Origin: Nitrospirota bacterium
GTDB taxonomy: Bacteria; JACPQY01
Reading direction: 5' to 3'
Assembly: GCA_016180645.1 (NCBI GenBank)
Contig: JACPAV010000016.1
Location: 1 to 64,000 of the forward strand
Length of the DNA stretch: 64,000 bases
Shown: one piece after another, positions 1-64,000 of the stretch
How positions within the stretch are numbered: the first letter of the stretch is position 1
Layout of the letters: each line of letters starts with the position of its first letter
Translations under genes and position numbers: made by a program
Notes under the pieces: model-generated
Databases searched by the model: none
What the model saw: the letters and a program-made list of their open reading frames with translations, nothing else
What the model was told of the DNA's origin: nothing

Positions 1-97
1 ACCGGAAAACGGCTCCTGTCTCAAAATTCACGGCGTGGAAATGGCCTTCCCTCGTGAAGTGATGTTCACACAGCATGGAAAAATGGCAAAAGTCGAG

Positions 98-502
98 CTA
101 AGCGTTGACGCTCAATTTGGACAGCACGAGGCGCATGAGGCGGGCGTATTCCCTCACTCGGCTGAAAATCTTCGCGGCCAATTCCTCCTCGTAAGCGTGA
201 GAGGTCAAGTTGCGGTCGTCCGTCATCTCGAGGAGGCAACGAACGTCCGCCTCGTTGAGTAGCCCCGCGCCCAGCAACTCCCGGAAGCAGTCCTTCGGAC
301 CATGGCCGGAGAGACCCTTCGTCTGCCGGAGATACGCCCGCACGAATTTTCACAGGGACTCGAAGGTGTATTCGAATCGTTGAATGGTTGCATCCCTGAC
401 GAGAAGAGAGAAAGGTTCGGTCAAGGCCGCTTCGAGCGTGGCGAGCGCTTTCAGGGCTTTCTCGCGCCGAAGATTCAGATTTTCCACATCAATCCTTGCC
501 AT
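98..502 (-). pseudogene. HI0074-type HEPN (nucleotidyltransferase substrate-binding) gene, interrupted by in-frame TGA
   Basis: Read from the ATG at 502, the frame gives a protein of 134 codons typical of the HI0074 family: N-terminal coiled helix (residues 1-30), then RDATIQRFEYTFES, then VRAYLRQTKGLSGHGPKDCF and LLEMTDDRNLTSHAYEEE with the HEPN-type RN..H. Codon 51 (350-352) is TGA where the family has TGG (the ES-L-W-K motif), so translation would stop after 50 residues. The part after the stop remains open and well conserved, which suggests a recent single-base nonsense mutation. TGA is used as a normal stop elsewhere in the window, so recoding is unlikely. Family members normally pair with an HI0073 minimal nucleotidyltransferase as an MNT/HEPN toxin-antitoxin-like module. 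No such partner is visible here, although it could lie beyond position 1. The start is 10 bp after the epimerase stop. Confidence 0.75.
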
Positions 503-511
503 TCTAGCATT

Positions 512-1681
512 CTACCGGAATGATCGGCTACGGCGCGGCGGGCCTGCCATCGGGCCATGACGGGGATCTTCAGACTGCAGGAGCCTCCGGACAATTCCCG
601 TGGAAGCCGTCCCGTTCCCGTAGAGACGAGGTTGACCTTGAGGGGCAGGCATTCGGAGTGTACCAGAGCATATGCGGGTGGGATCGAAGCCGGCGAGGGT
701 GTTCCAGCCGGAGTGCACGGTTTCAGTCCATTCGGTTTCGTCCCGCAGCGTGACGCAGGGCACCGCGAGCCAATAGGCCTCCTTTTGGACGCCGCCCGAG
801 TCGGTCAGGATCACCTTTGCCCGGGATTCCAAGGACAACATCTGAAGGTAGGAGACGGGCGGAATCACATGCAAGTCCGAAAGCGATATCCGGTTCTTTC
901 TGGTGGCTTTCCGGGTCCGTGGATGGAGGGGGAACACGACCGCCAACCCCGACTTGGCAATTCGATGGAGGCCCTCCAAGATGCCACGCAATCGATCCGG
1001 ATTGTCCGTATTCTCGGCGCGATGAATTGTTGCCAGGGCGTAATCGCCGCCGGTGACGCCTATCAAGGCAGGAGTCAGCGAGACGCTTTTCAACCTGGAC
1101 CGACAGGACTCCAGAATGTCATGCATGACATCCCCGACTTCATGGACGCCTTGACTGATCCCCTCTCTCCGCAAATTCCGAACGGCCAGCCGGGAGGGAC
1201 AGAACAGGAATGTGGAGAGGTGATCGGTCAGGACGCGGTTTACCTCCTCGGGCATGGAGCGTTTGAAGGATCTCAGACCGGCTTCGACGTGTGCGATGGG
1301 CACGCCCAGCTTGGCGGCCGCCAGCGCGCCGGCCAATGTACTGTTGGTATCGCCATACACGAGGATGAGGTCGGGTCTTTCCCTCATCAGCACCGGTTCA
1401 ATTTTCAGGAGGATCTTCGCGGTTTGGTGGCCGTGCGATCCCGATCCAACGCCGAGATGATATTTCGGCCTGGGCAACCGGAGTTCCCTGAAAAAGATGG
1501 CGGACATTTCGTAATCGTAGTGTTGGCCGGTATGGATCAGGATTTCTCGGATCTTTCGCCGGCGGCTCTTGTTGTGGGCGGCGATGGCCCGCGATACGGC
1601 TGCCGCCTTGATGAAATTGGGCCGCGCCCCCACGACGGTGGCGATTTTCAAGGATCTTACTTCGTGTCGGCGATCAGCCAT
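512..1681 (-). CDS. wecB: UDP-N-acetylglucosamine 2-epimerase (non-hydrolysing)
   Basis: Cytoplasmic enzyme interconverting UDP-GlcNAc and UDP-ManNAc for surface polysaccharide synthesis. The 389 residues show the family signatures in order: VVGARPNFIKAAAV near the N-terminus, HTGQHYD, VYGDTNSTLAGALAA, AHVEAGLRS, PEEVNRVLTDH, ATIHRAENTD, PLHPRT and DSGGVQKEA with DETEWTETV. Length matches the family. The ATG at 1681 lies inside a dispersed repeat, so the first residues may not be original. A TTG at 1651, directly before the conserved KIATVVGARPN, is a plausible alternative start. It follows an acetyltransferase and an oxidoreductase on the same strand, consistent with a nucleotide-sugar cassette. 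Confidence 0.93.
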   Translation of the reverse strand: MADRRHEVRSLKIATVVGARPNFIKAAAVSRAIAAHNKSRRRKIREILIHTGQHYDYEMSAIFFRELRLPRPKYHLGVGSGSHGHQTAKILLKIEPVLMRERPDLILVYGDTNSTLAGALAAAKLGVPIAHVEAGLRSFKRSMPEEVNRVLTDHLSTFLFCPSRLAVRNLRREGISQGVHEVGDVMHDILESCRSRLKSVSLTPALIGVTGGDYALATIHRAENTDNPDRLRGILEGLHRIAKSGLAVVFPLHPRTRKATRKNRISLSDLHVIPPVSYLQMLSLESRAKVILTDSGGVQKEAYWLAVPCVTLRDETEWTETVHSGWNTLAGFDPTRICSGTLRMPAPQGQPRLYGNGTASTGIVRRLLQSEDPRHGPMAGPPRRSRSFR

Positions 1682-1701
1682 CAGCGGTCAGCGATCAGCT
1701 T
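1671..1701. repeat. Copy of a dispersed GCTGA-type repeat at the wecB 5' end
   Basis: The stretch contains the 12-mer TCAGCGGTCAGC (1681-1692) within a run of imperfect TCAGC units. The same 12-mer recurs at 32053-32064 and, inverted, at 32188-32199. It overlaps the annotated first codons of wecB, which is why that start is uncertain. Confidence 0.55.
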
Positions 1702-1726
1702 CCGGACAAGGCAGGAAAGGGAGTTT

Positions 1727-2311
1727 CTACCTGTTGCCCGTGTTCGTAACCTGAAGTCCATGCTTCTTGTACACTTTCCGGCACCTTGAACATCGAGCCC
1801 GATTCCTGGCGAATCGGAGGGACTCTCCGCAGATACAGCGCCAGCCGGAGATCCGGCTTGGTATGCCTGTCATCTGGGCGTAGTCAGGCACCTCCTTCGT
1901 AACCACGGCTCCGGCACCCACGAAAGCGTAGCGGCCGATGGTTACGCCGCATAGGAGCGTCGCGTTCGCCCCGAGCGTCGCTCCCCGCTTCACGCGAGTC
2001 GCGCGGAACTCGCTTTTTCTCTCGATCTCGCTCCGCGGATTGACCACGTTCGTAAAGACCACGGAGGGGCCGCAGAAAACGAAGTCCTCCAATTCGACCC
2101 CCTCATACACGGAAACGTTGTTCTGTATCTTGACCCCGTTCCCGATCCTTACGCCTTTGCCGACGAATACATTCTGTCCGAGGATGCAGTTCTCACCGAT
2201 CCGTGCACCTTGCATCACATGGCTGAAATGCCAGATGCGCGTTCCCTTGTCTATCTCGCAGGACTGATCGATCACAGCCGAGGGATGAGCGTAGAACGCC
2301 GCCCGGCTCAT
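1727..2311 (-). CDS. Left-handed beta-helix sugar N-acetyltransferase (WbpD/WlbB-like) with C-terminal zinc ribbon
   Basis: 194 residues from the ATG at 2311, which overlaps the stop of the oxidoreductase (ATGA), indicating translational coupling. Hexapeptide repeats run from about residue 5 to 150 (for example [40 protein letters not shown]), typical of acetyl-CoA-dependent N-acetyltransferases of the WbpD/WlbB group that act on UDP-3-amino sugars. After the helix comes a short tail with two Cys pairs (CICG and CSRC), probably a zinc ribbon. The open frame continues upstream to 2743 but that part is a shadow of the oxidoreductase gene. The exact sugar substrate is inferred from neighbours. 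A DegT-type aminotransferase usually accompanies these genes and is not in view. Confidence 0.88.
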
Positions 2312-3303
2312 GCGGTTGCCTCTATGGGGAGACGGACCGGCTCGCCATGGGTGATGAGGGATCGCTGGGCGGCTTGAAGGACGCGCAGGACGCGAAGTCC
2401 GCTCGCGCCGTCCGTTAGCGGAGGTTTCCCCGACTCCATCGCGGAAAGGAATGCCTTGCACTCGATCCGCAACGGCTCGTCGGCCGCGAAGGGGATCTCC
2501 TCTCCCCGACCGTCCACGGGCATCGGAACGCCATCCTTCACTTCCACCCGTCGATCGTAGAGGAGAAGTTTCTTCGATTGGTCGTCGAAGCTCGCCATTC
2601 TCTGAGTGCCGATCACCACAAGCCGTTGCTCTTTGAAGGGATGAAGCCAGGACACGAAAATGTGCGCCCGGACGCCGTTGTCGAACAGAAGGTTCGTAAT
2701 CGTGACGTCGGCCACGTTGGGCTGAACGTAGTTCCCTCCGCACGCCACGACTTCAAACGGCATGGAATTCGCAATCCGGAGCGTGATCGCTATGTCGTGC
2801 GGCGCAAAACTCCACAGGATGTTCTCTTCGCGGCGAACTTTTCCGAAGCTCAGCCGGTTGGAGTAGATATACTGGATCTTGCCGAGCCGGCCGGACTCGA
2901 CCACGTTCATCAGCTCGGCGACGGCGGGATGGTATTCGAGAACATGACCGACCATGAGAATCAGGCGGCGATCACGCGCCATTTTCACGAGTTCCGCGCC
3001 CTGATCGTAGTCGAGCGCCAGCGGTTTCTCGCAGAACACATGCTTGCCCGCCATCAGCGATTGACGCGCCAATTCGAAATGGGTGGAGGCGGGGGTCGCG
3101 ATCACGATCCCGTCCACCTTTGAGACCCATGCCTGGGCCGGATCGGAGGCCAAGTCGATCCGTGGCGCCATCTTCCCGGCATTTTCGCGGGCCTCCTCTG
3201 AGGGATCGCATACCATCGCCAGCACGCCGAGTTCGGCGAAATTGCGAACGAGATTGCGCCCCCAGTATCCGGAGCCCAAAACCGCAACTTTCATAGGCGA
3301 CAT
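2308..3303 (-). CDS. Gfo/Idh/MocA-family NAD(P)-dependent sugar oxidoreductase (WlbA/WbpB-like)
   Basis: 331-residue cytoplasmic dehydrogenase. The Rossmann motif [10 protein letters not shown] is at residues 8-17, the family motif CEKPLAL near residue 90, and a GFO_IDH C-terminal domain follows ([16 protein letters not shown]). In surface-glycan loci such enzymes oxidise UDP-GlcNAc-uronate at C3 before transamination and acetylation. The overlapping downstream acetyltransferase supports this role, but a general sugar dehydrogenase cannot be excluded. ATG at 3303; the in-frame ATG at 3294 lies just before the conserved KVAVLGSG. It is the first gene of the leftward cassette. Confidence 0.88.
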
Positions 3304-3419
3304 GGCGAACGATTGGCCCGGAGGATACCACGGTCGATCCGGGAAGGACAGTCAGCTCCTGGATCGTCCAATAATTGGACTATTTTCGCTCCCCTCGTAG
3401 ATCTCCGAGGGGGATGTTC

Positions 3420-3761
3420 TCAGGCAGGCTTGCGTTCGAGGACTTCGACGCGGCGCTTGAGGTCCTGGAACTCTTGGCCGGCAACGGCGGCGATCCGGCG
3501 AACGGCTTCCTCGATGTGGTCGAGGCGCACGCCGTGCTGCTTGAGTTCCGTGGACATGCCCGCCATTTCAAGTCGCATGGCCTCCTGCTCCCTGCGCATG
3601 GCTATCTGCTCCTGGCGAACGCCATCCAGTCCCTCGCGAACGGTGTCCAATCCCTCCCGTACGGAAGCCAGACCCTTTTCCATGCCGTCCAACTTCCCAA
3701 CGATCTGCCGCAGGTAGTCGTTTGCCAAGTCCATTCCGTTTCCCTTCTTCGCCACGGGCAT
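3420..3761 (-). CDS. Small coiled-coil protein of unknown function
   Basis: 113 residues, highly charged, predicted almost entirely helical. Heptad-like units repeat from about residue 25 to 110 (VREGLDTVREGLDGVRQEQ, MRREQEAMRLEMAG), and the protein ends with LKRRVEVLERKPA. No signal peptide or catalytic motif is seen. Proteins of this kind are common as small hypothetical genes next to toxin-like or DNA-binding modules, but nothing here fixes a role. It lies 15 bp after the RCC1 lipoprotein stop on the same strand and could be co-transcribed. Confidence 0.6.
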   Translation of the reverse strand: MPVAKKGNGMDLANDYLRQIVGKLDGMEKGLASVREGLDTVREGLDGVRQEQIAMRREQEAMRLEMAGMSTELKQHGVRLDHIEEAVRRIAAVAGQEFQDLKRRVEVLERKPA

Positions 3762-3776
3762 ATTCTACCTCCTCAT

Positions 3777-6700
3777 TCAGGGCAAGTTCAACACGGCAGT
3801 CGGTATTAGCTTGTTCACGGTGGTGGTATCGCCGAGCTGGTAGCTTGCATTCGCGCCCCAGCATTTGACGGCGCCATCCGAGATCAACGCGCAAGTGTGG
3901 CCCCCCCCCGCGCCAACGTCCTCGCCGCCGGCGATGGCAATCACATTCGTGAGGCTGGAGACGGTCACTGGAATTGTGCTGCTGGCGGTCGAGCCATCAC
4001 CAAGCTCGCCTTTCACGTTCTTCCCCCAGCATTTCACCGTGCCGTCATCGATGAGGGTGCAGGTATGAGCGCCGCCCGCGGCAAGGTAGACCGCCCCGCT
4101 GGTCAGCGACGTCACCGCCACCGCGAAGTTCCGGTCGGTCGTCGTCCCGTCGCCCACCTGCCCGCCGTCGTTCTTTCCCCAGCACTTGACCGTGTCGTTG
4201 ATCATCCTCGCGCAAGTGTGGGACCCGCCTGAGGCGATCTGATACACCAGATTCACGGTGAGCGAACTGACGGCTACGGGGACGCTCCGATTGGTGTTCG
4301 TTCCATCGCCGAGTTGGCCGTTGGCGTTGAGTCCCCAACACACCACCGCCTTCCCCGCGCTCGCATTGAAAGCGCAGGCGTGATCGCCCCCCAGACTCAG
4401 GGCCACCACGTTGGTCAACGTAGTGACCGCGACCGGTGCGTACCGATCCACCGTCGATCCATCGCCCACCTGGCCGGCGTCATTCTTCCCCCAGCACTTG
4501 ACGAAGCCATCGACGGTTATGGCGCAGGAGTGGTTGAGGCCCGCCCCGACATTGAGGGCGTTCGAAAGCGACGTTACGGCCGTGGGGAAGGACCGGTTCA
4601 CCACCGTTCCGTCGCCGATCTGGCCGCTCCCATTGAGTCCCCAGCATTTCACATTGCCGCCTGCCACGAGGGCGCAGGCATGCGACCCACCCGCGGCCAA
4701 GGCCATCACGCCCGTCAGCGATGTGACAGGCACGACGGCAGCCCGATTCATTGTGGTCCCATCGCCCAGTTGCCCACTCGCGTTCGCGCCCCAGCACCGG
4801 GCGGTCCTGTCCGACACCAGCCCGCACGTAAAGGCCCCACCAGCGACCAGCCCCTCATGAAACGGGAGGGCCGATGGGCCTGCGCCCCGGTTGCGGTCTA
4901 TCCGAGGCACGATCATCCCCGGCGCCCCGATCGTGAAACTAGTAGTGACCGGCACGTACCGGTCGACCGTCGTTCCGTCTCCGAGCTGGCCGGAGTCGTT
5001 CAGTCCCCAGCACCGGACGGACCCATCGGCCACGATGGCGCAGCCATTGCTGTGGCCTGTCGTGATCTGGAGGGCCCCCGTCAACGACGTCACGACCACG
5101 GGTGTCCACCGGTCCAGCGTCGTCCCATCACCGAGCTTCCCATTCGCATTTTGTCCCCAGCATGCCGCGCGCCCGTCCGCCAAAAGCGCACAGTTCGCCG
5201 ACTGGAGGCCGTCCACGGCGAGCGCCCCCGTAAGGGAGCTCACGACCACAGGCGTATGTTTCTCCACGGTTGTTCCATCCCCGAGGGCCCCCCCCACGTT
5301 GCGGCCCCAGCACTTCACGAGGCCGTCCGGGGTCACCGCACAGGATTCACTTTCCACCCCGATGTCGCGGGCGTAGACCGGGCCGCTCACCACCACCGGC
5401 GCCAGGGCATTGTTCGTCGTTCCGTCCCCGACCGCGCCAAAGGCGTTGTACCCCCAGCACTTCACCTTGTGGTCGCCCCCGTCCATGCCACACATCGGTC
5501 CAGTCGGTCCCGGCCCGCTGCCCGCATCGATCATTCCGGAGGAAAGGCCGCCTATCCCAACCGGGCTCCAGAAGCCTGTGTTGGTATCCCCATGGCCGAC
5601 GTTGCCGTCGACATTGTATCCACCGCAATAGTAGCCGTGGCCTCCCCCGTTGGATTCCTTGCCGACGAAACAGCTTGTGTACCCGGCCGACACCGCCGTC
5701 GCCGCGATGAAGGTGACCGCCGAAGGCGTACTCTTGGTCACCGTCGTTCCGTCTCCGAGCTGGCCGTAGTCGTTGGCCCCCCAACACCTGACGGCACCGC
5801 TCCCCAGCACGGCACAATTCGACCACCGAGCCGAATCCAGCATTCCCACGCTTGTGAGTGTCGATACCTGGACGGGACTCGTCCGACCGGTAGTCGTCCC
5901 GTCCCCGAGCTGGCCTGACGTACCCATTCCCACGCACCGAACCGTCCCATCCGCGAGGAGGAAACAGGTGTGGTGCCAGCCTGTCGCCACCGAGACCACG
6001 TTGTACGTCCACGTGATGGCGCTTTTCTCCACGGTTGCCGTGCTCACGTGGCCGACCTGATCCTTTGCACGGGCGACGAAGTAGTAGCGGGTTCCTTTCG
6101 TGAGACTGCTGACGCTGTAGCTCGTCGCGCCCGCCGTTGACGTGTACGTCGCCGCAAACGATGAAACGCATCCTTGGTACGTCGTGGACTGGCAGATTTC
6201 GTAGACCAAGTCCCCTGCCGCCGTTACGTTGTTCGCGTCGGTCCCGGCCGGCCATGCCAAGTTGATCTGCGTGGTTGAAATAGTCGTGGCAGAGGTGAGA
6301 CCGTCAAACGACGGTGCCGCCGCGTCGCACTTGCGGGAGATTTGCTCACCCGTCCCGACGTTCCCCGCGTTGTCGGTACCCCGCACGTTGACGAGAAGGT
6401 TGCCATTGTCCGTGCAGGCCGCGCTCGTAGTGCTGCAATTCACACCGGTCAATGTGGCATTGGCCCAATTCAGACCGCCGTCCTTGGAGTACTGGCAGGA
6501 GGCGCCCCCGGATCCAGACCCGTCGCTGAGGGTTGCCGTGATGTCGAACGTCTCATCGACGCATGTCGAGGCTCCGCACGTCACGGTCGCGTTCGCCGTG
6601 GCCACCGCCGTCACCGAGGGAACTGCCGTGTCCAGGATGATCGCCGCGCTCACCGGGCCGGCGTTGATGTTGCCGGCGGCGTCCTTGACCCAGGCGTAGA

Positions 6701-8687
6701 GGGTTTTCGTTGCGTCGACGGTGGAGAGTGTCGCCGATACCGGTTCGCTTCCCCACCCGGCGTCGCTTTCGGCAGGCGCGGTGGGCTGGCCTTCCCTCAC
6801 GATCCACTTCGAGGCATCCGCATCGTTCGTAACACTCACATTGATCCCCACGGCGTTGCTTGCCGTGCACGCCGGGCAGTCTGCATCGCTCAGCGTCAGC
6901 GCCGGGTTCGCCGGGGCCACCGTGTCCAGCGTAATCGAGGCGCTCGCGGCCGCGCTCACGTTGTGCGCGGCGTCCTTCAGGTAGAGCTTCACCGTCTTCG
7001 ATCCGTCCGTGGTGGAGAGGGTGAAGCTGGCGGGCTTCGTGGCCGCCCATCCCGATGCCGTCGGCGCCGGCGCCGATCCTTCCGTCAGGAACCAGGCCGC
7101 TGCGCCCGTGTCGTTCCCTGGCGTCACGGAAACGGAGGTCGAATTCGTGTGGGTGGCCGAATCGCTGGTTGAATCCTTCAGGGCCAACGTGGGGGCGGCC
7201 GGAGCCGTCTTGTCATTCGTGAGCGAGAGTACTGTGCTCTGGTTCCCCGCCAGGTCGATTTGGACGACATATATCAGGTCGGACGAGTCGCCCTTGTTGT
7301 CGCCGATCCCGACGGGTCCGAAAGACCCGTCGGCGTTACTCGTGACACGTGACACGTTGCTCGTAAGAAGACCGTCCACATAGACTTCAACGGTTGCCTT
7401 GCCTTCAACGGCGCCGGCCGATCCCGAAATCTGGTCTTCCGTACCCGGGGCGTTCTGCGCCACGGCCACCTTCGCGGCATCCGGTTTCGCGGGCAGGGTC
7501 GTGTCGGTCTTGAACACGCCCACAGCAGGATCAGACTGCTCGTTCCCCGCCTCGTCCACGGCGCTCACCTTGAGCGTGTGGTCACCGTCGCCGAGTCCGC
7601 TCATCTCGTGCGAGGCGCTGCAACCCGCGAGAACGGATCCATCCAGAGAGCAGAGAAACGCGCAATTCGCCTCCGAGCAAGAGAGTGTAGCGGTCACGCT
7701 CGTGGCGCCGGCGGGAGTGACCGGTAGTCCCGAAATGGAGGCCGCCGGTGAGATGGTGTCTACGGTCCACGTGTGGCCGGCCGGCGTCGCGTCGGGCGTG
7801 CCTGTAGCCGACACGGCGCGCACTTTGAACGTGTGGCGGCCTTCGCTCAGGGCCGAGTAGGACTGCGGAGACGCGCACGGGGCAAACTCCGTCCCATCCA
7901 ACGAGCACTCGAACTTGATCCCGGAGTCCGTTGCAAACTTGAAGGAGACGGAATTCACCTTCGAAAACGCCCCCGGCTTGGCGGTGAGCGTGGTGCTCGG
8001 CTCGCCCGTTGCCGTGGCGGCCGGTGTGGTCGATCCGGGCTGAACCGTCGTCGTCGCACTCTGCGGGTCCGCGCCCGCCGTGGTCGTCTTGCCCGACTCA
8101 ATCGCCTGCGTGAAACTCTGCGTGAGTGAATCGGTCGCCTCCTGCACTGCCGCAGCCGTCGGCGCGTCGGAAGCGTTGTTGGGATTCGTCTGTAGCTGGA
8201 CCTCCAACCAGTTCGGCACACCATCCGAATCGGAATCCGGGGTGACGACACCCCCCTCCGCAATGGCAACCGTGGGCTTTTGGCCGGAGAAGTCGACCGA
8301 GGCCTGTACCGATACGTAAATGACGCTGCCGGACGCATCGGTGATCACGATCGCGAGGATACCCGTCAAGGCGGCGTCCTGCCTTCTGGCCGGCGCTCCT
8401 CGAACCCCCGCCAACGCTTGGGTTGGGACCTCCACGATCAATCTTGCCGCGTCAGCGTCTCGGTCTTCCTCGATCCTCAGCCGGAGTTTCTCAGCCACCA
8501 CGGCATTGTTGTAGACCACCGTGGCGACGCCGTCGGTCGATTGAACCAGTCCGGCTACAGCCTTGCTGGTCGGGATTTCGACCCTGACGGTGTCGGCCTC
8601 ACCGCCTCCACCGGAACAGCCTACCAATAGGAATGTCGCGGCCACTGCGGCCACCAGAACCCACATAATCATGTCAGATGTTTTCAT
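3777..8687 (-). CDS. Large lipoprotein with Ig-like/FN3 domains and 14 RCC1-type repeats
   Basis: 1636 residues. The N-terminus is a lipoprotein signal with lipobox LLVGC (Cys24) followed by SGGGG, so the mature protein should be membrane-anchored and exported. Next come a thrombospondin-3-like calcium loop (DSDSDGVPNWLE, about residue 155), several Ig-like domains (residues 230-780), and an FN3 domain (about 790-895). Fourteen RCC1-type repeats of the form CWGxNxxGQLGDGTT then run to the C-terminus. They fall into two groups of seven separated by a linker near residue 1250, suggesting two seven-bladed propellers. A good Shine-Dalgarno (AAGGAGGGAGC) precedes the ATG. Function is unknown; adhesion or binding at the surface is an inference from the architecture. 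Confidence 0.88.
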   Translation of the reverse strand: MKTSDMIMWVLVAAVAATFLLVGCSGGGGEADTVRVEIPTSKAVAGLVQSTDGVATVVYNNAVVAEKLRLRIEEDRDADAARLIVEVPTQALAGVRGAPARRQDAALTGILAIVITDASGSVIYVSVQASVDFSGQKPTVAIAEGGVVTPDSDSDGVPNWLEVQLQTNPNNASDAPTAAAVQEATDSLTQSFTQAIESGKTTTAGADPQSATTTVQPGSTTPAATATGEPSTTLTAKPGAFSKVNSVSFKFATDSGIKFECSLDGTEFAPCASPQSYSALSEGRHTFKVRAVSATGTPDATPAGHTWTVDTISPAASISGLPVTPAGATSVTATLSCSEANCAFLCSLDGSVLAGCSASHEMSGLGDGDHTLKVSAVDEAGNEQSDPAVGVFKTDTTLPAKPDAAKVAVAQNAPGTEDQISGSAGAVEGKATVEVYVDGLLTSNVSRVTSNADGSFGPVGIGDNKGDSSDLIYVVQIDLAGNQSTVLSLTNDKTAPAAPTLALKDSTSDSATHTNSTSVSVTPGNDTGAAAWFLTEGSAPAPTASGWAATKPASFTLSTTDGSKTVKLYLKDAAHNVSAAASASITLDTVAPANPALTLSDADCPACTASNAVGINVSVTNDADASKWIVREGQPTAPAESDAGWGSEPVSATLSTVDATKTLYAWVKDAAGNINAGPVSAAIILDTAVPSVTAVATANATVTCGASTCVDETFDITATLSDGSGSGGASCQYSKDGGLNWANATLTGVNCSTTSAACTDNGNLLVNVRGTDNAGNVGTGEQISRKCDAAAPSFDGLTSATTISTTQINLAWPAGTDANNVTAAGDLVYEICQSTTYQGCVSSFAATYTSTAGATSYSVSSLTKGTRYYFVARAKDQVGHVSTATVEKSAITWTYNVVSVATGWHHTCFLLADGTVRCVGMGTSGQLGDGTTTGRTSPVQVSTLTSVGMLDSARWSNCAVLGSGAVRCWGANDYGQLGDGTTVTKSTPSAVTFIAATAVSAGYTSCFVGKESNGGGHGYYCGGYNVDGNVGHGDTNTGFWSPVGIGGLSSGMIDAGSGPGPTGPMCGMDGGDHKVKCWGYNAFGAVGDGTTNNALAPVVVSGPVYARDIGVESESCAVTPDGLVKCWGRNVGGALGDGTTVEKHTPVVVSSLTGALAVDGLQSANCALLADGRAACWGQNANGKLGDGTTLDRWTPVVVTSLTGALQITTGHSNGCAIVADGSVRCWGLNDSGQLGDGTTVDRYVPVTTSFTIGAPGMIVPRIDRNRGAGPSALPFHEGLVAGGAFTCGLVSDRTARCWGANASGQLGDGTTMNRAAVVPVTSLTGVMALAAGGSHACALVAGGNVKCWGLNGSGQIGDGTVVNRSFPTAVTSLSNALNVGAGLNHSCAITVDGFVKCWGKNDAGQVGDGSTVDRYAPVAVTTLTNVVALSLGGDHACAFNASAGKAVVCWGLNANGQLGDGTNTNRSVPVAVSSLTVNLVYQIASGGSHTCARMINDTVKCWGKNDGGQVGDGTTTDRNFAVAVTSLTSGAVYLAAGGAHTCTLIDDGTVKCWGKNVKGELGDGSTASSTIPVTVSSLTNVIAIAGGEDVGAGGGHTCALISDGAVKCWGANASYQLGDTTTVNKLIPTAVLNLP

Positions 8688-8846
8688 TGCTCCCTCCTTC
8701 TCAATTTTCCCGAATGGAGAAAAAGAATGATCGTGATTGTTCCCCCCATCCTCACCTTCCCCCTCAGCCTACTCCGCCGTAGCAGCTCCGGCTGCGAAGG
8801 CCGGAAGGGGGGGAGGGACAGCAAAGAGCGCGCCTCGCCCTTTTCC

Positions 8847-8869
8847 CCCTCCCCCTTGACGGGGGAGGG
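8847..8869. repeat. CCCTCCCCC hairpin, REP-like dispersed repeat
   Basis: Perfect 9-bp arms CCCTCCCCC / GGGGGAGGG around a 5-base loop, followed by AGGGTGGGGGTGA. Similar elements are frequent intergenic repeats in many GC-rich bacteria. It lacks a T-run on either side, so a factor-independent terminator role is not obvious. Confidence 0.5.
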
Positions 8870-9204
8870 TCAGGGTGGGGGTGAAGGCCTACGAATGATT
8901 CCTCGCCTTCGTCGATTCTCGCGGGAAGCCCGTGTGAGGACTCGCAACGTCGGTCGTTTGAAAAACAGGCACGATGAGATGTACAACCCGACTGGGGTGC
9001 GCTTTTCAGGGTTCCCACCATCGATGAGCTGCGAGCTCCCCTTCCCGCTTTCCCGTCTCCCTACCCCGCCGCGCCGCATCCTCCTGCGCCTCTCGGCGGT
9101 TCCTCGCTCTCGTCCTTCCTGGTCAAGTCATGTTACGGAAGCACGACCGTTGGTGTCAAGCCTCGGGATTTCGGAATTCCGCCCACTAGGACATGGCGTG
9201 TCGC

Positions 9205-9232
9205 TTGCAGTTGGACACGGTTGGTGTACCTT
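9205..9232 (+). promoter_or_regulatory. Candidate sigma-70 promoter for tRNA-Thr
   Basis: TTGCAG (9205-9210), 16-bp spacer, TACCTT (9227-9232), ending 27 bp before the mature tRNA 5' end. The match to consensus is only partial. Confidence 0.3.
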
Positions 9233-9259
9233 TCCGATGTTCCACGTCGAAGAAATCAC

Positions 9260-9331
9260 GCCGGGGTAGCTCAACGGCAGAGCGGCGCATTCGTAATGCG
9301 TAGGTTGGGGGTTCAAGTCCCTTCCCCGGCT
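9260..9331 (+). tRNA. tRNA-Thr (anticodon CGT)
   Basis: 72 nt folding as a cloverleaf: acceptor GCCGGGG / CCCCGGC, D-stem GCTC / GAGC, anticodon stem GCGCA / TGCGT with loop TTCGTAA (anticodon CGT, reading ACG), and T-loop TTCAAGT. CCA is not encoded. This is the intact copy; its 3' 47 bp are duplicated at 15143-15189 as the far attachment site of an integrated island. Confidence 0.93.
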
Positions 9332-9332
9332 C
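9286..9332 (+). repeat. Attachment site att1 (47-bp direct repeat, tRNA side)
   Basis: Identical over 47 bp to 15143-15189. It covers the anticodon arm, T arm and acceptor 3' strand of tRNA-Thr plus one base, so integration leaves the tRNA intact. Confidence 0.92.
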
Positions 9333-9381
9333 AATGATTTCGGTGAGTTAGGCCGGGATCGTGAAAAGGCCGGTAGCCCGA

Positions 9382-9430
9382 TGTGGCTACAGTGTGGCTA
9401 CGACCGGCGAAATTGGGGGCTTGTGGCTAC
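9382..9430 (+). promoter_or_regulatory. Three TGTGGCTAC repeats: candidate integrase arm-type or regulator sites (left end)
   Basis: TGTGGCTAC occurs at 9382-9390, 9393-9401 (11-bp phasing) and 9422-9430; the last overlaps the integrase stop codon. The first pair is repeated with flanking bases at 14998-15019 near the other end, in the same orientation. The position 50-100 bp inside the att core fits arm-type binding sites of a lambda-family integrase. Confidence 0.55.
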
Positions 9431-10527
9431 CCGGCTTGGGCCGGTGCATGGGCCAGAGCAGCCCCCGACTCACCCCGCCAATAGGCATTGAGGATGCCCC
9501 CGGCCCGTTTCAAGTTCCACGGCGACAGGTGGGCGTACCGGAGCGTCATCTTGATGTCCTTGTGACCGAGCAGTTCCTTGATCGTGAGGATGTCCACCCC
9601 GTTGATCGCCAGCCAAGAGGCGTAGGTGTGGCGCAGATCGTGAAAGCGGAAGCCCTCAAGTCCGGCCCGTTTCAGGGCGGACGCCCATGACAACTTGAAG
9701 TTGTCTAATTCCTTTCCCTCCGGGTTGAAGAACACCAAGTCGGACTTGATGTGATGGGGCTTCTTGGAAAGACATTCCCGTGCTTCATCCGTCATGGGGA
9801 CAATGCGAACGGTGTTGTTCTTTGTCGCCACGATCTTGATGGCGCGATTGTCGAAGTCCACTTGTTCCCACCTCATCGAGAGAACTTCCCCCCGGCGCCC
9901 CCCCGTGTGAAGCGCCGTCAACACGATGGGGAACAGGTGGGGGGATGGACTCGCGGAACATTCCGCAAGCAACTTGCGGGCTTCCTCAAGCTTGAGATAC
10001 TGGAGCCGTCCGGGAGCGCCTTTCAAGGGTTTGATCTTGTGTGCCGTGTTCTGTTCCAACTCGCCCCATTCGACAGCCTTGGTGAACATGTGTTTCAGCA
10101 CCGCGAGTTCCCGGTTGACCGTATCCCGCTTGACCGATCCGCCCTTTCTCGATGAATCGTCCAGACGCCGCGTGATGTAGGCTTCAATGTCCTTCCGCGT
10201 AATGTCGGATAGCAATTTCTTCCCGAAGAACCCCCTGAAGTGGTTGTCGTCCAGGATGCCCTTGTCCCGCTCGTGGCTCTTGGCGGCCTTGTGGGGCCGG
10301 GACCACGTTTCAAGGTAGCGGTCGGCAAACTCGGAGAATGACACACCGGCGGACCTGGGGGTGAGGAACGCGAAGTCCCCCGCCGCGATCTTGGCCTTGA
10401 TCGCCGCTTCCGCCTTGCACGCCTCTTTGAACGACGTTCCAGCGGGAGAGCGGTAGCGCCGAAGGTTCTCGCCGCTCCCGTACCACACCTGCACCCAGTA
10501 CGTTTCACCGCGTTTGTAGACGCTCAT
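9427..10527 (-). CDS. Tyrosine-type site-specific integrase
   Basis: 366 residues from the ATG at 10527, which overlaps the stop of the preceding RHH gene (ATGA). N-terminal AP2/arm-binding-like segment (YKRGETYWVQVWYG), SAM-like core-binding domain (about 70-170), then the catalytic domain. Catalytic residues visible: Arg in HTGGRRGEVL, the beta-turn Lys in VATKNN, H-x-x-R in FHDLRHTYAS, His in LLGHKDIKMT and the nucleophile Tyr in LRYAHLS. It catalyses integration and excision at tRNA-Thr, whose 3' end lies less than 100 bp away. The open frame extends 13 codons upstream, but the coupled ATG is the more likely start. Confidence 0.93.
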   Translation of the reverse strand: MSVYKRGETYWVQVWYGSGENLRRYRSPAGTSFKEACKAEAAIKAKIAAGDFAFLTPRSAGVSFSEFADRYLETWSRPHKAAKSHERDKGILDDNHFRGFFGKKLLSDITRKDIEAYITRRLDDSSRKGGSVKRDTVNRELAVLKHMFTKAVEWGELEQNTAHKIKPLKGAPGRLQYLKLEEARKLLAECSASPSPHLFPIVLTALHTGGRRGEVLSMRWEQVDFDNRAIKIVATKNNTVRIVPMTDEARECLSKKPHHIKSDLVFFNPEGKELDNFKLSWASALKRAGLEGFRFHDLRHTYASWLAINGVDILTIKELLGHKDIKMTLRYAHLSPWNLKRAGGILNAYWRGESGAALAHAPAQAG

Positions 10528-10709
10528 ACCTTCCCCCTTTTCTTCTTCGGAATCGCTTGTCCGCACAGTGGACAGACCTTGACGAACGCCTGCACCGCCC
10601 GCCGGATCACTTCCGCCTGACTCACCCCCAGCCGCTTCGCCGTGGCCTTCACCTGGGCGAGTTCTTCACCACGGATCGGGAACGATGTCAATGTCATGTT
10701 CCTAAGCAT
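10524..10709 (-). CDS. Ribbon-helix-helix (CopG-like) regulator with C-terminal CxxC pair
   Basis: 61 residues. The segment LTSFPIRGEELAQVKATAKR followed by LGVSQAEVIRRAVQAFV matches the beta-strand and two helices of RHH DNA-binding proteins. The tail KVCPLCGQAIPKKKRG adds one CxxC, which could bind zinc only as a dimer. It overlaps the integrase start by 4 bp, so it is probably co-regulated with, or controls, the integrase. Alternative start at the internal Met5. Confidence 0.7.
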   Translation of the reverse strand: MLRNMTLTSFPIRGEELAQVKATAKRLGVSQAEVIRRAVQAFVKVCPLCGQAIPKKKRGKV

Positions 10710-10740
10710 GGTGCAACTATATAACTAGTACGCTAACCTG

Positions 10741-11202
10741 TCAAGCCCCCCCCTTGGGCTTCCACGCCATGAACGCCCTTCCCGACTCCTCCACGCGGGG
10801 GGCGTATCGCTCCAACCACGCGGAAAGCCATGCGACCCGACGACCCGGACGGCCAGGACGGGAAAGACGCCGATAAAGTTCCTCCGCGTAACGCTTGCTT
10901 CGACGGTGCCACCCGAAGTTGCTCCCGATCCCACCCACGGGCCGGTACGTCGTCCACTGGCTCATGTACGTGAACCCTGCGCATCGAAGGCACCGCCAAC
11001 CCTCTTCGGTCTCGTACAGCGTCCGGCGCCGCTTGGAACAGTCAAGACAGACGAACAGGCGCATGGGGCGACCCCACACGCGGGGAACGGTGGTGGTCGT
11101 GACGCCCTGGGGCTGAACCCGTCCCGCGATCACGTCGCGTACCCGCAGGGTGGGAACACCGGCGATTTCCACCATCCTCGCGTATCGTGAAGGGGTTGGC
11201 AT
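10741..11202 (-). CDS. Zinc-ribbon protein of mobile elements, unknown function
   Basis: 153 residues. A four-Cys ribbon is clear: CLDC (about residue 54), then GWRCLRCAGFTYMSQ. This pattern (two CxxC knuckles followed by a G-x-x-Y-x-S-Q-like strand) resembles a family of hypothetical proteins common in integrated elements. The C-terminal third is basic (SRPGRPGRR) and probably helical. No catalytic signature is seen. It lies 18 bp after the next Cys-rich gene on the same strand. Confidence 0.65.
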   Translation of the reverse strand: MPTPSRYARMVEIAGVPTLRVRDVIAGRVQPQGVTTTTVPRVWGRPMRLFVCLDCSKRRRTLYETEEGWRCLRCAGFTYMSQWTTYRPVGGIGSNFGWHRRSKRYAEELYRRLSRPGRPGRRVAWLSAWLERYAPRVEESGRAFMAWKPKGGA

Positions 11203-11219
11203 CCGAAATAGTTGGGGAA

Positions 11220-11720
11220 TTAGGCTCGCCCTTTCGCCTGTGTCTTGGGATCACGTGAACGGGCAAGGGCTAGAAGCGGGGATAGGAGCATCGTCCACAC
11301 GTCCACGGATCGCAACCGACCGCAATTGACCAGAAGGTGAAAATCCTTCGGTAGCACACCGCGCCTGCACAGGTCCGTCACGGCCTTCCACAAAGCCCGC
11401 TCCGACGCCTCCTTCGCTTTCTCAATCCGCATTTCAAATTGCTTCCGCTTCTGGCGCTCCTTGAGCTTGGCCGCCTGGATCTCTGGATCGTGACGGGGGC
11501 AGAAAGGATTGCTCTGGATGGGGACGTAGCGACATCCCTCGGCTTCACAGGTCCGGCTCGGATCGCGCTGGGGTTTCCCCTTGTGTGAAAGGCACCGGGT
11601 CCCACCCTGCCGGGCGAAGTAGTCGCACCGTCCGGCGTAGGGCCTCATGTAGTCGCACCGCCTCTCCGGGTCCGCCCATGGGGGGACGAAACTGGGTTTG
11701 TTCCACACGTCATCCGACAT
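11220..11720 (-). CDS. Cys/His-rich protein of unknown function (island cargo)
   Basis: 166 residues with two Cys-rich knuckles: RRCDYMRPYAGRCDYFARQG...RCLSH and CEAEGCRYVPIQSNPFCPRH, followed by a basic helical segment (KLKERQKRKQFEMRIEKAKE) and a hydrophobic C-terminal part. The paired C-x-x-C/H pattern suggests two zinc-binding modules, possibly binding nucleic acid. The start is well supported: GGAGGTGATCC, an extended anti-SD match, lies immediately before the ATG at 11720. I do not recognise the family. Confidence 0.65.
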   Translation of the reverse strand: MSDDVWNKPSFVPPWADPERRCDYMRPYAGRCDYFARQGGTRCLSHKGKPQRDPSRTCEAEGCRYVPIQSNPFCPRHDPEIQAAKLKERQKRKQFEMRIEKAKEASERALWKAVTDLCRRGVLPKDFHLLVNCGRLRSVDVWTMLLSPLLALARSRDPKTQAKGRA

Positions 11721-11827
11721 GGATCACCTCCTCACCCCGGAATCCCAAACGCCTGGCACTCCAACCGTCGGCCCTTCGCGCAGCTCATGGGTTGCCCGTT
11801 CTTTGGGGGCGTGGTACGAGTGCCGTC

Positions 11828-12022
11828 ATGGGTCGAAAGCGTTTGGGAAAGGTCGTTGAGGTTCTCACGCAGCTTGGACTTGCCGCAGTCATCGGCGGGT
11901 TTGCCGATGCCGTGGTTGATGGTACCCGGAAGACCGTTGACTTGTATGGAATCGGCACGGGGATCGTTCTCTTGGTGCTCGCCATTTGGTTGACGGGGTA
12001 CACCAACGGGGATAAACTGTAG
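11828..12022 (+). CDS. Small two-helix membrane protein
   Basis: 64 residues, on the opposite strand to most island genes. Basic N-terminus (MGRKRLGK), a first hydrophobic segment (VLTQLGLAAVIGGFADAVV), a short linker, a second strong TM segment (GIGTGIVLLVLAIWLTG) and a polar tail. It could be holin-like, a toxin, or a small inner-membrane accessory protein. Followed 3 bp later by a second tiny membrane ORF, so the two probably form a unit. No clear Shine-Dalgarno is visible before the ATG, which lowers confidence. Confidence 0.5.
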   Translation: MGRKRLGKVVEVLTQLGLAAVIGGFADAVVDGTRKTVDLYGIGTGIVLLVLAIWLTGYTNGDKL

Positions 12023-12025
12023 CCC

Positions 12026-12133
12026 ATGGATGCAGGGACGTTTCTCTTCTTGGCCTTCACCACCGTTCTCCTGTTTGGCGTGGGCATTTCAATTTACGCC
12101 TACATGGGCATCCGCAAGAGCCGCCCGGCCTGA
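12026..12133 (+). CDS. Tiny single-pass membrane protein
   Basis: 35 residues, one hydrophobic helix (FLFLAFTTVLLFGVGISIYA) and a basic tail (IRKSRPA). It starts 3 bp after the stop of the upstream two-helix membrane protein, implying translational coupling. Topology looks like N-out/C-in by the positive-inside rule. Length and layout resemble small toxins or holin/spanin accessory peptides; this is inference only. Confidence 0.42.
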   Translation: MDAGTFLFLAFTTVLLFGVGISIYAYMGIRKSRPA

Positions 12134-12150
12134 CTAATTCTCGGTTACCG

Positions 12151-12576
12151 TCACTGCATCTCCGGCGATAGAAACATTTTCTTGAACTCCGCCAGCCGCT
12201 CCAATTGATCCCGCGTGGCGTCCTTGAAGAATTCCGCGTCGTCCGTCGCCAGGTAGAAGATCGGCGAACCACCGGGGCGAACCAATCCGCACCATAGCGC
12301 CGTCGCCCGATCCAAGGTCACCCACATATCCCCGACGATCCCCGACACCCACCGGACGGCCAGCGTCCGCCCAGCCTTGTCGTTGATCCGTTCCCGGATG
12401 ATGGACGCGGAAGGCTCAACTTCGCGGGGCACTTCCTGTGCCTTCTCACCCGCCCGCTCCCGAAGATACCGCCGGGCCTCTTCGATGGGGTCAACAGGGG
12501 ATGTGTCCCCGTACACCGTACACTCAAACGATGTACTTTCAAGGGCTTGACTGTACGGTGTACGGTGCATCGTCAT
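12151..12576 (-). CDS. Island protein of unknown function
   Basis: 141 residues from the ATG at 12576, which overlaps the stop of the upstream ATPase gene (ATGA); the frame is open to a further start at 12591. The N-terminal third is disordered and acidic/basic; the C-terminal part (AVRWVSGIVGDMWVTLDRAT, then IFYLATDDAEFFKDA and RDQLERLAEFKKMFL) looks like a small folded domain ending in a helix. I do not recognise it. Placement directly after the ATPase suggests a replication or stabilisation accessory. The 5' end contains a 14-bp inverted repeat. Confidence 0.55.
   Translation of the reverse strand: MTMHRTPYSQALESTSFECTVYGDTSPVDPIEEARRYLRERAGEKAQEVPREVEPSASIIRERINDKAGRTLAVRWVSGIVGDMWVTLDRATALWCGLVRPGGSPIFYLATDDAEFFKDATRDQLERLAEFKKMFLSPEMQ
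12509..12565. repeat. 14-bp perfect inverted repeat at the start of the gene after the ATPase
   Basis: Arms 12509-12522 and 12552-12565 (CCGTACACCGTACA / TGTACGGTGTACGG) separated by 29 bp. Each arm is itself built from two GTAC-containing half sites. Placement next to the replication-like ATPase gene suggests an operator or origin-binding site, though it lies within coding sequence. Confidence 0.55.
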
Positions 12577-13904
12577 ACCAAAACCGCCCATACCTCACGG
12601 CTTCCATCCGGGGTTTCTTGCCTGACTCGTCCCCCTTCATTCAGGTTCCACCACGCTCGATTGAATTCACCGGCATCCCGACAGCCCCCATTGAGGGAAT
12701 TCTGGAGTTGGCGTTTTTTCACTCGCCCCCCGTAGCCCCGCAACCGCTCGATGATCTTCGTTTCGACGCGACCGACGGCAGACGCCGTGATGTTTCCGAA
12801 AATGTGCAAGGCCGCTCCCTCAAGGTACGACCCAAATAGAATCGCCCTTGACAAGGCATCCCTTGTCATCGTCCGCGACCGCTCCAAGCCGGACAGAATG
12901 ACGCCAATTTTGAGGGTATGCTCGTCCACACGGCCCGTGATTTCCGTCGTCCGGTCGTCCTGCTTCCGCCTCGCCGCATCGGTCTGCTTGTAGTAACGCT
13001 CGTACATGCCCTTGGCGTCGGCGTTCCAACCTATCGCTCCGGGGTTCTGCGCCCAGTAGGCGGCCACTTCTTTCAGCGAAGCTGCCAGGCGCGACCATCG
13101 GCCTTGATCGACGGGCGGGGGGAATGGAATTGCAGACTTCCCTTCGCCGTAGACGGTGCAGATGCGATTGACAAATCCTCCCGCGATATGCCCGCTGGTG
13201 ATCTCACCCTCCAGCCAACCGGAAGGCGAATTTCCGATCATCGACAAAAACGGCTCATGAATTTCAGTGGTGCGCTTGGTCTCCTTGCCCGGTTCACGTC
13301 GATTGATCGCGTCGTAGTCGGGGCAGTAATAGAGGCTCCCCAATTTCGGAATGAGGTCCCCCGTAGATTGCCGTTTACCGATGGAGAACAGGGCGCGAAA
13401 TTCATCAAACACGATGAGTGCCCGCGTCCTGGGTTGGACGGCCAGCACATCGTAAACGCTTTCTGTCGAAACGACTCCGGGAAGAGTCACTACTTCCGGG
13501 GCCACGTCGCGCAGAAGTCGGCGAGCCAGCCGGACCGCGGTCGTTTTTTTCGTTGTGGCCGTTTGTCCGATCAGGAGTCCGTAGAGGTTTGGATAAATCG
13601 GCTCTGGGGTCTGCACCCAAATATTGCGACCTAGCGTGAGACCGGCAACCGTGAGAAAATTCAGGACATGGTAGGAGTCCGGGGCCTGGGTGACAGGTCC
13701 GACTGCCTCAAGGTACTCGCCCAAAAGCCCCCCGTGCAGGATTTCAGACGGGAACTCACCCGCTCGCCTCGTTTTCTCGATTTTCTGCCGGATCTGCAAG
13801 GCTTCAGTAAGCAGTCCCCGCGCTTCGTCGCTGGTCGGGTCGAGCGTCGCGTGCGCGTCCCGGATCTCCGCAAATCGCTCCTCGGCTATTTCCGTCGGCG
13901 TCAC
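12573..13904 (-). CDS. P-loop ATPase of mobile elements (DUF3987/primase-helicase-like)
   Basis: 443 residues. An N-terminal helical segment precedes LYGLLIGQTATTKKTTAVRL, a variant P-loop (G-x5-K-K-T), near residue 110. The Walker-B-like ALIVFDEFRALF is near residue 165, followed by FLSMIGNSPSGWLEGE, typical of DUF3987-type proteins that replace replicative helicase-primases in satellites and integrative elements. The C-terminal part (about 330-440) looks like a winged-helix domain. It probably drives island replication after excision. The stop overlaps the downstream gene and the start overlaps the AlpA-like gene by 4 bp, so three genes form a coupled operon. Confidence 0.72.
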   Translation of the reverse strand: MTPTEIAEERFAEIRDAHATLDPTSDEARGLLTEALQIRQKIEKTRRAGEFPSEILHGGLLGEYLEAVGPVTQAPDSYHVLNFLTVAGLTLGRNIWVQTPEPIYPNLYGLLIGQTATTKKTTAVRLARRLLRDVAPEVVTLPGVVSTESVYDVLAVQPRTRALIVFDEFRALFSIGKRQSTGDLIPKLGSLYYCPDYDAINRREPGKETKRTTEIHEPFLSMIGNSPSGWLEGEITSGHIAGGFVNRICTVYGEGKSAIPFPPPVDQGRWSRLAASLKEVAAYWAQNPGAIGWNADAKGMYERYYKQTDAARRKQDDRTTEITGRVDEHTLKIGVILSGLERSRTMTRDALSRAILFGSYLEGAALHIFGNITASAVGRVETKIIERLRGYGGRVKKRQLQNSLNGGCRDAGEFNRAWWNLNEGGRVRQETPDGSREVWAVLV

Positions 13905-14101
13905 GTCCCGGCCCTACCCTCTCGTTCCGCGAGCCACGCGGCCACCGTCTGGCGGCGCCAGCGTCTAAGTTTGCCGATCCGGATGCCAGGCGGCAAATCC
14001 CCGCCACGGCAGAGCCGCGTAAAAACGGCCTGAGCACTCAGCTTGAGGAGGCGACCTAGATCCTTCACATCGAGCAGGATGTCGTTGTCTTGTACGTTCA
14101 T
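13901..14101 (-). CDS. AlpA/excisionase-type winged-helix regulator
   Basis: 66 residues from the ATG at 14101 (a GTG at 14131 is possible in frame). The sequence LLDVKDLGRLLKLSAQAVFT followed by PPGIRIGKLRRWRRQTVAAW is a MerR-like helix-turn-helix with wing, the fold of AlpA and phage Xis proteins. In tRNA islands such proteins activate or direct excision. It overlaps the ATPase start (ATGA). Candidate targets are the TGTGGCTAC repeats or the palindrome near the right att site. Confidence 0.75.
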   Translation of the reverse strand: MNVQDNDILLDVKDLGRLLKLSAQAVFTRLCRGGDLPPGIRIGKLRRWRRQTVAAWLAEREGRAGT

Positions 14102-14200
14102 GCACTGATTTTCGCACGACGACGAAAACACCTGGGGGGGAAACCCCTTCAGAATTGAGAGAGTTTTCCCCCCACGGGGTCCGGCGACTACGGAGCGCTA

Positions 14201-14839
14201 CTACGCCGGAATCGGTCGTTTCCGGGGGAGGCCTGCGGCGGCCCGAGCGGCCGCATCGGGAGAAAGAGGCGGATTTCTCTTGAGTAGTTTCCTGTAATCG
14301 CGGATTAAGCCTTTTGTGGCTCCCTTCTTGAAAGGGAGATTCGGGAAGCAAGACCTTGCAAGGCTCTCGACATCCGCGTACCTCGGTTTTTTGGTGTGCA
14401 TCTCAAACGCCTCACAAACATACGAGAGTACAGCCCCGGTGATCTTGGCGGGTCGCCCGCCCTTGGGCCTCTCCCCGGCCACCCACCCAAGAGGCATAAC
14501 CTCCTCTTGCGCATACTGGATGGCCGCCTTTACCAGTCGGTCTCTGAATTCCGGCATGTACCTCGCTGGAACCCTCTTGAAGTGCCTGTCGTGGAGGATA
14601 CGATCCGCCTCCTTGCACATCCTCTGATAGTCGTTCAGATGCTTCGGCCCCTCTTTCCGTTCTTTGAGAGCGATTGGAATTTCCTTGTAGAGCAATGCGA
14701 ACCGACGCTTCAAGTCGCGGACGAGCGCCCTTGCGGTTCCACCCTTCACATCCATATCGCCTACCACAGTGCCGATCACCCGGTTCATCTCTTGCCTTGT
14801 TACGTGCCCGGTGGAGACGGTTGAACCGGCGTCGCTCAC
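14201..14839 (-). CDS. Island protein of unknown function
   Basis: 212 residues, soluble, strongly basic, mostly helical. N-terminal VTRQEMNRVIGTVVGDMDVK; the middle contains PARYMPEFRDRLVKAAIQYA, and the C-terminal part has ADVESLARSCF and LIRDYRKLLKRNPP, which resembles a resolvase-like or HTH-like helical unit but not convincingly. The basic charge suggests nucleic-acid binding. It is the first gene of the leftward island operon, about 300 bp from the right att site. Confidence 0.5.
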   Translation of the reverse strand: MSDAGSTVSTGHVTRQEMNRVIGTVVGDMDVKGGTARALVRDLKRRFALLYKEIPIALKERKEGPKHLNDYQRMCKEADRILHDRHFKRVPARYMPEFRDRLVKAAIQYAQEEVMPLGWVAGERPKGGRPAKITGAVLSYVCEAFEMHTKKPRYADVESLARSCFPNLPFKKGATKGLIRDYRKLLKRNPPLSPDAAARAAAGLPRKRPIPA

Positions 14840-14997
14840 GGAATGCCCCGCCGTGGGCTTCTGCGTGGCCGTAGGCGCGTTCTCTTTCGTCCGGGTAGGT
14901 TCGGGTCCGGCCCCTCCCTGCCTTGGCCGAAATTCGGGGGAAGTTCTCGCGCGGGTGGGGAGGGACGGAAACCAGGGGGGCGTGTCGGTTTCTTCCG

Positions 14998-15019
14998 TGT
15001 GGCTACAGTGTGGCTACGA
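14998..15019 (+). promoter_or_regulatory. Paired TGTGGCTAC repeats, right end of island
   Basis: Two TGTGGCTAC copies 11 bp apart (14998-15006, 15009-15017), identical over 22 bp to 9382-9403 at the left end and in the same orientation. Candidate arm-type integrase or excisionase sites. Confidence 0.55.
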
Positions 15020-15124
15020 TGGCCTTTCCTTGGCTTTCGCATGTTGTCACCATCTTACCGCGTGATCGACGTAACCTCAAGTGGCAACGGGGAAACCACG
15101 ATCAACGTGGACTTACAGGAAACG

Positions 15125-15139
15125 ATGACAATATGTCAT
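15125..15139. promoter_or_regulatory. Palindrome adjacent to right att site
   Basis: ATGACA (15125-15130), spacer ATA, TGTCAT (15134-15139): a 6-bp perfect dyad, 3 bp from the att core. It could bind a dimeric regulator such as the RHH or AlpA-like protein. Confidence 0.35.
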
Positions 15140-15142
15140 TAT

Positions 15143-15189
15143 CGCATTCGTAATGCGTAGGTTGGGGGTTCAAGTCCCTTCCCCGGCTC
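15143..15189 (+). repeat. Attachment site att2 (47-bp direct repeat, tRNA-Thr 3' fragment)
   Basis: Identical to 9286-9332. The 5' part of the tRNA is absent, so this copy is not functional as a tRNA; it marks the far end of the island, 22 bp from the end of dnaB. Confidence 0.92.
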
Positions 15190-15211
15190 CGCCCGCGCTT
15201 TGCCGAGCGGC

Positions 15212-16600
15212 CTAGAACGGGCTCTGCATGTCCGACTTGTTTTCGAAGCGGTTGAACTCAGGGAAGAAGGTCAGTTCAATGGTTTTGGTCGGGCCGTTGC
15301 GATTCTTGCCGATGATGGCCTCCGCCGTGCGATCCTCCTGATCCGCCTTCCGGTTGTAGAAGGCATCTCGATAGAGGAACAGGATCAGGTCCGCGTCCTG
15401 CTCGATGGCACCGCTTTCCCGGAGGTCCGCCAGATGCGGCCGTTTGTCGTCGCGCGACTCCACCTGTCGGTTGAGCTGTGAAACCGCGATACACGGAACT
15501 TCAAGCTCCTTCGCAAGACCCTTCAGCGAACGGGAGATCTCCGCGATCTCGCGTTCCCGGTCGGTGGATCGATAGCGACCGCCATCCTGCCCGCCGCCGA
15601 GGAGCTGCAAATAGTCGATGATGATCAGCCCCAACCGGTTCTCGGTCTTGAGCCGGCGGGATCGCGACCGAATTTCCCGCACGGTCATCGCGCCCGAATC
15701 CTCGATCTCCATGGGACATTCGGAAACCGGACTGGCCACGCGCACCAGCTTCTCCCACGTGTCCGGCGGAAACACCGCGCGCCGAAGTTCCATCGAGTCC
15801 ACCCGCGCCTCCGAGGAAAACATCCTCATCACAAGAAGCTCAGCCGACATTTCCAGGGTGAAGATGATCACGGGAACCCGCTCGCGGATCGACGCGTGGG
15901 CGGCCACGTTGAGGCAGAAACTCGTTTTTCCCATGCCCGGTCGGCCGGCCACGATGATCAAGTCCCCTTTCTGGAAACCGTGCGTAATCTTGTCCAGGTC
16001 GTGGAATCCGGTCCGCACACCCATCACGCGGGTGGGATCCTCCGAGACATACTCCAGTTTCTTGATGTAGTCTTTCACCAGCGTCTTGATGGGTTTGGAG
16101 GAGGTCCGGAAATATCGTTGTGTCACCTCGAAGAGCCGGCGCTCCGCTTCGTCCGCAAATTTCTCCGCGTCCTCTACTCGACCGTTGGCGTTCTGGAGAA
16201 TCCCCTGCGTCACTTCGACGACTTTTCGCAGCATCGCCTTTTCGCGCACGATCCGGGCGTATTCCTCGACGTTGGCCGATGCCGGCACGAGGTCCTCCAG
16301 CTCGGCGATGTAGGACATGCCCCCGACTTCTTCCAGGATCCCCTTTCGTTTGAGCGCGTCGCTGAGCGTGAAATGGTCGATGTCCCGAAGCTTGTCGGAC
16401 ATCTCCAGCATCGTCTGGAAGATATGGAGGTGGGCCTGCGAGTAGAAATCGTCCGCGCGGAGAATCTCCTGAACTTTCAGGAGGTGATCGCGGTTGCGGA
16501 GAACGGATCCCAGGACAAGCGCCTCCGCCTCCCTGTCCTGCGGGATCGCCGGGGCATGCGGCGTAGAGACCCCATGGCGATTCGCCTCGCCGTCCCCCAT
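15212..16600 (-). CDS. dnaB: Replicative DNA helicase DnaB
   Basis: Hexameric 5'-3' helicase that unwinds DNA at the replication fork. The N-terminal DnaB domain starts at QDREAEALVLGSVLRN; the linker helix is followed by the RecA-like domain with Walker A GRPGMGKTSF, Walker B LGLIIIDYLQLL, and the C-terminal motifs ISRSLKGLAKEL and AVSQLNRQVESR. No intein. I chose the ATG at 16600 (462 residues); the frame stays open to 16660, but the extra 20 residues match no DnaB sequence. It is the last gene of the rpsF-ssb-rpsR-DUF2232-rplI-dnaB block. Confidence 0.95.
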   Translation of the reverse strand: MGDGEANRHGVSTPHAPAIPQDREAEALVLGSVLRNRDHLLKVQEILRADDFYSQAHLHIFQTMLEMSDKLRDIDHFTLSDALKRKGILEEVGGMSYIAELEDLVPASANVEEYARIVREKAMLRKVVEVTQGILQNANGRVEDAEKFADEAERRLFEVTQRYFRTSSKPIKTLVKDYIKKLEYVSEDPTRVMGVRTGFHDLDKITHGFQKGDLIIVAGRPGMGKTSFCLNVAAHASIRERVPVIIFTLEMSAELLVMRMFSSEARVDSMELRRAVFPPDTWEKLVRVASPVSECPMEIEDSGAMTVREIRSRSRRLKTENRLGLIIIDYLQLLGGGQDGGRYRSTDREREIAEISRSLKGLAKELEVPCIAVSQLNRQVESRDDKRPHLADLRESGAIEQDADLILFLYRDAFYNRKADQEDRTAEAIIGKNRNGPTKTIELTFFPEFNRFENKSDMQSPF

Positions 16601-16714
16601 GCTTAGGACGGCATGGGGCCATGAGATGTCGCCGCAGCCAGGATGGCGCGGCATGAGCATGGCCCCGAGCGGAGCGAGGGGGGGGTGATGCCGTCCATGG
16701 AGTGCGAGCCGGGT

Positions 16715-17158
16715 CTACTCGGCGACGACCCAGAACTTCAGCTTTGCCGTGACGTCCGTATGGAGCCGGACATCCGCGGAATACGCCCCAACGCTCTTTG
16801 CGGGCTCCCCGAGAAGAATCGCCTTTCGATCAACGGTTATGCCCGTTTTCTGAAGGGCTTCCTCAAGATCTTTGGATGTGATCGAGCCGAACAGTTTGCC
16901 CTGATCGCCCACCTTCACCTTGAGTTGGATTTCGGCCTGCTCGATCTGCTTGGCCAATTCCTGGACATCGCGCAGCATGCGCTTGGCCTTGGCCTCGGCA
17001 GTCTTCCGAAGGTGCTCCACCTGGCGGACGCTTCGCGTCGTGGCCAACACGGCCAATCCGCGCGGCAGGAGGAAATTGCGCGCGAACCCCATTCGCACTT
17101 TTACGATTTCGCCCGCGCGACCGACCTTTTCAACGTCCTTCTGGAGAATGACTTCCAT
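16715..17158 (-). CDS. rplI: 50S ribosomal protein L9
   Basis: 147 residues, normal length. The N-terminal globular domain is unmistakable: MEVILQKDVEKVGRAGEIVK then VRMGFARNFLLPRGLAVLAT. The long connecting helix (LRKTAEAKAKRMLRDVQELA) and C-terminal domain (KLFGSITSKDLEEAL) follow. It starts 9 bp after the DUF2232 stop, in the usual rpsR-rplI neighbourhood. Confidence 0.97.
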   Translation of the reverse strand: MEVILQKDVEKVGRAGEIVKVRMGFARNFLLPRGLAVLATTRSVRQVEHLRKTAEAKAKRMLRDVQELAKQIEQAEIQLKVKVGDQGKLFGSITSKDLEEALQKTGITVDRKAILLGEPAKSVGAYSADVRLHTDVTAKLKFWVVAE

Positions 17159-17167
17159 CTTGTACCC

Positions 17168-18208
17168 CTATTCAGTCCCGGGTTCTTCCGCCCGTTCCAA
17201 GCGCCGGAAATCGAACCATTGATCGAACAAGCCGACCAAAGCGACAGCCAGCGCCAAAACGTATTGGAACAGGATCAACAGGTATCCGAAGAATCGCAGA
17301 GCCCAGGGTATCTGCTTCTTCGCGAAATAGAATGTCACAACCGCCAGCCCTTGCGCAAAGAAAACCGCGCCTCCAAGGAGAATGCCGTTCCAGGCCGCGG
17401 TTTGAACGTCGTTTCGTTCCGAGAGAGTCAGCAGGCCGCAGGCGATGAAAATCCACACCAATGCCACGGGGGCTTTCCAGCCCGAAGGGGAGGCCGCGGC
17501 GAAATACGCCGCCTTGGGGAAGAGCAGCCGGCACGCGGCGAGATTCAACCAGACCGTCGCTGCCAAATTCATCACCAGGAGAGAGGGCCATACCCGTGCC
17601 GCGGTTCCCATCACCCAGTCGCGATGCGCCGCAAGCCACGGACTCCCCGACTGCGCGGCCTCGGGCAAGTTCAGGTCCGGCCGGAGATACGCCTCCAACC
17701 CTCGCATCAGATCGCCGGCGAGGGGGACCGCCCATTTCATGCCCACGATGCCTCGCAACGCAGCCCACGATAGGCCAAGCGCCAGCGCGGTGCCCAAGGC
17801 GGAGAGCGCCACCAACTTTGGCACTTCCATCTTCCGGGCGATTCCGAAGGCCGCCAAGAGGGCCACAAGTCCAAACAGACCGGCATAGGAGAGCGCCTCC
17901 GTCCATCCCCCCAGAATCGCCAGAACTCCGGAGACGGCGGCGACCACCACCGGAGCCAAGGACGACGGCGCGCCCTGGAGCATCATCACCACGATGGGGA
18001 AAGGAGAGAAGCAGGCCAGAGCCACACTCAGCGGGAAAGAGGTTCGAGGCAGGAGGTAGGCCGTGAGGAGCGTCAGCATCGCCGCCATGAACCCGGAGGC
18101 CAGATGAAACGGAAGGCCTCGGCGTGGAAGGGTTCGCGCCGATTCCATGGGACCGGGCGGATGCGCCTGCGGCGGCGCTCCGGCGGGATCGCTATCCGAA
18201 GAGGACAT
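17168..18208 (-). CDS. DUF2232 (YybS-like) integral membrane protein
   Basis: 346 residues with about eight hydrophobic segments (for example MAAMLTLLTAYLLP, VVVAAVSGVLAILGG, YAGLFGLVALLAAFG, FFGYLLILFQYVLALAVALV). The position between rpsR and rplI, and the sequence features FSPFPIVVMM and W-P-S-L-L-V-M-N near residue 210, are those of the DUF2232 family, whose function is not established. The ATG at 18208 overlaps the 3' end of rpsR by 17 bp; a start at the internal Met21 would remove the overlap. Confidence 0.8.
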   Translation of the reverse strand: MSSSDSDPAGAPPQAHPPGPMESARTLPRRGLPFHLASGFMAAMLTLLTAYLLPRTSFPLSVALACFSPFPIVVMMLQGAPSSLAPVVVAAVSGVLAILGGWTEALSYAGLFGLVALLAAFGIARKMEVPKLVALSALGTALALGLSWAALRGIVGMKWAVPLAGDLMRGLEAYLRPDLNLPEAAQSGSPWLAAHRDWVMGTAARVWPSLLVMNLAATVWLNLAACRLLFPKAAYFAAASPSGWKAPVALVWIFIACGLLTLSERNDVQTAAWNGILLGGAVFFAQGLAVVTFYFAKKQIPWALRFFGYLLILFQYVLALAVALVGLFDQWFDFRRLERAEEPGTE

Positions 18209-18452
18209 CCGGCGGGAGCTTCTTGCTGACGGTGTACGGAATCAAGGCCATCTTGCGCGCGCGTTTGACCGCTTCCTTCACCTTGCGCTGGTGCCAGGCG
18301 CATACTCGCGATTGCCGCGCGGAGTTGAGCTTGAATCTCTCCGTCACAAAATGCCGGAGCAGGGCTACATTCTTCCAGTCAATTTCCAATTGGAGGTCGG
18401 AACAGAACCGGCACCGGCGGATGTGCTTCCGGGGCATGCCTCGTGGTTTCAA
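18192..18452 (-). CDS. rpsR: 30S ribosomal protein S18
   Basis: 86 residues. Cys-containing N-terminus (KHIRRCRFCSDLQLEIDWKN), then LLRHFVTERFKL, SRVCAWHQRKVKEAVKRARK and MALIPY, the classic S18 core. The early CxxC plus a later Cys suggests the zinc-binding (C+) paralogue type. It overlaps the ssb stop by 4 bp (ATGA). Confidence 0.96.
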   Translation of the reverse strand: MKPRGMPRKHIRRCRFCSDLQLEIDWKNVALLRHFVTERFKLNSARQSRVCAWHQRKVKEAVKRARKMALIPYTVSKKLPPDVLFG

Positions 18453-18895
18453 AACGGTATGTCCTCCTCGGCAGGCGGGGCCTGCTCTTCAACTGGCGCC
18501 GGAGCGGTTGGAGCCGTTTCCAACCCCTCCCCGCCCGTGTCGATGGTTGTTTCGCCCTCGGCCCGGCCCTTGGCCGGCCCCATGAATTGGACGCGGTCGG
18601 CAACCACTTCGACCTTGGATCGCTTCTGGCCGTCCTTCTCCCACCGACGCTGCCGCAACCGACCTTCCACCAGGACGCTTCTTCCCTTGGTCAGGTAGTC
18701 CGCGCAGTTCTCGGCCTGTTTGCCGAAGACGACAACATCGAAAAAACTGGCTTCGTCCATAAACTGATCGTTCTTCTTGGTGCGATGATTCACTGCCACG
18801 CCCAAGGTGGCCACCGCCAATCCGCTGGGCGTGAACCGCAATTCGGGGGACCGGGTCAAGTTTCCGATGAGAATGACCTTGCTGTAGCTGGCCAC
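18449..18895 (-). CDS. ssb: Single-stranded DNA-binding protein
   Basis: 148 residues. The OB fold has typical motifs: YSKVILIGNLTRSPELRFTP, GLAVATLGVAVNHR, FFDVVVFGKQAENCADYLTK and VLVEGRLRQRRWE. A Pro/Ala/Glu-rich linker (residues 110-140) ends in the acidic tail EEDIPF, the conserved docking peptide for SSB-interacting proteins. It lies between rpsF (3-bp gap) and rpsR (4-bp overlap), the standard arrangement. Confidence 0.96.
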   Translation of the reverse strand: MASYSKVILIGNLTRSPELRFTPSGLAVATLGVAVNHRTKKNDQFMDEASFFDVVVFGKQAENCADYLTKGRSVLVEGRLRQRRWEKDGQKRSKVEVVADRVQFMGPAKGRAEGETTIDTGGEGLETAPTAPAPVEEQAPPAEEDIPF

Positions 18896-18898
18896 GGC

Positions 18899-19288
18899 CT
18901 ACGCCGGTTGAGGCTGGGAACGCTCTCCGGACGGGGCCGGGGCTGAGGGAGACCGTCTGAGACTGCCCGCCTGCTGCTTCGCCTTCCACTTTTTTTCGTC
19001 CAGGCGGATGGTCATGAACCTAAGAATGCCTTCAAAAAGCCGCAGTTCCTTGCGCACGTTCGCCAGGTCGATGGTTTCCATTTCGTGCGTGAGGAGGAGG
19101 TAGTAGCCTTTCTCCTTGTTCCGGATCGGATAGGCCAACTCGCGCAGGCCCCATCTGTCCTCCCGGACGATTCGGCCGCCCTCCACGCGCGTGAGCGCCT
19201 TGGAAATCCGTTGAGTCAATTGCTCCAGGGCGGACTCCGCCAAGCCGGGCTCAAAAATCAACATGGTTTCGTACAAACCTGCGCTCAC
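18899..19288 (-). CDS. rpsF: 30S ribosomal protein S6
   Basis: 129 residues. YETMLIFEPGLAESALEQL, then WGLRELAYPIRNKEKGYYLL and LRLFEGILRFMTIRLDE are the S6 core. A Pro/Ser-rich tail of about 30 residues extends the C-terminus. The annotated start is GTG at 19288. The putative promoter -10 ends only about 10 bp upstream, leaving almost no leader; an internal start nearer YETM is possible. First gene of the operon that leads to dnaB. Confidence 0.95.
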   Translation of the reverse strand: MSAGLYETMLIFEPGLAESALEQLTQRISKALTRVEGGRIVREDRWGLRELAYPIRNKEKGYYLLLTHEMETIDLANVRKELRLFEGILRFMTIRLDEKKWKAKQQAGSLRRSPSAPAPSGERSQPQPA

Positions 19289-19297
19289 GATCCCACA

Positions 19298-19326
19298 CGT
19301 GTAGCAGCTTCACTTCCGAGTGTCAA
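19298..19326 (-). promoter_or_regulatory. Candidate sigma-70 promoter of the rpsF-ssb-rpsR-rplI-dnaB operon
   Basis: Reading the minus strand: perfect -35 TTGACA (19326-19321), 17-bp spacer, -10 TACACG (19303-19298). The predicted start site falls at about 19291, within a few bases of the rpsF GTG. Confidence 0.5.
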
Positions 19327-19352
19327 GCCGGGGTTTTCGGCCGGGCCCCGAC

Positions 19353-20165
19353 TCAGGCAACGGGAACTTTCTTGCGTTCCCTTCCTTCTTTTGGCGGCGC
19401 GGGCTTCTGGTATTCGCCCCGTTCGAAATAGGATTTCAACCGGCCTCGGAGTTTGAAGAGGGCCGCTGTGCGGATCTGAGAGACCCGGCTCTCGGTCACT
19501 CCGAGCACCTCTCCCACCTCTTTCATGTTCAGATCTTCATAATAGTAGAGGGTGAGGACCATCCGCTCCTGCTTCGGTAGGTTCTCGATGGCTTCTCCCA
19601 GGAGGTCGCGGACTTCGGTCATGTGGAGTTCCGCAAGAGGGTCATTGACGGTCGGGTCCATCAGGGTCTCGAGGATGTCGCGATCGTCATCGGAGGCGGC
19701 CCGCAACGCCTGCAATTCTTCCAGGCTGATCAGGGAGACCCCCTGCGTGCGGCCGAGCATTTCGTAGAAATCCTCGAGGCTCATCTGGAGTTCTTTTGCC
19801 ACTTCCTCGTCCTCCGGCTGCCGGCCGAGCCGGTTCTCAAGCTCCGTGTAGACGTCTTCGAGTGCGCGAATGTCCTGTCGCATCGGCCGGCTGAGCCAGT
19901 CCTGCGAACGAAGCTCATCCAGAATCGCGCCACGCACGCGGAGGGCCGCGTAGTTCCGGAAGGGAACGCCTTTGGTCTGGTCGAACTTGTCCACCGCATC
20001 GATGAGTCCGAGCACTCCGGCGCTGGTCAGGTCGTCGGCGGAGACGTGCTGGGGGAGACGGGCCTTGAATCGGGCGACTTCATGCCGCACCAGCGGGAGG
20101 TGCTCATCGACGATTTTCTTCTTTTCGTCGGGGCTCTGTTGGGCGTAGGCTCGAGACGTGGTCAT
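19353..20165 (-). CDS. fliA: Flagellar RNA polymerase sigma-28 factor
   Basis: 270 residues. Region 2 (LPLVRHEVARFKARLP, LTSAGVLGLIDAVDKFDQTK, FRNYAALRVRGAILDELRSQDWL), region 3 (ALEDVYTELENRLGRQP) and region 4 (LTLYYYEDLNMKEVGEVLG, ESRVSQIRTAALFKLR) are those of FliA/WhiG factors, which transcribe late flagellar genes and are usually held inactive by FlgM. A basic tail of 20 residues is specific to this protein. Last gene of the leftward motility cluster, separated from flhF by 39 bp containing a small hairpin. Confidence 0.95.
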   Translation of the reverse strand: MTTSRAYAQQSPDEKKKIVDEHLPLVRHEVARFKARLPQHVSADDLTSAGVLGLIDAVDKFDQTKGVPFRNYAALRVRGAILDELRSQDWLSRPMRQDIRALEDVYTELENRLGRQPEDEEVAKELQMSLEDFYEMLGRTQGVSLISLEELQALRAASDDDRDILETLMDPTVNDPLAELHMTEVRDLLGEAIENLPKQERMVLTLYYYEDLNMKEVGEVLGVTESRVSQIRTAALFKLRGRLKSYFERGEYQKPAPPKEGRERKKVPVA

Positions 20166-20187
20166 CGGCCGCTCAGCGCGGGAGCGT

Positions 20188-20203
20188 CCCGCCGGAAGGC
20201 GGG
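20188..20203. repeat. CCCGCC hairpin between flhF and fliA
   Basis: Perfect dyad CCCGCC-GGAA-GGCGGG occupying the gap between flhF and fliA. Similar short GC-rich hairpins are frequent in this window and are probably REP-like; an effect on read-through into fliA is possible. Confidence 0.4.
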
Positions 20204-20204
20204 G

Positions 20205-21467
20205 CTACCGCCTCCCTTTGATGATCAGTTCCGCCAGCCGGTCCGAGGAGGCGACCTCGATGTCCTCCGGAACGCGCTGTCCCACGGTCAGGTACGCGAT
20301 GGGTTTCTTCGCGTACATCAGCACGTTGAAGATGTGCCCGAACGACGAGCATTCGTCCGCCTTCGTGAAGATGATCCGGTCGAATCGCACCTGGTCGAAC
20401 CGGCGGAGGATATCGAGCAGGTCCCGGTCGCGCGTCGGGCATGAAAGAACGAGATAATTCTCCGTATCCGGGCACACGGCCAGGAATTCGGACAGCCGCT
20501 TCATTTGGATCTCGTTGAACTGAGGCGTGCCCACTGTATCCAGGAAGATCACGTCATATCCGGAAAAGCTGTTCAGAAGCACGCGAAGCTCGTTCGGCTC
20601 GTACACCAGCTCGGCCGGTATCGGAATCTGGCTCACGGCCGAGATTGCTTTCGAGAAGAAGCGGACCTGCTCGAAGGCGCCCTTGCGCTCATCGATGGTG
20701 ATCATGGCGACCTTCTTCTTCTGGTGGATGGAAAATTCCGCGGCCAATTTCGCCACGGTGGTGGTCTTTCCCACGCCGGTGACGCCGACGATGGCGACGA
20801 TCTTGGTGCGCCCCTCCTCGAGGAAGATCGGGCCGGACGCCTGGATGAGATGGGCGAGCACCTTCTGAATGTAACCCTCGAGATAGGGGGCGTCGGATAG
20901 TTTGGCCGAAGGCACCTTCGAGTGGATTTCTTCAATGAGCTTGTTGGCCAGGCGCTCTTCGATTCCGCGCTCGATGAGCCGTTCGCACCATTCCATCAGG
21001 CGCGGCGGCAACTGAGGAACGCGGAGATTCTTCTGGTCTTTGATCAACGCCCGCAACATGGCCTTCACTTCGCCCACCTCCTCGGATCGTGGGGTGCCGG
21101 AATCCTGCCGGGAATGAAGCACCTTCTCGACCAAATCCTTGATCTCCTGAAGCCCATCCTGGATCGGTTGGATCAATTCCATGCTCTGGGCCACGGCATT
21201 GAGACGGTCCATCCCTTTCCATGGGGCGGGGTTTGGACCCGGAATGCCATCGCCGTCGATCTCTTCTTCCACGAGGCCCGGGGCGCCCGCCACGGCATCG
21301 TCGATTCCCGCGGTGATTTCCACAAAGGATCGACCCAGGATTCCAAAGGTCCCCTTCCCGCGCTTGACCGTGCGCATGCCGAGGATGACCGCGTCGCGGC
21401 CGAACTCCTCCCTCAGTTTCTTGATCGCGTCTTCCGTGTCGGGTCCGACGAACGTCTTGATTCTCAT
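20205..21467 (-). CDS. flhF: Flagellar biosynthesis SRP-type GTPase FlhF
   Basis: 420 residues. N-terminal basic domain (MRIKTFVGPDTEDAIKKLRE, ILGMRTVKRG), a linker, then the NG GTPase domain with G1 VAIVGVTGVGKTTTVAKLAA, the G3-like VIFLDTVGTPQFN, and RIIFTKADECSSFG (G4 TKAD). FlhF recruits early flagellar components to the pole and sets flagellar number and place. Its start overlaps flhA by 4 bp (ATGA). The usual partner flhG (a MinD-like ATPase) is not encoded between flhF and fliA. Confidence 0.95.
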   Translation of the reverse strand: MRIKTFVGPDTEDAIKKLREEFGRDAVILGMRTVKRGKGTFGILGRSFVEITAGIDDAVAGAPGLVEEEIDGDGIPGPNPAPWKGMDRLNAVAQSMELIQPIQDGLQEIKDLVEKVLHSRQDSGTPRSEEVGEVKAMLRALIKDQKNLRVPQLPPRLMEWCERLIERGIEERLANKLIEEIHSKVPSAKLSDAPYLEGYIQKVLAHLIQASGPIFLEEGRTKIVAIVGVTGVGKTTTVAKLAAEFSIHQKKKVAMITIDERKGAFEQVRFFSKAISAVSQIPIPAELVYEPNELRVLLNSFSGYDVIFLDTVGTPQFNEIQMKRLSEFLAVCPDTENYLVLSCPTRDRDLLDILRRFDQVRFDRIIFTKADECSSFGHIFNVLMYAKKPIAYLTVGQRVPEDIEVASSDRLAELIIKGRR

Positions 21468-23593
21468 GATGGAGCCCGCAGATCCGTCTTCTGAAGATCA
21501 TCCATCCGGATGGTGACAAGGTTCTCCAGTTTCACCTTGGGTTCGATTTCGCCGTAGGACAGCACCACGAGGTGGGGCATGAAGGGCTCCGTCAAATTCT
21601 TGAGATGGCGGCGGATGAGAGGGGCGACGAGTAGGACGGGGTGATATTCCGTCGACATGAGCTTCTCGACTTGTTTCTGCAGAACCAGGAGCAGCTTCTG
21701 CGCCACCTGCGGCTCGATGCTCATGGTCGACTGACCTTCCGCCCGCTGAATCGTGGCCGTCAGGTACTCCTCCAACTTCGGTTCCAGCGTGATCACTTTC
21801 AAGACCCCCTTCGTGGCAAACTGTTTGGAGATGACTCGTTTGAGCGCCTGCCGGACCCCTTCCGTGAGAGCGTATGGATCTTTGACGTTCGGATGGTCCC
21901 CCAGCGTTTCGATCACGGTCAGCAGGTCGCGAATGGAAATCTGTTCCCGAACGAGGTTCTGGAGGACTTTGTGGACATCGCCCAACGTTACCACCTTCGG
22001 GACAACCTCTTCAACCACCTTCGGGAACTTCTGCGCCAGATTGTCGAGCAGATTCTGGACTTCCTGGCGTCCCAATAGTTCATGCGCGTGCGCGCGAATG
22101 ACCTCGGTGAGGTGCGTGGCCACCACCGTCGGCACATCGACCACCATGTAGCCGGCCATGATGGCCTTTTCCTTTTGGTTCTCGTTGATCCAGTAGGCCG
22201 TCATGCCGAAGGCCGGATCCTTGGTCTTCGTGCCTTCGATCTCCCCTTTTACGCCCGGAGGCGCCATGGCCAGGAACGATTTGAGCTGGACCTGATCCCG
22301 CGCCACTTCGATTCCCTTCACCAAAATGGTGTATTCGTGCGGCTTGAGCTGGAGATTGTCGCGGATGTGCACCGGCGGGACGACGATGCCCATCTCAAGC
22401 GCGAATTGCCGTCGAATGCCCTTGATCCGGTCGAGCAACTCACCGTTCTGACCGGCATCCACGAGTGGGATGAGGCCGTATCCGACTTCGAGCTCGATCA
22501 TGTCGAGGGCCAGCAGTTTTTCGACTTTTTCCGGCCCTTCCGGCCTCGCGGCCTTTTTCTTCTCGTCGGCCTCCTTTGACAGAGTTCGACGATCCGTTTG
22601 GAAGGTGATGTAGGCCGAGAGGCCGGTCAGGGCACCCATGAGCACGAACGGAATGGTCGGCAGGCCGGGGATCGCCCCCGCAGTGAACAGAAACCCGGCG
22701 GCGATGCTGAGGGCGCGGGGATAGCTGAACATCTGTTTCGCGAGTTCCCCCGCCAGGTCCCTGGCCCCGACGGTTCGGGAGACGATCAAGCCGGACCCCA
22801 CGGAGATGAGGAACGAGGGAATGATGGCCACCAGCCCGTCCCCCACCGTCAGGATCGTGTAGGTCTGGAGGGCGAGCATGATGTCCATCCCCTTCATGAC
22901 GACCCCGATGATGAGGCCCGCGATGAGGTTCACCACGGTGATGATGGCTCCGGCCACCGCATCACCCCGGACAAACTTGCTGGCGCCGTCCATGGCGCCG
23001 TAGAAATCCGCTTCTTGCTGGATTTCCTTCCGCCGATCCTTGGCTTCCTGTTCGTTGATGAGTCCCGCGTTCAAGTCCGCGTCGATGGCCATCTGCTTGC
23101 CGGGCATGCTGTCCAAAGTGAATCGCGCGGCGACCTCCGCGATACGGCCCGAGCCCTTCGTGATGACCGCGAAGTTGATGACGTTGAGAATGATGAAGAT
23201 GACGATGCCGACGATGTAACTGCCCCCCACCACGTACTGGCCGAAGGCCATGATGACGGTCCCGGCCGCATCGAGTCCTTGATCGCCGTAAAGAAGGATT
23301 CGCCGCGTGGAGGCCACGTTCAGGGAGAGCCTGAACAGCGTCGTCATCAGGAGGAGCGTCGGGAAAACGGAGAACTCGAGCGGCTTGAACGTGTACATCG
23401 TCACGAGGAGGATCAGGAGGGCCGTGGTGATGTTGATCGTGAGGAGCACGTCCAGCACCGGAGCCGGGAGGGGAATCATGAGAACGCTGATGCTGCCGAC
23501 CACGAAGAGGGACAGGATGATGTCGGAATTCCGGGTGATCCACTTCGGAGTCATGATCCCGGGAAGGGACGGTGCGGGAACGGGGGTTGCCAT
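21464..23593 (-). CDS. flhA: Flagellar export gate protein FlhA
   Basis: 709 residues. N-terminal transmembrane region (about 8 TMs, residues 25-330) including the FHIPEP-type signature FSVFPTLLLMTTLFRLSLNV and LDSMPGKQMAIDADLNAGLI. The long cytoplasmic C-domain starts near residue 360 and binds chaperone-substrate complexes. FlhA forms the nonameric ring of the export gate and uses the proton motive force. It follows flhB by 61 bp and overlaps flhF. Confidence 0.97.
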   Translation of the reverse strand: MATPVPAPSLPGIMTPKWITRNSDIILSLFVVGSISVLMIPLPAPVLDVLLTINITTALLILLVTMYTFKPLEFSVFPTLLLMTTLFRLSLNVASTRRILLYGDQGLDAAGTVIMAFGQYVVGGSYIVGIVIFIILNVINFAVITKGSGRIAEVAARFTLDSMPGKQMAIDADLNAGLINEQEAKDRRKEIQQEADFYGAMDGASKFVRGDAVAGAIITVVNLIAGLIIGVVMKGMDIMLALQTYTILTVGDGLVAIIPSFLISVGSGLIVSRTVGARDLAGELAKQMFSYPRALSIAAGFLFTAGAIPGLPTIPFVLMGALTGLSAYITFQTDRRTLSKEADEKKKAARPEGPEKVEKLLALDMIELEVGYGLIPLVDAGQNGELLDRIKGIRRQFALEMGIVVPPVHIRDNLQLKPHEYTILVKGIEVARDQVQLKSFLAMAPPGVKGEIEGTKTKDPAFGMTAYWINENQKEKAIMAGYMVVDVPTVVATHLTEVIRAHAHELLGRQEVQNLLDNLAQKFPKVVEEVVPKVVTLGDVHKVLQNLVREQISIRDLLTVIETLGDHPNVKDPYALTEGVRQALKRVISKQFATKGVLKVITLEPKLEEYLTATIQRAEGQSTMSIEPQVAQKLLLVLQKQVEKLMSTEYHPVLLVAPLIRRHLKNLTEPFMPHLVVLSYGEIEPKVKLENLVTIRMDDLQKTDLRAPS

Positions 23594-23654
23594 TCCTTAC
23601 GCCGCCCCTCTCCGTTCTACTTCGGGGACAGCGAAATGAAAAACCATGAACATC

Positions 23655-24725
23655 TTACGCCGCCTTGTTTTTCATCCGGTAGATGTGCGCCAGAACTTGC
23701 GCCACGGCGGCAAAGACTTCCACGGGGATCTGGCCGCCGATATCCACCCGATCGTACAGTTCACGGGCGAGGTATTGGTCCACCCAGATGGGAACCCCGT
23801 TGGCCTTCGCGAGGTCCCGGATGCGCTCGGCGATCAGTCGCGCGCCCTTGGCCACGACCACCGGGGCCGTCATGGAACCTGAGTCATACTTGATGGCCAC
23901 CGCGAGAAAAATCGGATTCGTAATCACGACGTCGGCCTTGGGAACTTCCTGCATCATTCGTTTCATGGCCGCCTCGCGCTGTTTCTGACGCATCTTCGAT
24001 TTGACCTGCGGGTCACCTTCCCTCTGCTTGAATTCGTCCTTGACCTCCTCCTTGGTCATCTTGAGGCTCTGCTCGTGCTCCCATTTCTGGTAGGCGTAGT
24101 CCAGGATGGCGATCACGACCATGATCAGACCGATGTAGATGAACAACTTGGTGGCCACCTTCAAGATGTAGGCCGCGATCGCGGGAACGGACATGTCCGT
24201 GATGTAAGGAATGAGCTTCAGTTCCTTCTTCACCACCAGGTACGCGACGGCGCCGACGACGACCAGTTTCACCGAGGATTTCGCCAATTCCACAAATCCA
24301 TTCAGGGAGATGAGACGTTGGAGTCCCATCAGCGGATTGAGCTTCGCGAGGTTGGGCGTAAGCGACTCCGTGCTGAAGATGAAGCCTACCTGGGCGATGT
24401 TGCCGAGGACGCCGGCGATCAAGAGAACGATCAGGATGGGGGCGATGATCTTGGCGGAGATGGTCGCGATGCCGATGGCGTACGAGTAGAAACCTTGAAG
24501 GGTGAAATCCGGCTGGTGGAGGTGACTGAAGGTCTGCCCCATGAAGGCGCCCAATCCCTCGAACATCTTGGAGCCGAACCAATACAGCGCCAGAAGACTG
24601 GCGAAGAGTACAACGACATTGGAGATTTCCTTGCTCCGGGCCACCTGGCCCTGGCTCTGCGCCTCCGAGCGGCGTTTGGCGGTAGGGGCCTCCGTCTTGG
24701 ATGGATCTCGACCGAAAATCGGCAT
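23655..24725 (-). CDS. flhB: Flagellar export switch protein FlhB with atypical NPIF cleavage site
   Basis: 356 residues. Four TM helices (residues about 35-210), then the cytoplasmic domain with the linker KQREGDPQVKSKMRQKQREA. The autocleavage loop reads ADVVITNPIFLAVAIKYD: Asn270 and Pro271 are kept but the usual Thr-His (NPTH) is Ile-Phe. In model systems cleavage between Asn and Pro switches export from rod/hook to filament substrates, so this site may be cleaved poorly or in another way. The start lies 3 bp after the fliR stop. FlhB sits in the fliO-P-Q-R-flhB-A-F order. Confidence 0.95.
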   Translation of the reverse strand: MPIFGRDPSKTEAPTAKRRSEAQSQGQVARSKEISNVVVLFASLLALYWFGSKMFEGLGAFMGQTFSHLHQPDFTLQGFYSYAIGIATISAKIIAPILIVLLIAGVLGNIAQVGFIFSTESLTPNLAKLNPLMGLQRLISLNGFVELAKSSVKLVVVGAVAYLVVKKELKLIPYITDMSVPAIAAYILKVATKLFIYIGLIMVVIAILDYAYQKWEHEQSLKMTKEEVKDEFKQREGDPQVKSKMRQKQREAAMKRMMQEVPKADVVITNPIFLAVAIKYDSGSMTAPVVVAKGARLIAERIRDLAKANGVPIWVDQYLARELYDRVDIGGQIPVEVFAAVAQVLAHIYRMKNKAA

Positions 24726-24728
24726 CGG

Positions 24729-25511
24729 TTATTGCCCCATCAGCCGGAAGGCCATCGCCAAATTCCGTTCGATCGACGGCATGTTTTTCAAGATCATGAA
24801 GCTCACCACCGGAATCATCGCGCCGAGAGCGATGACACCCATCATCAGCTTGACGGGAATACCGACCATCAGGATGTTCATTTGCGGCACGGTGCGCGCC
24901 ACCAACGCCATGGCCACCTCTACCATCAGCAGAATTCCCATGACGGGCGCCGCAAGCTTGACTCCCAACACAAACAGATCGCCCGCCAGCGAAAACAGAT
25001 AGGAGATGATGCGCCCGCTGAAATGGGCGCTCATGAGCGGCACCAGGGTGAAACTTTTCGCAACGGTCCGAATGATCATGTGGTGACCGTCCACCAACAG
25101 GAACAACATGAAGGCAATGAGAATCTTGACCTGCGCCAGAATCGTGATTTGCCGCTCGCCCTGAGGATCCAAGATGTTGGCCATGCCGAACCCGATCTGG
25201 ACGCCCAGCCATTCGCCCGCCATTTCGACGGAGGCAAAGAAGAACTCGATGACCATGCCGACGGTCACGCCCACCAACAACTCCGAGCCCAGCCCGAGGA
25301 GGAGGTCGATCGGTCCCCCCAGAGGACGGATGCTCTCGGGATCGACCGTCGGAAAGATGAGAAAAGAGAGCACCAAGGACAGTCCGGTTTTTGCCAGGAG
25401 CGGAAGATTCCGGGCCCCCAGGATGGGCGCCACGAACATAATGCCGCTGATCCGGAACACCACCAGGGCAAACCGTTCAACCTGGGAGAGATCGACCGTG
25501 ATCAGATCCAT
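24729..25511 (-). CDS. fliR: Flagellar export protein FliR
   Basis: 260 residues, six hydrophobic segments, starting MDLITVDLSQVERFALVVFR. The conserved RISGIMFVAPILGARNLP and the GEWLGVQIGFGMANILDPQG segment mark FliR. With FliP and FliQ it forms the helical core of the export gate. It lies 6 bp after fliQ and 3 bp before flhB. Confidence 0.96.
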   Translation of the reverse strand: MDLITVDLSQVERFALVVFRISGIMFVAPILGARNLPLLAKTGLSLVLSFLIFPTVDPESIRPLGGPIDLLLGLGSELLVGVTVGMVIEFFFASVEMAGEWLGVQIGFGMANILDPQGERQITILAQVKILIAFMLFLLVDGHHMIIRTVAKSFTLVPLMSAHFSGRIISYLFSLAGDLFVLGVKLAAPVMGILLMVEVAMALVARTVPQMNILMVGIPVKLMMGVIALGAMIPVVSFMILKNMPSIERNLAMAFRLMGQ

Positions 25512-25517
25512 GTCCGC

Positions 25518-25790
25518 CTACTGCGCCAACATCAGCGGATACGTGCTCAGCATCTGCACCATGAAGTCCAGAAGCATTTGGAGCATCCACGGACCGAATA
25601 CGATGAGTGCGATGCCGGTGAGGGCGATTTTCGGCACAAACGTCAACGTCATTTCCTGGAGCTGGGTGACGGCCTGGAAAAGGCTGATGAGCACCCCCGC
25701 GATCATGGCCACGGCCAGGGCGGGCGCCGCGACCAGAAAGGTCATCTCCATCGTGCGCCGGGCGATGGTCATGACGAATTCCTGGGTCAC
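25518..25790 (-). CDS. fliQ: Flagellar export protein FliQ
   Basis: 90 residues from a GTG at 25790: VTQEFVMTIARRTMEMTFLV begins the family, followed by two hydrophobic hairpin helices (AAPALAVAMIAGVLISLFQA and IALTGIALIVFGPWM). The GTG is preferred over the upstream ATG at 25814 because GGAGGTG sits 6 bp before it and the resulting length matches the usual 89-90 residues. Part of the FliPQR gate complex. Confidence 0.95.
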   Translation of the reverse strand: MTQEFVMTIARRTMEMTFLVAAPALAVAMIAGVLISLFQAVTQLQEMTLTFVPKIALTGIALIVFGPWMLQMLLDFMVQMLSTYPLMLAQ

Positions 25791-25836
25791 CCGCCACCTC
25801 CGGTGCATTTCCAATTTGAAATGTGAAATTTCAGAG

Positions 25837-26589
25837 TCACATCCGGAAACCTTTCACGAGGGACGTGATGACGAGATGCCACCCGTCCACCAAGACGAAC
25901 AGCATGAGCTTGAACGGGAGAGAAATCAGAACGGGCGGAAGGAACAGCATGCCCATGGAAAGCAGGATGCTGGACACGACCATGTCGATCACGATGAACG
26001 GCATGTAGATGAGGAATCCGATCTGAAACGCGGTCTTGACCTCGCTGATGATGAAGGCCGGGATCAGGATACGGTTGGGGACATCGTCCTTGGTGTGCGG
26101 CCGTTCGAGGTTCGCCACCGAAACGAAAAGCCCGATGTCCTTCTCCCGCGTCTGCTTGAACATGAAATTCCGGAGAGGCCCCATGGTTTCGTCATAGGCC
26201 TCCTTGAGCGAGATCTCCTTCTTCATGTACGGCTGGAGGGCTTTCTCATTGATTTCGTCCCACACGGGCCCCATCGTAAAAAAAGTCAGGAACATGGCCA
26301 GGCCGGCGAGGACCTGGTTCGGCGGCATCTGCTGCGTTCCCAGAGCCTGCCGCATGAAAAGCAGCACCACCATGATGCGGGTGAAGGAGGTCATCATGGC
26401 CAGAATGGACGGAGCGAGGCTGAGCACCGTCATCAACAGGACGATCTGGAGCGTCATGGCGACATCCTGCGGATTTTGCGCCGCATCCAGACCGAACGTG
26501 ATTTTGGGGATGGGAACGTTTTGCGCCCATGCGGCTCCGGGCAGGAGCAGCATCAGGAGCAACCCCGATCTCAGTGCGTTCCTTCGCAT
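25837..26589 (-). CDS. fliP: Flagellar export protein FliP
   Basis: 250 residues from the ATG at 26589, giving a signal peptide (RSGLLLMLLLPGAAWAQ). The frame is open to 26871, but that part is a shadow of the fliO 3' region. Conserved FliP segments: LQIVLLMTVLSLAPSILAMM, TSFTRIMVVLLFMRQALGTQ, PPNQVLAGLAMFLTFF, RILIPAFIISEVKTAFQIGF. It forms the pentameric core of the export gate. The gap to fliO is 79 bp. Confidence 0.96.
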   Translation of the reverse strand: MRRNALRSGLLLMLLLPGAAWAQNVPIPKITFGLDAAQNPQDVAMTLQIVLLMTVLSLAPSILAMMTSFTRIMVVLLFMRQALGTQQMPPNQVLAGLAMFLTFFTMGPVWDEINEKALQPYMKKEISLKEAYDETMGPLRNFMFKQTREKDIGLFVSVANLERPHTKDDVPNRILIPAFIISEVKTAFQIGFLIYMPFIVIDMVVSSILLSMGMLFLPPVLISLPFKLMLFVLVDGWHLVITSLVKGFRM

Positions 26590-26668
26590 GATGACCCTAC
26601 CTCCGGTCCCGCCACCCCTCTCTACCCCTCGTGTCTTCGCTGGGGGCCGGGACGTTTCTCCGATTGGC

Positions 26669-27391
26669 CTACGCTTGTCTCTTGAGCCTCTGAATTTCCT
26701 CCAGCATGGTTTTCTTCCAGGCGGCCAGCGGCATCCCGCCGCCTTCTCCACGCTTCGGAGACGGTGACCCCACAGACCATCGGGACTCTGCGCCGCCTCC
26801 CATCGCCCGCCGTTCGGTCGGCTTCGCCGCCGCAGGCGCCTCTTCTTCAATCGCCACCGGTCGCGCCTCACGGCGATGCTCGTTCACGCGGGAAAGAAAT
26901 TGCACGCCCGACCCGACGGTCGCCAGCAGGAACTTGTCGCCGAAGGCCTCCACCACCATCAGATTCTTTCGCGGGCCGAGGAACAGGGTATCGACCACCC
27001 GTATGAACTTACCCCGCGACCCCACGGCCGTTCCCTTCAGGATGTATCTCTTCGCGAAAAACGCCAGTCCGAAGATCAGCGCAAGGACAAAGCCGACGGC
27101 GGTTACGGTGCGCAGGGCGCTCCTGAGGAGGCCCCCATCCTCCGCCATGGGAAAAGCGGACGATTCAAACCTCGGATTGATCCCCAAGGCCTCCCCCGTG
27201 TCGGCCGGCGCCGCTGCGGGTTCCGCCTGCGGCGCGGCGACAGGGTGGCCGCTCGAATCGCCTTCTCCGAAACGGAACGAAGGGGACGGCGTCGGACTTC
27301 CGAAGAAATCGGAGTCGGCTTCCTGCGCCCACGCGGGCGTCGCCGCCAACACCAAGACCAAGATCCACCCTTTGACCCCCATGTTCGTCAT
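26669..27391 (-). CDS. fliO: Flagellar biosynthesis protein FliO
   Basis: 240 residues. N-terminal signal (VKGWILVLVLAATPAWAQ), a Pro/Ala-rich periplasmic stretch of about 75 residues, one TM helix (AVGFVLALIFGLAFFAKRYI), then the compact cytoplasmic FliO domain (FIRVVDTLFLGPRKNLMVVE, FGDKFLLATVGSGVQFL). The variable linker and tail make this longer than many FliO proteins. FliO helps assemble the FliPQR complex. Confidence 0.88.
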   Translation of the reverse strand: MTNMGVKGWILVLVLAATPAWAQEADSDFFGSPTPSPSFRFGEGDSSGHPVAAPQAEPAAAPADTGEALGINPRFESSAFPMAEDGGLLRSALRTVTAVGFVLALIFGLAFFAKRYILKGTAVGSRGKFIRVVDTLFLGPRKNLMVVEAFGDKFLLATVGSGVQFLSRVNEHRREARPVAIEEEAPAAAKPTERRAMGGGAESRWSVGSPSPKRGEGGGMPLAAWKKTMLEEIQRLKRQA

Positions 27392-27404
27392 CCCCTTTCG
27401 CGTC

Positions 27405-27953
27405 CTAGACCAGTTTCTTCACCCTCTCCGCTTGAGAAATAATATCGGTCAACCGAACTCCGAACTTCTCGTTCACCACCACCACCTCGCCCCTCGCCAC
27501 CAGGGTTCCATTCACCATGACTTCCACCGGTTCCCCGGCCAGTTTCTGAAGTTCAACGATGGACCCCAGGCCCAGCCGGAGGAAATCCTGTACCATGACC
27601 CGCGCCTTCCCCAATTCGGCCGTAACCTCCAGCGGAATATCCAGGATAATTTCCAGGTTCCGGGGCTCCCCCAGCCCGCCACCGGAGGCCTCGATCGTGG
27701 CGAACGTTTTGGCCTGGACCTGCCGGTCCGAGACCGGCGCGGCCCCCGCAGGTTTGGCCTCCGATCCCGACACTTCCTGCATCATCGAGTCCCATCCCGC
27801 GTCCATCTTCACATCACCCGGGGGCGCGGCCGCCGCGGCACCCTCCGCGGGCGCCGCAGCGCCTCCGCCTTCGGGCTTGGCTTCCTCCCCTCCGGTGGAC
27901 CAGAAATCGTCCAGCGACGGGATTTCGCCTTCCTTGGTTGGATCATCCGCCAT
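27405..27953 (-). CDS. fliN: Flagellar motor switch protein FliN
   Basis: 182 residues. A long Pro/Ala/Glu-rich N-terminal extension (about 95 residues) precedes the SpoA (surface presentation) domain: LEIILDIPLEVTAELGKARV, LRLGLGSIVELQKLAGEPVE, VMVNGTLVARGEVVVVNEKF. FliN builds the lower part of the C-ring with FliM. The start overlaps fliM by 11 bp. Confidence 0.94.
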   Translation of the reverse strand: MADDPTKEGEIPSLDDFWSTGGEEAKPEGGGAAAPAEGAAAAAPPGDVKMDAGWDSMMQEVSGSEAKPAGAAPVSDRQVQAKTFATIEASGGGLGEPRNLEIILDIPLEVTAELGKARVMVQDFLRLGLGSIVELQKLAGEPVEVMVNGTLVARGEVVVVNEKFGVRLTDIISQAERVKKLV

Positions 27954-28974
27954 TGGTCTTCTTCTCCTCTTCGAGTAGCTTGGATACCTTGACTGCCAGG
28001 TTGCCCCGGAAAACGCCCGGTACGCCCCTCATTTTCGGAACCCCGCCCACCAAGATGGTCAGCTCTTCGTTGTGCAGTCGGTCCAGCTCAACGATGTCTC
28101 CCACCTTGAGGCTGAGAAGTTCCCGGGCCGTCGTGTGCGCGTGGCCCAGCTCCACGCGAACGTCCACCGCCACGTGTTGCATTTCCTTCTGCATGGCCGG
28201 CTTCCACCTGTCGTCCGATCCCTCCTCCTCGGCCATTTGGATTTTCAACCGGTCGCGGATGGGATCGAATAACGATTGCGGGAAACAGAAAAACATCTTG
28301 CCGGAATGCTGGTCCAAATCCATGACGTTTTGGATGACGAAAACCGGCTCATTGTCGTGGCAAATCTTGGCAAACTGTGGATTCATCTCACTGCGCTGAT
28401 AATGCGCCTTCACTTTCGATACATCGCTGAAGCTCCGTTCGAGATCCTCCAGGAGCATGAAAACCACGCGCTGGATGATCCGGCTCTCGATCGTTGTGAA
28501 TTCCCGGCCCTCGATCTTCATCGAGGGTTTTCCAGAGCCGCCGAAAAAGATATCCACCAGGGCGAAGACGAGATTGGTTTCCAGGACGACAAGACCGTTA
28601 CCCTTGAGCGGATCGAGCCGAAAGACATGGATGCTGGAGGGAAGCGGCAACTTGGACATGAATTCGCCGAAATTGCCCACCTTGAGGGAACTGACGTTGA
28701 TGTCCGCCACCGCCCTGAGCGAATTCGAGAGGGTGGTGCGAAAGGCCCGTGAAAACCGTTCCATGGCACGCTCCATGCCGGGGAACTTCCCCACCACGGA
28801 ACGCTCATGATGCGTGAAATCGTAATTCTGGGCGTCCGGCCCCGCCGCCGCCGCCGGTCGCCCCGCCTTGGGCTTGGTCTCCTTCTTCGTCTCCAACATG
28901 TCGCCGATCTCACCGGACGAAATTCCCTTGAGGAGGGAATCGATCTCGTCCTGGGTGAGCAGCTTATCGGTCAT
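27943..28974 (-). CDS. fliM: Flagellar motor switch protein FliM
   Basis: 343 residues. The N-terminal peptide LTQDEIDSLLKG is the CheY-phosphate docking motif, so CheY control is expected although no che genes are in the window. The middle CheC-like domain (about 50-230) and the C-terminal SpoA domain (VELGHAHTTARELLSLKVGD) follow. FliM links torque generation to rotation switching in the C-ring. Confidence 0.95.
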   Translation of the reverse strand: MTDKLLTQDEIDSLLKGISSGEIGDMLETKKETKPKAGRPAAAAGPDAQNYDFTHHERSVVGKFPGMERAMERFSRAFRTTLSNSLRAVADINVSSLKVGNFGEFMSKLPLPSSIHVFRLDPLKGNGLVVLETNLVFALVDIFFGGSGKPSMKIEGREFTTIESRIIQRVVFMLLEDLERSFSDVSKVKAHYQRSEMNPQFAKICHDNEPVFVIQNVMDLDQHSGKMFFCFPQSLFDPIRDRLKIQMAEEEGSDDRWKPAMQKEMQHVAVDVRVELGHAHTTARELLSLKVGDIVELDRLHNEELTILVGGVPKMRGVPGVFRGNLAVKVSKLLEEEKKTNGG

Positions 28975-28982
28975 GTCCTCTC

Positions 28983-29483
28983 CTACTGGATGGCCAGTTC
29001 CGGCACGTATACATGCCGCACGGTTTTCTCTCCGGTGAGCACCGAATTGATCTGGTGCAGGATCTCCTCCGCAAACAGGCTCATCCCCGTGGGCGTGTTG
29101 AGCTCCGCGGCCTTCTTGCTGCGGAGCGTGAGCTGAATGATCTGCTTGATCTGGGGCAGGCGTTTCTCGAGTTCCGGCTGCAACAGGCCATCGCTCATTT
29201 CAAGTTCGAGCGTCAGCTTCACGAAGCGATCACCGGATTCGTCGCCCAGGTTCGCGATGATGTTCTCCAGCTTGAAAGTCGGCCCGATCTCCTGGATGAC
29301 ATCTTCGGGGTTCGCCTTCTGGCTGAGCATTTTCTTGTAGGCGAAAAATCCGCCACCCACCACCACCGCAAGCCCCACCACCGCCGAAACGGCGATGATG
29401 ACGATCTTGCGGATTTTCGCGCCGACGCCCGGCCCTGCCGCCGCCGCCGCTTCTGCTTCCGCCTGGGGTTCCTCATCCGCCAT
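28983..29483 (-). CDS. fliL: Flagellar basal body-associated protein FliL
   Basis: 166 residues. Cytoplasmic Ala/Glu-rich N-terminus, one TM helix (IVIIAVSAVVGLAVVVGGGF), and a periplasmic stomatin-like domain (LENIIANLGDESGDRFVKLT, LEKRLPQIKQIIQLTLRSKK). FliL surrounds stator units and supports torque. It sits between fliM (8-bp gap) and the second motB-like gene (20 bp). Confidence 0.93.
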   Translation of the reverse strand: MADEEPQAEAEAAAAAGPGVGAKIRKIVIIAVSAVVGLAVVVGGGFFAYKKMLSQKANPEDVIQEIGPTFKLENIIANLGDESGDRFVKLTLELEMSDGLLQPELEKRLPQIKQIIQLTLRSKKAAELNTPTGMSLFAEEILHQINSVLTGEKTVRHVYVPELAIQ

Positions 29484-29503
29484 TCGTCATACCTACCTTT
29501 CCA

Positions 29504-30232
29504 CTACCGAGGAGCCTGCGGCTCCCTCAGAAGAATTTCCACCCGCCGGTTCATCCGGCGATTCTCATCCGAAACATTCGGAACGCGAGGCCGCGATTCG
29601 CCGTAACCGACGGCGCCCATCCGGCTCGGATCGATCCCCGAAAACTTTTCCAAAATGCCCGCGACGCGGGTCGCCCGCCGGGCCGAGAGATCCCAATTGT
29701 CCCGGATCGAATCGGTGTGAATGGGGCGGTCGTCCGTATGAGCCTCGACAAAAACCTCGTAGGGGGAGTCCTTGATGATGTCTCCGAGCCTGCCCAGGAA
29801 GGCCAATCCTTCGCCTCCCGGATTCATCCCGGCGGCATCGAACAGAATCTCGCTTTTCAAGCGCAACAGGATGCCCCCGGGGCCCGATTCCACATCCACA
29901 AATTCCCCCAGGTCCGTTTTCTTCACCGCCTCATCGATCTTCCTCTGATATTCATGCGCACGGAACGCCGGAAAGTCAAACGCGCCCGTCTTGGTGATCC
30001 CATCAACCTTGGCAGGGGCCGGCTCCACGGACCACGTGCCGATCTGAATGCCGAACGCCCGTTCGAGTGAAATCATCGCCTTGCTCGTCCTCTCCCGATC
30101 GATCGTCGAGAGCGAGAGAAGGAGCACGAAAAACGTGAGGAGGAGGCTGTTGAGATCGCCGAAGGTGAGCAGCCAGCCCGGAGTCTCCATGTTCTTCCTC
30201 TTGGGCAATGGCTTGGGTTCGCGTTTGGCCAT
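29504..30232 (-). CDS. MotB-like stator protein, second paralogue
   Basis: 242 residues: short basic N-terminus, a plug-proximal TM helix TPGWLLTFGDLNSLLLTFFV with the proton-binding Asp26, a linker, and a C-terminal OmpA/MotB peptidoglycan-binding domain (FVEAHTDDRPIHTDSIRDNW, ARRATRVAGILEKFSGIDPS, YGESRPRVPNVSDENRRMNR). It is the second of two MotB-type genes that share an almost identical membrane segment. One base separates it from motB, so both are co-transcribed with a single motA. The pair could form a mixed stator (as MotB/PomB or MotY-like partners do); which one pairs with MotA is unknown. Confidence 0.9.
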   Translation of the reverse strand: MAKREPKPLPKRKNMETPGWLLTFGDLNSLLLTFFVLLLSLSTIDRERTSKAMISLERAFGIQIGTWSVEPAPAKVDGITKTGAFDFPAFRAHEYQRKIDEAVKKTDLGEFVDVESGPGGILLRLKSEILFDAAGMNPGGEGLAFLGRLGDIIKDSPYEVFVEAHTDDRPIHTDSIRDNWDLSARRATRVAGILEKFSGIDPSRMGAVGYGESRPRVPNVSDENRRMNRRVEILLREPQAPR

Positions 30233-30233
30233 G

Positions 30234-31019
30234 TCAGTTCTTGGATGTGGGCAGCGGCAGGCTCGATCCCGGCGCCCAGCGTTGTTCCGGTGGGAGGATC
30301 ACGGGCTGCGGTTCGATGAAATTGAGCTCCACCCGGCGGTTCTTGGCGCGATTCTCCGCCGTATCGTTCGGAGCGACAGGACGGTGAGACCCGTATCCGA
30401 CAGCCGACAAACGGCTCATGTCGATTTCGCCCAATTTCTGAACCGCGGTCAGGACCGTCACGGCTCGCAAGGCCGACAATTCCCAGTTGGAGCCGACCGT
30501 ATCCGATCTGAAGGGAACGTTGTCCGAATGGCCCTCGACGCGGAGGAACACGTTGGAATCGCGCAGAAGGGGCGCCAGTTCCGACAGGAAGGCGATTCCG
30601 GAAGGCTGAAGATCCACCGAGCCGCCGGGGAAGAGCAGATTTTCCGCAAGACGCAGCTTGAACCCCTCGGGGGTCTTCTCGAATTGGGCGTAAGGCCCGA
30701 AGGCCTTGGTGTGAACGCGATCCTCCACCTTGCGCTGGAACTCCTGCCTCTTGTGGACCGGCATGTCCACCACACCCGAGGCCTTGTGAAGGGGCATCCG
30801 GCTCTTCGTCATGTCCGCCGATTTCGAGCGGGACGGCCCGAAGGCGTTGTTCATGGAGCTGATGACGTCTTTCATCTTAGGCTGGTTGGGAACGGAGAGC
30901 GAAATCAGGAGCACGAAGAACGTGAGGAGAAGGCTGTTGAGATCGCCGAAGGTAAGAAGCCAGCCGGGCGTCTCGATGGCGCCCCGCTTCTCGAGCTCCT
31001 TGTGCTTGGCCCGGGCCAC
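30234..31019 (-). CDS. motB: Flagellar motor stator protein MotB
   Basis: 261 residues with Asp26 in TFGDLNSLLLTFFVLLISLS (the ion-binding aspartate) and an OmpA-like peptidoglycan-binding C-domain (LRVEGHSDNVPFRSDTVGSN, LSALRAVTVLTAVQKLGEID, SAVGYGSHRPVAPNDTAENR). It anchors the stator to the wall and conducts ions with MotA. It lies 51 bp after motA and 1 bp before a second MotB-type gene. Confidence 0.94.
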   Translation of the reverse strand: MARAKHKELEKRGAIETPGWLLTFGDLNSLLLTFFVLLISLSVPNQPKMKDVISSMNNAFGPSRSKSADMTKSRMPLHKASGVVDMPVHKRQEFQRKVEDRVHTKAFGPYAQFEKTPEGFKLRLAENLLFPGGSVDLQPSGIAFLSELAPLLRDSNVFLRVEGHSDNVPFRSDTVGSNWELSALRAVTVLTAVQKLGEIDMSRLSAVGYGSHRPVAPNDTAENRAKNRRVELNFIEPQPVILPPEQRWAPGSSLPLPTSKN

Positions 31020-31070
31020 TCAGGCCCCCCGCGTCGGTCTCGATGATGCGCTCTCCTTTGCGGACATCGC

Positions 31071-31841
31071 TCACTTCCCTGCAAACGATGATTTTCGTTC
31101 CTTCGGGGGAAGGAACGTCAACAGTTTTTGCTCCACCACGCGCGGGTTGTCGCCCGAGCTGATCGACAGGATGCCCTGAACGATAAGGCGTTTCGTCATG
31201 ACTTCCCCATCCGACCGGTTCGCCAGTTTTCCCGCAACGGGGAGGCAGATCAGATTGGCCACGATCGCTCCATAGAAGGTGGTGATGAGCGCGGTCGCCA
31301 TGCCGGGACCGATCGCCGAGGGATCGTTCAGGCTTTTGAGCATCTGCACAAGACCGATCAGGGTTCCGATCATACCGAACGCCGGCGCGTAGTAGCCGAT
31401 CTTGTTGAATATGTCGACGCCGGACTGGTGGCGCATGTGCATGTGTTCAATGTCCGACTCCAGAATGTCCGCAATGGCCTCCAGATCGTATCCATCCACC
31501 GCCAGCTGAACGCCCGTGGCCAGAAACTTGTCGTTCGTCTGTTCCACCACCGCCTCCAATGCGAGGATGCCTTCTCGTTTGGCTTTCTGGGCCATATCCA
31601 CAAACTGCGGAATCAGCACGGCGGACGACGCCGGCTGGCTCCGAATCGTGTTCACGGCAACTTTCATGATCCCCACCACCTCGCCGACGGTAAAATTGAT
31701 CAGGGTGGATCCGGTTGCGCCGCCGAGTGTGATGAACACGCTCGGCAAATCATAGAAAGTCGAGAGAGGACTCCCGAGCAAGATTCCGAAGAGAATCATC
31801 CCAGCGCCCGCGGCGGCGCCCAATAAGGTTGCTATGTCCAT
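31071..31841 (-). CDS. motA: Flagellar motor stator protein MotA
   Basis: 256 residues, the short PomA-like class. Four TM helices (LLGAAAGAGMILFGILLG; SVFITLGGATGSTLINFTVG; IGYYAPAFGMIGTLIGLVQM; ALITTFYGAIVANLICLPVA) and a cytoplasmic loop between helices 2 and 3 with conserved charged residues (QKAKREGILALEAVVEQTND). It couples ion flow to torque with MotB. First gene of the leftward motility cluster, preceded by an AT-rich region with a candidate promoter. Confidence 0.95.
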   Translation of the reverse strand: MDIATLLGAAAGAGMILFGILLGSPLSTFYDLPSVFITLGGATGSTLINFTVGEVVGIMKVAVNTIRSQPASSAVLIPQFVDMAQKAKREGILALEAVVEQTNDKFLATGVQLAVDGYDLEAIADILESDIEHMHMRHQSGVDIFNKIGYYAPAFGMIGTLIGLVQMLKSLNDPSAIGPGMATALITTFYGAIVANLICLPVAGKLANRSDGEVMTKRLIVQGILSISSGDNPRVVEQKLLTFLPPKERKSSFAGK

Positions 31842-31876
31842 CCTTAGACTACTCCTCTGCTAAGCACCGAGTGACA

Positions 31877-31905
31877 AGATTACCGCACTGAAGATATGTT
31901 GTCAA
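31877..31905 (-). promoter_or_regulatory. Candidate promoter of the motility operon
   Basis: On the minus strand: perfect -35 TTGACA (31905-31900), 17-bp spacer, -10 TAATCT (31882-31877), about 36 bp before the motA ATG. The surrounding 100 bp is strikingly AT-rich for this genome, as expected for a strong promoter with upstream elements. Confidence 0.45.
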
Positions 31906-32254
31906 ACAAAATAGTTACAAAATTTTTCAAAGTAATTCAGTTACATTCATTATATAGTGCAAATTTGACAAACATTTTCACTTTAATACTACTTCGGCGC
32001 GGAAATGTGAAGTCAATTGTGAGTTTCAGTCGGCAAGCATTCAATTCAGCTCTCAGCGGTCAGCCTTCAGACACAGACGCGTAACGCAAGATGCAGGCAG
32101 GATCGATCGGCGCCACGCGAGCGTCTTTCATTACGGCCCACGCCACGCGTCTTGCGTCGCTTTTTGATCCGAGGCTGACGGCTGATAGCTGACCGCTGAA
32201 CGCTTTCATTTGACTTTTCCCCTTTCGCCACTACAATGCGACCTCCACATCACA
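31906..32254. other. AT-rich upstream region and palindromic repeat block between motA and rpsU
   Basis: About 350 bp without a gene. The left part (31906-31995) is AT-rich leader and promoter DNA of the divergent operon. The right part holds the palindromic element at 32038-32209. The rpsU promoter must lie inside or just after that element. Confidence 0.55.
32038..32209. repeat. Palindromic repeat element, about 170 bp, with inverted TCAGCGGTCAGC ends
   Basis: TCAGCGGTCAGC at 32053-32064 and its inverse GCTGACCGCTGA at 32188-32199 sit within longer imperfect inverted arms. Inner dyads GACGCGT/ACGCGTC (32076 and 32145) and ACGCAAGA/TCTTGCGT (32084 and 32150) also exist. The layout is MITE-like or REP-cluster-like. 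A single arm copy sits at 1671-1701. Confidence 0.5.
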
Positions 32255-32446
32255 ATGCCGGGTATCAAGGTTCAACAAGGCGAGCCGCTCGAAGTCGCGC
32301 TGAAACGATTCAAGCGCCAGATCGAGCGCGCCGAGGTCTTGTCTGAAATCAAGCGGAGGGAGCATTACGACAAGCCCAGCGTCCGTCGAAAAAAGAAGAG
32401 CATCGCCGCACGCAAGAAGAGACATCGTCGGCGTCACCGCTCCTGA
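32255..32446 (+). CDS. rpsU: 30S ribosomal protein S21
   Basis: 63 residues from the ATG at 32255. [20 protein letters not shown] is the family N-terminus, [13 protein letters not shown] the middle, and a basic tail ([12 protein letters not shown]) ends it. An in-frame TTG at 32210 would add 15 residues but lies in the repeat. The position before dnaG and rpoD recreates the classic macromolecular synthesis operon. Confidence 0.95.
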
Positions 32447-32515
32447 GCGCCCGCCCACCCTGCGTCCCGGCCCGACGAGGAGAAGGGTTCCTGTTCAAGG
32501 CCGGCTTTAGACCCC

Positions 32516-34495
32516 TTGGACCAGCAGCGAATTCTCGACCAGATTCTCAACCGACTCTCGCTTCCCGACCTCGTCCAGAAATACACGCCCCTCAAGCTCT
32601 CCGGTAGACAGCATTCGGGGCTCTGCCCCTTCCACTCGGAGAAGACACCCTCGTTCAGCGTCAGCGCCGAAAAAGGGCTTTACCACTGCTTCGGCTGCGG
32701 TGCCGGCGGTAATTTGTTCACCTTTTACATGCAGATGGAGCGGGTCACATTCCCCGAGGCCGTCAAAGAGCTCGCGAGGCGGGCGGGCGTGGAGATTCCA
32801 TCCTCTCCCCAGGACGCCCGACGCGAAAGTCGGCGGGACGCGATGCGTCGGGCTCTGGGCGAGGCCCTGGCGTTCTTTCGGGAGAAGCTGTCCGACTCGC
32901 GGGAGGGATCGGCCACCCTCTCCTACCTGCGCGACCGCGGCCTGACGGAGGAAACCATCAACCGCTTCGAGGTCGGCTGGGCGCCGGCGGAGTGGGAATC
33001 GCTGGCCCAACATCTGCGGCGGAAGAAAATCGATCTCACACTGGCCGAAGCCTGCGGCCTCGTGCGAAAAAAAGCCTCCGGCCATTACGATTATTTCCGG
33101 GCTCGGATCATCTTCCCCATCCGGGATGCGCAAGGGCGACTCTCCGGCTTCGGCGGCCGGGTCCTTCCCGAAGCTCACGCCTCTCGCCCCTCGACCCCCA
33201 CGACGGGGGAAGTGCCGCGGGAGGGCACCCTGAAGGAATCGATGGAATCGGGCAGGGTACTTCGCAGCCTCCCGGAGCGGCCGCCTCCCACCTCCCGGGC
33301 GGAGCCCAAGTATCTCAACTCGCCGGACAGCGAGGTGTTCCGCAAGGGCGAAATCCTCTTTGGCCTCCAGGCGGGGCGGGATTCGATCCTCAAGCAGGGT
33401 GAAGTCACCCTCGTAGAAGGGTACATGGACGCCATCAGCCTCCATCAAGCCGGTCTATCGAACACGGTGGCTCCACTCGGCACGGCGCTCACAACGATCC
33501 ACATCCGGCTCCTCAAGCGTTTCTCACCCGCCTTTCGCATCCTCTTCGACCCCGACGAGGCCGGCGTCAAGGCGGCCCTCCGCTCACTCCCCCTGCTGTT
33601 GGCGGAAGGCATCCTCGCACGAGCCGTGCGACTGCCCGCGGGTCTGGACCCGGACGCCTTCGTTCGGGAGCGTGGCGCGGATGCCCTCCGAGCCCTATTC
33701 GCCTCGGATCAGGATCTCTTCGAAATGGCCATCGACGTGGTCCTCAAGGCCACTCCCCCAACCACGCCCCAGGGCAAGAAAGCGGCCGCGGACCGCCTCC
33801 TCGCCCTTCTTCGACCGGTAACAGATTCCATCATTCTCGACACTTATGTGCGGATGATCTCCCCCCGACTTGGGATTCGCGAGGATGCGCTTTGGCGTTC
33901 TCTCCCCCCGGCGGTTCAAGCGGGCACGGATCCTCGGCCCTCCCCCGTTCCACCCCGATCCATGCCGGGCGCCGGCCGTCTCGCCTCCCTTCGCGAAAAG
34001 CAGCGCGACCTCATGGAAAAGACCGCCCTCCAAGCCGCACTCGACGATCCCCGCCTCTGGTCCGTTCTCTTTCACGCCGGCCTTTTTTTCAAGGATCCGT
34101 GGCGCGCCAAGCTGATCGACACCGCCCATCGCCGGTTCGAAGGTCGGTCCCCGAGCCCCGAGGCGTTCGCAACGCTCTTCACCGAGAAGGACGATTGCGA
34201 GAATTTCAGCCGGCTCGCCTTGGAGCGACCTTCAGCGGTCACGGCATCGCCGGACGAGCGCCTGCACAACGCCCTCAACGGACTCTTTGACCTTGCCAAA
34301 AAGGAGAAATTGGTTTATGTAAGGAACCTTATTCAGAAAGCCGGCAAGCACAACGACGATGCAGAAATGAAGCGGCTATTGCTCGCGAAGAAGCGCGTCG
34401 AAAATTCGCAGCTCGAATGGCCGCTGGATCGAACGCCGGATCTTTTCGCGGAAAAGGAACCCGAGCCGTTGGACGGCCTTTCCGGGCGAGCATGA
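32516..34495 (+). CDS. dnaG: DNA primase DnaG, with an in-frame palindromic repeat insertion
   Basis: 659 residues. Zinc-binding domain [20 protein letters not shown] / [10 protein letters not shown] (residues 38-65), then the RNA polymerase domain: [33 protein letters not shown], and the TOPRIM motif [17 protein letters not shown] with [12 protein letters not shown] helicase-binding C-domain follows. Between GRVL and EPKYLN about 40 extra residues are inserted compared with typical DnaG; these include a 74-bp repeat (residues 231-256) found also in a hydrolase gene of this window. The TTG/GTG choice upstream is not needed: the ATG-like start at 32516 (TTG) gives the full zinc domain. The stop overlaps the rpoD start (ATGA). 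Confidence 0.94.
33208..33281 (+). repeat. 74-bp intragenic palindromic repeat, copy A (inside dnaG)
   Basis: Begins GGAAGTGCCGCG and ends CGGAGCGGC; 72 of 74 bases match 44220-44293 (minus strand). It is an imperfect palindrome: CCGC/GCGG and GGGAGG/CCTCCC outer arms, ACCCTG (33227) / CAGGGT (33253) inner arms. Translated here as [20 protein letters not shown] and LPER, without a stop. Confidence 0.88.
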
Positions 34496-36294
34496 CCATG
34501 GCAAAGAAAAAGAAAAAGGAAACACCGGCCAAGCCGAACGAGCAGAAGAACAAGAACGCCATGAAGGCGGTGATCCAGCGCGCCCGCGAAAAGGGCGGCT
34601 ACATCACCGTGGACGAACTCATGGACTTCCTACCCATCGAAGATTTCACCACCGACCAATTGGACGACATCATCAGCGAACTCAGCGACAAAGGGCTCGA
34701 ATTGGTGGATCCCCTGTCCCACCCGGCCGCTCCCAAGCCGCCCGTCGAAGGCGCTCCCGAAGGCCCCACCACCGCCCAACCGGCGGAAGACTACGACGAC
34801 CTCGTTCGGAACGATCCCGTCCGCATGTACCTCAAAGAAATGGGCGCCATCCCGCTCCTGACGCGCGAAGGGGAAATCGAAATCGCAAAAAAGATCGAAC
34901 GGGGCGAGGATGAGGTCCTCCGAGCCGTCATCGAATGCCCCATCACCTGCGAGGAATTCATCCGCATCGGACGGAAGCTCAAGGAGGGGAAGCTCAAGCT
35001 CCGGGATGTGATCAAGGACATCGACGACGAGGATCAGGAGATCGACGAGAAGGTGTACATGAAGCGGATCCTCCGGTGCACCGGAAAGATCGAGAACATT
35101 TACAAGACCAACAAGAAGGGGTACGACCGGCTGAGGAGACGCGGGCTCTCGGAGCGCACCCGCTCGAGACTGAAGTCCAAGGTCGACGCCAACAATGACA
35201 AGATCGTCCACCTGCTCAAGGAGATCCATCTGAACTGGAAGCAGGTGGGCCGGATCACCCAACAGCTCAAGGATCTCGTCGGACGGATCGACAAGGGCAA
35301 GGAAGAGCTCCAAGTCATGGAGAAAACCAAGAACATCCCCATCGACCAACTGGCCAAACAGCTCCGAAAAATCCGGCGGCTGCCCAAGAAAAGCCAGTTG
35401 GACAAACTGGGGGACCTTGGGCTTTACAGCATGGACGCGCTGATCGAATTGGAGAACCAGATCCATCGGGCACGCCGGCGGATCAAGCGCGTGGAAGCCG
35501 AGACGGAACTTTCGGCCGGACAGCTCGAACAAACCATCAACCGGATTGCGGATGGGGAGCACCGGGCGCGCACGGCCAAGAAGGATCTCATCCAGGCCAA
35601 CCTTCGCCTCGTGGTCAGCATCGCCAAGAAATACACCAACCGCGGACTTTCCTTCCTGGACCTCATCCAGGAAGGCAACATCGGCTTGATGAAAGCGGTG
35701 GAGAAGTTCGACTACCGGAAGGGATACAAGTTCAGCACCTATGCCACGTGGTGGATCCGGCAATCGATCACCCGCGCCATCGCCGATCAGGCCCGCACCA
35801 TCCGCATTCCCGTGCACATGATCGAGACCCTGAACAAGCTCATTCGGGTCTCCCGCCAGCTCGTTCAGGAAAAGGGTCGCGAACCGACACCGGACGAGAT
35901 CGCGGAGAAGATGGACATGCCGGAAGACAAGGTGCGGAAGATCCTGAAGATCGCCAAGGAACCCGTCTCGCTTGAAACCCCGATCGGCGACGAGGAGGAT
36001 ACGCACCTCGGAGATTTCATCGAGGACCCCAAGATTCTCAGCCCGGAGCAGGCCTCGGAAAAGCGGGACATGCACGATCAGATTCAGCGGGCGCTCGGGC
36101 AGCTCACCCCGCGCGAGGAGCGTGTGCTCCGTCTGCGCTTCGGCCTGGGGGTGGACTCGGACCACACGCTCGAAGAAGTGGGGCGGGACTTCCAGGTGAC
36201 CCGCGAGCGCATCCGCCAGATCGAAGCGAAGGCCCTCCGCAAACTTCGCCATCCCACCCGGAGCCGAAAATTGAAAACCTTCAGCCAGGAATGA
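34492..36294 (+). CDS. rpoD: Primary RNA polymerase sigma factor (sigma-70)
   Basis: 600 residues from the ATG at 34492, which overlaps the dnaG stop (ATGA); a second ATG at 34498 is equally possible. Region 1.1 ([20 protein letters not shown]), region 1.2 ([20 protein letters not shown]), a charged non-conserved insert, regions 2.1-2.4 ([72 protein letters not shown]), region 3, and region 4.2 ([20 protein letters not shown]) are all present. The frame is open upstream to 34417 inside dnaG, but those codons are a shadow. Housekeeping transcription factor. Confidence 0.97.
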
Positions 36295-36308
36295 GCGCGA
36301 ATCCAGAG

Positions 36309-36380
36309 GGTCCCGTAGCTCAACGGTTAAAGCGGCCGCCTTATAAGCGGCTGATCCTGGTTCGACTCCAGGCGGGACCA
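36309..36380 (+). tRNA. tRNA-Ile (anticodon TAT)
   Basis: 72 nt: acceptor GGTCCCG / CGGGACC, D-stem GCTC / AAGC, anticodon stem GCCGC / GCGGC with loop CTTATAA (anticodon TAT, reading AUA), T-arm CCTGG TTCGACT CCAGG, discriminator A, no encoded CCA. Most bacteria read AUA with a CAU tRNA modified to lysidine, so a TAT gene is less common. Confidence 0.9.
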
Positions 36381-36388
36381 CGTGACAT

Positions 36389-36407
36389 GCGGTCCATCCT
36401 GGACCGC
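36389..36407. terminator. Hairpin downstream of tRNA-Ile
   Basis: Perfect stem GCGGTCCA / TGGACCGC with a 3-base loop, 9 bp after the tRNA, followed by TTCCTTTCG. It could terminate tRNA transcription or be a short REP-like element. Confidence 0.4.
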
Positions 36408-36481
36408 TTCCTTTCGTGGCCCCATGGCCTTCCTGGCATGGGACCAGCCATGGAGGGTGCGGTACTTGGCGCAATACGGCA

Positions 36482-36496
36482 GGCAGGAAGCCTGCC
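36482..36496. repeat. GGCAGG hairpin
   Basis: GGCAGG-AAG-CCTGCC, a perfect 6-bp stem, 43 bp before the next gene. It belongs to the type of short dispersed GC-rich dyad seen at several places in this window. Confidence 0.35.
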
Positions 36497-36538
36497 CTTC
36501 CAACGCCAAGTGCCAGCCTTGGACACCACATCCCCCGC

Positions 36539-37291
36539 ATGAAGAACATCCGCGCCCAGATCGAAATCCTCCTTCAGCTTCAGGAAGTGGACGTCAGGAT
36601 CCAGCAAATGCGCGATGCAAAAGAACGGATCCCCCGCGAGCTCGATATCAACCGGAGCGAGCTGGAGCTCTGTTCCCAGACCACCGAAGACGCCAGGCAG
36701 GCTCTTGCGAAACACGAGGCGGAACAGAAAGCCATCGAGCACGAGATCCAGCTTGAGAAGGAACAGATTCAACGCTACGAAGAGCGCGTCAGCCAGATCA
36801 AGACGAACAAGGAATATCAGGCCATGCTGAAGGAGATCTCGGTCGCGAAAAAAATGAAAGAGGAAAGCGAGGATGAACTTCTGAAAACCATGATGCTCCT
36901 CGATGAAAGCCGTCGCCTGGTGACCCAAAGACAGGGCGAGTCGGCCGGAAAAGAAAAGGAGTTCAAAGAGAAGGAAGCGGAACTTCTGCGAAAGCTGGCC
37001 GAAGTGGACAAGGATATCAATGGCGTCGTGGACGGTCGGAACCGGCTGGCCGCCCAGGTCGATCGATCGCTCCTTCAGAAGTACGACATGATCCGGCAGA
37101 AACGGGAAGGCATCGCGGTCTCAAAAGCAGCCAACGAACTCTGCCTCGCCTGTCATCGGAACATCCCCCCCCAGCTCTACAACGAGATTCTGAAGGACGA
37201 CACGCTGATCGCGTGTCCCAACTGCCAGCGGATCCTGTATTACGAAGGGCCCTCTGAGGCGGCCCCATCCAAAGCGGCCTCACAGGCTTAA
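36539..37291 (+). CDS. CdsZ-like zinc-ribbon coiled-coil protein (C4-type, DUF164 family)
   Basis: 250 residues from the ATG at 36539. The long antiparallel coiled coil spans residues about 10-185 (LLQLQEVDVRIQQMRDAKER, EKEQIQRYEERVSQIKTNKE). The C-terminal zinc ribbon has CLACHRNIPPQLYNEI then CPNCQRILYY, two CxxC knuckles. The family (zf-RING_7/DUF164) is widespread; the name CdsZ comes from Chlamydia type III secretion, but a general nucleic-acid-binding role is also proposed. It directly precedes the RNase H-like gene (0-bp gap). Confidence 0.85.
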   Translation: MKNIRAQIEILLQLQEVDVRIQQMRDAKERIPRELDINRSELELCSQTTEDARQALAKHEAEQKAIEHEIQLEKEQIQRYEERVSQIKTNKEYQAMLKEISVAKKMKEESEDELLKTMMLLDESRRLVTQRQGESAGKEKEFKEKEAELLRKLAEVDKDINGVVDGRNRLAAQVDRSLLQKYDMIRQKREGIAVSKAANELCLACHRNIPPQLYNEILKDDTLIACPNCQRILYYEGPSEAAPSKAASQA

Positions 37292-37759
37292 GTGGCCGAC
37301 CTCCCCACATCCGCCGCCCCACCCGCGCCCGACCTGATCATCTACGTGGACGGGGCATCGCGGGGCAACCCTGGACCCGCCGGGGGGGGGGCCGTCCTCA
37401 AGGACGCCGCCGGAAAAACGACGCAGGAAATTGTCCTCCCGTTGGGGAAAACCACCAACAACGTGGCCGAGTACAGCGCGCTGATTGCCGCCCTTGAACA
37501 GGCCCAAATTCGAAAGGCCAAGCGGATCAAGGTCTTCTCGGATTCGCTTCTCATGGTGAACCAGGTCACGGGCATCTATCGCGTACGGCACCCTCGAATC
37601 CTCCCACTCTGGGACAAGATCCAATCGCTCCTTCGCCCTTTCGAGTGGGAAATCGTACACATCCCCCGGAAGGCGAATCAAGAGGCGGATCGCCTCGCCA
37701 ACATGGCCGCCGCCCGCAGCGAAGCGGGCGAAAAGCCTTCCACCCCCGTCCCGGCGTAG
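37292..37759 (+). CDS. Ribonuclease HI-like protein (reverse transcriptase-like fold)
   Basis: 155 residues from a GTG at 37292, immediately after the preceding stop. IIYVDGASRGNPGPAGGGAV supplies the first catalytic Asp, NNVAEYSALIAALEQA the Glu, VFSDSLLMVNQV the second Asp, and NQEADRLANMA the last Asp, the standard DEDD set of the ribonuclease HI superfamily. The Ala/Pro-rich ends are variable. It cleaves RNA in RNA-DNA hybrids, probably as a second RNase H of the cell. Distinct from classical rnhA in length and spacing, so no symbol is assigned. Confidence 0.9.
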   Translation: MADLPTSAAPPAPDLIIYVDGASRGNPGPAGGGAVLKDAAGKTTQEIVLPLGKTTNNVAEYSALIAALEQAQIRKAKRIKVFSDSLLMVNQVTGIYRVRHPRILPLWDKIQSLLRPFEWEIVHIPRKANQEADRLANMAAARSEAGEKPSTPVPA

Positions 37760-37810
37760 CGCAAGAAAACGGCGGGGACCCCCCGCCTCTCAGCGGAGAG
37801 CCCCCAATCC

Positions 37811-38433
37811 TTCGGGCAACCTGTAAGCCGGATTCTGTCGGCAGGAGCCGACACCCTGAGCAAGCCATGGATGGCGTGTCGAAGGGTCTGCATCCTGCCC
37901 GGTGATCATTCCTCTAATGCGTCCTACCCGCCCCGCCTCTCCCCGCCAGCCGGCGGGAAAACTTGAGCGGGCCGCTCTTCCCCCCCACCCCTTCTGAAAT
38001 CTGAGATTAAGAATCTCAAATTCCCCAAGGGGTGGGGGGAGCGGGGCATGCTTGGACTTGCTCCGGGCGGAGTTTACCGCGTTTCACGTCACCCCGCCCT
38101 TTCCTAGAACAGCCTGCACGCTTGTGCGGCCGCCACTTCCTGTGTCCCAAACGTCTTCCTGACCTCAATCCTTAGCCCGCACGCTGATTCCAAGAAAGGG
38201 CGGGGCTACTCGTCTCTGTGGCACTATTCGTCGAGCCGATCCCGCTCCTAAGCGGGGAGCCCGCCTCCGTTTGACACGGAGCACCCTGCCCTGCGGAGTC
38301 CGGACTTTCCTCCCCCCCCGAATCGTGAACCCGTGACCCGGTGAGCCCGAGGTTCCGACCACCGACTGCGGCCGGCTTTCGGGGTCACGGCTCACGGGGC
38401 CACGATCGGGGAGAGCGATCACCCAGTTACCCG
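37811..38433 (-). ncRNA. rnpB: RNase P RNA (M1 RNA), unusually long
   Basis: On the minus strand the conserved cores are all present: GAGGAAAGTCCGGACTCCGC (P4 5' strand), AGGGCAGGGTGC, AGTGCCACAGAGACGA, ACGCGGTAAACTCC, GGAGCAAGTCCAA and, near the 3' end, CAGAATCCGGCTTACAG. The ends pair as P1: GGGTAAC (about 38432) with GTTGCCC (about 37814). About 620 nt is much longer than the usual 350-400. The excess lies in the peripheral P12-like and P15-P17 region, where a self-complementary block (37981-38039) forms a long extra hairpin. It processes tRNA 5' ends together with the RnpA protein. End points are approximate. Confidence 0.93.
37981..38039. repeat. Palindromic hairpin insert inside the RNase P RNA
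   Basis: Outer arms CCCCCCACCCCTT (37981-37993) and AAGGGGTGGGGGG (38027-38039) are perfect over 13 bp; an inner AT-rich dyad (GAGATT/AATCTC) sits in the loop. The AT-rich heart differs in composition from the rest of the RNA, as if a mobile palindrome had landed in a variable loop. Confidence 0.6.
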
Positions 38434-38490
38434 CCTCAAGTGTAGCACGCTTTCATTGACTTTCGATGGGGCCGCCGATAGCATCGCCGA

Positions 38491-39021
38491 ATGCCCAAAT
38501 CCCGGGACCCGGCCTCAACCAAGCCTCGGAGAATTCGCTTCGCTTCCGCTTCAACGGATCCCCTGATCGACACCATTCAGAAACTGACCCGGCTGATGGA
38601 AGGTACAGATCTGGTGGAATTGGATGTCCGCCGGGGCGAGCTCCGCATCCGGATCCGAAAGGCGGGGGCGGCCCAAGCCGTGGTCGTGCAGGCTCCGGCG
38701 ACACCTCTTGCGTCGACCGTTCCCTCCGCCGGGCCCGCCGCGACATCCCCCCTTCCCGCCCGCCTTGAGATCGAACCCGGCCAGATTCTCGTCACCTCGC
38801 CGTTCGTCGGGACTTTCTATCGCGCCCCCTCCCCCAACGCCAAACCCTTTGTGGAGGCGGGAGAGAAGATCAAAAAGGGGCAGACGCTCTGCATCGTTGA
38901 GGCGATGAAACTCATGAACGAGGTGGAGGCCGAAGTAGACGGAGAGATCGTCTCGATCTTGAGAGAAAACGGTGCCACCGTCGAATTCGGGGAGCCCCTC
39001 ATGATCATCAAGCGGGGCTGA
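38491..39021 (+). CDS. accB: Acetyl-CoA carboxylase biotin carboxyl carrier protein
   Basis: 176 residues. An N-terminal helical region (LIDTIQKLTRLMEGTDLVEL), a Pro/Ala-rich linker (residues 70-95), then the biotinyl domain ILVTSPFVGTFYRAPSPNAK and CIVEAMKLMNEVEAEVDGEI with the biotinylated Lys in EAMKLMN. It carries biotin between biotin carboxylase and carboxyltransferase in fatty acid synthesis. It lies 50 bp before accC. Confidence 0.96.
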   Translation: MPKSRDPASTKPRRIRFASASTDPLIDTIQKLTRLMEGTDLVELDVRRGELRIRIRKAGAAQAVVVQAPATPLASTVPSAGPAATSPLPARLEIEPGQILVTSPFVGTFYRAPSPNAKPFVEAGEKIKKGQTLCIVEAMKLMNEVEAEVDGEIVSILRENGATVEFGEPLMIIKRG

Positions 39022-39071
39022 CCCAACGCCTGGTCATCTGCCCCAACGGCGGGTAGCCTGCCTCATCCAGA

Positions 39072-40418
39072 ATGTTTGAGAAAGTCCTGATCGCCAACCG
39101 GGGTGAAATTGCGTTGCGAGTGCTCCGCGCCTGCCGCGAGCTTCGCGTGAAGACCGTGATGGTCTACTCGGAAGCCGACCGGGACTCCGTTCCGGTTCTT
39201 CTGGCTGATGAAAAAGTCTGCATCGGCCCCCCGGACCCGCCCCACTCCTATCTCTCGGCACTTCCGATTCTTGCCGCGTGCCAGATTAAAAAGGCGAACG
39301 CGGTACATCCCGGCTACGGATTCCTGGCAGAGAACAGCGCGTTTGCAGAAGTCTGTGAAAGTTACGGAATCACATTCATCGGTCCCTCTCCGGAGACCAT
39401 GTCCATGCTGGGCGACAAGATCCAGGCCAAGAAGGCCGCCGCGAGGGCCGGCGTTCCCACCGTGCCGGGCACGGACGGGAAACTGGTGGATGACCAGGAA
39501 GCCCTCCGATGGGCCGGCCGGGTCGGCTACCCCGTGATCCTGAAGGCCAAGGCCGGAGGGGGGGGCCGGGGGATGGCCATCATCCGCTCGCCGGAAGCCC
39601 TGGCAACCTCCTTCGCCAAGGCGCACCAGGAGGCCCAAAACGCGTTCGGCGACGGCGACCTCTATCTGGAGAAATATCTGGAGCGACCCCGGCACATCGA
39701 AGTCCAGATTCTCGGGACGGGGAGCGCAGGGATCCTCCATCTCTTCGAGCGCGATTGCTCGCTCCAGCGCCGCCACCAGAAGGTCATCGAAGAAGCCCCT
39801 TCTCCCAGTCTTTCGCCGGAGTTGAAGAACCAGATCACGCAGGCCGCGGTCGCCGTGGCCCGCGAGGCCAAGTACGTCAATGCCGGAACGGTGGAGTTCC
39901 TGGTGGACGCCTCAGGCCGATTCTATTTCATTGAGGCCAATACGCGGCTCCAAGTGGAGCATCCGGTGACAGAAAGCATCACGGGGAGGGACCTCGTGCA
40001 GGCGCAGATCCGCATCGCCGCGCGCGAGCGCGTGGGGTTCGGCCAGAACGACTTGAAGGTGGATGGACACAGCATCGAATGCCGGATCAACGCCGAGGAC
40101 CCCGTGACCTTTGCGCCCTGCCCGGGAACGATCGCGTACCTCCATCTCCCCGGAGGCCCCCACGTGCGTGTGGACACCGCTGTCACCGCCAACACGGTTA
40201 TTTGGCCTCACTACGACCCGCTCGTCGCCAAGATCATCACGCACGCGCCCACGCGCCCGGAGGCCATCAACATCATGAAACGGGCGTTGTCCGAAACCGT
40301 GATCGTCGGGATCAAGACCAATATCCCCTTCCTGCTCGAACTCCTGGACACGCGCGAGTTCCGCTCCGGAGAGTTCGACACCACCTTCATCGACCAACTC
40401 CGCGCCCGCCGCGGCTGA
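39072..40418 (+). CDS. accC: Acetyl-CoA carboxylase, biotin carboxylase subunit
   Basis: 448 residues, normal length. ANRGEIALRVLRACRELRVK, HPGYGFLAENSAFAEVC, the glycine-rich ATP lid KAKAGGGGRGMAIIRSPEAL, RHIEVQILGTG, DCSLQRRHQKVIEEAPSPSL and FIEANTRLQVEHPVTE (metal and biotin site) are all intact. It carboxylates BCCP biotin with ATP and bicarbonate. Carboxyltransferase genes accA/accD are not in the window. Confidence 0.97.
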   Translation: MFEKVLIANRGEIALRVLRACRELRVKTVMVYSEADRDSVPVLLADEKVCIGPPDPPHSYLSALPILAACQIKKANAVHPGYGFLAENSAFAEVCESYGITFIGPSPETMSMLGDKIQAKKAAARAGVPTVPGTDGKLVDDQEALRWAGRVGYPVILKAKAGGGGRGMAIIRSPEALATSFAKAHQEAQNAFGDGDLYLEKYLERPRHIEVQILGTGSAGILHLFERDCSLQRRHQKVIEEAPSPSLSPELKNQITQAAVAVAREAKYVNAGTVEFLVDASGRFYFIEANTRLQVEHPVTESITGRDLVQAQIRIAARERVGFGQNDLKVDGHSIECRINAEDPVTFAPCPGTIAYLHLPGGPHVRVDTAVTANTVIWPHYDPLVAKIITHAPTRPEAINIMKRALSETVIVGIKTNIPFLLELLDTREFRSGEFDTTFIDQLRARRG

Positions 40419-40477
40419 GCGGCTTCCGTTTCAGAAACGGGAAGATCCGGAGGTGTGTGCGTCGTGGACCTTGCGAC

Positions 40478-40912
40478 CTATGGTTTCACGCGAGTTCGTG
40501 GGATCGACTCGTTGAGGATACGCTGAAACTCCATCGGTGATACGATGGGAATGCCCTCAACCTGCTTCAAAGTCAGTAGGTCCTTCTTATCACCCGTCAC
40601 AAGGTAGTCTGCTCTTCCCGCCACCGCCGCTTCCAAGATACGGTTGTCGGAATCTTTTCTCCTGACAAGACTCAGGCGGATGAGAGGGGCGACCAACTCG
40701 AAGCGCGCCCGGAGTCGATTCAGCCTGATTTCGACGTTCTGCCTGGGGATAAGAAATTTCTCCAACCAAACGCGGCGCAACTCCTCCAAAACGGATTCAC
40801 TCAGTACAAGGGTGAAGGCGCGTCTTCTCGCGGCCCGATAAAGGCGGTAGGGAATCCCTTTTCGATTCAGAAACGCAGAGATCAGAACGTTTGTGTCAAG
40901 GACGGCCCGGAG
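40478..40912 (-). pseudogene. PIN-domain toxin gene (VapC/PIN-family), 5' end broken
   Basis: The frame encodes a PIN-domain ribonuclease: RAVLDTNVLISAFL (first Asp), the central Glu in SESVLEELRRVWLEK, then RRKDSDNRILEAAVAG and ADYLVTGDKKDLL (acidic residues), and IVSPMEFQRIL. All acidic positions expected of the active site are visible. However, no ATG, GTG or TTG precedes RAVLDTN in this frame before an upstream stop at 40946-40948. An ATG does overlap the antitoxin stop (ATGA, 40929), but it is in another frame and ends after 15 codons. A one-base indel between 40903 and 40929 would restore the normal coupled start. Partner of the upstream RHH antitoxin. Confidence 0.72.
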
Positions 40913-40925
40913 CCGTCCTGAAGGA

Positions 40926-41156
40926 TCATTCTCGGATGGAATCGATCAACCTTTCAATGTCTCCCTCAGTGCGGATTCGAAGTCTCCGCGCGCCATGCCG
41001 GGCGAGCCGGATGAATTCGGCTTCCTCCTTCTCTTCCAAATATCCCTCTACGTAGCGCCGGATGGCCTCAGAAACGAGGGCTCCGGCGGGCTTGCCCTTT
41101 TCCTCCGCAATCTTGGACAGGAGAGCTTGAAAACGCCTCTGGACAATGACCTTCAT
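40926..41156 (-). CDS. Ribbon-helix-helix antitoxin
   Basis: 76 residues from the ATG at 41156, chosen because AAGGAG lies just before it. MKVIVQRRFQALLSKIAEEK and GALVSEAIRRYVEGYLEEKE give the RHH strand and helices; the C-terminal half (RLRIRTEGDIERLIDSIRE) would contact the toxin. An in-frame GTG at 41180 adds 8 residues. It precedes the PIN-domain gene and would autoregulate the pair by binding its operator. Confidence 0.78.
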   Translation of the reverse strand: MKVIVQRRFQALLSKIAEEKGKPAGALVSEAIRRYVEGYLEEKEEAEFIRLARHGARRLRIRTEGDIERLIDSIRE

Positions 41157-41250
41157 CTCTCTCCTTGCTTTCATAAACACACTCTATCCTACTCCCAGAA
41201 CGGCGGCAACATCGCCACCCGGGACAGAAGCACTACGCTACGCCGTCGGC

Positions 41251-41307
41251 TCGCACTTTCTGCGCTATCGCGGGCATCCATGCCCGCCTGAGAGGTTGAA
41301 AGTGCGA
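41251..41307. terminator. Nested hairpin downstream of gyrA
   Basis: Outer arms TCGCACTTTC (41251-41260) and GAAAGTGCGA (41298-41307), perfect over 10 bp; inner hairpin GCGGGCAT-CC-ATGCCCGC (41270-41287). It begins 7 bp after the gyrA stop on the minus strand. It is the likely end of the nuoN-hydrolase-gyrA transcript or a REP-like element; there is no T-run. Confidence 0.5.
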
Positions 41308-41313
41308 TCCGCG

Positions 41314-43770
<2,457 letters not shown>

Positions 43771-43783
43771 GATCTAGTCCCGC

Positions 43784-44707
43784 TCAGTTCCTTTCGCCCA
43801 GGAAAGCGGACAATTGCCGGTTGAAATCATCCGGGTATTCCAGCATGGGACAGTGCCCGCAGGAAGGGAAAACGGTCAGGCGGGCATGGGGAAGCTCTTT
43901 CTGAAAAACGTGTGCGTTCTCAATCGGGAGCAGCGCGTCGTGATCCCCCCATGCGATCCAGGTTCGAGCTTCGATCTGACGAAGGCGCGCCCGAACGGGC
44001 GTCAAGAGCGCATTTTGGGCCGAGGACATGAAAGCATGGGCCCGGTTTCCGAAATCCGAACCGAAGAACTCCTGGAGGGCGTGCCGGACCATCTTCTCCA
44101 GGACCGGCGGCTCGGTGTAGAAGATGAGCCTCCGAATATAGTCGCGTACAACCTGCTCCCGCTTCTTGGAATCCTTCTCCACGCCCGAGGCCACGGCGAA
44201 GACCTGCGCGAGAAAGTCCGCCGCTCCGGGAGGCTGCGAAGTACCCTGCCCGATTCCATAGATTCCTTCAGGGTGCCCTCTCGCGGCACTTCCTCCCTCC
44301 TGGAGGTCGCCAAACAGAAGCTTCTCCGGGAAGATGTTGACCCCGGCCGCATCGACCAGCGTGAGACTGGAGATCCTCAGAGGATGGGCCAGGGCAAAAG
44401 CTTCGGAAATCATCCCTCCCATCGAATTGCCCACAAGGTGGACCCGCTCGATGCCCAACTTCTCCAGCAGCCCTTTCACCGTCGCGACAAAGAAATCCAT
44501 GGAATATTCCCGGCGGGGCTTTTCAGAATGGCCGAAGCCCGGCAAATCGAGCGCCACCACGCGGCGGCCGCGCGCGAAATAGGGGACATTCAGTTCCCAG
44601 TTCTCCTTGTAGCCGCCGAGACCGTGGACAAAGAGGACGGGTTCCCCCTGGCCCTCATCCAGGTAGCAGATATCGGCTCCATCGAGTCGAATGTGTTTTT
44701 CTTCCAC
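43784..44707 (-). CDS. Alpha/beta hydrolase, with in-frame palindromic repeat insertion
   Basis: 307 residues. The oxyanion region (PVLFVHGLGGYKENW), nucleophile elbow VHLVGNSMGGMISEAFAL (Ser), acid in TWIAWGDHDALLPIENA and catalytic His in PSCGHCPMLEYPDDFN are all visible. Residues 139-163 ([20 protein letters not shown] and PPGAA) derive from the 74-bp repeat also found in dnaG, and sit where the cap domain of such hydrolases begins, a tolerant loop. Substrate unknown; nearest relatives in architecture are ester- or C-C-bond hydrolases. It is co-directional with nuoN (33 bp) and gyrA (13 bp). Confidence 0.88.
   Translation of the reverse strand: MEEKHIRLDGADICYLDEGQGEPVLFVHGLGGYKENWELNVPYFARGRRVVALDLPGFGHSEKPRREYSMDFFVATVKGLLEKLGIERVHLVGNSMGGMISEAFALAHPLRISSLTLVDAAGVNIFPEKLLFGDLQEGGSAARGHPEGIYGIGQGTSQPPGAADFLAQVFAVASGVEKDSKKREQVVRDYIRRLIFYTEPPVLEKMVRHALQEFFGSDFGNRAHAFMSSAQNALLTPVRARLRQIEARTWIAWGDHDALLPIENAHVFQKELPHARLTVFPSCGHCPMLEYPDDFNRQLSAFLGERN
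44220..44293 (-). repeat. 74-bp intragenic palindromic repeat, copy B (inside the hydrolase gene)
   Basis: 72 of 74 bases identical to 33208-33281. The reading frame differs from copy A (repeat base 1 is codon position 1 here, codon position 3 there), so different peptides are made from the same DNA. Confidence 0.88.
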
Positions 44708-44740
44708 GGCAAGTGTCCTAGCAGAAAACGGCCTGCAATC

Positions 44741-46201
44741 CTATTGCAACCGGATCCGGCCGACCCACTCGATCAGCGGGCGCCAGTAGAGGCCGAGGGC
44801 CAGGGTCAGGCCGGCGAGCGCCCAGAGGGAACCTTTTTGAACCGGCGAAATCGCCACCTCCACCGGCTCCTTGGGTTGGACGAGAAACATCATCTTGACG
44901 ATCCGCGCATAGTACACCAACGAGAGCACCGTGTTGAGCGCCCCGAGAACGGCGAGCAGGTAGTACCCTTGATGGATCACCGCGGCAAACAGGTACACCT
45001 TCCCGATGAAGCCGCTTGTCGGCGGCAGGCCGGTGAGCGCAAATAGAAAGATCACGAAGCCGACCGCAAGGAGACTTCCCGAGGGCACCCAGCCAAGCCC
45101 CTCCAGCGCTTTCAGCGTCATGTCGCCCCGCGCATTCCCCACAACGATCACCACGAGAAAGGCGCCGACATTCATGATGAGGTAAACGACGAGGTAGAAG
45201 AGGATCGCCGTCACTCCCTCTTGGCTCGCCGCCGCCAATCCCATGAGCATGTAGCCCGCGTGCGCAATGCTCGAATAAGCGAGGAGACGCTTGAGGTCGG
45301 TCTGCTGAATCGCAAGCAGGTTTCCCACCGTCATCGTAGCGACGGACAGGACGGCCATGAGCGCGCGCCAATCGGTCACCCCCGCCGCTTCGGAACCGAC
45401 GGGAAAGGCCGTAAGGACAAACCGGACCAGCACAGCGAAGCCCGCCGCCTTCGGTCCGACCGAAAAAAGCGCCGTGATCGGCGTGGGTGCCCCTTCGTAA
45501 ACGTCCGGCGACCACATATGAAAAGGCACGGCGGCAATTTTGAAGCCCATTCCCGCCACGATCAGGCCCAGGGCCGCCATCAAGGGGAGCGTCGGGATGG
45601 GTCCGGAGCCCAGGGCCGCGGACAATTCGGGGAGTTTGAGCGTGCCCGTGAGCGCGAACAGGTAGGAGAACCCAAGAATCATCGTGCCGGAGGCGGCCGC
45701 GCCGTAGAGAGCGTACTTGAGAGCCGCTTCGGCGGACCAGCGATTTTTCCTCAGGAAGCCGGTCAGGATGTAGGACGTCAAGCTGATGAACTCGAAGGCG
45801 AGGTAGATCGAAACGAGGTGAACACTCGCCGGGAGAACGCACAGGGCGAGGGCCAGGGCCAGGAGGAGAGAGTAGTATTCGGCGCGGGCGACAGATTCCA
45901 TCTCGCGGCAATGGACGGACAAGAGGACCGTCAATCCCACGGCCAGAATGCCAACGACCTTGAAGAAGAGCGTGAAACTGTCCATTCGCAAATGGCCTTC
46001 AAACAGATCCATGGGGATTCCCGAATTCCACTGTCTCAAGACGAGAATAAAGGCAGTGGCGAGGGCCGCCAGCGCAACCCCCGGCGCGAGCGCGGTGCGT
46101 TTCGATCCCAGACCGAGGAAAAACGAGAGCAGGGCGGCCGTTCCAAGAATGAGTTCGGGACCCAGTTGCCTGAGGCTCTGAACGTTGTCGAGAGTGGTCA
46201 C
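44741..46201 (-). CDS. nuoN: NADH-quinone oxidoreductase subunit N
   Basis: 486 residues from a GTG at 46201; the frame is open to 46390 but the extra part is basic, unlike NuoN, and would run into the promoter of the divergent gene. About 14 TM helices. Family segments: ASVHLVSIYLAFEFISLTSY, FRKNRWSAEAALKYALYGA, FKIAAVPFHMWSPDVYEGAP (conserved HMWSPDVYEG), LKRLLAYSSIAHAGYMLMG, TGLPPTSGFIGKVYLFAAVI. It is a proton-pumping antiporter-like subunit of complex I. No other nuo genes are adjacent. Confidence 0.93.
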   Translation of the reverse strand: MTTLDNVQSLRQLGPELILGTAALLSFFLGLGSKRTALAPGVALAALATAFILVLRQWNSGIPMDLFEGHLRMDSFTLFFKVVGILAVGLTVLLSVHCREMESVARAEYYSLLLALALALCVLPASVHLVSIYLAFEFISLTSYILTGFLRKNRWSAEAALKYALYGAAASGTMILGFSYLFALTGTLKLPELSAALGSGPIPTLPLMAALGLIVAGMGFKIAAVPFHMWSPDVYEGAPTPITALFSVGPKAAGFAVLVRFVLTAFPVGSEAAGVTDWRALMAVLSVATMTVGNLLAIQQTDLKRLLAYSSIAHAGYMLMGLAAASQEGVTAILFYLVVYLIMNVGAFLVVIVVGNARGDMTLKALEGLGWVPSGSLLAVGFVIFLFALTGLPPTSGFIGKVYLFAAVIHQGYYLLAVLGALNTVLSLVYYARIVKMMFLVQPKEPVEVAISPVQKGSLWALAGLTLALGLYWRPLIEWVGRIRLQ

Positions 46202-46297
46202 TTTTTCGATCCGCCGGGGTGTCCATACCAAGTTGCACCCCATTTCGCAACGGAGAAGAGGCGAAATGTTTCTTTTTGGATCTCCCCGGGAATTCCC

Positions 46298-47899
46298 ATG
46301 CTGGATTTTCACGGTTTGCCCCGCTACTATGAACGGGTGACGGACTTGCTGAAGCCGGGGAACACGCCCGATGCAAAGGCCCCATCGCAAAACCCATCGT
46401 CGTCCCCGCAGCCCGGCGGAGGGGGCGCGGCCCCTGAGGTCAACCTTTCAACCCAAGTGGATGAGGCGTTTGGTCTCGATCCGATCACCGTCACCGTCTC
46501 CACCGACGACATCGAGGCGTACATCTCCATCAAGAAGGATCCGGACTTGATGAAGGACCTCTCAAAGGACGACGTCCTCGACAAGCTGAAGGAGGCTCGC
46601 GTCGCCCATGGAATCGACCAGACCGTTCTGGAAGAGGTGGTCAAGCTCGCCCGCGAGGGTCAGGAGGTCAACAACCGCCTGATCGCCAAGGGGGAATTGC
46701 CTGAAGACGGCAAGGACGCCCTGGTCAACATGGAGATGGATTTCGATCCGGTCGCCGGCATCGTCAACGATGAATCGGGGAAAATCGATTTCCGCGAACG
46801 GAACCTCGTCAAGTCGGTGGGACAGGGATTCGTCATCGCCACCAAGACCATGCCGACGGCCGGGAAAGACGGCCGAAGCGTGACGGGTTCGGTGCTCAAG
46901 GCCCGCAAAGGCCAGGATAAGAAATTCACCGCCGGGAAGAACATCGAGGTCCTGGAAGAAAACGGCGTATTCAAATACGTCTCGCTCGTCAACGGCCGGC
47001 CGGTCAATCTCGGCAATCTGATCGAAGTTCAGCCCGCCGTGCAGATCAAGGGCGACCTCGACTATTCCGTAGGCAACATCCGAGCGAAGGGGCCGGTCAT
47101 CATCGAAGGCCGCGTGGCTGCAGGATTTACGATTGAGGCGGAAGGAGACGTGGAGGTCGGCGACTTCGTCGAAGCCTCCACCATCAAGGCCAAAGGGAGC
47201 ATTATCCTGAAGGGTGGAATCAAGGGTGCCGGGAAAGGCTACATCTACTCAGAGGCGAATGTGATCGCCAAGTACATCGAAAGGTCCAAGGTCGAAGCCA
47301 AGGGAGACGTGCTGGTGGCCAACGACATTCTGGACAGCCATGTCCTCTGCGGCGGTTCCGTCAAGGTCGTCACCGGAAAAGGGTCGATCATGGGCGGATT
47401 CATTTCGGCCACCAAGGGGGTGGTCGCGAAGCGGATCGGATCGGGCCAGATGACCAGCGTGACCACCGTCATCGAGGCGGGGATCGACTATTTCGTGGAA
47501 CGCGGAATCGCGGAGTTGGAACGCGTCATCGAACAGCTCCAAGTCAAGGTCGACGCCGTGGAGGCCCGCTTCGCCAAGGATCTTCTGTCCCAGGGCGATG
47601 CGGCCGTGAGCAAATTCACCGGATACCAGCAACGCCTCTTTCTGAAAGCGGCGAAAACGTGGAAGGACCTGCTGGCCGAAAAACAGAAACACATCGACAA
47701 GCGTGTGGCCCTCATGGGCAACCGGGACACCGTGATTTCGGCGACCGTGGACGTCCTCGAAGAGATCGAGCCGAGGGTCGAGCTCCGCCTCGGTCATGCC
47801 AAGCTCGTCACCGACGATGCGCTCAGACAAGTGAAATTTGTTGAAGATCCCAAGAAGCATGTCATTATATCCCGGTTCAGAGGAACCGTAACCGCGTGA
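46298..47899 (+). CDS. FapA/DUF342-family protein, copy 1
   Basis: 533 residues from the ATG at 46298 (a GTG at 46337 is possible). An N-terminal disordered part is followed by a domain with VSTDDIEAYISIKKDP, then the DUF342 region (GIVNDESGKIDFRERNLVKS, GKDGRSVTGSVLKARKGQDK, GDLDYSVGNIRAKGPVIIEG, VAAGFTIEAEGDVEVGDFVE), a right-handed beta-helix, and a C-terminal coiled coil (residues about 410-520). The family is linked to flagellar assembly and signalling in some bacteria; function is not settled. First gene of a four-gene rightward operon; the stop overlaps the OmpP1 start. Confidence 0.82.
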   Translation: MLDFHGLPRYYERVTDLLKPGNTPDAKAPSQNPSSSPQPGGGGAAPEVNLSTQVDEAFGLDPITVTVSTDDIEAYISIKKDPDLMKDLSKDDVLDKLKEARVAHGIDQTVLEEVVKLAREGQEVNNRLIAKGELPEDGKDALVNMEMDFDPVAGIVNDESGKIDFRERNLVKSVGQGFVIATKTMPTAGKDGRSVTGSVLKARKGQDKKFTAGKNIEVLEENGVFKYVSLVNGRPVNLGNLIEVQPAVQIKGDLDYSVGNIRAKGPVIIEGRVAAGFTIEAEGDVEVGDFVEASTIKAKGSIILKGGIKGAGKGYIYSEANVIAKYIERSKVEAKGDVLVANDILDSHVLCGGSVKVVTGKGSIMGGFISATKGVVAKRIGSGQMTSVTTVIEAGIDYFVERGIAELERVIEQLQVKVDAVEARFAKDLLSQGDAAVSKFTGYQQRLFLKAAKTWKDLLAEKQKHIDKRVALMGNRDTVISATVDVLEEIEPRVELRLGHAKLVTDDALRQVKFVEDPKKHVIISRFRGTVTA

Positions 47900-49386
47900 A
47901 ACGACTTATCGCACTCGCAACGCTCCTGGCCTTCGGCGCTGCTCCCGCCCGCTCCCGGGCGGACACGATGAGCGTCTTCGGCGTCGGTTCGCGGGCCATC
48001 GGCCTCGGCGGGGCCTACACGGCGCTGAGCGATGACTTTTCCGGAGTCTACTACAATCCCGGCGCACTGACCCAGATCGAGAAGGCCCACGTTGGACTGA
48101 GCTACTACAGTTCCACGCCCAACCTGAAATTCAATTCGCGGGAGATCGAATACAAGCAGCGACCGGAGGGCTTTCTCCTCGGCGGGACTCAGACGTTTGT
48201 GCAACAGCAGCGATTCCGGTTGGCGTTCGGCTTCCTCGTCAATCTGCCCACCTCCGGAATCATTCTCGTCAAGATGCCGCAGCGCACAGAGGAACATTAT
48301 CCCCGCTACTTGAACATCAACCGGATCTTCGCCGGACTTGCCCTGGCCGGGAAGGTGGGAAAGTTCTTCAGCGTGGGCGTGGCCGTGCACCAGTTTGCCA
48401 AGTTCGGGGGACCGATCGCCGCGACGGTTCCCATCCAGTCCGGCACACGCGATCCCAACAGCCCGCACTACAATCGCGTAGCCGACGACAATTTTCAGAT
48501 CGATCTCAACTACTCCATCGCCCCGGCTCTCGGCATCCAACTGTATCCTTCGAAGCACTGGCGGCTCGGAATCGCCTGGCGGGATGAGATCTATCTGGGC
48601 ATCGACAGCCCCGTAAAGACGGACATCGGAATTCCGCTCACGTCGGCCTTGAAGCCACCGGAGGGCGAGGAATCGGCCATTCCATCCTCCCTTCTGAGCG
48701 GCCTCCCCTCAACGTTGGAAGTCAATCTCCCGGTGAAAGGGAAAACATTCTACGAACCTGAACAGCTCGCCGCGGGATTCGCCTTCCAAACCACCCAGGT
48801 ACTGGTAGCCGGCGACGTAACCTACTACCAATACAAGGCCTACCCGCCGACCATTCTCGTTCTTGGGCAGCCGGAATTACCACCCGGCCCGGGAATCGAT
48901 CTCCTCAAAGTCATCGATCCCTACGTGGCCGGACCCCCGATCGAGTTTCATTTCAAGAATACCTTGGTGCCCCGCGTCGGTTTCGAGTATCGGCCCGCCC
49001 CGGCGTGGGCCTTGCGAACGGGGTACTCCTTCGAGCCTTCACCGGCCCCCAAACAGTCGGGTGAGACGAACGTGCTCTGGCCGGATGAGCATGTCATGGC
49101 CATCGGTCTGGGGGTACATGTCCTCGACCTGTTCGCGCCGGACCAGAAACTGCGCCTTGATCTCCACGGACAACTCCGGGTGCTTCCCGCATGGAGGAAT
49201 AACAAGAGCCGGTCGGAACTCATCGCCAGCTCGATGGGACTCAAAGGCATGAGCGCCGCCGATTTGGAAAAGGAAGAGAACCAGGACGACATCGAAAAGG
49301 CCCTCGAGAATAATCCGGGCTACCCCTCGTTCACAGCGAAGGGGATCATCCTGGCCTCGGGTCTGACGATTTCCTTCTTCTACTAA
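47896..49386 (+). CDS. Outer membrane protein of the OmpP1/FadL/TodX family
   Basis: 496 residues, GTG start overlapping the preceding stop (GTGA). Signal peptide LIALATLLAFGAAPARSRAD, then the characteristic FGVGSRAIGLGGAYTALSDD and FSGVYYNPGALTQI of FadL-type barrels, alternating beta strands to the end, and the C-terminal ASGLTISFFY with a terminal aromatic residue. Such channels take up hydrophobic substrates such as long-chain fatty acids. Sandwiched between two FapA paralogues. Confidence 0.87.
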   Translation: MKRLIALATLLAFGAAPARSRADTMSVFGVGSRAIGLGGAYTALSDDFSGVYYNPGALTQIEKAHVGLSYYSSTPNLKFNSREIEYKQRPEGFLLGGTQTFVQQQRFRLAFGFLVNLPTSGIILVKMPQRTEEHYPRYLNINRIFAGLALAGKVGKFFSVGVAVHQFAKFGGPIAATVPIQSGTRDPNSPHYNRVADDNFQIDLNYSIAPALGIQLYPSKHWRLGIAWRDEIYLGIDSPVKTDIGIPLTSALKPPEGEESAIPSSLLSGLPSTLEVNLPVKGKTFYEPEQLAAGFAFQTTQVLVAGDVTYYQYKAYPPTILVLGQPELPPGPGIDLLKVIDPYVAGPPIEFHFKNTLVPRVGFEYRPAPAWALRTGYSFEPSPAPKQSGETNVLWPDEHVMAIGLGVHVLDLFAPDQKLRLDLHGQLRVLPAWRNNKSRSELIASSMGLKGMSAADLEKEENQDDIEKALENNPGYPSFTAKGIILASGLTISFFY

Positions 49387-49392
49387 GCCACG

Positions 49393-51033
49393 ATGCCGGA
49401 TACCCCCGATCAGGGTCTCGATTTCATCCTGGGTGAGGGGGAGACGTACTCGGCGGCCGTCAAGGCCGGTCTCAAGCAGATCAACCTCCCCCGCGATCAG
49501 GTCGACATCCAACTCGTTGCCGAGCCGCACGGAGCGGGTGAGAAGTTCGTCGTCAAGGTCGCGCCAAAATCCACCCGGACGGCCGCGCCCGAGACCGAGA
49601 AAGCCGCGACGCCTGCCGCCGCTCCGCGATCTTCGGAACCCATCGCGTTGAACGTGAGCGACGACGGTTATCAGGCCTACCTCTCGTTTTCTCCGCAGGC
49701 GGCCGCAGGCAAGCTGGGCCGCGATCAGGTCGCCGCTGCCTTGAAGGCAAGAAGCGTGACCTTCGGGATCGACCAGAAAGCCCTCCAGGACGCAATTTCA
49801 AGAATCGAGCAGGGCGTCGGATTCGAGGGCCTCCTCCTGGCCGTCGGCCAGAGGGCCAAAGCGGGGCGGGACGCCGAGATCGAATTCAAAATCGACATTT
49901 CGGCCTCCTCCGCGGGCCGAGTGAATGAGAAGACCGGAAACATCGATTTCAAGGAGAGAGATTTTCTGAAGAGCGTGCGCGGGGGGGACCTTCTCGCTAT
50001 TCGCCGGCCGCCTGTTCAGGCCGTGGACGGGCGGAAGGTCAACGGCGAGGCCGTCAAGATGGAAAAAGCGAAGGACTCGAAACTCGTTGCCGGCAAGGGC
50101 GTGGTGGTGAGTCCGAAGGATGATGGGACCGTGGAGTACCGAGCCAAGGAGGACGGAACGCCAACGCACCACGCCGATCGGATCGAGGTGACCCAGACCG
50201 CGGTCATCGAGGGGGACGTCAACTACAGCACGGGCAACATCCGCTCCAAGGGTTCGGTCCACGTTCGCGGAAGTGTCAGCGCCGGATTCGAAGTTCATGC
50301 GGAGGGCGACATCCTGGTCGAGGGAACCGTAGAGGGGGGAAAGATTCACGCAGGCGGCAACGTCGTTCTTAAGAGCGGGGTCAAGGGGGGAGACAAGGGT
50401 GAAATCATCGCCGAGGGAGACGTATCCGCCATGTACGTCGAGCGGGCCCGCGTGGAATCCCGGGGAAACGTGGAGGTCAAGAACGTTATCCTTGAGTCCA
50501 AGATCGTGGCCGGAGGGTGGGTCCGGGCGATCGGAGGGAAGGGCGAAATCATGGGCGGTTTGATCCAGGCGGTCCAAGGCATCGAGGCCAAGAAGATCGG
50601 GAGCGATTTCTCATCTTCCACGGCCATTGAGGTGGGGCGGGATTTTTTTCTTGAACGGGATCTCCAGGAAAAACAGGCCCAGATGAACTCCATCAAGGCC
50701 CAACTCGAGCGCATCCAATCCAGCATGCCCCTTCCCATCCTCCAGTCGGGCGATCTGTCCAAGGTGCCCGAGGCCAAGCGCCCCGCCATTCAGAAGATTA
50801 TCGAGGCCTGGAGGAACTTGAAGGAAACGGAACGCCCCCTCGCGGAGGCGCTCGCGGAGCTGGACAGCAAGAAAGTCGACACCTCGAAGTGCAGCGTGCT
50901 CGTTCGTGAGATGCTCTATCCCCGCGTCACCGTCACCATCGGAACGACCAAGCAGATCACCGACCGCGAAAGCCGAAACGTGCGCCTGATGGAGGATCGC
51001 GCGAAGAAAGAGATCAAGTACATGACGCGCTGA
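49393..51033 (+). CDS. FapA/DUF342-family protein, copy 2
   Basis: 546 residues. An N-terminal Jag-like/KH-like segment (TYSAAVKAGLKQINLPRDQV) is followed by the DUF342 core with the same motifs as copy 1: VNEKTGNIDFKERDFLKSVR, GDVNYSTGNIRSKGSVHVRG, SVSAGFEVHAEGDILVEGTV, GGKIHAGGNVVLKSGVKGGD, then a coiled coil (residues about 420-500). About 40% similar to copy 1 by eye in the core. It starts 6 bp after the OmpP1 stop, so all four genes are one transcription unit. Confidence 0.84.
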   Translation: MPDTPDQGLDFILGEGETYSAAVKAGLKQINLPRDQVDIQLVAEPHGAGEKFVVKVAPKSTRTAAPETEKAATPAAAPRSSEPIALNVSDDGYQAYLSFSPQAAAGKLGRDQVAAALKARSVTFGIDQKALQDAISRIEQGVGFEGLLLAVGQRAKAGRDAEIEFKIDISASSAGRVNEKTGNIDFKERDFLKSVRGGDLLAIRRPPVQAVDGRKVNGEAVKMEKAKDSKLVAGKGVVVSPKDDGTVEYRAKEDGTPTHHADRIEVTQTAVIEGDVNYSTGNIRSKGSVHVRGSVSAGFEVHAEGDILVEGTVEGGKIHAGGNVVLKSGVKGGDKGEIIAEGDVSAMYVERARVESRGNVEVKNVILESKIVAGGWVRAIGGKGEIMGGLIQAVQGIEAKKIGSDFSSSTAIEVGRDFFLERDLQEKQAQMNSIKAQLERIQSSMPLPILQSGDLSKVPEAKRPAIQKIIEAWRNLKETERPLAEALAELDSKKVDTSKCSVLVREMLYPRVTVTIGTTKQITDRESRNVRLMEDRAKKEIKYMTR

Positions 51034-51048
51034 CGCGAGTCGGCGATC

Positions 51049-51987
51049 ATGTCCCCCCTGCCCCGCTCCCCTCTCCGCGACCGAATCAAAGCACGCGCCC
51101 AGGAACTCGGATTCGACCTCGTGGGGATCGCCCGCGCCGATGCGTTGACGCCCGAGGCCGATCGGCTTCGCGCCTGGCTCGAGGCCGGCCGTCAGGGGCA
51201 GATGACTTGGTTGGACCGAACGGCGGAGAAACGCGGCGATCCGGCACGGGTCCTCCCCCGCGCCCGTTCCATCATCAGCCTCGCCATGAACTATTCTCAT
51301 CCCGATGCCTGCACGGGGGCCTACCACATCTCAAAGTATGCCCAAGGGACGGACTATCATCGCGTGCTGGGCCCCAAGATTGACGATCTGTGCGCCTGGC
51401 TCCGCGAGCAGGAACCCCAATCCACCTCGCTCGGCTACGTCGATACCGGCCCTGTGTTGGAAAAGGCGTGGGCGCAGCGGGCAGGGCTTGGATGGATCGG
51501 CAAGCATTCGAACTTGATCAACCCCGAGATCGGCTCCTGGATTCTGTTGGGGGCGGTGCTAACCACCATCGACTTGGACCCCGATCCACCCGGGGAAGAC
51601 GCCTGTGGGCACTGCACGCTGTGCATCGACGCCTGCCCCACCGGGGCCATCGTCGAGCCGTACGTGGTCGACTCCAATCGCTGCATCTCCTATCTCACCA
51701 TCGAGCACCGGGGCGAGATCGAGGCGGGGCTCCGGGAAAAGATGGGGACTCACATCTTCGGGTGCGACATCTGCCAGGATGTATGCCCGTGGAACACTCG
51801 GGCGCCCCGTGGCCGGGAATCCGCCTTTTCGGACGCGCCGATGGAATGGAGCGACGTTGCTCTGGAGAACCTTGACGAGGCAGGTTTCTCCAAGATCTTC
51901 CGGACCAGTGCGGTTAAACGGCCGAAATGGGAGGGATTCAGGCGGAATCTGGACATTGCCCGGCGGAGCCTCAAGGCCGCAGGCTAA
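51049..51987 (+). CDS. queG: Epoxyqueuosine reductase QueG
   Basis: 312 residues. Cobalamin-binding N-domain (LGFDLVGIARADALTPEADR, GQMTWLDRTAEKR, SIISLAMNYSHPD), catalytic region KAWAQRAGLGWIGKHSNLIN, and two 4Fe-4S motifs: CGHCTLCIDACPTGAIVEPY and FGCDICQDVCPWNTRAPRG. It performs the last step of queuosine synthesis in tRNA. Shorter at the C-terminus than E. coli QueG, lacking the HEAT-like extension. The stop codon lies in the loop of a REP-like hairpin. Confidence 0.95.
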   Translation: MSPLPRSPLRDRIKARAQELGFDLVGIARADALTPEADRLRAWLEAGRQGQMTWLDRTAEKRGDPARVLPRARSIISLAMNYSHPDACTGAYHISKYAQGTDYHRVLGPKIDDLCAWLREQEPQSTSLGYVDTGPVLEKAWAQRAGLGWIGKHSNLINPEIGSWILLGAVLTTIDLDPDPPGEDACGHCTLCIDACPTGAIVEPYVVDSNRCISYLTIEHRGEIEAGLREKMGTHIFGCDICQDVCPWNTRAPRGRESAFSDAPMEWSDVALENLDEAGFSKIFRTSAVKRPKWEGFRRNLDIARRSLKAAG

Positions 51988-51995
51988 AGCCTGCG
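51978..51995. repeat. REP-like hairpin spanning the queG stop codon
   Basis: CGCAGGCT-AA-AGCCTGCG, perfect 8-bp stem; the TAA stop (51985-51987) straddles stem and loop. It pairs with the similar dyad at 52036-52053 in the same convergent intergenic gap. Confidence 0.5.
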
Positions 51996-52035
51996 CCTAC
52001 CCTTGGCTTCCCTCGATGCTAACTGTTTTGGTAGC

Positions 52036-52053
52036 CGCGGGCTTCAGCCCGCG
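52036..52053. terminator. GC-rich hairpin between convergent queG and the OmpA-family gene
   Basis: CGCGGGCT-TC-AGCCCGCG, perfect 8-bp stem, 8 bp from the end of the leftward gene. It may serve as a bidirectional terminator or be a REP-like repeat. Confidence 0.45.
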
Positions 52054-52061
52054 CCGCGCCG

Positions 52062-54245
52062 CTACTCCAGCGTGATGTCGGCCTCCCTGACCCATCCGGT
52101 CTTCCCGCTGGGGAGGCGGATCGATATCCAATCCCCGTCCCGCGCCACAAAGCGAAACCGCCGTCCCTTTTTCGCACGCGCCACGGCCTTGCCCTCCTTC
52201 GCGTCATAGACCAGGGCAAACGGCTCTTTCGCCGTGGTGACCCAGGACGGCGCCGCCGCCGGCTTCGGGAGCTGAACGGGGAGCTTGACGTTTCCACTCA
52301 GAATGATGAATTCCACCCGGCGGTTCTGCGCCCGCCCCCGCTCGGTGGTGTTGTCGGCAATGGGAAACTGAGGCCCCAGTCCCACCGCCACAAGCCGGTC
52401 CGCAGCCACGCCCTTTCCGATGAGGTACCGCATCACCGACTCCGCGCGCGCCTGAGAAAGTTTCATGTTGATTTGGAACCCGCCCACATTGTCCGTGTGC
52501 CCTTCGACCCGGACCTTGAACTCCTTTCGATCGACAAGAATCTGCGAGACATCGTCGAGCACGGGGAAAGAGATCGGCTTGATGATGTTTCTGCCCGTTT
52601 CGAAGTGAATCGTCTGGAGAATTTCGATCTTGTTCTCGGTGACTTTTGCGAGTTTCGGCTCGGGCTTGGGCTGGAGGACGAAATTGAATTCGAAGGATTC
52701 GCCCGCCTTCAGCGCCGCGGCCTGATCCGTCGAAGGGAGAAAGCCGGGGGCCTGCGCGTGGACCTTGAATTCCCCTTCCGGCAAAGAGGCGGAGTACACG
52801 CCCGTTGCGGGGTCCGTGGAGAAGGTCGACGGCACCTTTTCCTTTGCCTTCAAAAAATGGACCACGCCCTGGACGGGGTGGCCCGTCGGATCGGTCAATC
52901 GACCGGTGACCGTGGCGATGGTAAAGACTTTCTTGAGTTCGACTTGGACTTCGGTGTTCTGATTGGCCTTCACCTCGGCATCCAAGCTCACATTTTCGTA
53001 TCCGGGATGGGAAACCACGAGCGTGTACGGCCCCGGCTTGAGCTTCTCGATCTCGAACTCTCCAGAGTCACGGTTCGAGGCGATATTGGCCATGTCGCGC
53101 CCCGGAAAGGAGAGGACCGCGAAACCCACGGCCTCCTTGGAAGCGGCATCGACGACCTTTCCAAGAATGCGGCCGACGGGTGCTCTCCGAATCAGTTTCG
53201 GAATCTTGGGCGTGAAGCTGTAGCTGACGGCCACATTCAGCCGGATAGGAGGCACGATGTCCTCGAGCAGCGCCTTGGATGCGTTGGCGCTCGAGCTCGG
53301 AAATCGATCGCTCAGATAGCCGAGGTCCACCGCGACTTCGGCAGCGGCGCGTTTCGTGAAATACCCCCGGACCCCCGGTGTGATCGTCCAGGGATTCTCG
53401 CGGAAGTTCCGAATCGGGACGGCCGCGCCGGAACTGTCGATCCCGCTGCCATCCGCGTCGATCAAGCCGTAGATCTCCAAGTAGGGCACCACCCGTGGCA
53501 GGGGTGCGGCCAAAGCGGCCCCAAAGATGACGCTGTCCTCGCCCGTCACGCCCTGTGCGAATCTCCGCGATCGGTCCGGTATCGGCGACTTGGGATCGAA
53601 GATCTTCATGGAATTATCCATCCCATAACCGAGGTTCAAGTGGAATTGCACGGGGGCGTACTTGAGGAGATCCACGGTGGTAAGGAGACGGACCGACGGG
53701 CTGATCGAATCGGCCTGCATTCCGACGTCGCCGAGGGCGCTGTAGAGTTTCCCAAAGGTGCTCACTCCCAGGTGGAGGAACTCCGGCAGCCACGGTCTCG
53801 GCAGAACGTATTTCACTCCCCCTTCGATGTCCCCCACGGCCGCCGAAGGGCGATGGGTGTCGGCGCTGATGTCATCCACCACGTGGTACGCCCCGATGTA
53901 GGAAAACGAAAACTCGAATCCATCCGCGGGATCGAACGGTTTCTTCACGAAGTCGGGCGAAAAGGTGGCGGAGAACGTCCCGTCGATTCTCTCATGACCT
54001 TCCGAAGTGCTGAAGAAGGTGTTGCGACCGCAGAGACCGGGGCACCTGAAGTATCCCATGCTTCCCCGGTTGGTCAGCGTGCCATCGGGAGTTTTGGTGG
54101 CCGTCAGCACACGCAGCAGCCCCGCCTGGCCCGCGATCCCGGTCGAGTAAACCGTGTAGTCCTCCGCCGTCTTGCCGAACGCGCGCGGGGCGAGGAGGAT
54201 GAGACAAGCCACATAGACTGCTAGACGTGCCGTCACCTTCAACAT
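52062..54245 (-). CDS. OmpA-family outer membrane protein with carboxypeptidase-regulatory-like repeats and C-terminal SH3 domain
   Basis: 727 residues from the ATG at 54245 (a TTG at 54272 is possible). Signal peptide RLAVYVACLILLAPRAFG. Residues about 30-330 look like an outer-membrane beta-barrel. Two carboxypeptidase-regulatory-like domains follow (GRILGKVVDAASKEAVGFAV; VTGRLTDPTGHPVQGVVHFL). An OmpA peptidoglycan-binding domain comes next (HFETGRNIIKPISFPVLDDV, VRVEGHTDNVGGFQINMKLS, AQNRRVEFIILSGNVK), and the protein ends in an SH3-like domain (RRFRFVARDGDWISIRLPSG). The order barrel-CarboxypepD-OmpA-SH3 points to anchoring of the envelope to the wall. A TATAAT overlaps the ATG, so the true start might be slightly downstream. 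Confidence 0.85.
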   Translation of the reverse strand: MLKVTARLAVYVACLILLAPRAFGKTAEDYTVYSTGIAGQAGLLRVLTATKTPDGTLTNRGSMGYFRCPGLCGRNTFFSTSEGHERIDGTFSATFSPDFVKKPFDPADGFEFSFSYIGAYHVVDDISADTHRPSAAVGDIEGGVKYVLPRPWLPEFLHLGVSTFGKLYSALGDVGMQADSISPSVRLLTTVDLLKYAPVQFHLNLGYGMDNSMKIFDPKSPIPDRSRRFAQGVTGEDSVIFGAALAAPLPRVVPYLEIYGLIDADGSGIDSSGAAVPIRNFRENPWTITPGVRGYFTKRAAAEVAVDLGYLSDRFPSSSANASKALLEDIVPPIRLNVAVSYSFTPKIPKLIRRAPVGRILGKVVDAASKEAVGFAVLSFPGRDMANIASNRDSGEFEIEKLKPGPYTLVVSHPGYENVSLDAEVKANQNTEVQVELKKVFTIATVTGRLTDPTGHPVQGVVHFLKAKEKVPSTFSTDPATGVYSASLPEGEFKVHAQAPGFLPSTDQAAALKAGESFEFNFVLQPKPEPKLAKVTENKIEILQTIHFETGRNIIKPISFPVLDDVSQILVDRKEFKVRVEGHTDNVGGFQINMKLSQARAESVMRYLIGKGVAADRLVAVGLGPQFPIADNTTERGRAQNRRVEFIILSGNVKLPVQLPKPAAAPSWVTTAKEPFALVYDAKEGKAVARAKKGRRFRFVARDGDWISIRLPSGKTGWVREADITLE

Positions 54246-54305
54246 TATAGAGTGCTCACTGTTCCCAAACAAACGGAGCGCCCCGTTGACGCGGAGCCGG
54301 CCGCC

Positions 54306-55997
54306 CTATCCCCGCGCTGGAGAGGGTTGGGGCCTTGCCCTCAGAAGCACGAGGGCGGATTCGAGGACGAGCTGGAGAGCGAGAGCCGTCAACAGGATCG
54401 CCACGATCCCATTGACGAAACCCGCCGAAAACGAAGGGGGTTCCTGGAGAGCGGCCTGGATCTGGATCACGAGCGACGAAAGGGTAACCACCATGACAAA
54501 TAGCATGGGGAGCACGGTGAACCAGACCCGTTTCCCGCTCCGCTTCAGCCACACCGTAATGCCCAGCAGGGTGAGTGCCGCCAGGAGTTGGTTCGACGTT
54601 CCGAAAAGCGTCCAATACATCATATAGGAAGGTTTCTGTCCCGGGAGCGGCGGCGCCTGGATCGCGATGAACAGGAACGGCACCGTCAAGGTGAGAAGCG
54701 TGGCCACGGCCGAGGACACGGCCCCGCGGCTCCCGAACAACTCCTGGAGGATCAGTCGGCCGAGCCGGGTGCTCACGTCGAGTGTGTCAAAGACGAAGGT
54801 CGAAAAAGCCATCGCGCCAAACGTCATGGCGAACCGGAGACTCCCCTCCCCCGTAATGACGGTCATGAACCTTCCGATGCCCTCTCCGTAGATCTTTCCC
54901 GGGCCTGGAAGCGCTTCCCCGGCGCCGCGGATCATCACCGTGGCAAGCGCAATCACGGCCACGAATCCCTCCAAGAGCATGCCTCCGTACCCCACCGGCT
55001 TGCAGTGCGACTCGCGGGCGATCTGCTTCGACGTTGTGCCCGAGCACACGAGTCCGTGGAATCCGCTGCATGCCCCGCACGCGATCGTCACGAACAGGAA
55101 CGGAAACAAGGCATCGGTCATCTTGGCGCCCGTCCACTGCTTGAACGCCGGCTGCTGTATTTCGTGGCCGCCGAAAAACACGCCGATCACACCGACCGCC
55201 AGCGCCAGGTAGAGAATGAATCCGCCCAGGTAGCCCCGCGGCTGGAGGAGGAGCCAAACCGGAATGATGGAAGCGACGAAGCAGTACGCGAGAATCGTCA
55301 CCCCCCACGTTTTCTGGGTGAAGATCAGGAGCGTGGAAAGTTTTGTGCCCAGAAACACCACGCCCAGAGTGGCCGGTACGAAGATCAGCGTGAGGAGCCA
55401 GAGCGGCGGATTCCATTTCCGTTGAATGAGTCCCATGACGATGGAAATCACGAGGTACATCGAGGCGGCAGCCGCCACCGCTCCCCCAGGGTTGAAGGCC
55501 GTGGTGCCCTCCAGTTCCTCCGTCTGCCCGACGAACGTGGAGGCCGTCACGTCCGCAAACGCGACAATCACGTACACGAGGGCGATCCAGATGAAGACCA
55601 TGATCGCGAGCCATGCGCGTTTGCCGAGGTTCTGACGGACGATTTCCGCAATCGACTTGGCCCCATGGCGCACACTGGCCACCAGGGCTGAGAAATCGTG
55701 AACCGCGCCGATGAAGATGACTCCGACGCCGATCCAGAGGATGCACGGCAGCCATCCGAAGGTGATGCAAGCCGCGATCGGCCCGACGATGGGCCCCGCC
55801 GCCGCGATCGCACTAAAATGCTGGCCCAGGAGATAGAAGGGCTTCGTCGGAACGAAATCCACGCCGTCGTTGATCTCCTCGGCGGGTGTTTTCGAAGCAT
55901 CGCTCAGCGCGTACTGCCGCGAGATGATTCGACCGTACAGCGTGTAGCCGACGATCAGAAGCGCCAGCATCACGACGGCAAACAGCGGAAGCGACAT
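54306..55997 (-). CDS. cstA: Carbon starvation protein A (CstA-family peptide/pyruvate transporter)
   Basis: 563 residues, about 15 TM helices. Signature segments: LIVGYTLYGRIISRQYALSD, GQHFSAIAAAGPIVGPIAAC, FGWLPCILWIGVGVIFIGAV, HDFSALVASVRHGAKSIAEI, SGFHGLVCSGTTSKQIARES, and TVPFLFIAIQAPP. The family takes up peptides or pyruvate during carbon limitation. The length is that of the shorter CstA class. Monocistronic on the minus strand. Confidence 0.94.
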   Translation of the reverse strand: MSLPLFAVVMLALLIVGYTLYGRIISRQYALSDASKTPAEEINDGVDFVPTKPFYLLGQHFSAIAAAGPIVGPIAACITFGWLPCILWIGVGVIFIGAVHDFSALVASVRHGAKSIAEIVRQNLGKRAWLAIMVFIWIALVYVIVAFADVTASTFVGQTEELEGTTAFNPGGAVAAAASMYLVISIVMGLIQRKWNPPLWLLTLIFVPATLGVVFLGTKLSTLLIFTQKTWGVTILAYCFVASIIPVWLLLQPRGYLGGFILYLALAVGVIGVFFGGHEIQQPAFKQWTGAKMTDALFPFLFVTIACGACSGFHGLVCSGTTSKQIARESHCKPVGYGGMLLEGFVAVIALATVMIRGAGEALPGPGKIYGEGIGRFMTVITGEGSLRFAMTFGAMAFSTFVFDTLDVSTRLGRLILQELFGSRGAVSSAVATLLTLTVPFLFIAIQAPPLPGQKPSYMMYWTLFGTSNQLLAALTLLGITVWLKRSGKRVWFTVLPMLFVMVVTLSSLVIQIQAALQEPPSFSAGFVNGIVAILLTALALQLVLESALVLLRARPQPSPARG

Positions 55998-56034
55998 GGC
56001 GCTGAGAATGTCGGCCTACTGACGGAAAGTCAAG

Positions 56035-59000
56035 CTACGGGCAGGTGGCGGGGGCGAGGGAGTACCAGCCGCCACTGTCTGTGCCGATGGTGATTCTCTG
56101 ATTCCCGCCGATGGTCATGCGGGAAGGCTGCGACGAAATCGGGTTACCGAGGTCCCAGCTCTTGCAGACCTGGCCAAGGGCTGAACCCGCGCCGATGTCC
56201 ACCGCATAGAACTTGCCGTTGTTCGACCCGAAGTAGGCGATGTTGTTGTAAAGGAGCGGCGTGGATTTGACGGCGTTGTCCGCCCCACCGGAAGACTGAG
56301 GCGCGCTGGGGTTGGTGGCGTTCAGGTTTCTTCCCCCGCCGGAGATCACCGCGCCCGTGCTGAACGTGTATCCGTACAAGATTCCGTTGTTGGCGCCGAA
56401 GTAGATATTGCCGCCGATCCGCCCGACGCTCGATTCCACTCCACTGTTCGCCCCGTCCGCGTAGTTGACGGGGAAATTGGCGGAGGAATTCAGCGTCGCC
56501 ACATCGATCGAGTACAATCTCGAATCTGTCGGCGCATCGTCGCCTGAGGCGAAGAAGAACTCCACCAGACCCGCATTGGCCACCATGGCTCCATTGACCA
56601 CGCTGTTGTTGGCGGCCCCACGGCCCCCCGGGCCGGCGTCGTGGTAGCCGCTGATCGTCGCTGTTCCGGAGTACGGGCAAGTCGAGACACCGCATCCGGT
56701 TCCTTCATCCAGCGTTCCGCCGCCGTTGCTGATGCGGAGGACGCCCTCGCTGTCGGTCCCGATCCAAATCTTGTTGTTGAGCAGTGTGGGCGTGGAGGCC
56801 GTCGTCCACGATCCCCCGATGCAATCGTAATAGCGAAGCTGGCAGCCCCCGCAGATGTTGTAGCCGAACACGGCGGGCTTCACGCCGCTGTCCGTGTTGA
56901 ACGTGCCGGCGAAGAAGAACGTCCCGCCGCTTCCGGTCGGATCGTCGGCCGCGCACGACGGCGACGTCCATCCGGAGGGTATCCCACCCGACAGGCCGGT
57001 GGTAATGGAGTTGCCGACCGCCACCGGGAACCCGGTGGCCAGAGTGAGTGTGCCTCCGCTCCAAAGGAACCTGTAGAGGTTGCCCGAATTCGTCCCGATC
57101 CAGATTTGGGCTCCGCCGAAGGCCGAGCTGTTGAAGACATATGGCGCGGTGGTGATGTCACCGCTGACCTGTTGCTCGCTCGTCTTGGTTCCGTTCGCAT
57201 CCATCGCGACGATCCAGTCGCTCCCGACGCCGCGATCATCCGCCACGATGATCCCAAGGAGATTCCCGCTGGAGTCCAGGATGGGCGCCGGGAAACCTCG
57301 TGTCTTCCCCGCCACGTCATTGGAGATCGTCTCCAGCCAGTTCACGCATGCCTTCGGGTCGCCCGACGGGCAATCGTTGATCTCCCGCTCGAAATTCTCG
57401 CCCCAACCGGCTCCCGGCACCGCAGCCTTGGCCACTTGCAGCTTGGCGATCGTGCCGGCCGCGCCGCTGTTGGTCAGCGAGATGTTGTACGGAGTTCCCG
57501 ACGCGTTCGCCGCGTCGAACGACAGCCCCATGAGGTTCTTGGTGAAATTGCCCGAACGGGTGATGCTCATATGTGCGCACGGGCAGCTTGACGCCTGCGC
57601 GTTTTGGAAGGCGACATTCTCCAGGGCCGTGATCGAGGCGGCGGAGGACACTTCGAATCCCTGCGCATCTCCGCATTCGAAGGTCAGACCCGTGACGTTC
57701 ACCGTCCCGCTCACCTGGAAATCGAAGCGATCTCCGAGGGCCGGGCAGCCGGACGTGACGCTGGTAACCTTTGCCGTGGCGGACGTTGCGCGGAAAGTCC
57801 CCGCCACGTTCGCCTTCGCCCCTCCGGCCAGTTTCAAGGTTCCATTGTTCCCCAGATTGAAGCTCCCGGCGGCCTGGACGTCGAGATCGTTGGCGGAGGA
57901 GGTATTGTTCACCGTGACGGTGGCCGCGGGCGCGAGCGCCACGGAGGAACCGGTCACGACTACAGGAAGGCTGAACGTTTCCGTGTTTAGAAGCGCAGAG
58001 CCGGTGAATTCGACGGTTCCCGCCGTCTGATTGAACGCGCCGGACCTGGACCACACGCCCCCGACCTTCAGTCGGCCGCTCGCGTGGTTGAGCGTGTAGG
58101 CGCCCCCCGTGTTGATGGTGACATTCCCCGCCGCATCGAGCGTCGTCGCCGTGAGTTGTTCGAGCAGTCCGCCGCTGTTGATCACGATGTTGTTCGCGGA
58201 GGCCGAAGCGTTCACGTCAGGATCGTAGGGACCGCCTCCGCCGCATGCCGTGGCCCCAATATCCGGAATGGTCACGTTGGTCAGCGCCTCCGGCACAGCG
58301 CCTGTGTCCCAATTACCCGCGTCGGACCAGTTGCAGGAGACGCTGCCGGTCCACTGCGCATTGGAAGACCAATTGATCGTGCCCACTGAATCTTCGTCCC
58401 AGGTCTCCCCTCCCCCCGCCCCACCATAGTTCGAGAAGGTGAGCGCCGCACCGACAACCGTGGACACGTTGTACCCGCTCCCCGTCGTCGGGCACGTTCC
58501 CGGAATCGGATATCCCTTGAATGAGCAATCGAACGTGTTGCTGTCGAACGCGTAGTTGGCCGTAGGTTTCAGCACGCGCAGGTGGCGCGGGTCGGTCCCG
58601 TTGACGAATTTGAAGTCCGCCCTGTTCATTCGCGTAAACGTGGCCAGGTTGGCGCCCAGGGTCAATCCGCTCGCGTTGGCACACCGGAAATCCAGGCCGT
58701 CCACGTCCAGCGTCCCACCCGTGCTTCCGGCCGCGAAACCGAAGGTCGCCCCGCAGGCCGAAGACGGTGGTCCGGTATCGCTGGTCGAGGTGATCCGCGG
58801 CTTCTGGGACGCGCTGACGATGGTTGTGGCAAGCGTTCCGTTGACCGTAATCGTCTTCCCATTCGCCATCCGCAGGATGGGCTTGGCGGAGGAGGTCCCA
58901 TCCATTTTGAGCGTGCCCGCCGAGTTCACCGTGACGTCGCCCGATGCCGTGAGGACAGACGTTCCCATGTTCAGAGTTCCCGATACGGTCGTGGTTCCGG

Positions 59001-62000
59001 CAATCTCGTGTCCGGGAGAAGGGGTGCATGCCGTGCCGAGGTTGAACGTCCCGGCGCCCACGGAAAGCGCTCCGTTCACGTGGAGACATGCGTTTGCGGT
59101 CGCTGTGCCGCTTCCGCTCACGGTCAGGTTGAAGAAGTTGTTCGCGGCCGCGTGCGAGAGGGTCTGCGAGGAGCCGTCGAAGATGATCGTACCCGTGGTC
59201 GGCGCGAAGGCGCCCGCCGCGTCGGTCCAGTTCCCGGCCACCGTGTGAGTCAGGGCTGTGCCGGCGCCGAACGTTCCGGAAGCGAGGGTGAAGTTCCCGT
59301 TGATGTCCAGCGTGGCGCCCGCGGTGGCCATCGCCGTCGATTTGGTGATCGTGAGATGGTAGTAGGTGGCCCCCGGGATCACCACGCCCACGGCCGTATC
59401 GAAATTGAAAGTCCCCGTTCCGGCACTGAGGGTTCCCCAGATCGGCGTCGTGGCGCTGCCGTAGAAGACGGTCCCGGTGTTTCCGTTGAGAGACCCACCC
59501 GTGCCGTCGAGCGCCCCATTCTGGTCGAGGGTCCCCGTATTCACGTTGATCGTCGCATTGTTGTCGAACAGTCCCGCCACAACGAGGGTGCTGGAGGAAA
59601 GATTGATCGTTCCGTTGTTGGTCACACCGCCCGAGACCGTGTGCGACAGTCCGGCCCCGAGGTCCACCGTACCCGACGTCACGGTAAGATTGTTGTCCAG
59701 GGTGAAGGACGCGCCCAAGGTGGCCGTTTGTGCTCCCTTGCTCACTTTCAGATCGTAGAATTCGGGGCTCGGACCGGGATCGACGATGGTTTGTCCTGCG
59801 CCGGTCGAATCGAAGTCAATGGTTCCCGTCCCCCGGTTGAATGTGCCCCAAATGATGTTGGCGCCGTTGCCGTAGCGCAGCGTCCCCGAATTGCCGTTGA
59901 GCGTGCCCCCTGTTCCATCGAACGCGCCGTTCTGGTCGAGGATGCCGGAGTTCAAGTTCAGGATCGCGTTGTTGTCGAACAACCCGCCGACCGTCAACGT
60001 GCTGCTCGACAGGTTCGTGGTGGCGTTGTTCGTCCACGCCCCGCCGGCGCTGTGAGAAAGACCGGATCCCAGGTCGAGCGTGCCTCCGCTCACGGTCACC
60101 GCGCCGTTGATGGAAAGATTCGAGAGCGCGGTCAGCGTCACGGCCGCCGTCGGCGCATACGTCACATTGTAGAAATTCTGTCCCGAGGTGATCTTGACGG
60201 ATTGGCTTGCGGCGCCGTCAAAAATGAACGTTCCGGCCGCCGGCGCGAACGATCCGCCTGCGCTCGAATCCCAGTTTCCGGCTTCGTTGTGCGCGAACGT
60301 GGAGGGATCGAATGTCCCCGCCAGAAGCGCAAGATTGCCGTTGATGTCGAGTGTCCCTCCGGCCGTGGCCGCGCTTCCTCCCGACTTGTTGATTTTGAGG
60401 TTGTAGTACGTAAGGGTGGGAATCGTTTGGGCTCCCGCGCCGTTCCATTCGATCGTTCCGTTCGGCGCGGTCACGGTTCCCGTGGCGACGGTCAGCGCTC
60501 CGCCGATCTTCAAGACGCCCGATTCACCCAGGAAATCGACGATCCCGCCGCCGGTCAGATCCACGTTTCCTTCGGCCGTGACGGTGGTCCCGGTCTTCAG
60601 CTTGAGCGCGGCCTGATTGCTGGAGATCCGGATCGGTCCTTGGACCACGACGCTTCCGCTTTGGAGCTGGAAACTCCCGCTCTGGATCAGCAGCTCGTTC
60701 TGGATCGTCAGCGTGGAGGTGGATGTGAGCAAGATGTTGATGTCGAGCCCGCCCGATCCTTTGTTCACGACGATGCGGTACAGAGAGCCGCCGCTGGATT
60801 GGACCGATTTGGAAATCTCCCCTTCGAACTTGAGTGTGCCCGTGTCCGCGTTCAACGTGCCGTCGTTCTGGAAATCGCCCGAGACGGAGAGATCCTTGTT
60901 GGACAGGCTGATTTGCGCCCCTTGATTGATGGTCATGGTGATCACCGCGGCATTGACATCCAGAACCGGATAGGGAGTAAAGTTCTGAATGACCACGTCC
61001 TGGCTCGATGTGGGGGGAGCGCCGGTGGACCAGTTGGCGCCGAGGCTCCACTGGTTCGTGCCTCCCCCCGCCGTCCACTTGGCCGCGTCGATCCAACTCA
61101 CCGTTACGTTCGACGCATCCCAGTCATACGCCTCCCCCGTGGCGACGGGGGCGCAGCCGGCCCCCGTCGCATTCGAGATGAGAATGGTTACGGCCGCGCC
61201 CGCATCCGCGGTGACGACGTTTCCGGTTGCGGCGCCCGGCGTTCCGGAGCCCTGGTAGGACGTGTCACAGAAGAGGTTCGGGAACTGGAAGGTGGTCGGG
61301 GTCGCAATTCCGGCGGTCAACTGCATGTTGAGCGCAATCCCTCCGGATCCGCCGTTGTTGCTCAGCGAGCGGAACTCCATGTTCCCGATGTAGAGAATGT
61401 CCGTGCCGGAATTCAGACGGAAGCCGTTGGCATCCGCCGATTCGAACACGAAGCCGTGGACGTCCACTTTCGACCCGGAGTTTGCCGTCAATGAATAGAA
61501 GTTCGTGCCGACGGCGCCGGACGTGGTCATCCTCGGCTTGACGGCGGTCCCGCCCGTCCACGAGGTGGCGAATTTCCCGTTCGCGCCGTTGATCGTCACC
61601 GACTTCGCGCTACCCATCTTGAGGACGCTGCTGTCCTCCATCTTCAGCGTCCCTCCGGCGTTTACGGTCAGGTTGTCGCCGACCGTCAGTGTCGAACTGA
61701 GGAGGTTCAGCGTGCCCGACACGCTCGTCGTTCCGGCAACCGAATGGATGAGCGAGCTTCCAAGAGTGAACACGCCTGTGGTTACAGCCAGATTGCCGCT
61801 CACGCCAATGCCGGTGGACGCCGTCACCGTCCCCGTGCCGGCGACCGCAAGATGGTAGAAGGTTTGGCCCGCCGCCAGGGCGATCGCTTGAGACGTTCCA
61901 TCCAGCGTGACGGTTCCCGCCGCCGGAGCGAACGTTCCGCCCGCGGTGGAGCTCCAGTTTCCGTAAAGCGTATGGGAGAACGTGGAGGGCTCGAATGTGC

Positions 62001-64000
62001 CGGACGTCAGCGTGAAGTTCCCGTTGATATCCAGCCCGCCGCCGGCCGTGACCGAACCTCCACTCTTGGACACCGCAAGGTCGAAATACGTGTCCGCCGG
62101 AACGGTTGCGCTGGAAGCGCCGTCGAATTCGACCGTTCCGCTCGCTTCGTTCAGCGTTCCCCACACGGGCGTCGCGCCGCTGCCGTACCGGAGGCGACCC
62201 GTGTTGAGATTGAGAGTGCCGCCCGTCCCATCGAAAGCCCCGTTCTGGTCCACGGTGCCGGGCCCTACGTTCAGCGTGGCATTGTTGTCGAAGAGGCCGT
62301 TCGCGGTGAGAAGAGTACCGGAGAGATCCATCGTGACCGTCGCGTTGTTCGTCAGAGTCCCGCCTACGGTCATGTTTCGCGCGGAGGCGTCGTCCAGATT
62401 AAGCGTGCCCGACGTGACGGTCAGATTTCCATTCAGAGTCAGGTTGCCGGTGACGGTCTTCGTCGAGCCGGAAAGAGTCATCGAGTTGTACTGGTTCCAT
62501 GTCGCATCCGTCAGCGCGGGGATGTTCTGGGCGGTGGACCCGTCGAACTGGATCGTGCCGGTGTTGAGCGGAGCGGCCGCGTCACGCAGTTGAAGCCCCG
62601 CGGCGGAGAGCGTGTCGCCCACCTTGAGGAGACCCGTTCCGGACCATTCGATCCCCAGCGTGGAGCCGGAGCCCGGTGTCACGTGGCGATCCACATCCAG
62701 CGCGCCCGTGCTGATCGTGGCCGCGCCGTTTTGAGACGCGTCGTTCACCACGTCCTTGGCCACGGCCACCGTGTAGCCGCCGATCGCAAACGTCCCCGCG
62801 GCCAGTTTCAGGTTGTTCGAGATGCCGAGATTGGACCCCGCCGACTTGGCGCCCGACGCGTCCACGGTCAGATTGTAGAAATCGCCCGAGCCGGAGGACG
62901 TCACGGTCGCGGCGCCACCTGCCAAGGCGACGGTGGTGTTGCCGATGACAAAATTGCCGGAATCGGACCAGTTGCCCGAGACGCTGAGGGTCGGGGCTCC
63001 GGTCGCGCCGGCGTCGAGCGTGCCGTTGGCGCCGATCGTCACCGTTCCGCTCACGGATACGTCCGGATCGGCCGGACCATTCGAGACGATGAGGAAGCTG
63101 GCCGCGGTCCCCCCGGTGCCCAAGCTCAGGGACCCGGCGGTGAGGGACGACGTTTTCAAATCGACCATGCCTCCATTCAGGGTCATGGAGCCGGACACGG
63201 AGTGCGAAAGCACCGACCCTCCGTCCAGGTTCAGCGTGCCGGCCTGGACGGTGAGTCCGCCCGAGACCGTCAGCGCGCCCAAGGCGGTAACGCTTCCTCC
63301 TACGCCGTTGTTGACGGTGAGATTGTAGAAATTGGATGGGGTGGCGACATTCTGAGGCGCCGTGCCGCCGAAGGTCACCGTGCCGGTCCGTTCGGTGAAA
63401 CTTCCGGTGCGCGTCCAATGCCCCTTGACTTCAAGATTGTACGAGGAGGCCGACGCATCGAGCGTGGCGCCGGAGGCGATCTCGACGTTGTTTCCGACCG
63501 CATTGGAGCCGGTCTGGTGGCATCCGAGGGAGTAGGTCGCCGCGGAGCTGAATTTCAGGTTGTAGTAAGGTTCGCAGGGAATCGTCTGACTGGTTCCATT
63601 GAAGTGGAAGGTTCCGGTGCCGGTGACGTTTGCGGCAGCAGGCTGATTGTCGGTCACGGCTCCAGACGTCTGGAAAGTTCCGGTTCCCAGATTCAGCACC
63701 GAGCCTGAACTGAGCACGACGCTTCCGGACCCCGCATAGGTTGTGGAGCCGAGGTTCAGCGTCCCGCCGATCGTGGTCGTTCCGGCCGCGGTCAGGTTCA
63801 CGGACGGCAGCGTAATGCTGTTGGACCCGATGGTGAGATGGTTGATCGTGAACGATCCGGACCCGCCGATGGTTTGCGAGGCCGCCGAGGATGGGCTCAT
63901 GGAGAGCGTGCCGGAACCTGCACTGAGCGCGCCGTCGTTGGTCAGATTTCCAAGCAGGGTCAAGGATGATGTCCCCACCGCGAGGGTCGCGGACGATTCA
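56035..64000 (-). CDS. Giant repetitive beta-rich surface protein with C-terminal PQQ-like propeller (5' end outside window)
   Basis: At least 2654 residues are visible and the frame is still open at base 64000, so the N-terminus is missing. The visible part consists of beta-solenoid repeats of about 70-90 residues with recurring phrases such as GGTLDINGNFTLTSGTFEPS, NLTVNAGGTLKMDG and TVTLDGTSQAI, rich in Gly, Thr, Ser, Asn. Two linker motifs NWSDAGNWDTGAVP / NQWSLGANWSTGAPP separate blocks. The last 330 residues (DSSGNLLGIIVADDRGVGSD, IWIGTNSGNLYRFLWSGG, PQSSGGADNAVKSTPLLYNN, KFYAVDIGAGSAL) look like a PQQ/WD-type beta-propeller. No TM anchor or sorting tag is evident at the C-terminus. It is a likely secreted or surface adhesin; this is an inference. 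Confidence 0.82.
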   Translation of the reverse strand, partial: ESSATLAVGTSSLTLLGNLTNDGALSAGSGTLSMSPSSAASQTIGGSGSFTINHLTIGSNSITLPSVNLTAAGTTTIGGTLNLGSTTYAGSGSVVLSSGSVLNLGTGTFQTSGAVTDNQPAAANVTGTGTFHFNGTSQTIPCEPYYNLKFSSAATYSLGCHQTGSNAVGNNVEIASGATLDASASSYNLEVKGHWTRTGSFTERTGTVTFGGTAPQNVATPSNFYNLTVNNGVGGSVTALGALTVSGGLTVQAGTLNLDGGSVLSHSVSGSMTLNGGMVDLKTSSLTAGSLSLGTGGTAASFLIVSNGPADPDVSVSGTVTIGANGTLDAGATGAPTLSVSGNWSDSGNFVIGNTTVALAGGAATVTSSGSGDFYNLTVDASGAKSAGSNLGISNNLKLAAGTFAIGGYTVAVAKDVVNDASQNGAATISTGALDVDRHVTPGSGSTLGIEWSGTGLLKVGDTLSAAGLQLRDAAAPLNTGTIQFDGSTAQNIPALTDATWNQYNSMTLSGSTKTVTGNLTLNGNLTVTSGTLNLDDASARNMTVGGTLTNNATVTMDLSGTLLTANGLFDNNATLNVGPGTVDQNGAFDGTGGTLNLNTGRLRYGSGATPVWGTLNEASGTVEFDGASSATVPADTYFDLAVSKSGGSVTAGGGLDINGNFTLTSGTFEPSTFSHTLYGNWSSTAGGTFAPAAGTVTLDGTSQAIALAAGQTFYHLAVAGTGTVTASTGIGVSGNLAVTTGVFTLGSSLIHSVAGTTSVSGTLNLLSSTLTVGDNLTVNAGGTLKMEDSSVLKMGSAKSVTINGANGKFATSWTGGTAVKPRMTTSGAVGTNFYSLTANSGSKVDVHGFVFESADANGFRLNSGTDILYIGNMEFRSLSNNGGSGGIALNMQLTAGIATPTTFQFPNLFCDTSYQGSGTPGAATGNVVTADAGAAVTILISNATGAGCAPVATGEAYDWDASNVTVSWIDAAKWTAGGGTNQWSLGANWSTGAPPTSSQDVVIQNFTPYPVLDVNAAVITMTINQGAQISLSNKDLSVSGDFQNDGTLNADTGTLKFEGEISKSVQSSGGSLYRIVVNKGSGGLDINILLTSTSTLTIQNELLIQSGSFQLQSGSVVVQGPIRISSNQAALKLKTGTTVTAEGNVDLTGGGIVDFLGESGVLKIGGALTVATGTVTAPNGTIEWNGAGAQTIPTLTYYNLKINKSGGSAATAGGTLDINGNLALLAGTFDPSTFAHNEAGNWDSSAGGSFAPAAGTFIFDGAASQSVKITSGQNFYNVTYAPTAAVTLTALSNLSINGAVTVSGGTLDLGSGLSHSAGGAWTNNATTNLSSSTLTVGGLFDNNAILNLNSGILDQNGAFDGTGGTLNGNSGTLRYGNGANIIWGTFNRGTGTIDFDSTGAGQTIVDPGPSPEFYDLKVSKGAQTATLGASFTLDNNLTVTSGTVDLGAGLSHTVSGGVTNNGTINLSSSTLVVAGLFDNNATINVNTGTLDQNGALDGTGGSLNGNTGTVFYGSATTPIWGTLSAGTGTFNFDTAVGVVIPGATYYHLTITKSTAMATAGATLDINGNFTLASGTFGAGTALTHTVAGNWTDAAGAFAPTTGTIIFDGSSQTLSHAAANNFFNLTVSGSGTATANACLHVNGALSVGAGTFNLGTACTPSPGHEIAGTTTVSGTLNMGTSVLTASGDVTVNSAGTLKMDGTSSAKPILRMANGKTITVNGTLATTIVSASQKPRITSTSDTGPPSSACGATFGFAAGSTGGTLDVDGLDFRCANASGLTLGANLATFTRMNRADFKFVNGTDPRHLRVLKPTANYAFDSNTFDCSFKGYPIPGTCPTTGSGYNVSTVVGAALTFSNYGGAGGGETWDEDSVGTINWSSNAQWTGSVSCNWSDAGNWDTGAVPEALTNVTIPDIGATACGGGGPYDPDVNASASANNIVINSGGLLEQLTATTLDAAGNVTINTGGAYTLNHASGRLKVGGVWSRSGAFNQTAGTVEFTGSALLNTETFSLPVVVTGSSVALAPAATVTVNNTSSANDLDVQAAGSFNLGNNGTLKLAGGAKANVAGTFRATSATAKVTSVTSGCPALGDRFDFQVSGTVNVTGLTFECGDAQGFEVSSAASITALENVAFQNAQASSCPCAHMSITRSGNFTKNLMGLSFDAANASGTPYNISLTNSGAAGTIAKLQVAKAAVPGAGWGENFEREINDCPSGDPKACVNWLETISNDVAGKTRGFPAPILDSSGNLLGIIVADDRGVGSDWIVAMDANGTKTSEQQVSGDITTAPYVFNSSAFGGAQIWIGTNSGNLYRFLWSGGTLTLATGFPVAVGNSITTGLSGGIPSGWTSPSCAADDPTGSGGTFFFAGTFNTDSGVKPAVFGYNICGGCQLRYYDCIGGSWTTASTPTLLNNKIWIGTDSEGVLRISNGGGTLDEGTGCGVSTCPYSGTATISGYHDAGPGGRGAANNSVVNGAMVANAGLVEFFFASGDDAPTDSRLYSIDVATLNSSANFPVNYADGANSGVESSVGRIGGNIYFGANNGILYGYTFSTGAVISGGGRNLNATNPSAPQSSGGADNAVKSTPLLYNNIAYFGSNNGKFYAVDIGAGSALGQVCKSWDLGNPISSQPSRMTIGGNQRITIGTDSGGWYSLAPATCP

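Follow-up and report, generated by a model that had tools for sequence, protein, structure and literature searches.

The dnaG locus and a second copy

The 64,000-nucleotide stretch of DNA analyzed here (the window) carries, at 32516–34495 on the forward strand, the only full-length DnaG gene found in its genome. This gene hosts a long-form repeat unit of 90 bp at 33194–33283 (+), which adds 30 residues in frame and is absent from the DnaG proteins of the sister genus, other relatives, and the PDB. The initial annotation had placed a 74-bp palindromic repeat in frame within dnaG at 33208–33281, and this is confirmed, with the 74-mer lacking the first 14 bases of the unit (the 5′ part of hairpin 1). 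The description of one 74-bp palindrome does not hold, as the predicted fold yields two hairpins in a unit of 90 bp. Hairpin 1 (CCCCC-ACGAC-GGGGG; 33195–33209, +) shows compensatory changes at five of five pairs in the 94-unit alignment A4. Hairpin 2 (GCCGC…GCGGC; 33214–33281, +) has a long, bulged inner stem, and helices 2 and 3 covary. The covariance model of the family, R1, matches the dnaG copy at 33191–33283, including three flanking bases, with an E value of 5.9e-10.

A second 90-bp copy lies on the minus strand at 44218–44307, in frame and in the sense direction of an alpha/beta-hydrolase gene (43784–44707, −) whose flanks align to solved hydrolases while the insert is skipped. R1 matches it at 44218–44310 (minus; E 2.5e-8), and the reverse-complemented match of the 74-mer at 44220–44293, identical at 72 of 74 bases, is exactly as first reported. 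The dnaG and hydrolase copies are translated in different frames, and thus the link between the two is one of DNA similarity and not of peptide similarity.

Comparison with homologues delimits the insert. DnaG had been credited with about 40 extra residues between GRVL and EPKYLN; the insert is real, but its size requires revision, since the GGR–EPKY span comprises 47 residues in the source genome, 30 of them derived from the element, as opposed to 15 in the sister-genus DnaG, which reads GGRVTQASTAAAPPEGRTEPKY at the site of the 30 extra residues. Alignments of relatives' DnaGs and of PDB DnaGs likewise break at or skip the insert region, and a comparable gap is seen when MurD, SucD, and the hydrolase are aligned with solved homologues. 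That the matching segments might represent a shared ancestral protein segment or a chance duplication is scarcely conceivable: relatives lack the DnaG segment, the frames differ, the stems covary, and 32 copies exist on about 20 contigs.

Unit anatomy and conserved structure

The commoner form of the element is a 51-base unit of two hairpins with the consensus ACCYCCASGANGGRGGAAGTGCCGCGRGAGGGCAGGAGCCCGGAGCGGCCG. In the 90-base form, 43 bases replace the GGAG of the second hairpin loop (33228–33270, +, in dnaG), as seen by comparing five long copies with short units. The region of the 74-mer thus measures 35 bases in the 51-bp unit and 74 in the long form, and the difference of 39 is a multiple of three. 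The 90-base form is probably a young subfamily in the source genome. A separate long form is present in genome G105 (L261–L264), where matches to the model span 92 bases and an unrelated insert occupies the hairpin-2 loop in at least four places.

The two-hairpin structure is under constraint. Its 15 pairs hold in 96–97% of cells both in alignment A2 (24 units) and in A4, which comprises 94 distinct units from the source genome, the sister genus, Gammaproteobacteria, and one further genome; the structure was first drawn on A2, and A3 and A4 were fitted to it. Both sides change at 13 of the 15 pairs in A4, with 251 double-change cells versus 77 in shuffles, and the covariation score is 0.464 compared with 0.150 for shuffled alignments and at most 0.112 for slid-partner controls. 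Minimum-energy folds of the dnaG copy and of short source-genome units agree with the two-hairpin model, while that of the hydrolase copy departs from it.

While the stems vary, other positions are retained. Of the 94 distinct units, 86 have GGA in the loop of hairpin 1, and 91 have it within or at the loop of hairpin 2. Three bases at the foot of hairpin 2, a bulged T together with a G and a C (TG.C), are conserved at 100%. The consensus preceding hairpin 2 is AAGTG/TAGTG, and that preceding hairpin 1 is YGACC/YGACG. The ends of the unit are not inverted repeats of each other and share at most the two bases YG. No Rfam family covers any unit, either at source-genome loci (E up to 1) or at gammaproteobacterial loci (gathering score).

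Copies and distribution

The element is dispersed: R1 detects 32 copies (E < 1e-4) on about 20 contigs of the 4.7-Mb source genome, and their flanks are unrelated to one another. A whole-genome search with the 74-mer returns five near full-length copies (95–100%) in five different genes, including three full-length copies outside the window's two (95–97% identical), along with numerous partial matches to its first 20 bases. The in-frame hosts in the source genome include dnaG, murD, sucD, nrdJ, and the alpha/beta-hydrolase gene, among others.

Beyond the source genome, R1 finds one copy in the sister genus (G001, Nitrospirae-labelled JACPQY; the one other genome of the same family covered by the analysis) and three weak copies in genome G030. 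A pattern search across 84,980 species adds twelve further contigs, all labelled Gammaproteobacteria or subgroups thereof, and eleven of these genomes carry between 3 and 70 copies. Within a sample of 274 Gammaproteobacteria, 55 (about a fifth) contain at least one copy, the number of copies scored in each genome being subject to a cap. Gammaproteobacterial hosts include TopA, MetE, ValS, MetH, HrpB, TsaD, Tgt, and Ddl, as well as an FAD enzyme, a multicopper oxidase, HsdS, and others; in topA, valS, metH, tsaD, tgt, and ddl the copies are in frame. The initial annotation is right in substance, with the unit boundaries, the two-hairpin anatomy, and the gammaproteobacterial spread being new. 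Literature searches by sequence string and by terms returned nothing naming this family, and phage, plasmid, and viral records gave stray matches only.

A diverged copy lies antisense in a DNA primase gene on a Lonsdalea populi plasmid (NZ_CP072857.1, 3584–3635; L284). In G030, a contig (C27; L106/L107) with more than 15 tRNAs in 3 kb carries element copies between tRNA genes, mostly antisense to the tRNAs.

Insertion site and length

The junction can be read where the element interrupts another repeat. Heptamer arrays are interrupted by exactly 51 bases (TCACG|51|ACTCACG), as are the hairpins of other units (GGACG|51|CAGGAG and GGATG|51|CAC), which represent nested insertions; tandem units also occur at a 51-base period. 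A YG dinucleotide, mostly CG, is present at the left end of nearly all copies; at the interrupted repeats, CG is usually found on the right, and the junction is ambiguous by the two bases of the shared YG. In murD and at the end of ftsA, the copy lies between two TG dinucleotides, which is a weak hint of a 2-base duplication. The features of a classical MITE are absent: there are no terminal inverted repeats and no target site duplication beyond the YG of at most two bases.

Copies often lie within short heptamer (TCACGAC, TCCTGCG) or octamer arrays, the surroundings of the dnaG copy included (other array loci: L047, L048, L056, L058, L065, and L067–L069). Within 60 bases of copies, TCACGAC-type pairs reach about 50 times the density seen at greater distances, on small counts of 5 versus 2.

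Reading frame and orientation

The added length is divisible by three for each of the 41 copies inside genes, compared with 44 of 85 other copies, although this test is in part circular: a copy that broke the frame would not count as in-gene. Two copies of 50 bases, situated at the 3′ end of integrase genes, are cases that escape in-gene scoring. Both are in G202, a single 3.1-Mb contig, where two phage-integrase-family genes (L265 and L267) each carry an antisense copy at the expected IYTHV motif that holds the nucleophile tyrosine; both genes are apparently broken, at the same site.

In-gene loci are sense in 31 cases and antisense in 6 (p 4e-5; 16:2 in the source genome and 15:4 in Gammaproteobacteria), with the gene status of the ORFs taken from Pfam and a reading of the flanks, except for the antisense case L087, which was accepted by the look of the protein alone. 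A coding-potential score over 150-base flanks proved too noisy, and contexts, taken from the sequence surrounding each copy, were classed by Pfam instead. The claim that a mobile palindrome invades coding sequences without disrupting them is thereby supported, in-gene copies being mostly in frame and sense. The reading frame varies between hosts, mostly between two frames that give hydrophilic peptides, and copies are therefore probably screened at the protein level.

Replication-strand bias was considered as the cause of this orientation and is disfavored. The dnaG (+) and hydrolase (−) copies lie 11 kb apart on opposite strands, each sense to its host gene, which suggests that orientation is set by the gene and not by the replication fork.

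The same pair of copies, the 16:2 ratio in the source genome, and the mostly sense orientation of its intergenic copies would also be expected if the element spread at the RNA level, through an RNA or cDNA copy inserted into transcribed strands. Such a route is highly improbable. Clear antisense copies exist within genes for MoaA, RsmE, a P-type ATPase, and a LOG-family protein, a 51-base unit has no known reverse transcriptase or ribozyme feature, and selection on the added peptide could produce the same bias.

Probable mode of movement and relation to known repeats

The element is probably a non-autonomous mobile DNA element, a 51-base two-hairpin unit with a 90-base subfamily in the source genome, that is moved in trans by a Y1/HUH enzyme. 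It would insert exactly beside a YG dinucleotide that is usually left on both sides, so that a host gene gains 51 or 90 bases, and the resulting 17 or 30 codons would keep the frame. Short and mostly hydrophilic, the added peptide falls in linkers and loops, so that even essential genes would survive the insertion. From this architecture we infer that the unit moves single-stranded, as folded DNA, through an IS200/IS605- or RAYT-like transposase, for which the two hairpins would act as left and right ends. Filtering at the protein and RNA levels would then leave mainly sense copies in genes, although an element moving purely at the DNA level would not require a sense bias as strong as that observed.

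Two observations are consistent with this mode of movement. Single-strand transposases read hairpin irregularities, which the fully conserved foot T resembles (PMC8266576), and Y1 transposase genes are found in 50 of 55 element-bearing Gammaproteobacteria versus 136 of 219 others (p 1.8e-5), an association that could stem from genome size or from the overall load of mobile elements. Five element-bearing genomes, one of them with 13 copies, have no detected Y1 gene; many of the genomes without Y1 or csrA are incomplete MAGs. No element copy adjoins a Y1 gene in the regions examined, in the source genome or elsewhere. The sole near co-location is in G070 (L130), where elements inside hsdS lie about 1 kb from a Y1 match. 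Y1 subclasses 2.1 and 2.3 have no known REP, and 2.3 is common in Chromatiales (PMC6006769), which makes these subclasses candidate mobilizers, as a lead only.

The presence of Y1 genes in these genomes raises the question of whether the units are ordinary REPs of the GTAG or CGTC superfamily, mobilized by a known RAYT. The likeness is real: REPs are short palindromes that fold as single strands and show compensatory stem changes, and intragenic copies are known for both superfamilies, among them copies in DNA repair and tRNA synthetase genes (PMC3733652). This identity is nevertheless very doubtful. No GTAG or CGTC tag is found at the hairpin foot in A2, A3, or A4. CGTC REPs are defined by a CGTC (TGTC, CCTC) tag, a stem of 8–9 bp, a loop of 4–5 bases, and a CCA tail, while the layout here is not a single stem but a fixed direct pair of two different hairpins with a 51-base period; most genomes have few or no REP dimers in head-to-tail order (PMC3733652). 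The units also do not flank Y1 genes in the regions examined, and one RAYT-like gene of the source genome, on contig C5, has different GTAG-type palindromes of its own. At that locus (L186; G000:C5:34400-36200), copies of TCGTAGGGGAGCATC… flank the Y1 gene at positions 370–530 and 1117–1415; these palindromes belong to a REP system of their own that has no relation to the present element.

As a mobile element entering genes, the unit resembles two other groups. The RPEs, to which the initial annotation had likened it, are short palindromic repeats present in many copies, inserted in frame in unrelated genes, where they add a short tolerated peptide (PMC10969869). The comparison is apt as a way of working, namely in-frame entry into unrelated protein genes. 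By description, RPEs are about 100–150 bp long and known from Rickettsia, while the present element is a 51- or 90-base unit of two hairpins with GGA loops.

The second group is the non-autonomous elements derived from IS200/IS605, of which PATEs are an example. In the general model, such elements have end hairpins, insert exactly at a short motif, and generate no long target duplication (PMC6006769). The present unit differs in that no related autonomous copy was found, it is far shorter, and its hairpins are almost adjacent.

In-frame mobile palindromes have hitherto been a curiosity best known from Rickettsia. The family described here, with its defined structure and a length fixed at a multiple of the codon, is found in a Nitrospirae-labelled lineage and in approximately a fifth of sampled Gammaproteobacteria, and is hosted by core genes including dnaG, murD, topA, valS, metH, and tsaD. 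The family can serve as a natural experiment that reveals which loops of a protein accept added residues. It can also supply new protein segments and account for short inserts in conserved proteins that are otherwise puzzling, and with the covariance model, the mobilizer, the junction, and an RNA role become directly testable.

A possible role in CsrA binding

The GGA loops invite a different reading, in which the unit acts chiefly as RNA: its two hairpins, spaced about 27 bases apart, would have loops bound by CsrA/RsmA, the sense copies being kept for Csr control or as a decoy and movement being secondary. The CsrA consensus is RUACARGGAUGU, and two GGA hairpins about 27 bases apart suit binding by a CsrA dimer. 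GGA is retained in both hairpins of most units while their stems change. Of 68 gammaproteobacterial units, 47 match a relaxed form of the consensus at hairpin 1, AC-(N)NGGA(N)-GT, and 2 match the strict form. The term CsrA consensus is in published use (PMC7652899). The in-gene sense bias fits such a role, and csrA is present in the source genome and in 11 of 14 genomes examined. It occurs in 52 of 55 element-bearing Gammaproteobacteria versus 183 of 219 others, but this association is weak (p 0.05), with csrA being nearly universal in the class. Small RNAs of the CsrB/RsmZ type have GGA hairpin loops near the CsrA consensus, which the loops of the unit fit; however, each of these is the product of one sRNA gene, whereas the unit is dispersed, mobile, located inside genes, and without an Rfam match.

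A primarily RNA-level function is, on balance, unlikely. Within the source lineage, the hairpin-1 GGA is lost in roughly a quarter of units (20 of 26 keep it), the dnaG copy included. The host genes are unrelated housekeeping genes, and the invariant TG.C at the foot of hairpin 2 is unneeded for CsrA. Further units have also inserted into these same GGA loops, which provides a DNA-level reason for the conservation of the loops.

The favored interpretation, a mobile DNA element, also allows for an unlikely combination, in which the widespread element would carry a ready-made predicted double CsrA site whose in-sense, in-frame insertion could link transcripts to the Csr/Rsm network or drain it. 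Transposition would then rewire post-transcriptional control without breaking proteins.

As a separate observation, an Acidiferrobacterales MAG (G067) contains twelve CsrA-family matches, one of which (C87:2532-2696) lies within 300 bases of an element array.

Follow-up and report, generated by a model that had tools for sequence, protein, structure and literature searches.

The stretch of DNA analysed here (64,000 nt, referred to as the window) contained a single strong inverted repeat pair, located by a repeat search at 33192-33286 and 44215-44309 with 92% identity. The two members of the pair, called copies A and B, were found inside the genes for DNA primase and an alpha/beta hydrolase, respectively, and were identical at 83 of 90 nt once trimmed to elements of 90 nt each. 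The features of the two sites were:

32516-34495, plus strand: host gene of copy A, DNA primase DnaG, 659 aa (Pfam PF08275, PF01807 and PF13155; PDB)
33193-33282, plus strand: copy A, long-form element of 90 nt, in frame in dnaG and starting at codon position 3; gap in solved primases; missing from the dnaG of G001, a genome of the same family
43784-44707, minus strand: host gene of copy B, alpha/beta hydrolase, 307 aa (Pfam PF00561 and PF12697; PDB relatives)
44219-44308, minus strand: copy B, long-form element of 90 nt, in frame, hydrolase residues 134-163; without counterpart in the G001 orthologue
44292-44308, minus strand: hairpin 1 of copy B, GA-CCTCC-AGGAG-GGAGG (sequence and model structure)
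44220-44287, minus strand: hairpin 2 region of copy B, arms GCCGC ... GCGGC with the long-form middle (sequence read against the model structure)
44231-44273, minus strand: long-form middle of copy B, 43 nt where the short form has the 4 nt GGAG (placed by comparing the two forms)

An earlier sequence-only reading had claimed the pair as a real repeat, which was borne out by the 83/90 identity, by 23 BLAST matches in the genome and by at least 33 copies found with a covariance model (R1). That reading had placed copy B at 44220-44293, which covers most of the copy but falls short of the element proper, and the inserted residues at 139-163, which overlap the bulk of the range found here. It was correct in assigning copy B to the minus strand at codon position 1 and copy A to codon position 3, and in noting that the third sense frame is closed by a TGA in each copy. 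Ser95, Asp257 and His285 of the hydrolase, assumed from the fold to be catalytic, all lie outside the insert, as had been proposed, and are invariant in alignment A5, with the exception of the Ser column, which was taken from the GNSMGG motif. Hydrolase relatives (PDB relatives and alignment A5) were variable in the cap region that holds the insert, and in A5 residues 139-163 did not form a conserved part of the family. A single-sequence AlphaFold model of the hydrolase was uninformative (mean pLDDT 45, with the insert as the lowest stretch).

Elsewhere in the window, the 3' half (9286-9332) of a tRNA-Thr gene (9260-9332) was repeated exactly over 47 nt at 15143-15189, 5.9 kb downstream, as if the two marked the boundaries of an integrated island. 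Two long repeat-containing ORFs were also present, one of 1636 aa (3777-8687) with a family of ~150-nt repeats (13 copies among those listed), and a repeat-rich one of 2647 aa (56035-63978) that extended nearly to the window's end.

Empty sites and direction of the event

The comparison of orthologues that had been suggested for the hydrolase was carried out against G001. The hydrolase orthologue (64% identical) had no counterpart of residues 134-163, and the insert was likewise missing from dnaG, which lies in the same contig stretch as the hydrolase orthologue. Since both G001 orthologues are without the insert, there were either insertions in the present genome or losses in G001. Alignments with solved DnaG, SucD and MurD broke or gapped at the element positions, which favours insertion over loss; we infer insertion as the direction of the event, the G001 data themselves showing absence and not direction.

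The insertion site was mostly Y^GA, without a duplicated target. Where copies interrupt heptamer arrays, (CTCACGA)n, the register of the array was kept across several copies (read by eye), suggesting clean insertion without target duplication. Target-site duplications, which the sequence-only reading had put forward as something to look for at both copies, were not seen, the heptamer arrays keeping register and the empty G001 site of copy B having no duplicated flank; nor were terminal inverted repeats seen in the copies read by eye. Elements within short tandem arrays were noted by eye at loci L026, L027, L032, L033, L035, L038, L045 and L047, with array units of CTCACGA, GATCACGG or GTCCTGC, and some of them were translated within genes.

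Copies, structure and distribution of the repeat

The R1 copies in this genome, a lower bound with 150 of 5252 first-look candidates scored, comprised 27 short copies (26 of 51-52 nt and one of 60 nt), five long copies (90 nt) and one weak match at 29 bits; in G001 there was one match. All five long copies shared the same long middle, and the long form presumably spread as one unit; their hosts were dnaG, the hydrolase gene, sucD, a polysaccharide-export gene and the gene of an Ig-domain protein. The coding copies examined were 51, 60 or 90 nt long, lengths divisible by three; the short form adds 17 residues to the host protein and the long form 30 with no frameshift. The two 52-nt copies were outside called genes. 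The repeat appears to have spread through the chromosome as a family that extends well beyond the pair first noted, with relatives in other groups, and its hosts are often ordinary genes that are probably essential. Tandem copies adjoin with GGCC meeting GACC at the junction. A 60-nt variant (L072, 1514-1573) carried an extra 9 nt in hairpin 2 and lay at the C-terminal end of NuoB, and one copy of the present genome (L040) was found 15 nt after a tRNA-Cys.

The short form reads as two hairpins, CCYCC-AGGAN-GGRGG and GCCGC-GAGA-GGGC-AGGA-GCCC-GGA-GCGGC, and standard pairs made up 96.8% of pair cells in 18 short copies. Among gammaproteobacterial matches (n = 81), two-sided changes were seen at 13 of 14 pairs, with 97% paired, and the covariation score was 0.539 versus at most 0.098 for slid versions. 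Across alignments A1 and A4, GGA was present in 86 of 94 hairpin-1 loops and 92 of 94 hairpin-2 loops, and G-U pairs accounted for ~1%. Of the 18 short copies in A1, 3 had CACGA in hairpin 1 instead. The base that precedes the element, Y(-1), paired with position 20 (R20) in 47 of 49 sequences (C-G in 41 and T-A in 6; Fisher p = 6e-7), the set being those caught by a strict pattern, only 9 of them gammaproteobacterial. The stretches scanned gave no match of the repeat to any Rfam family.

In the order of G060 (an Acidiferrobacterales genome, the source of locus L063), R1 copies were found in 18 of 57 genomes, and copies were also present in G030, G117 and G118. Matches per genome reached 26 in G060, 20 in G110 and 8 in G091, where the listed ones were all on contig C1. 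A second model, R2, built from the gammaproteobacterial matches, found copies in at least 72 of 274 gammaproteobacterial genomes sampled (about a quarter) and in at least 8 of 192 relatives, the present genome (G000) included. In the large R1 and R2 searches the filters were stricter and few candidates were scored in each genome, which makes their counts lower bounds. Gammaproteobacterial copies near genes were mostly intergenic and sometimes clustered; some were in frame, with gaps of fitting size in the alignments of BipA and CoaBC, and those that were coding according to the gene caller (9 sense, 6 antisense) had no orientation bias.

No blastn match to either of two variants was found in phages. 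In plasmids the short form was unmatched, and the gammaproteobacterial variant gave three partial matches at E = 1, none covering 80%. One viral contig record matched the short-form pattern and was judged a chance match by its sequence, while the gammaproteobacterial pattern had no match in viral contigs. Proximity to tRNA genes was rejected as a general rule, only 6 of 112 copies lying within 400 nt of a tRNA.

Reading frame, orientation and possible movers

Altogether, a gene caller based on codon usage and three-frame translations gave a count of 22 coding insertion sites in this genome, with a tandem pair counted as one and gene starts uncertain at L026 and L027. The 21 sense copies used the three frames in the proportion 13:7:1, which fits the codon phases of C^GA sites in the genes of the window (58:33:9%; p = 0.78), so the frame appears to be set by the target and not by choice of peptide. 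The frame in use was open in coding copies, except in an MsrA-like C-terminal case, and on either strand most frames of the short copies were open, so that purging of disruptive insertions would suffice. Of the proposal that this is a DNA-level mobile element selected to be harmless to proteins, the insertion of a repeated element is thus well supported, but selection for harmlessness receives no support from frame use.

In our view copies A and B probably arose by separate insertions of a mobile repeat that is non-autonomous (51 nt in the short form, 90 nt in the long form) and can fold into two adjacent GGA-loop hairpins. The repeated copies, the empty orthologues in G001, the structure maintained by compensatory changes and the insertion, mostly at Y^GA and with no target duplicated, all support this reading. 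The repeat would be mobilised in trans by some enzyme that reads the hairpins in single-stranded form, as DNA or RNA, its reading frame would follow from the codon phase at the target, and the host protein would tolerate the 17 or 30 added residues. The search for a mobiliser covered the Y1_Tnp family, and no autonomous partner or transposase was found for the repeat.

The orientation of the copies counts against this explanation. In 21 of the 22 coding sites the repeat was sense to its host gene, the lone antisense copy (L036) being in a gene without a Pfam match, whereas C^GA sites in the genes of the window were equally common in sense and antisense (802 versus 806; p = 5e-6 for the 21:1 bias against such an equal supply). 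Stops closed few copies in either orientation, and the bias is left unexplained by target supply or stops. The eight non-coding events in this genome (gene-caller output read by eye) comprised 6 sense and 2 antisense (p = 0.29). Informally, a cause in the replication strand is argued against by copies A (plus strand) and B (minus strand), each sense to its own gene within 11 kb.

The sense orientation is one of several observations in favour of reading the repeat as an RNA module for CsrA-family proteins, which would place two ANGGA-like loops in mRNAs, to act there as a sponge or a site of regulation, mobility being secondary; we consider this unlikely. The GGA loops stand on stems that change by compensation, the CsrA family (PF02599) was found in all four genomes searched (G000, G001, G030 and G060), and R2 matches at E < 0.001 were found in some seven of the scanned csrA neighbourhoods. 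The loop motif also resembles CsrA sites known from CsrB and SELEX motifs, a lead and not a demonstration. However, within the order of G060, csrA was present in 15 of 18 genomes with R1 matches versus 38 of 39 without (p = 0.09), so that dependence on CsrA found no positive association there, and no csrA match was found in G079, G108 and G110 (completeness not reported), of which G110 has 20 R1 matches. The CACGA loops of hairpin 1, the scarcity of G-U pairs, which suggests that both DNA strands matter, and the unbiased orientation of gammaproteobacterial copies speak against it as well. Copies near csrA were mostly found, by eye, after csrA and tRNA-Ser and next to or inside an incomplete tRNA tail, and the tRNA may therefore be what matters.

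At loci L193, L088, L201, L195 and L228, where a copy lay downstream of csrA and tRNA-Ser(GCT), the copy seemed to adjoin or lie inside a second, incomplete tRNA-Ser tail. The tRNA tails at L204, L211, L198 and L202 contained, by eye, another kind of insert, likewise with GGA hairpins (pattern GAGCG..CGGGAGCG..GGCCCGAAGGGC..CAGGACGG-like). Genomes G086 and G092 had 12 and 16 CsrA-family matches, respectively, some of them partial.

Movement as a REP-like sequence by a Y1 (RAYT) transposase is likewise of low probability. In its favour, the repeat is short, palindromic and chromosomal, and in gammaproteobacterial loci it is intergenic and at times clustered; the transposase family (PF01797) was present in all five genomes searched (G000, G001, G030, G117 and G118). 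In the order of G060, however, PF01797 was unassociated with the repeat (13 of 18 genomes with it versus 29 of 39 without; p = 1) and gave no match in the carriers G060 (26 R1 matches) and G091 (8), which speaks against the Y1 transposase as the mobiliser. A past or since-lost RAYT may be compatible with its absence from these two genomes.

A further possible reading of the sense bias is a widespread double hairpin that brings GGA loops of the CsrA type into mRNAs and whose insertion or retention is linked to transcription. This would account for the 21 of 22 sense coding copies in the present genome but must face the unbiased orientation in gammaproteobacterial loci, and we regard it as rather improbable.

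A peptide linker under selection, as opposed to a parasite, is very improbable: the commonest frame does give a hydrophilic peptide, DLQEGGSAARGQEPGAA, and gammaproteobacterial copies give similar ones, but frame use equals the target-phase expectation, most copies can be read through in several frames, and the hosts are unrelated enzymes whose solved relatives, where checked (DnaG, SucD, MurD, BipA and CoaBC), are without the stretch. A translational bypassing element (byp-like) skipped by ribosomes is scarcely credible, for although short hairpin inserts do lie within conserved genes, ribosome skipping needs neither the triplet lengths of the coding copies (51, 60 and 90 nt) nor the open frame kept in all but the MsrA-like case.

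For the mobile double-hairpin repeat that we prefer, the sense bias, the clean insertion at Y^GA, the pairing of Y(-1) with R20 and the GGA loops make both a mover and a possible RNA-binding reader directly testable.

Comparison with known systems

The repeat resembles REP sequences and their RAYT systems in being short, palindromic, multi-copy and chromosomal, and in being mostly intergenic in gammaproteobacterial loci. It differs in its two GGA-loop hairpins, in the lack of association with Y1_Tnp and in that most copies are coding in the present genome, where the 22 coding insertion sites depart from the extragenic location of REPs. With MITEs and IS200/IS605-derived PATEs it shares non-autonomy, many copies and hairpin ends, but neither terminal inverted repeats nor target duplication were seen in its copies by eye, and no autonomous relative was found.

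The TwoAYGGAY RNA motif (RF01731) and CsrB/RsmZ-type RNAs are similar in their two hairpins with GGA-containing loops, whereas the present repeat had no Rfam match in the stretches scanned and is dispersed in the chromosome, often within coding sequence in this genome. Small two-hairpin repeats that are considered mobile, the double-hairpin elements, are known from fungal mitochondria; these are alike in form, as far as descriptions go, while the repeat described here is bacterial.

No description of the repeat was found in the open-licence literature searched; given its broad spread, and as an in-frame repeat family in free-living lineages, annotated proteins may carry such peptides unrecognised. 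In-frame insertion of repeats into housekeeping proteins is known mainly from Rickettsia. The Rickettsia palindromic elements are palindromic repeats of ~150 bp that are found in frame in unrelated protein genes, where they are tolerated, and that encode a conserved peptide (PMC10969869). Compared by description, the present repeat is likewise inserted in frame in ORFs of unrelated function but is of 51, 60 or 90 nt in its coding copies, uses several frames and has another host range; it may work like the Rickettsia elements, by analogy and with no claim of membership.
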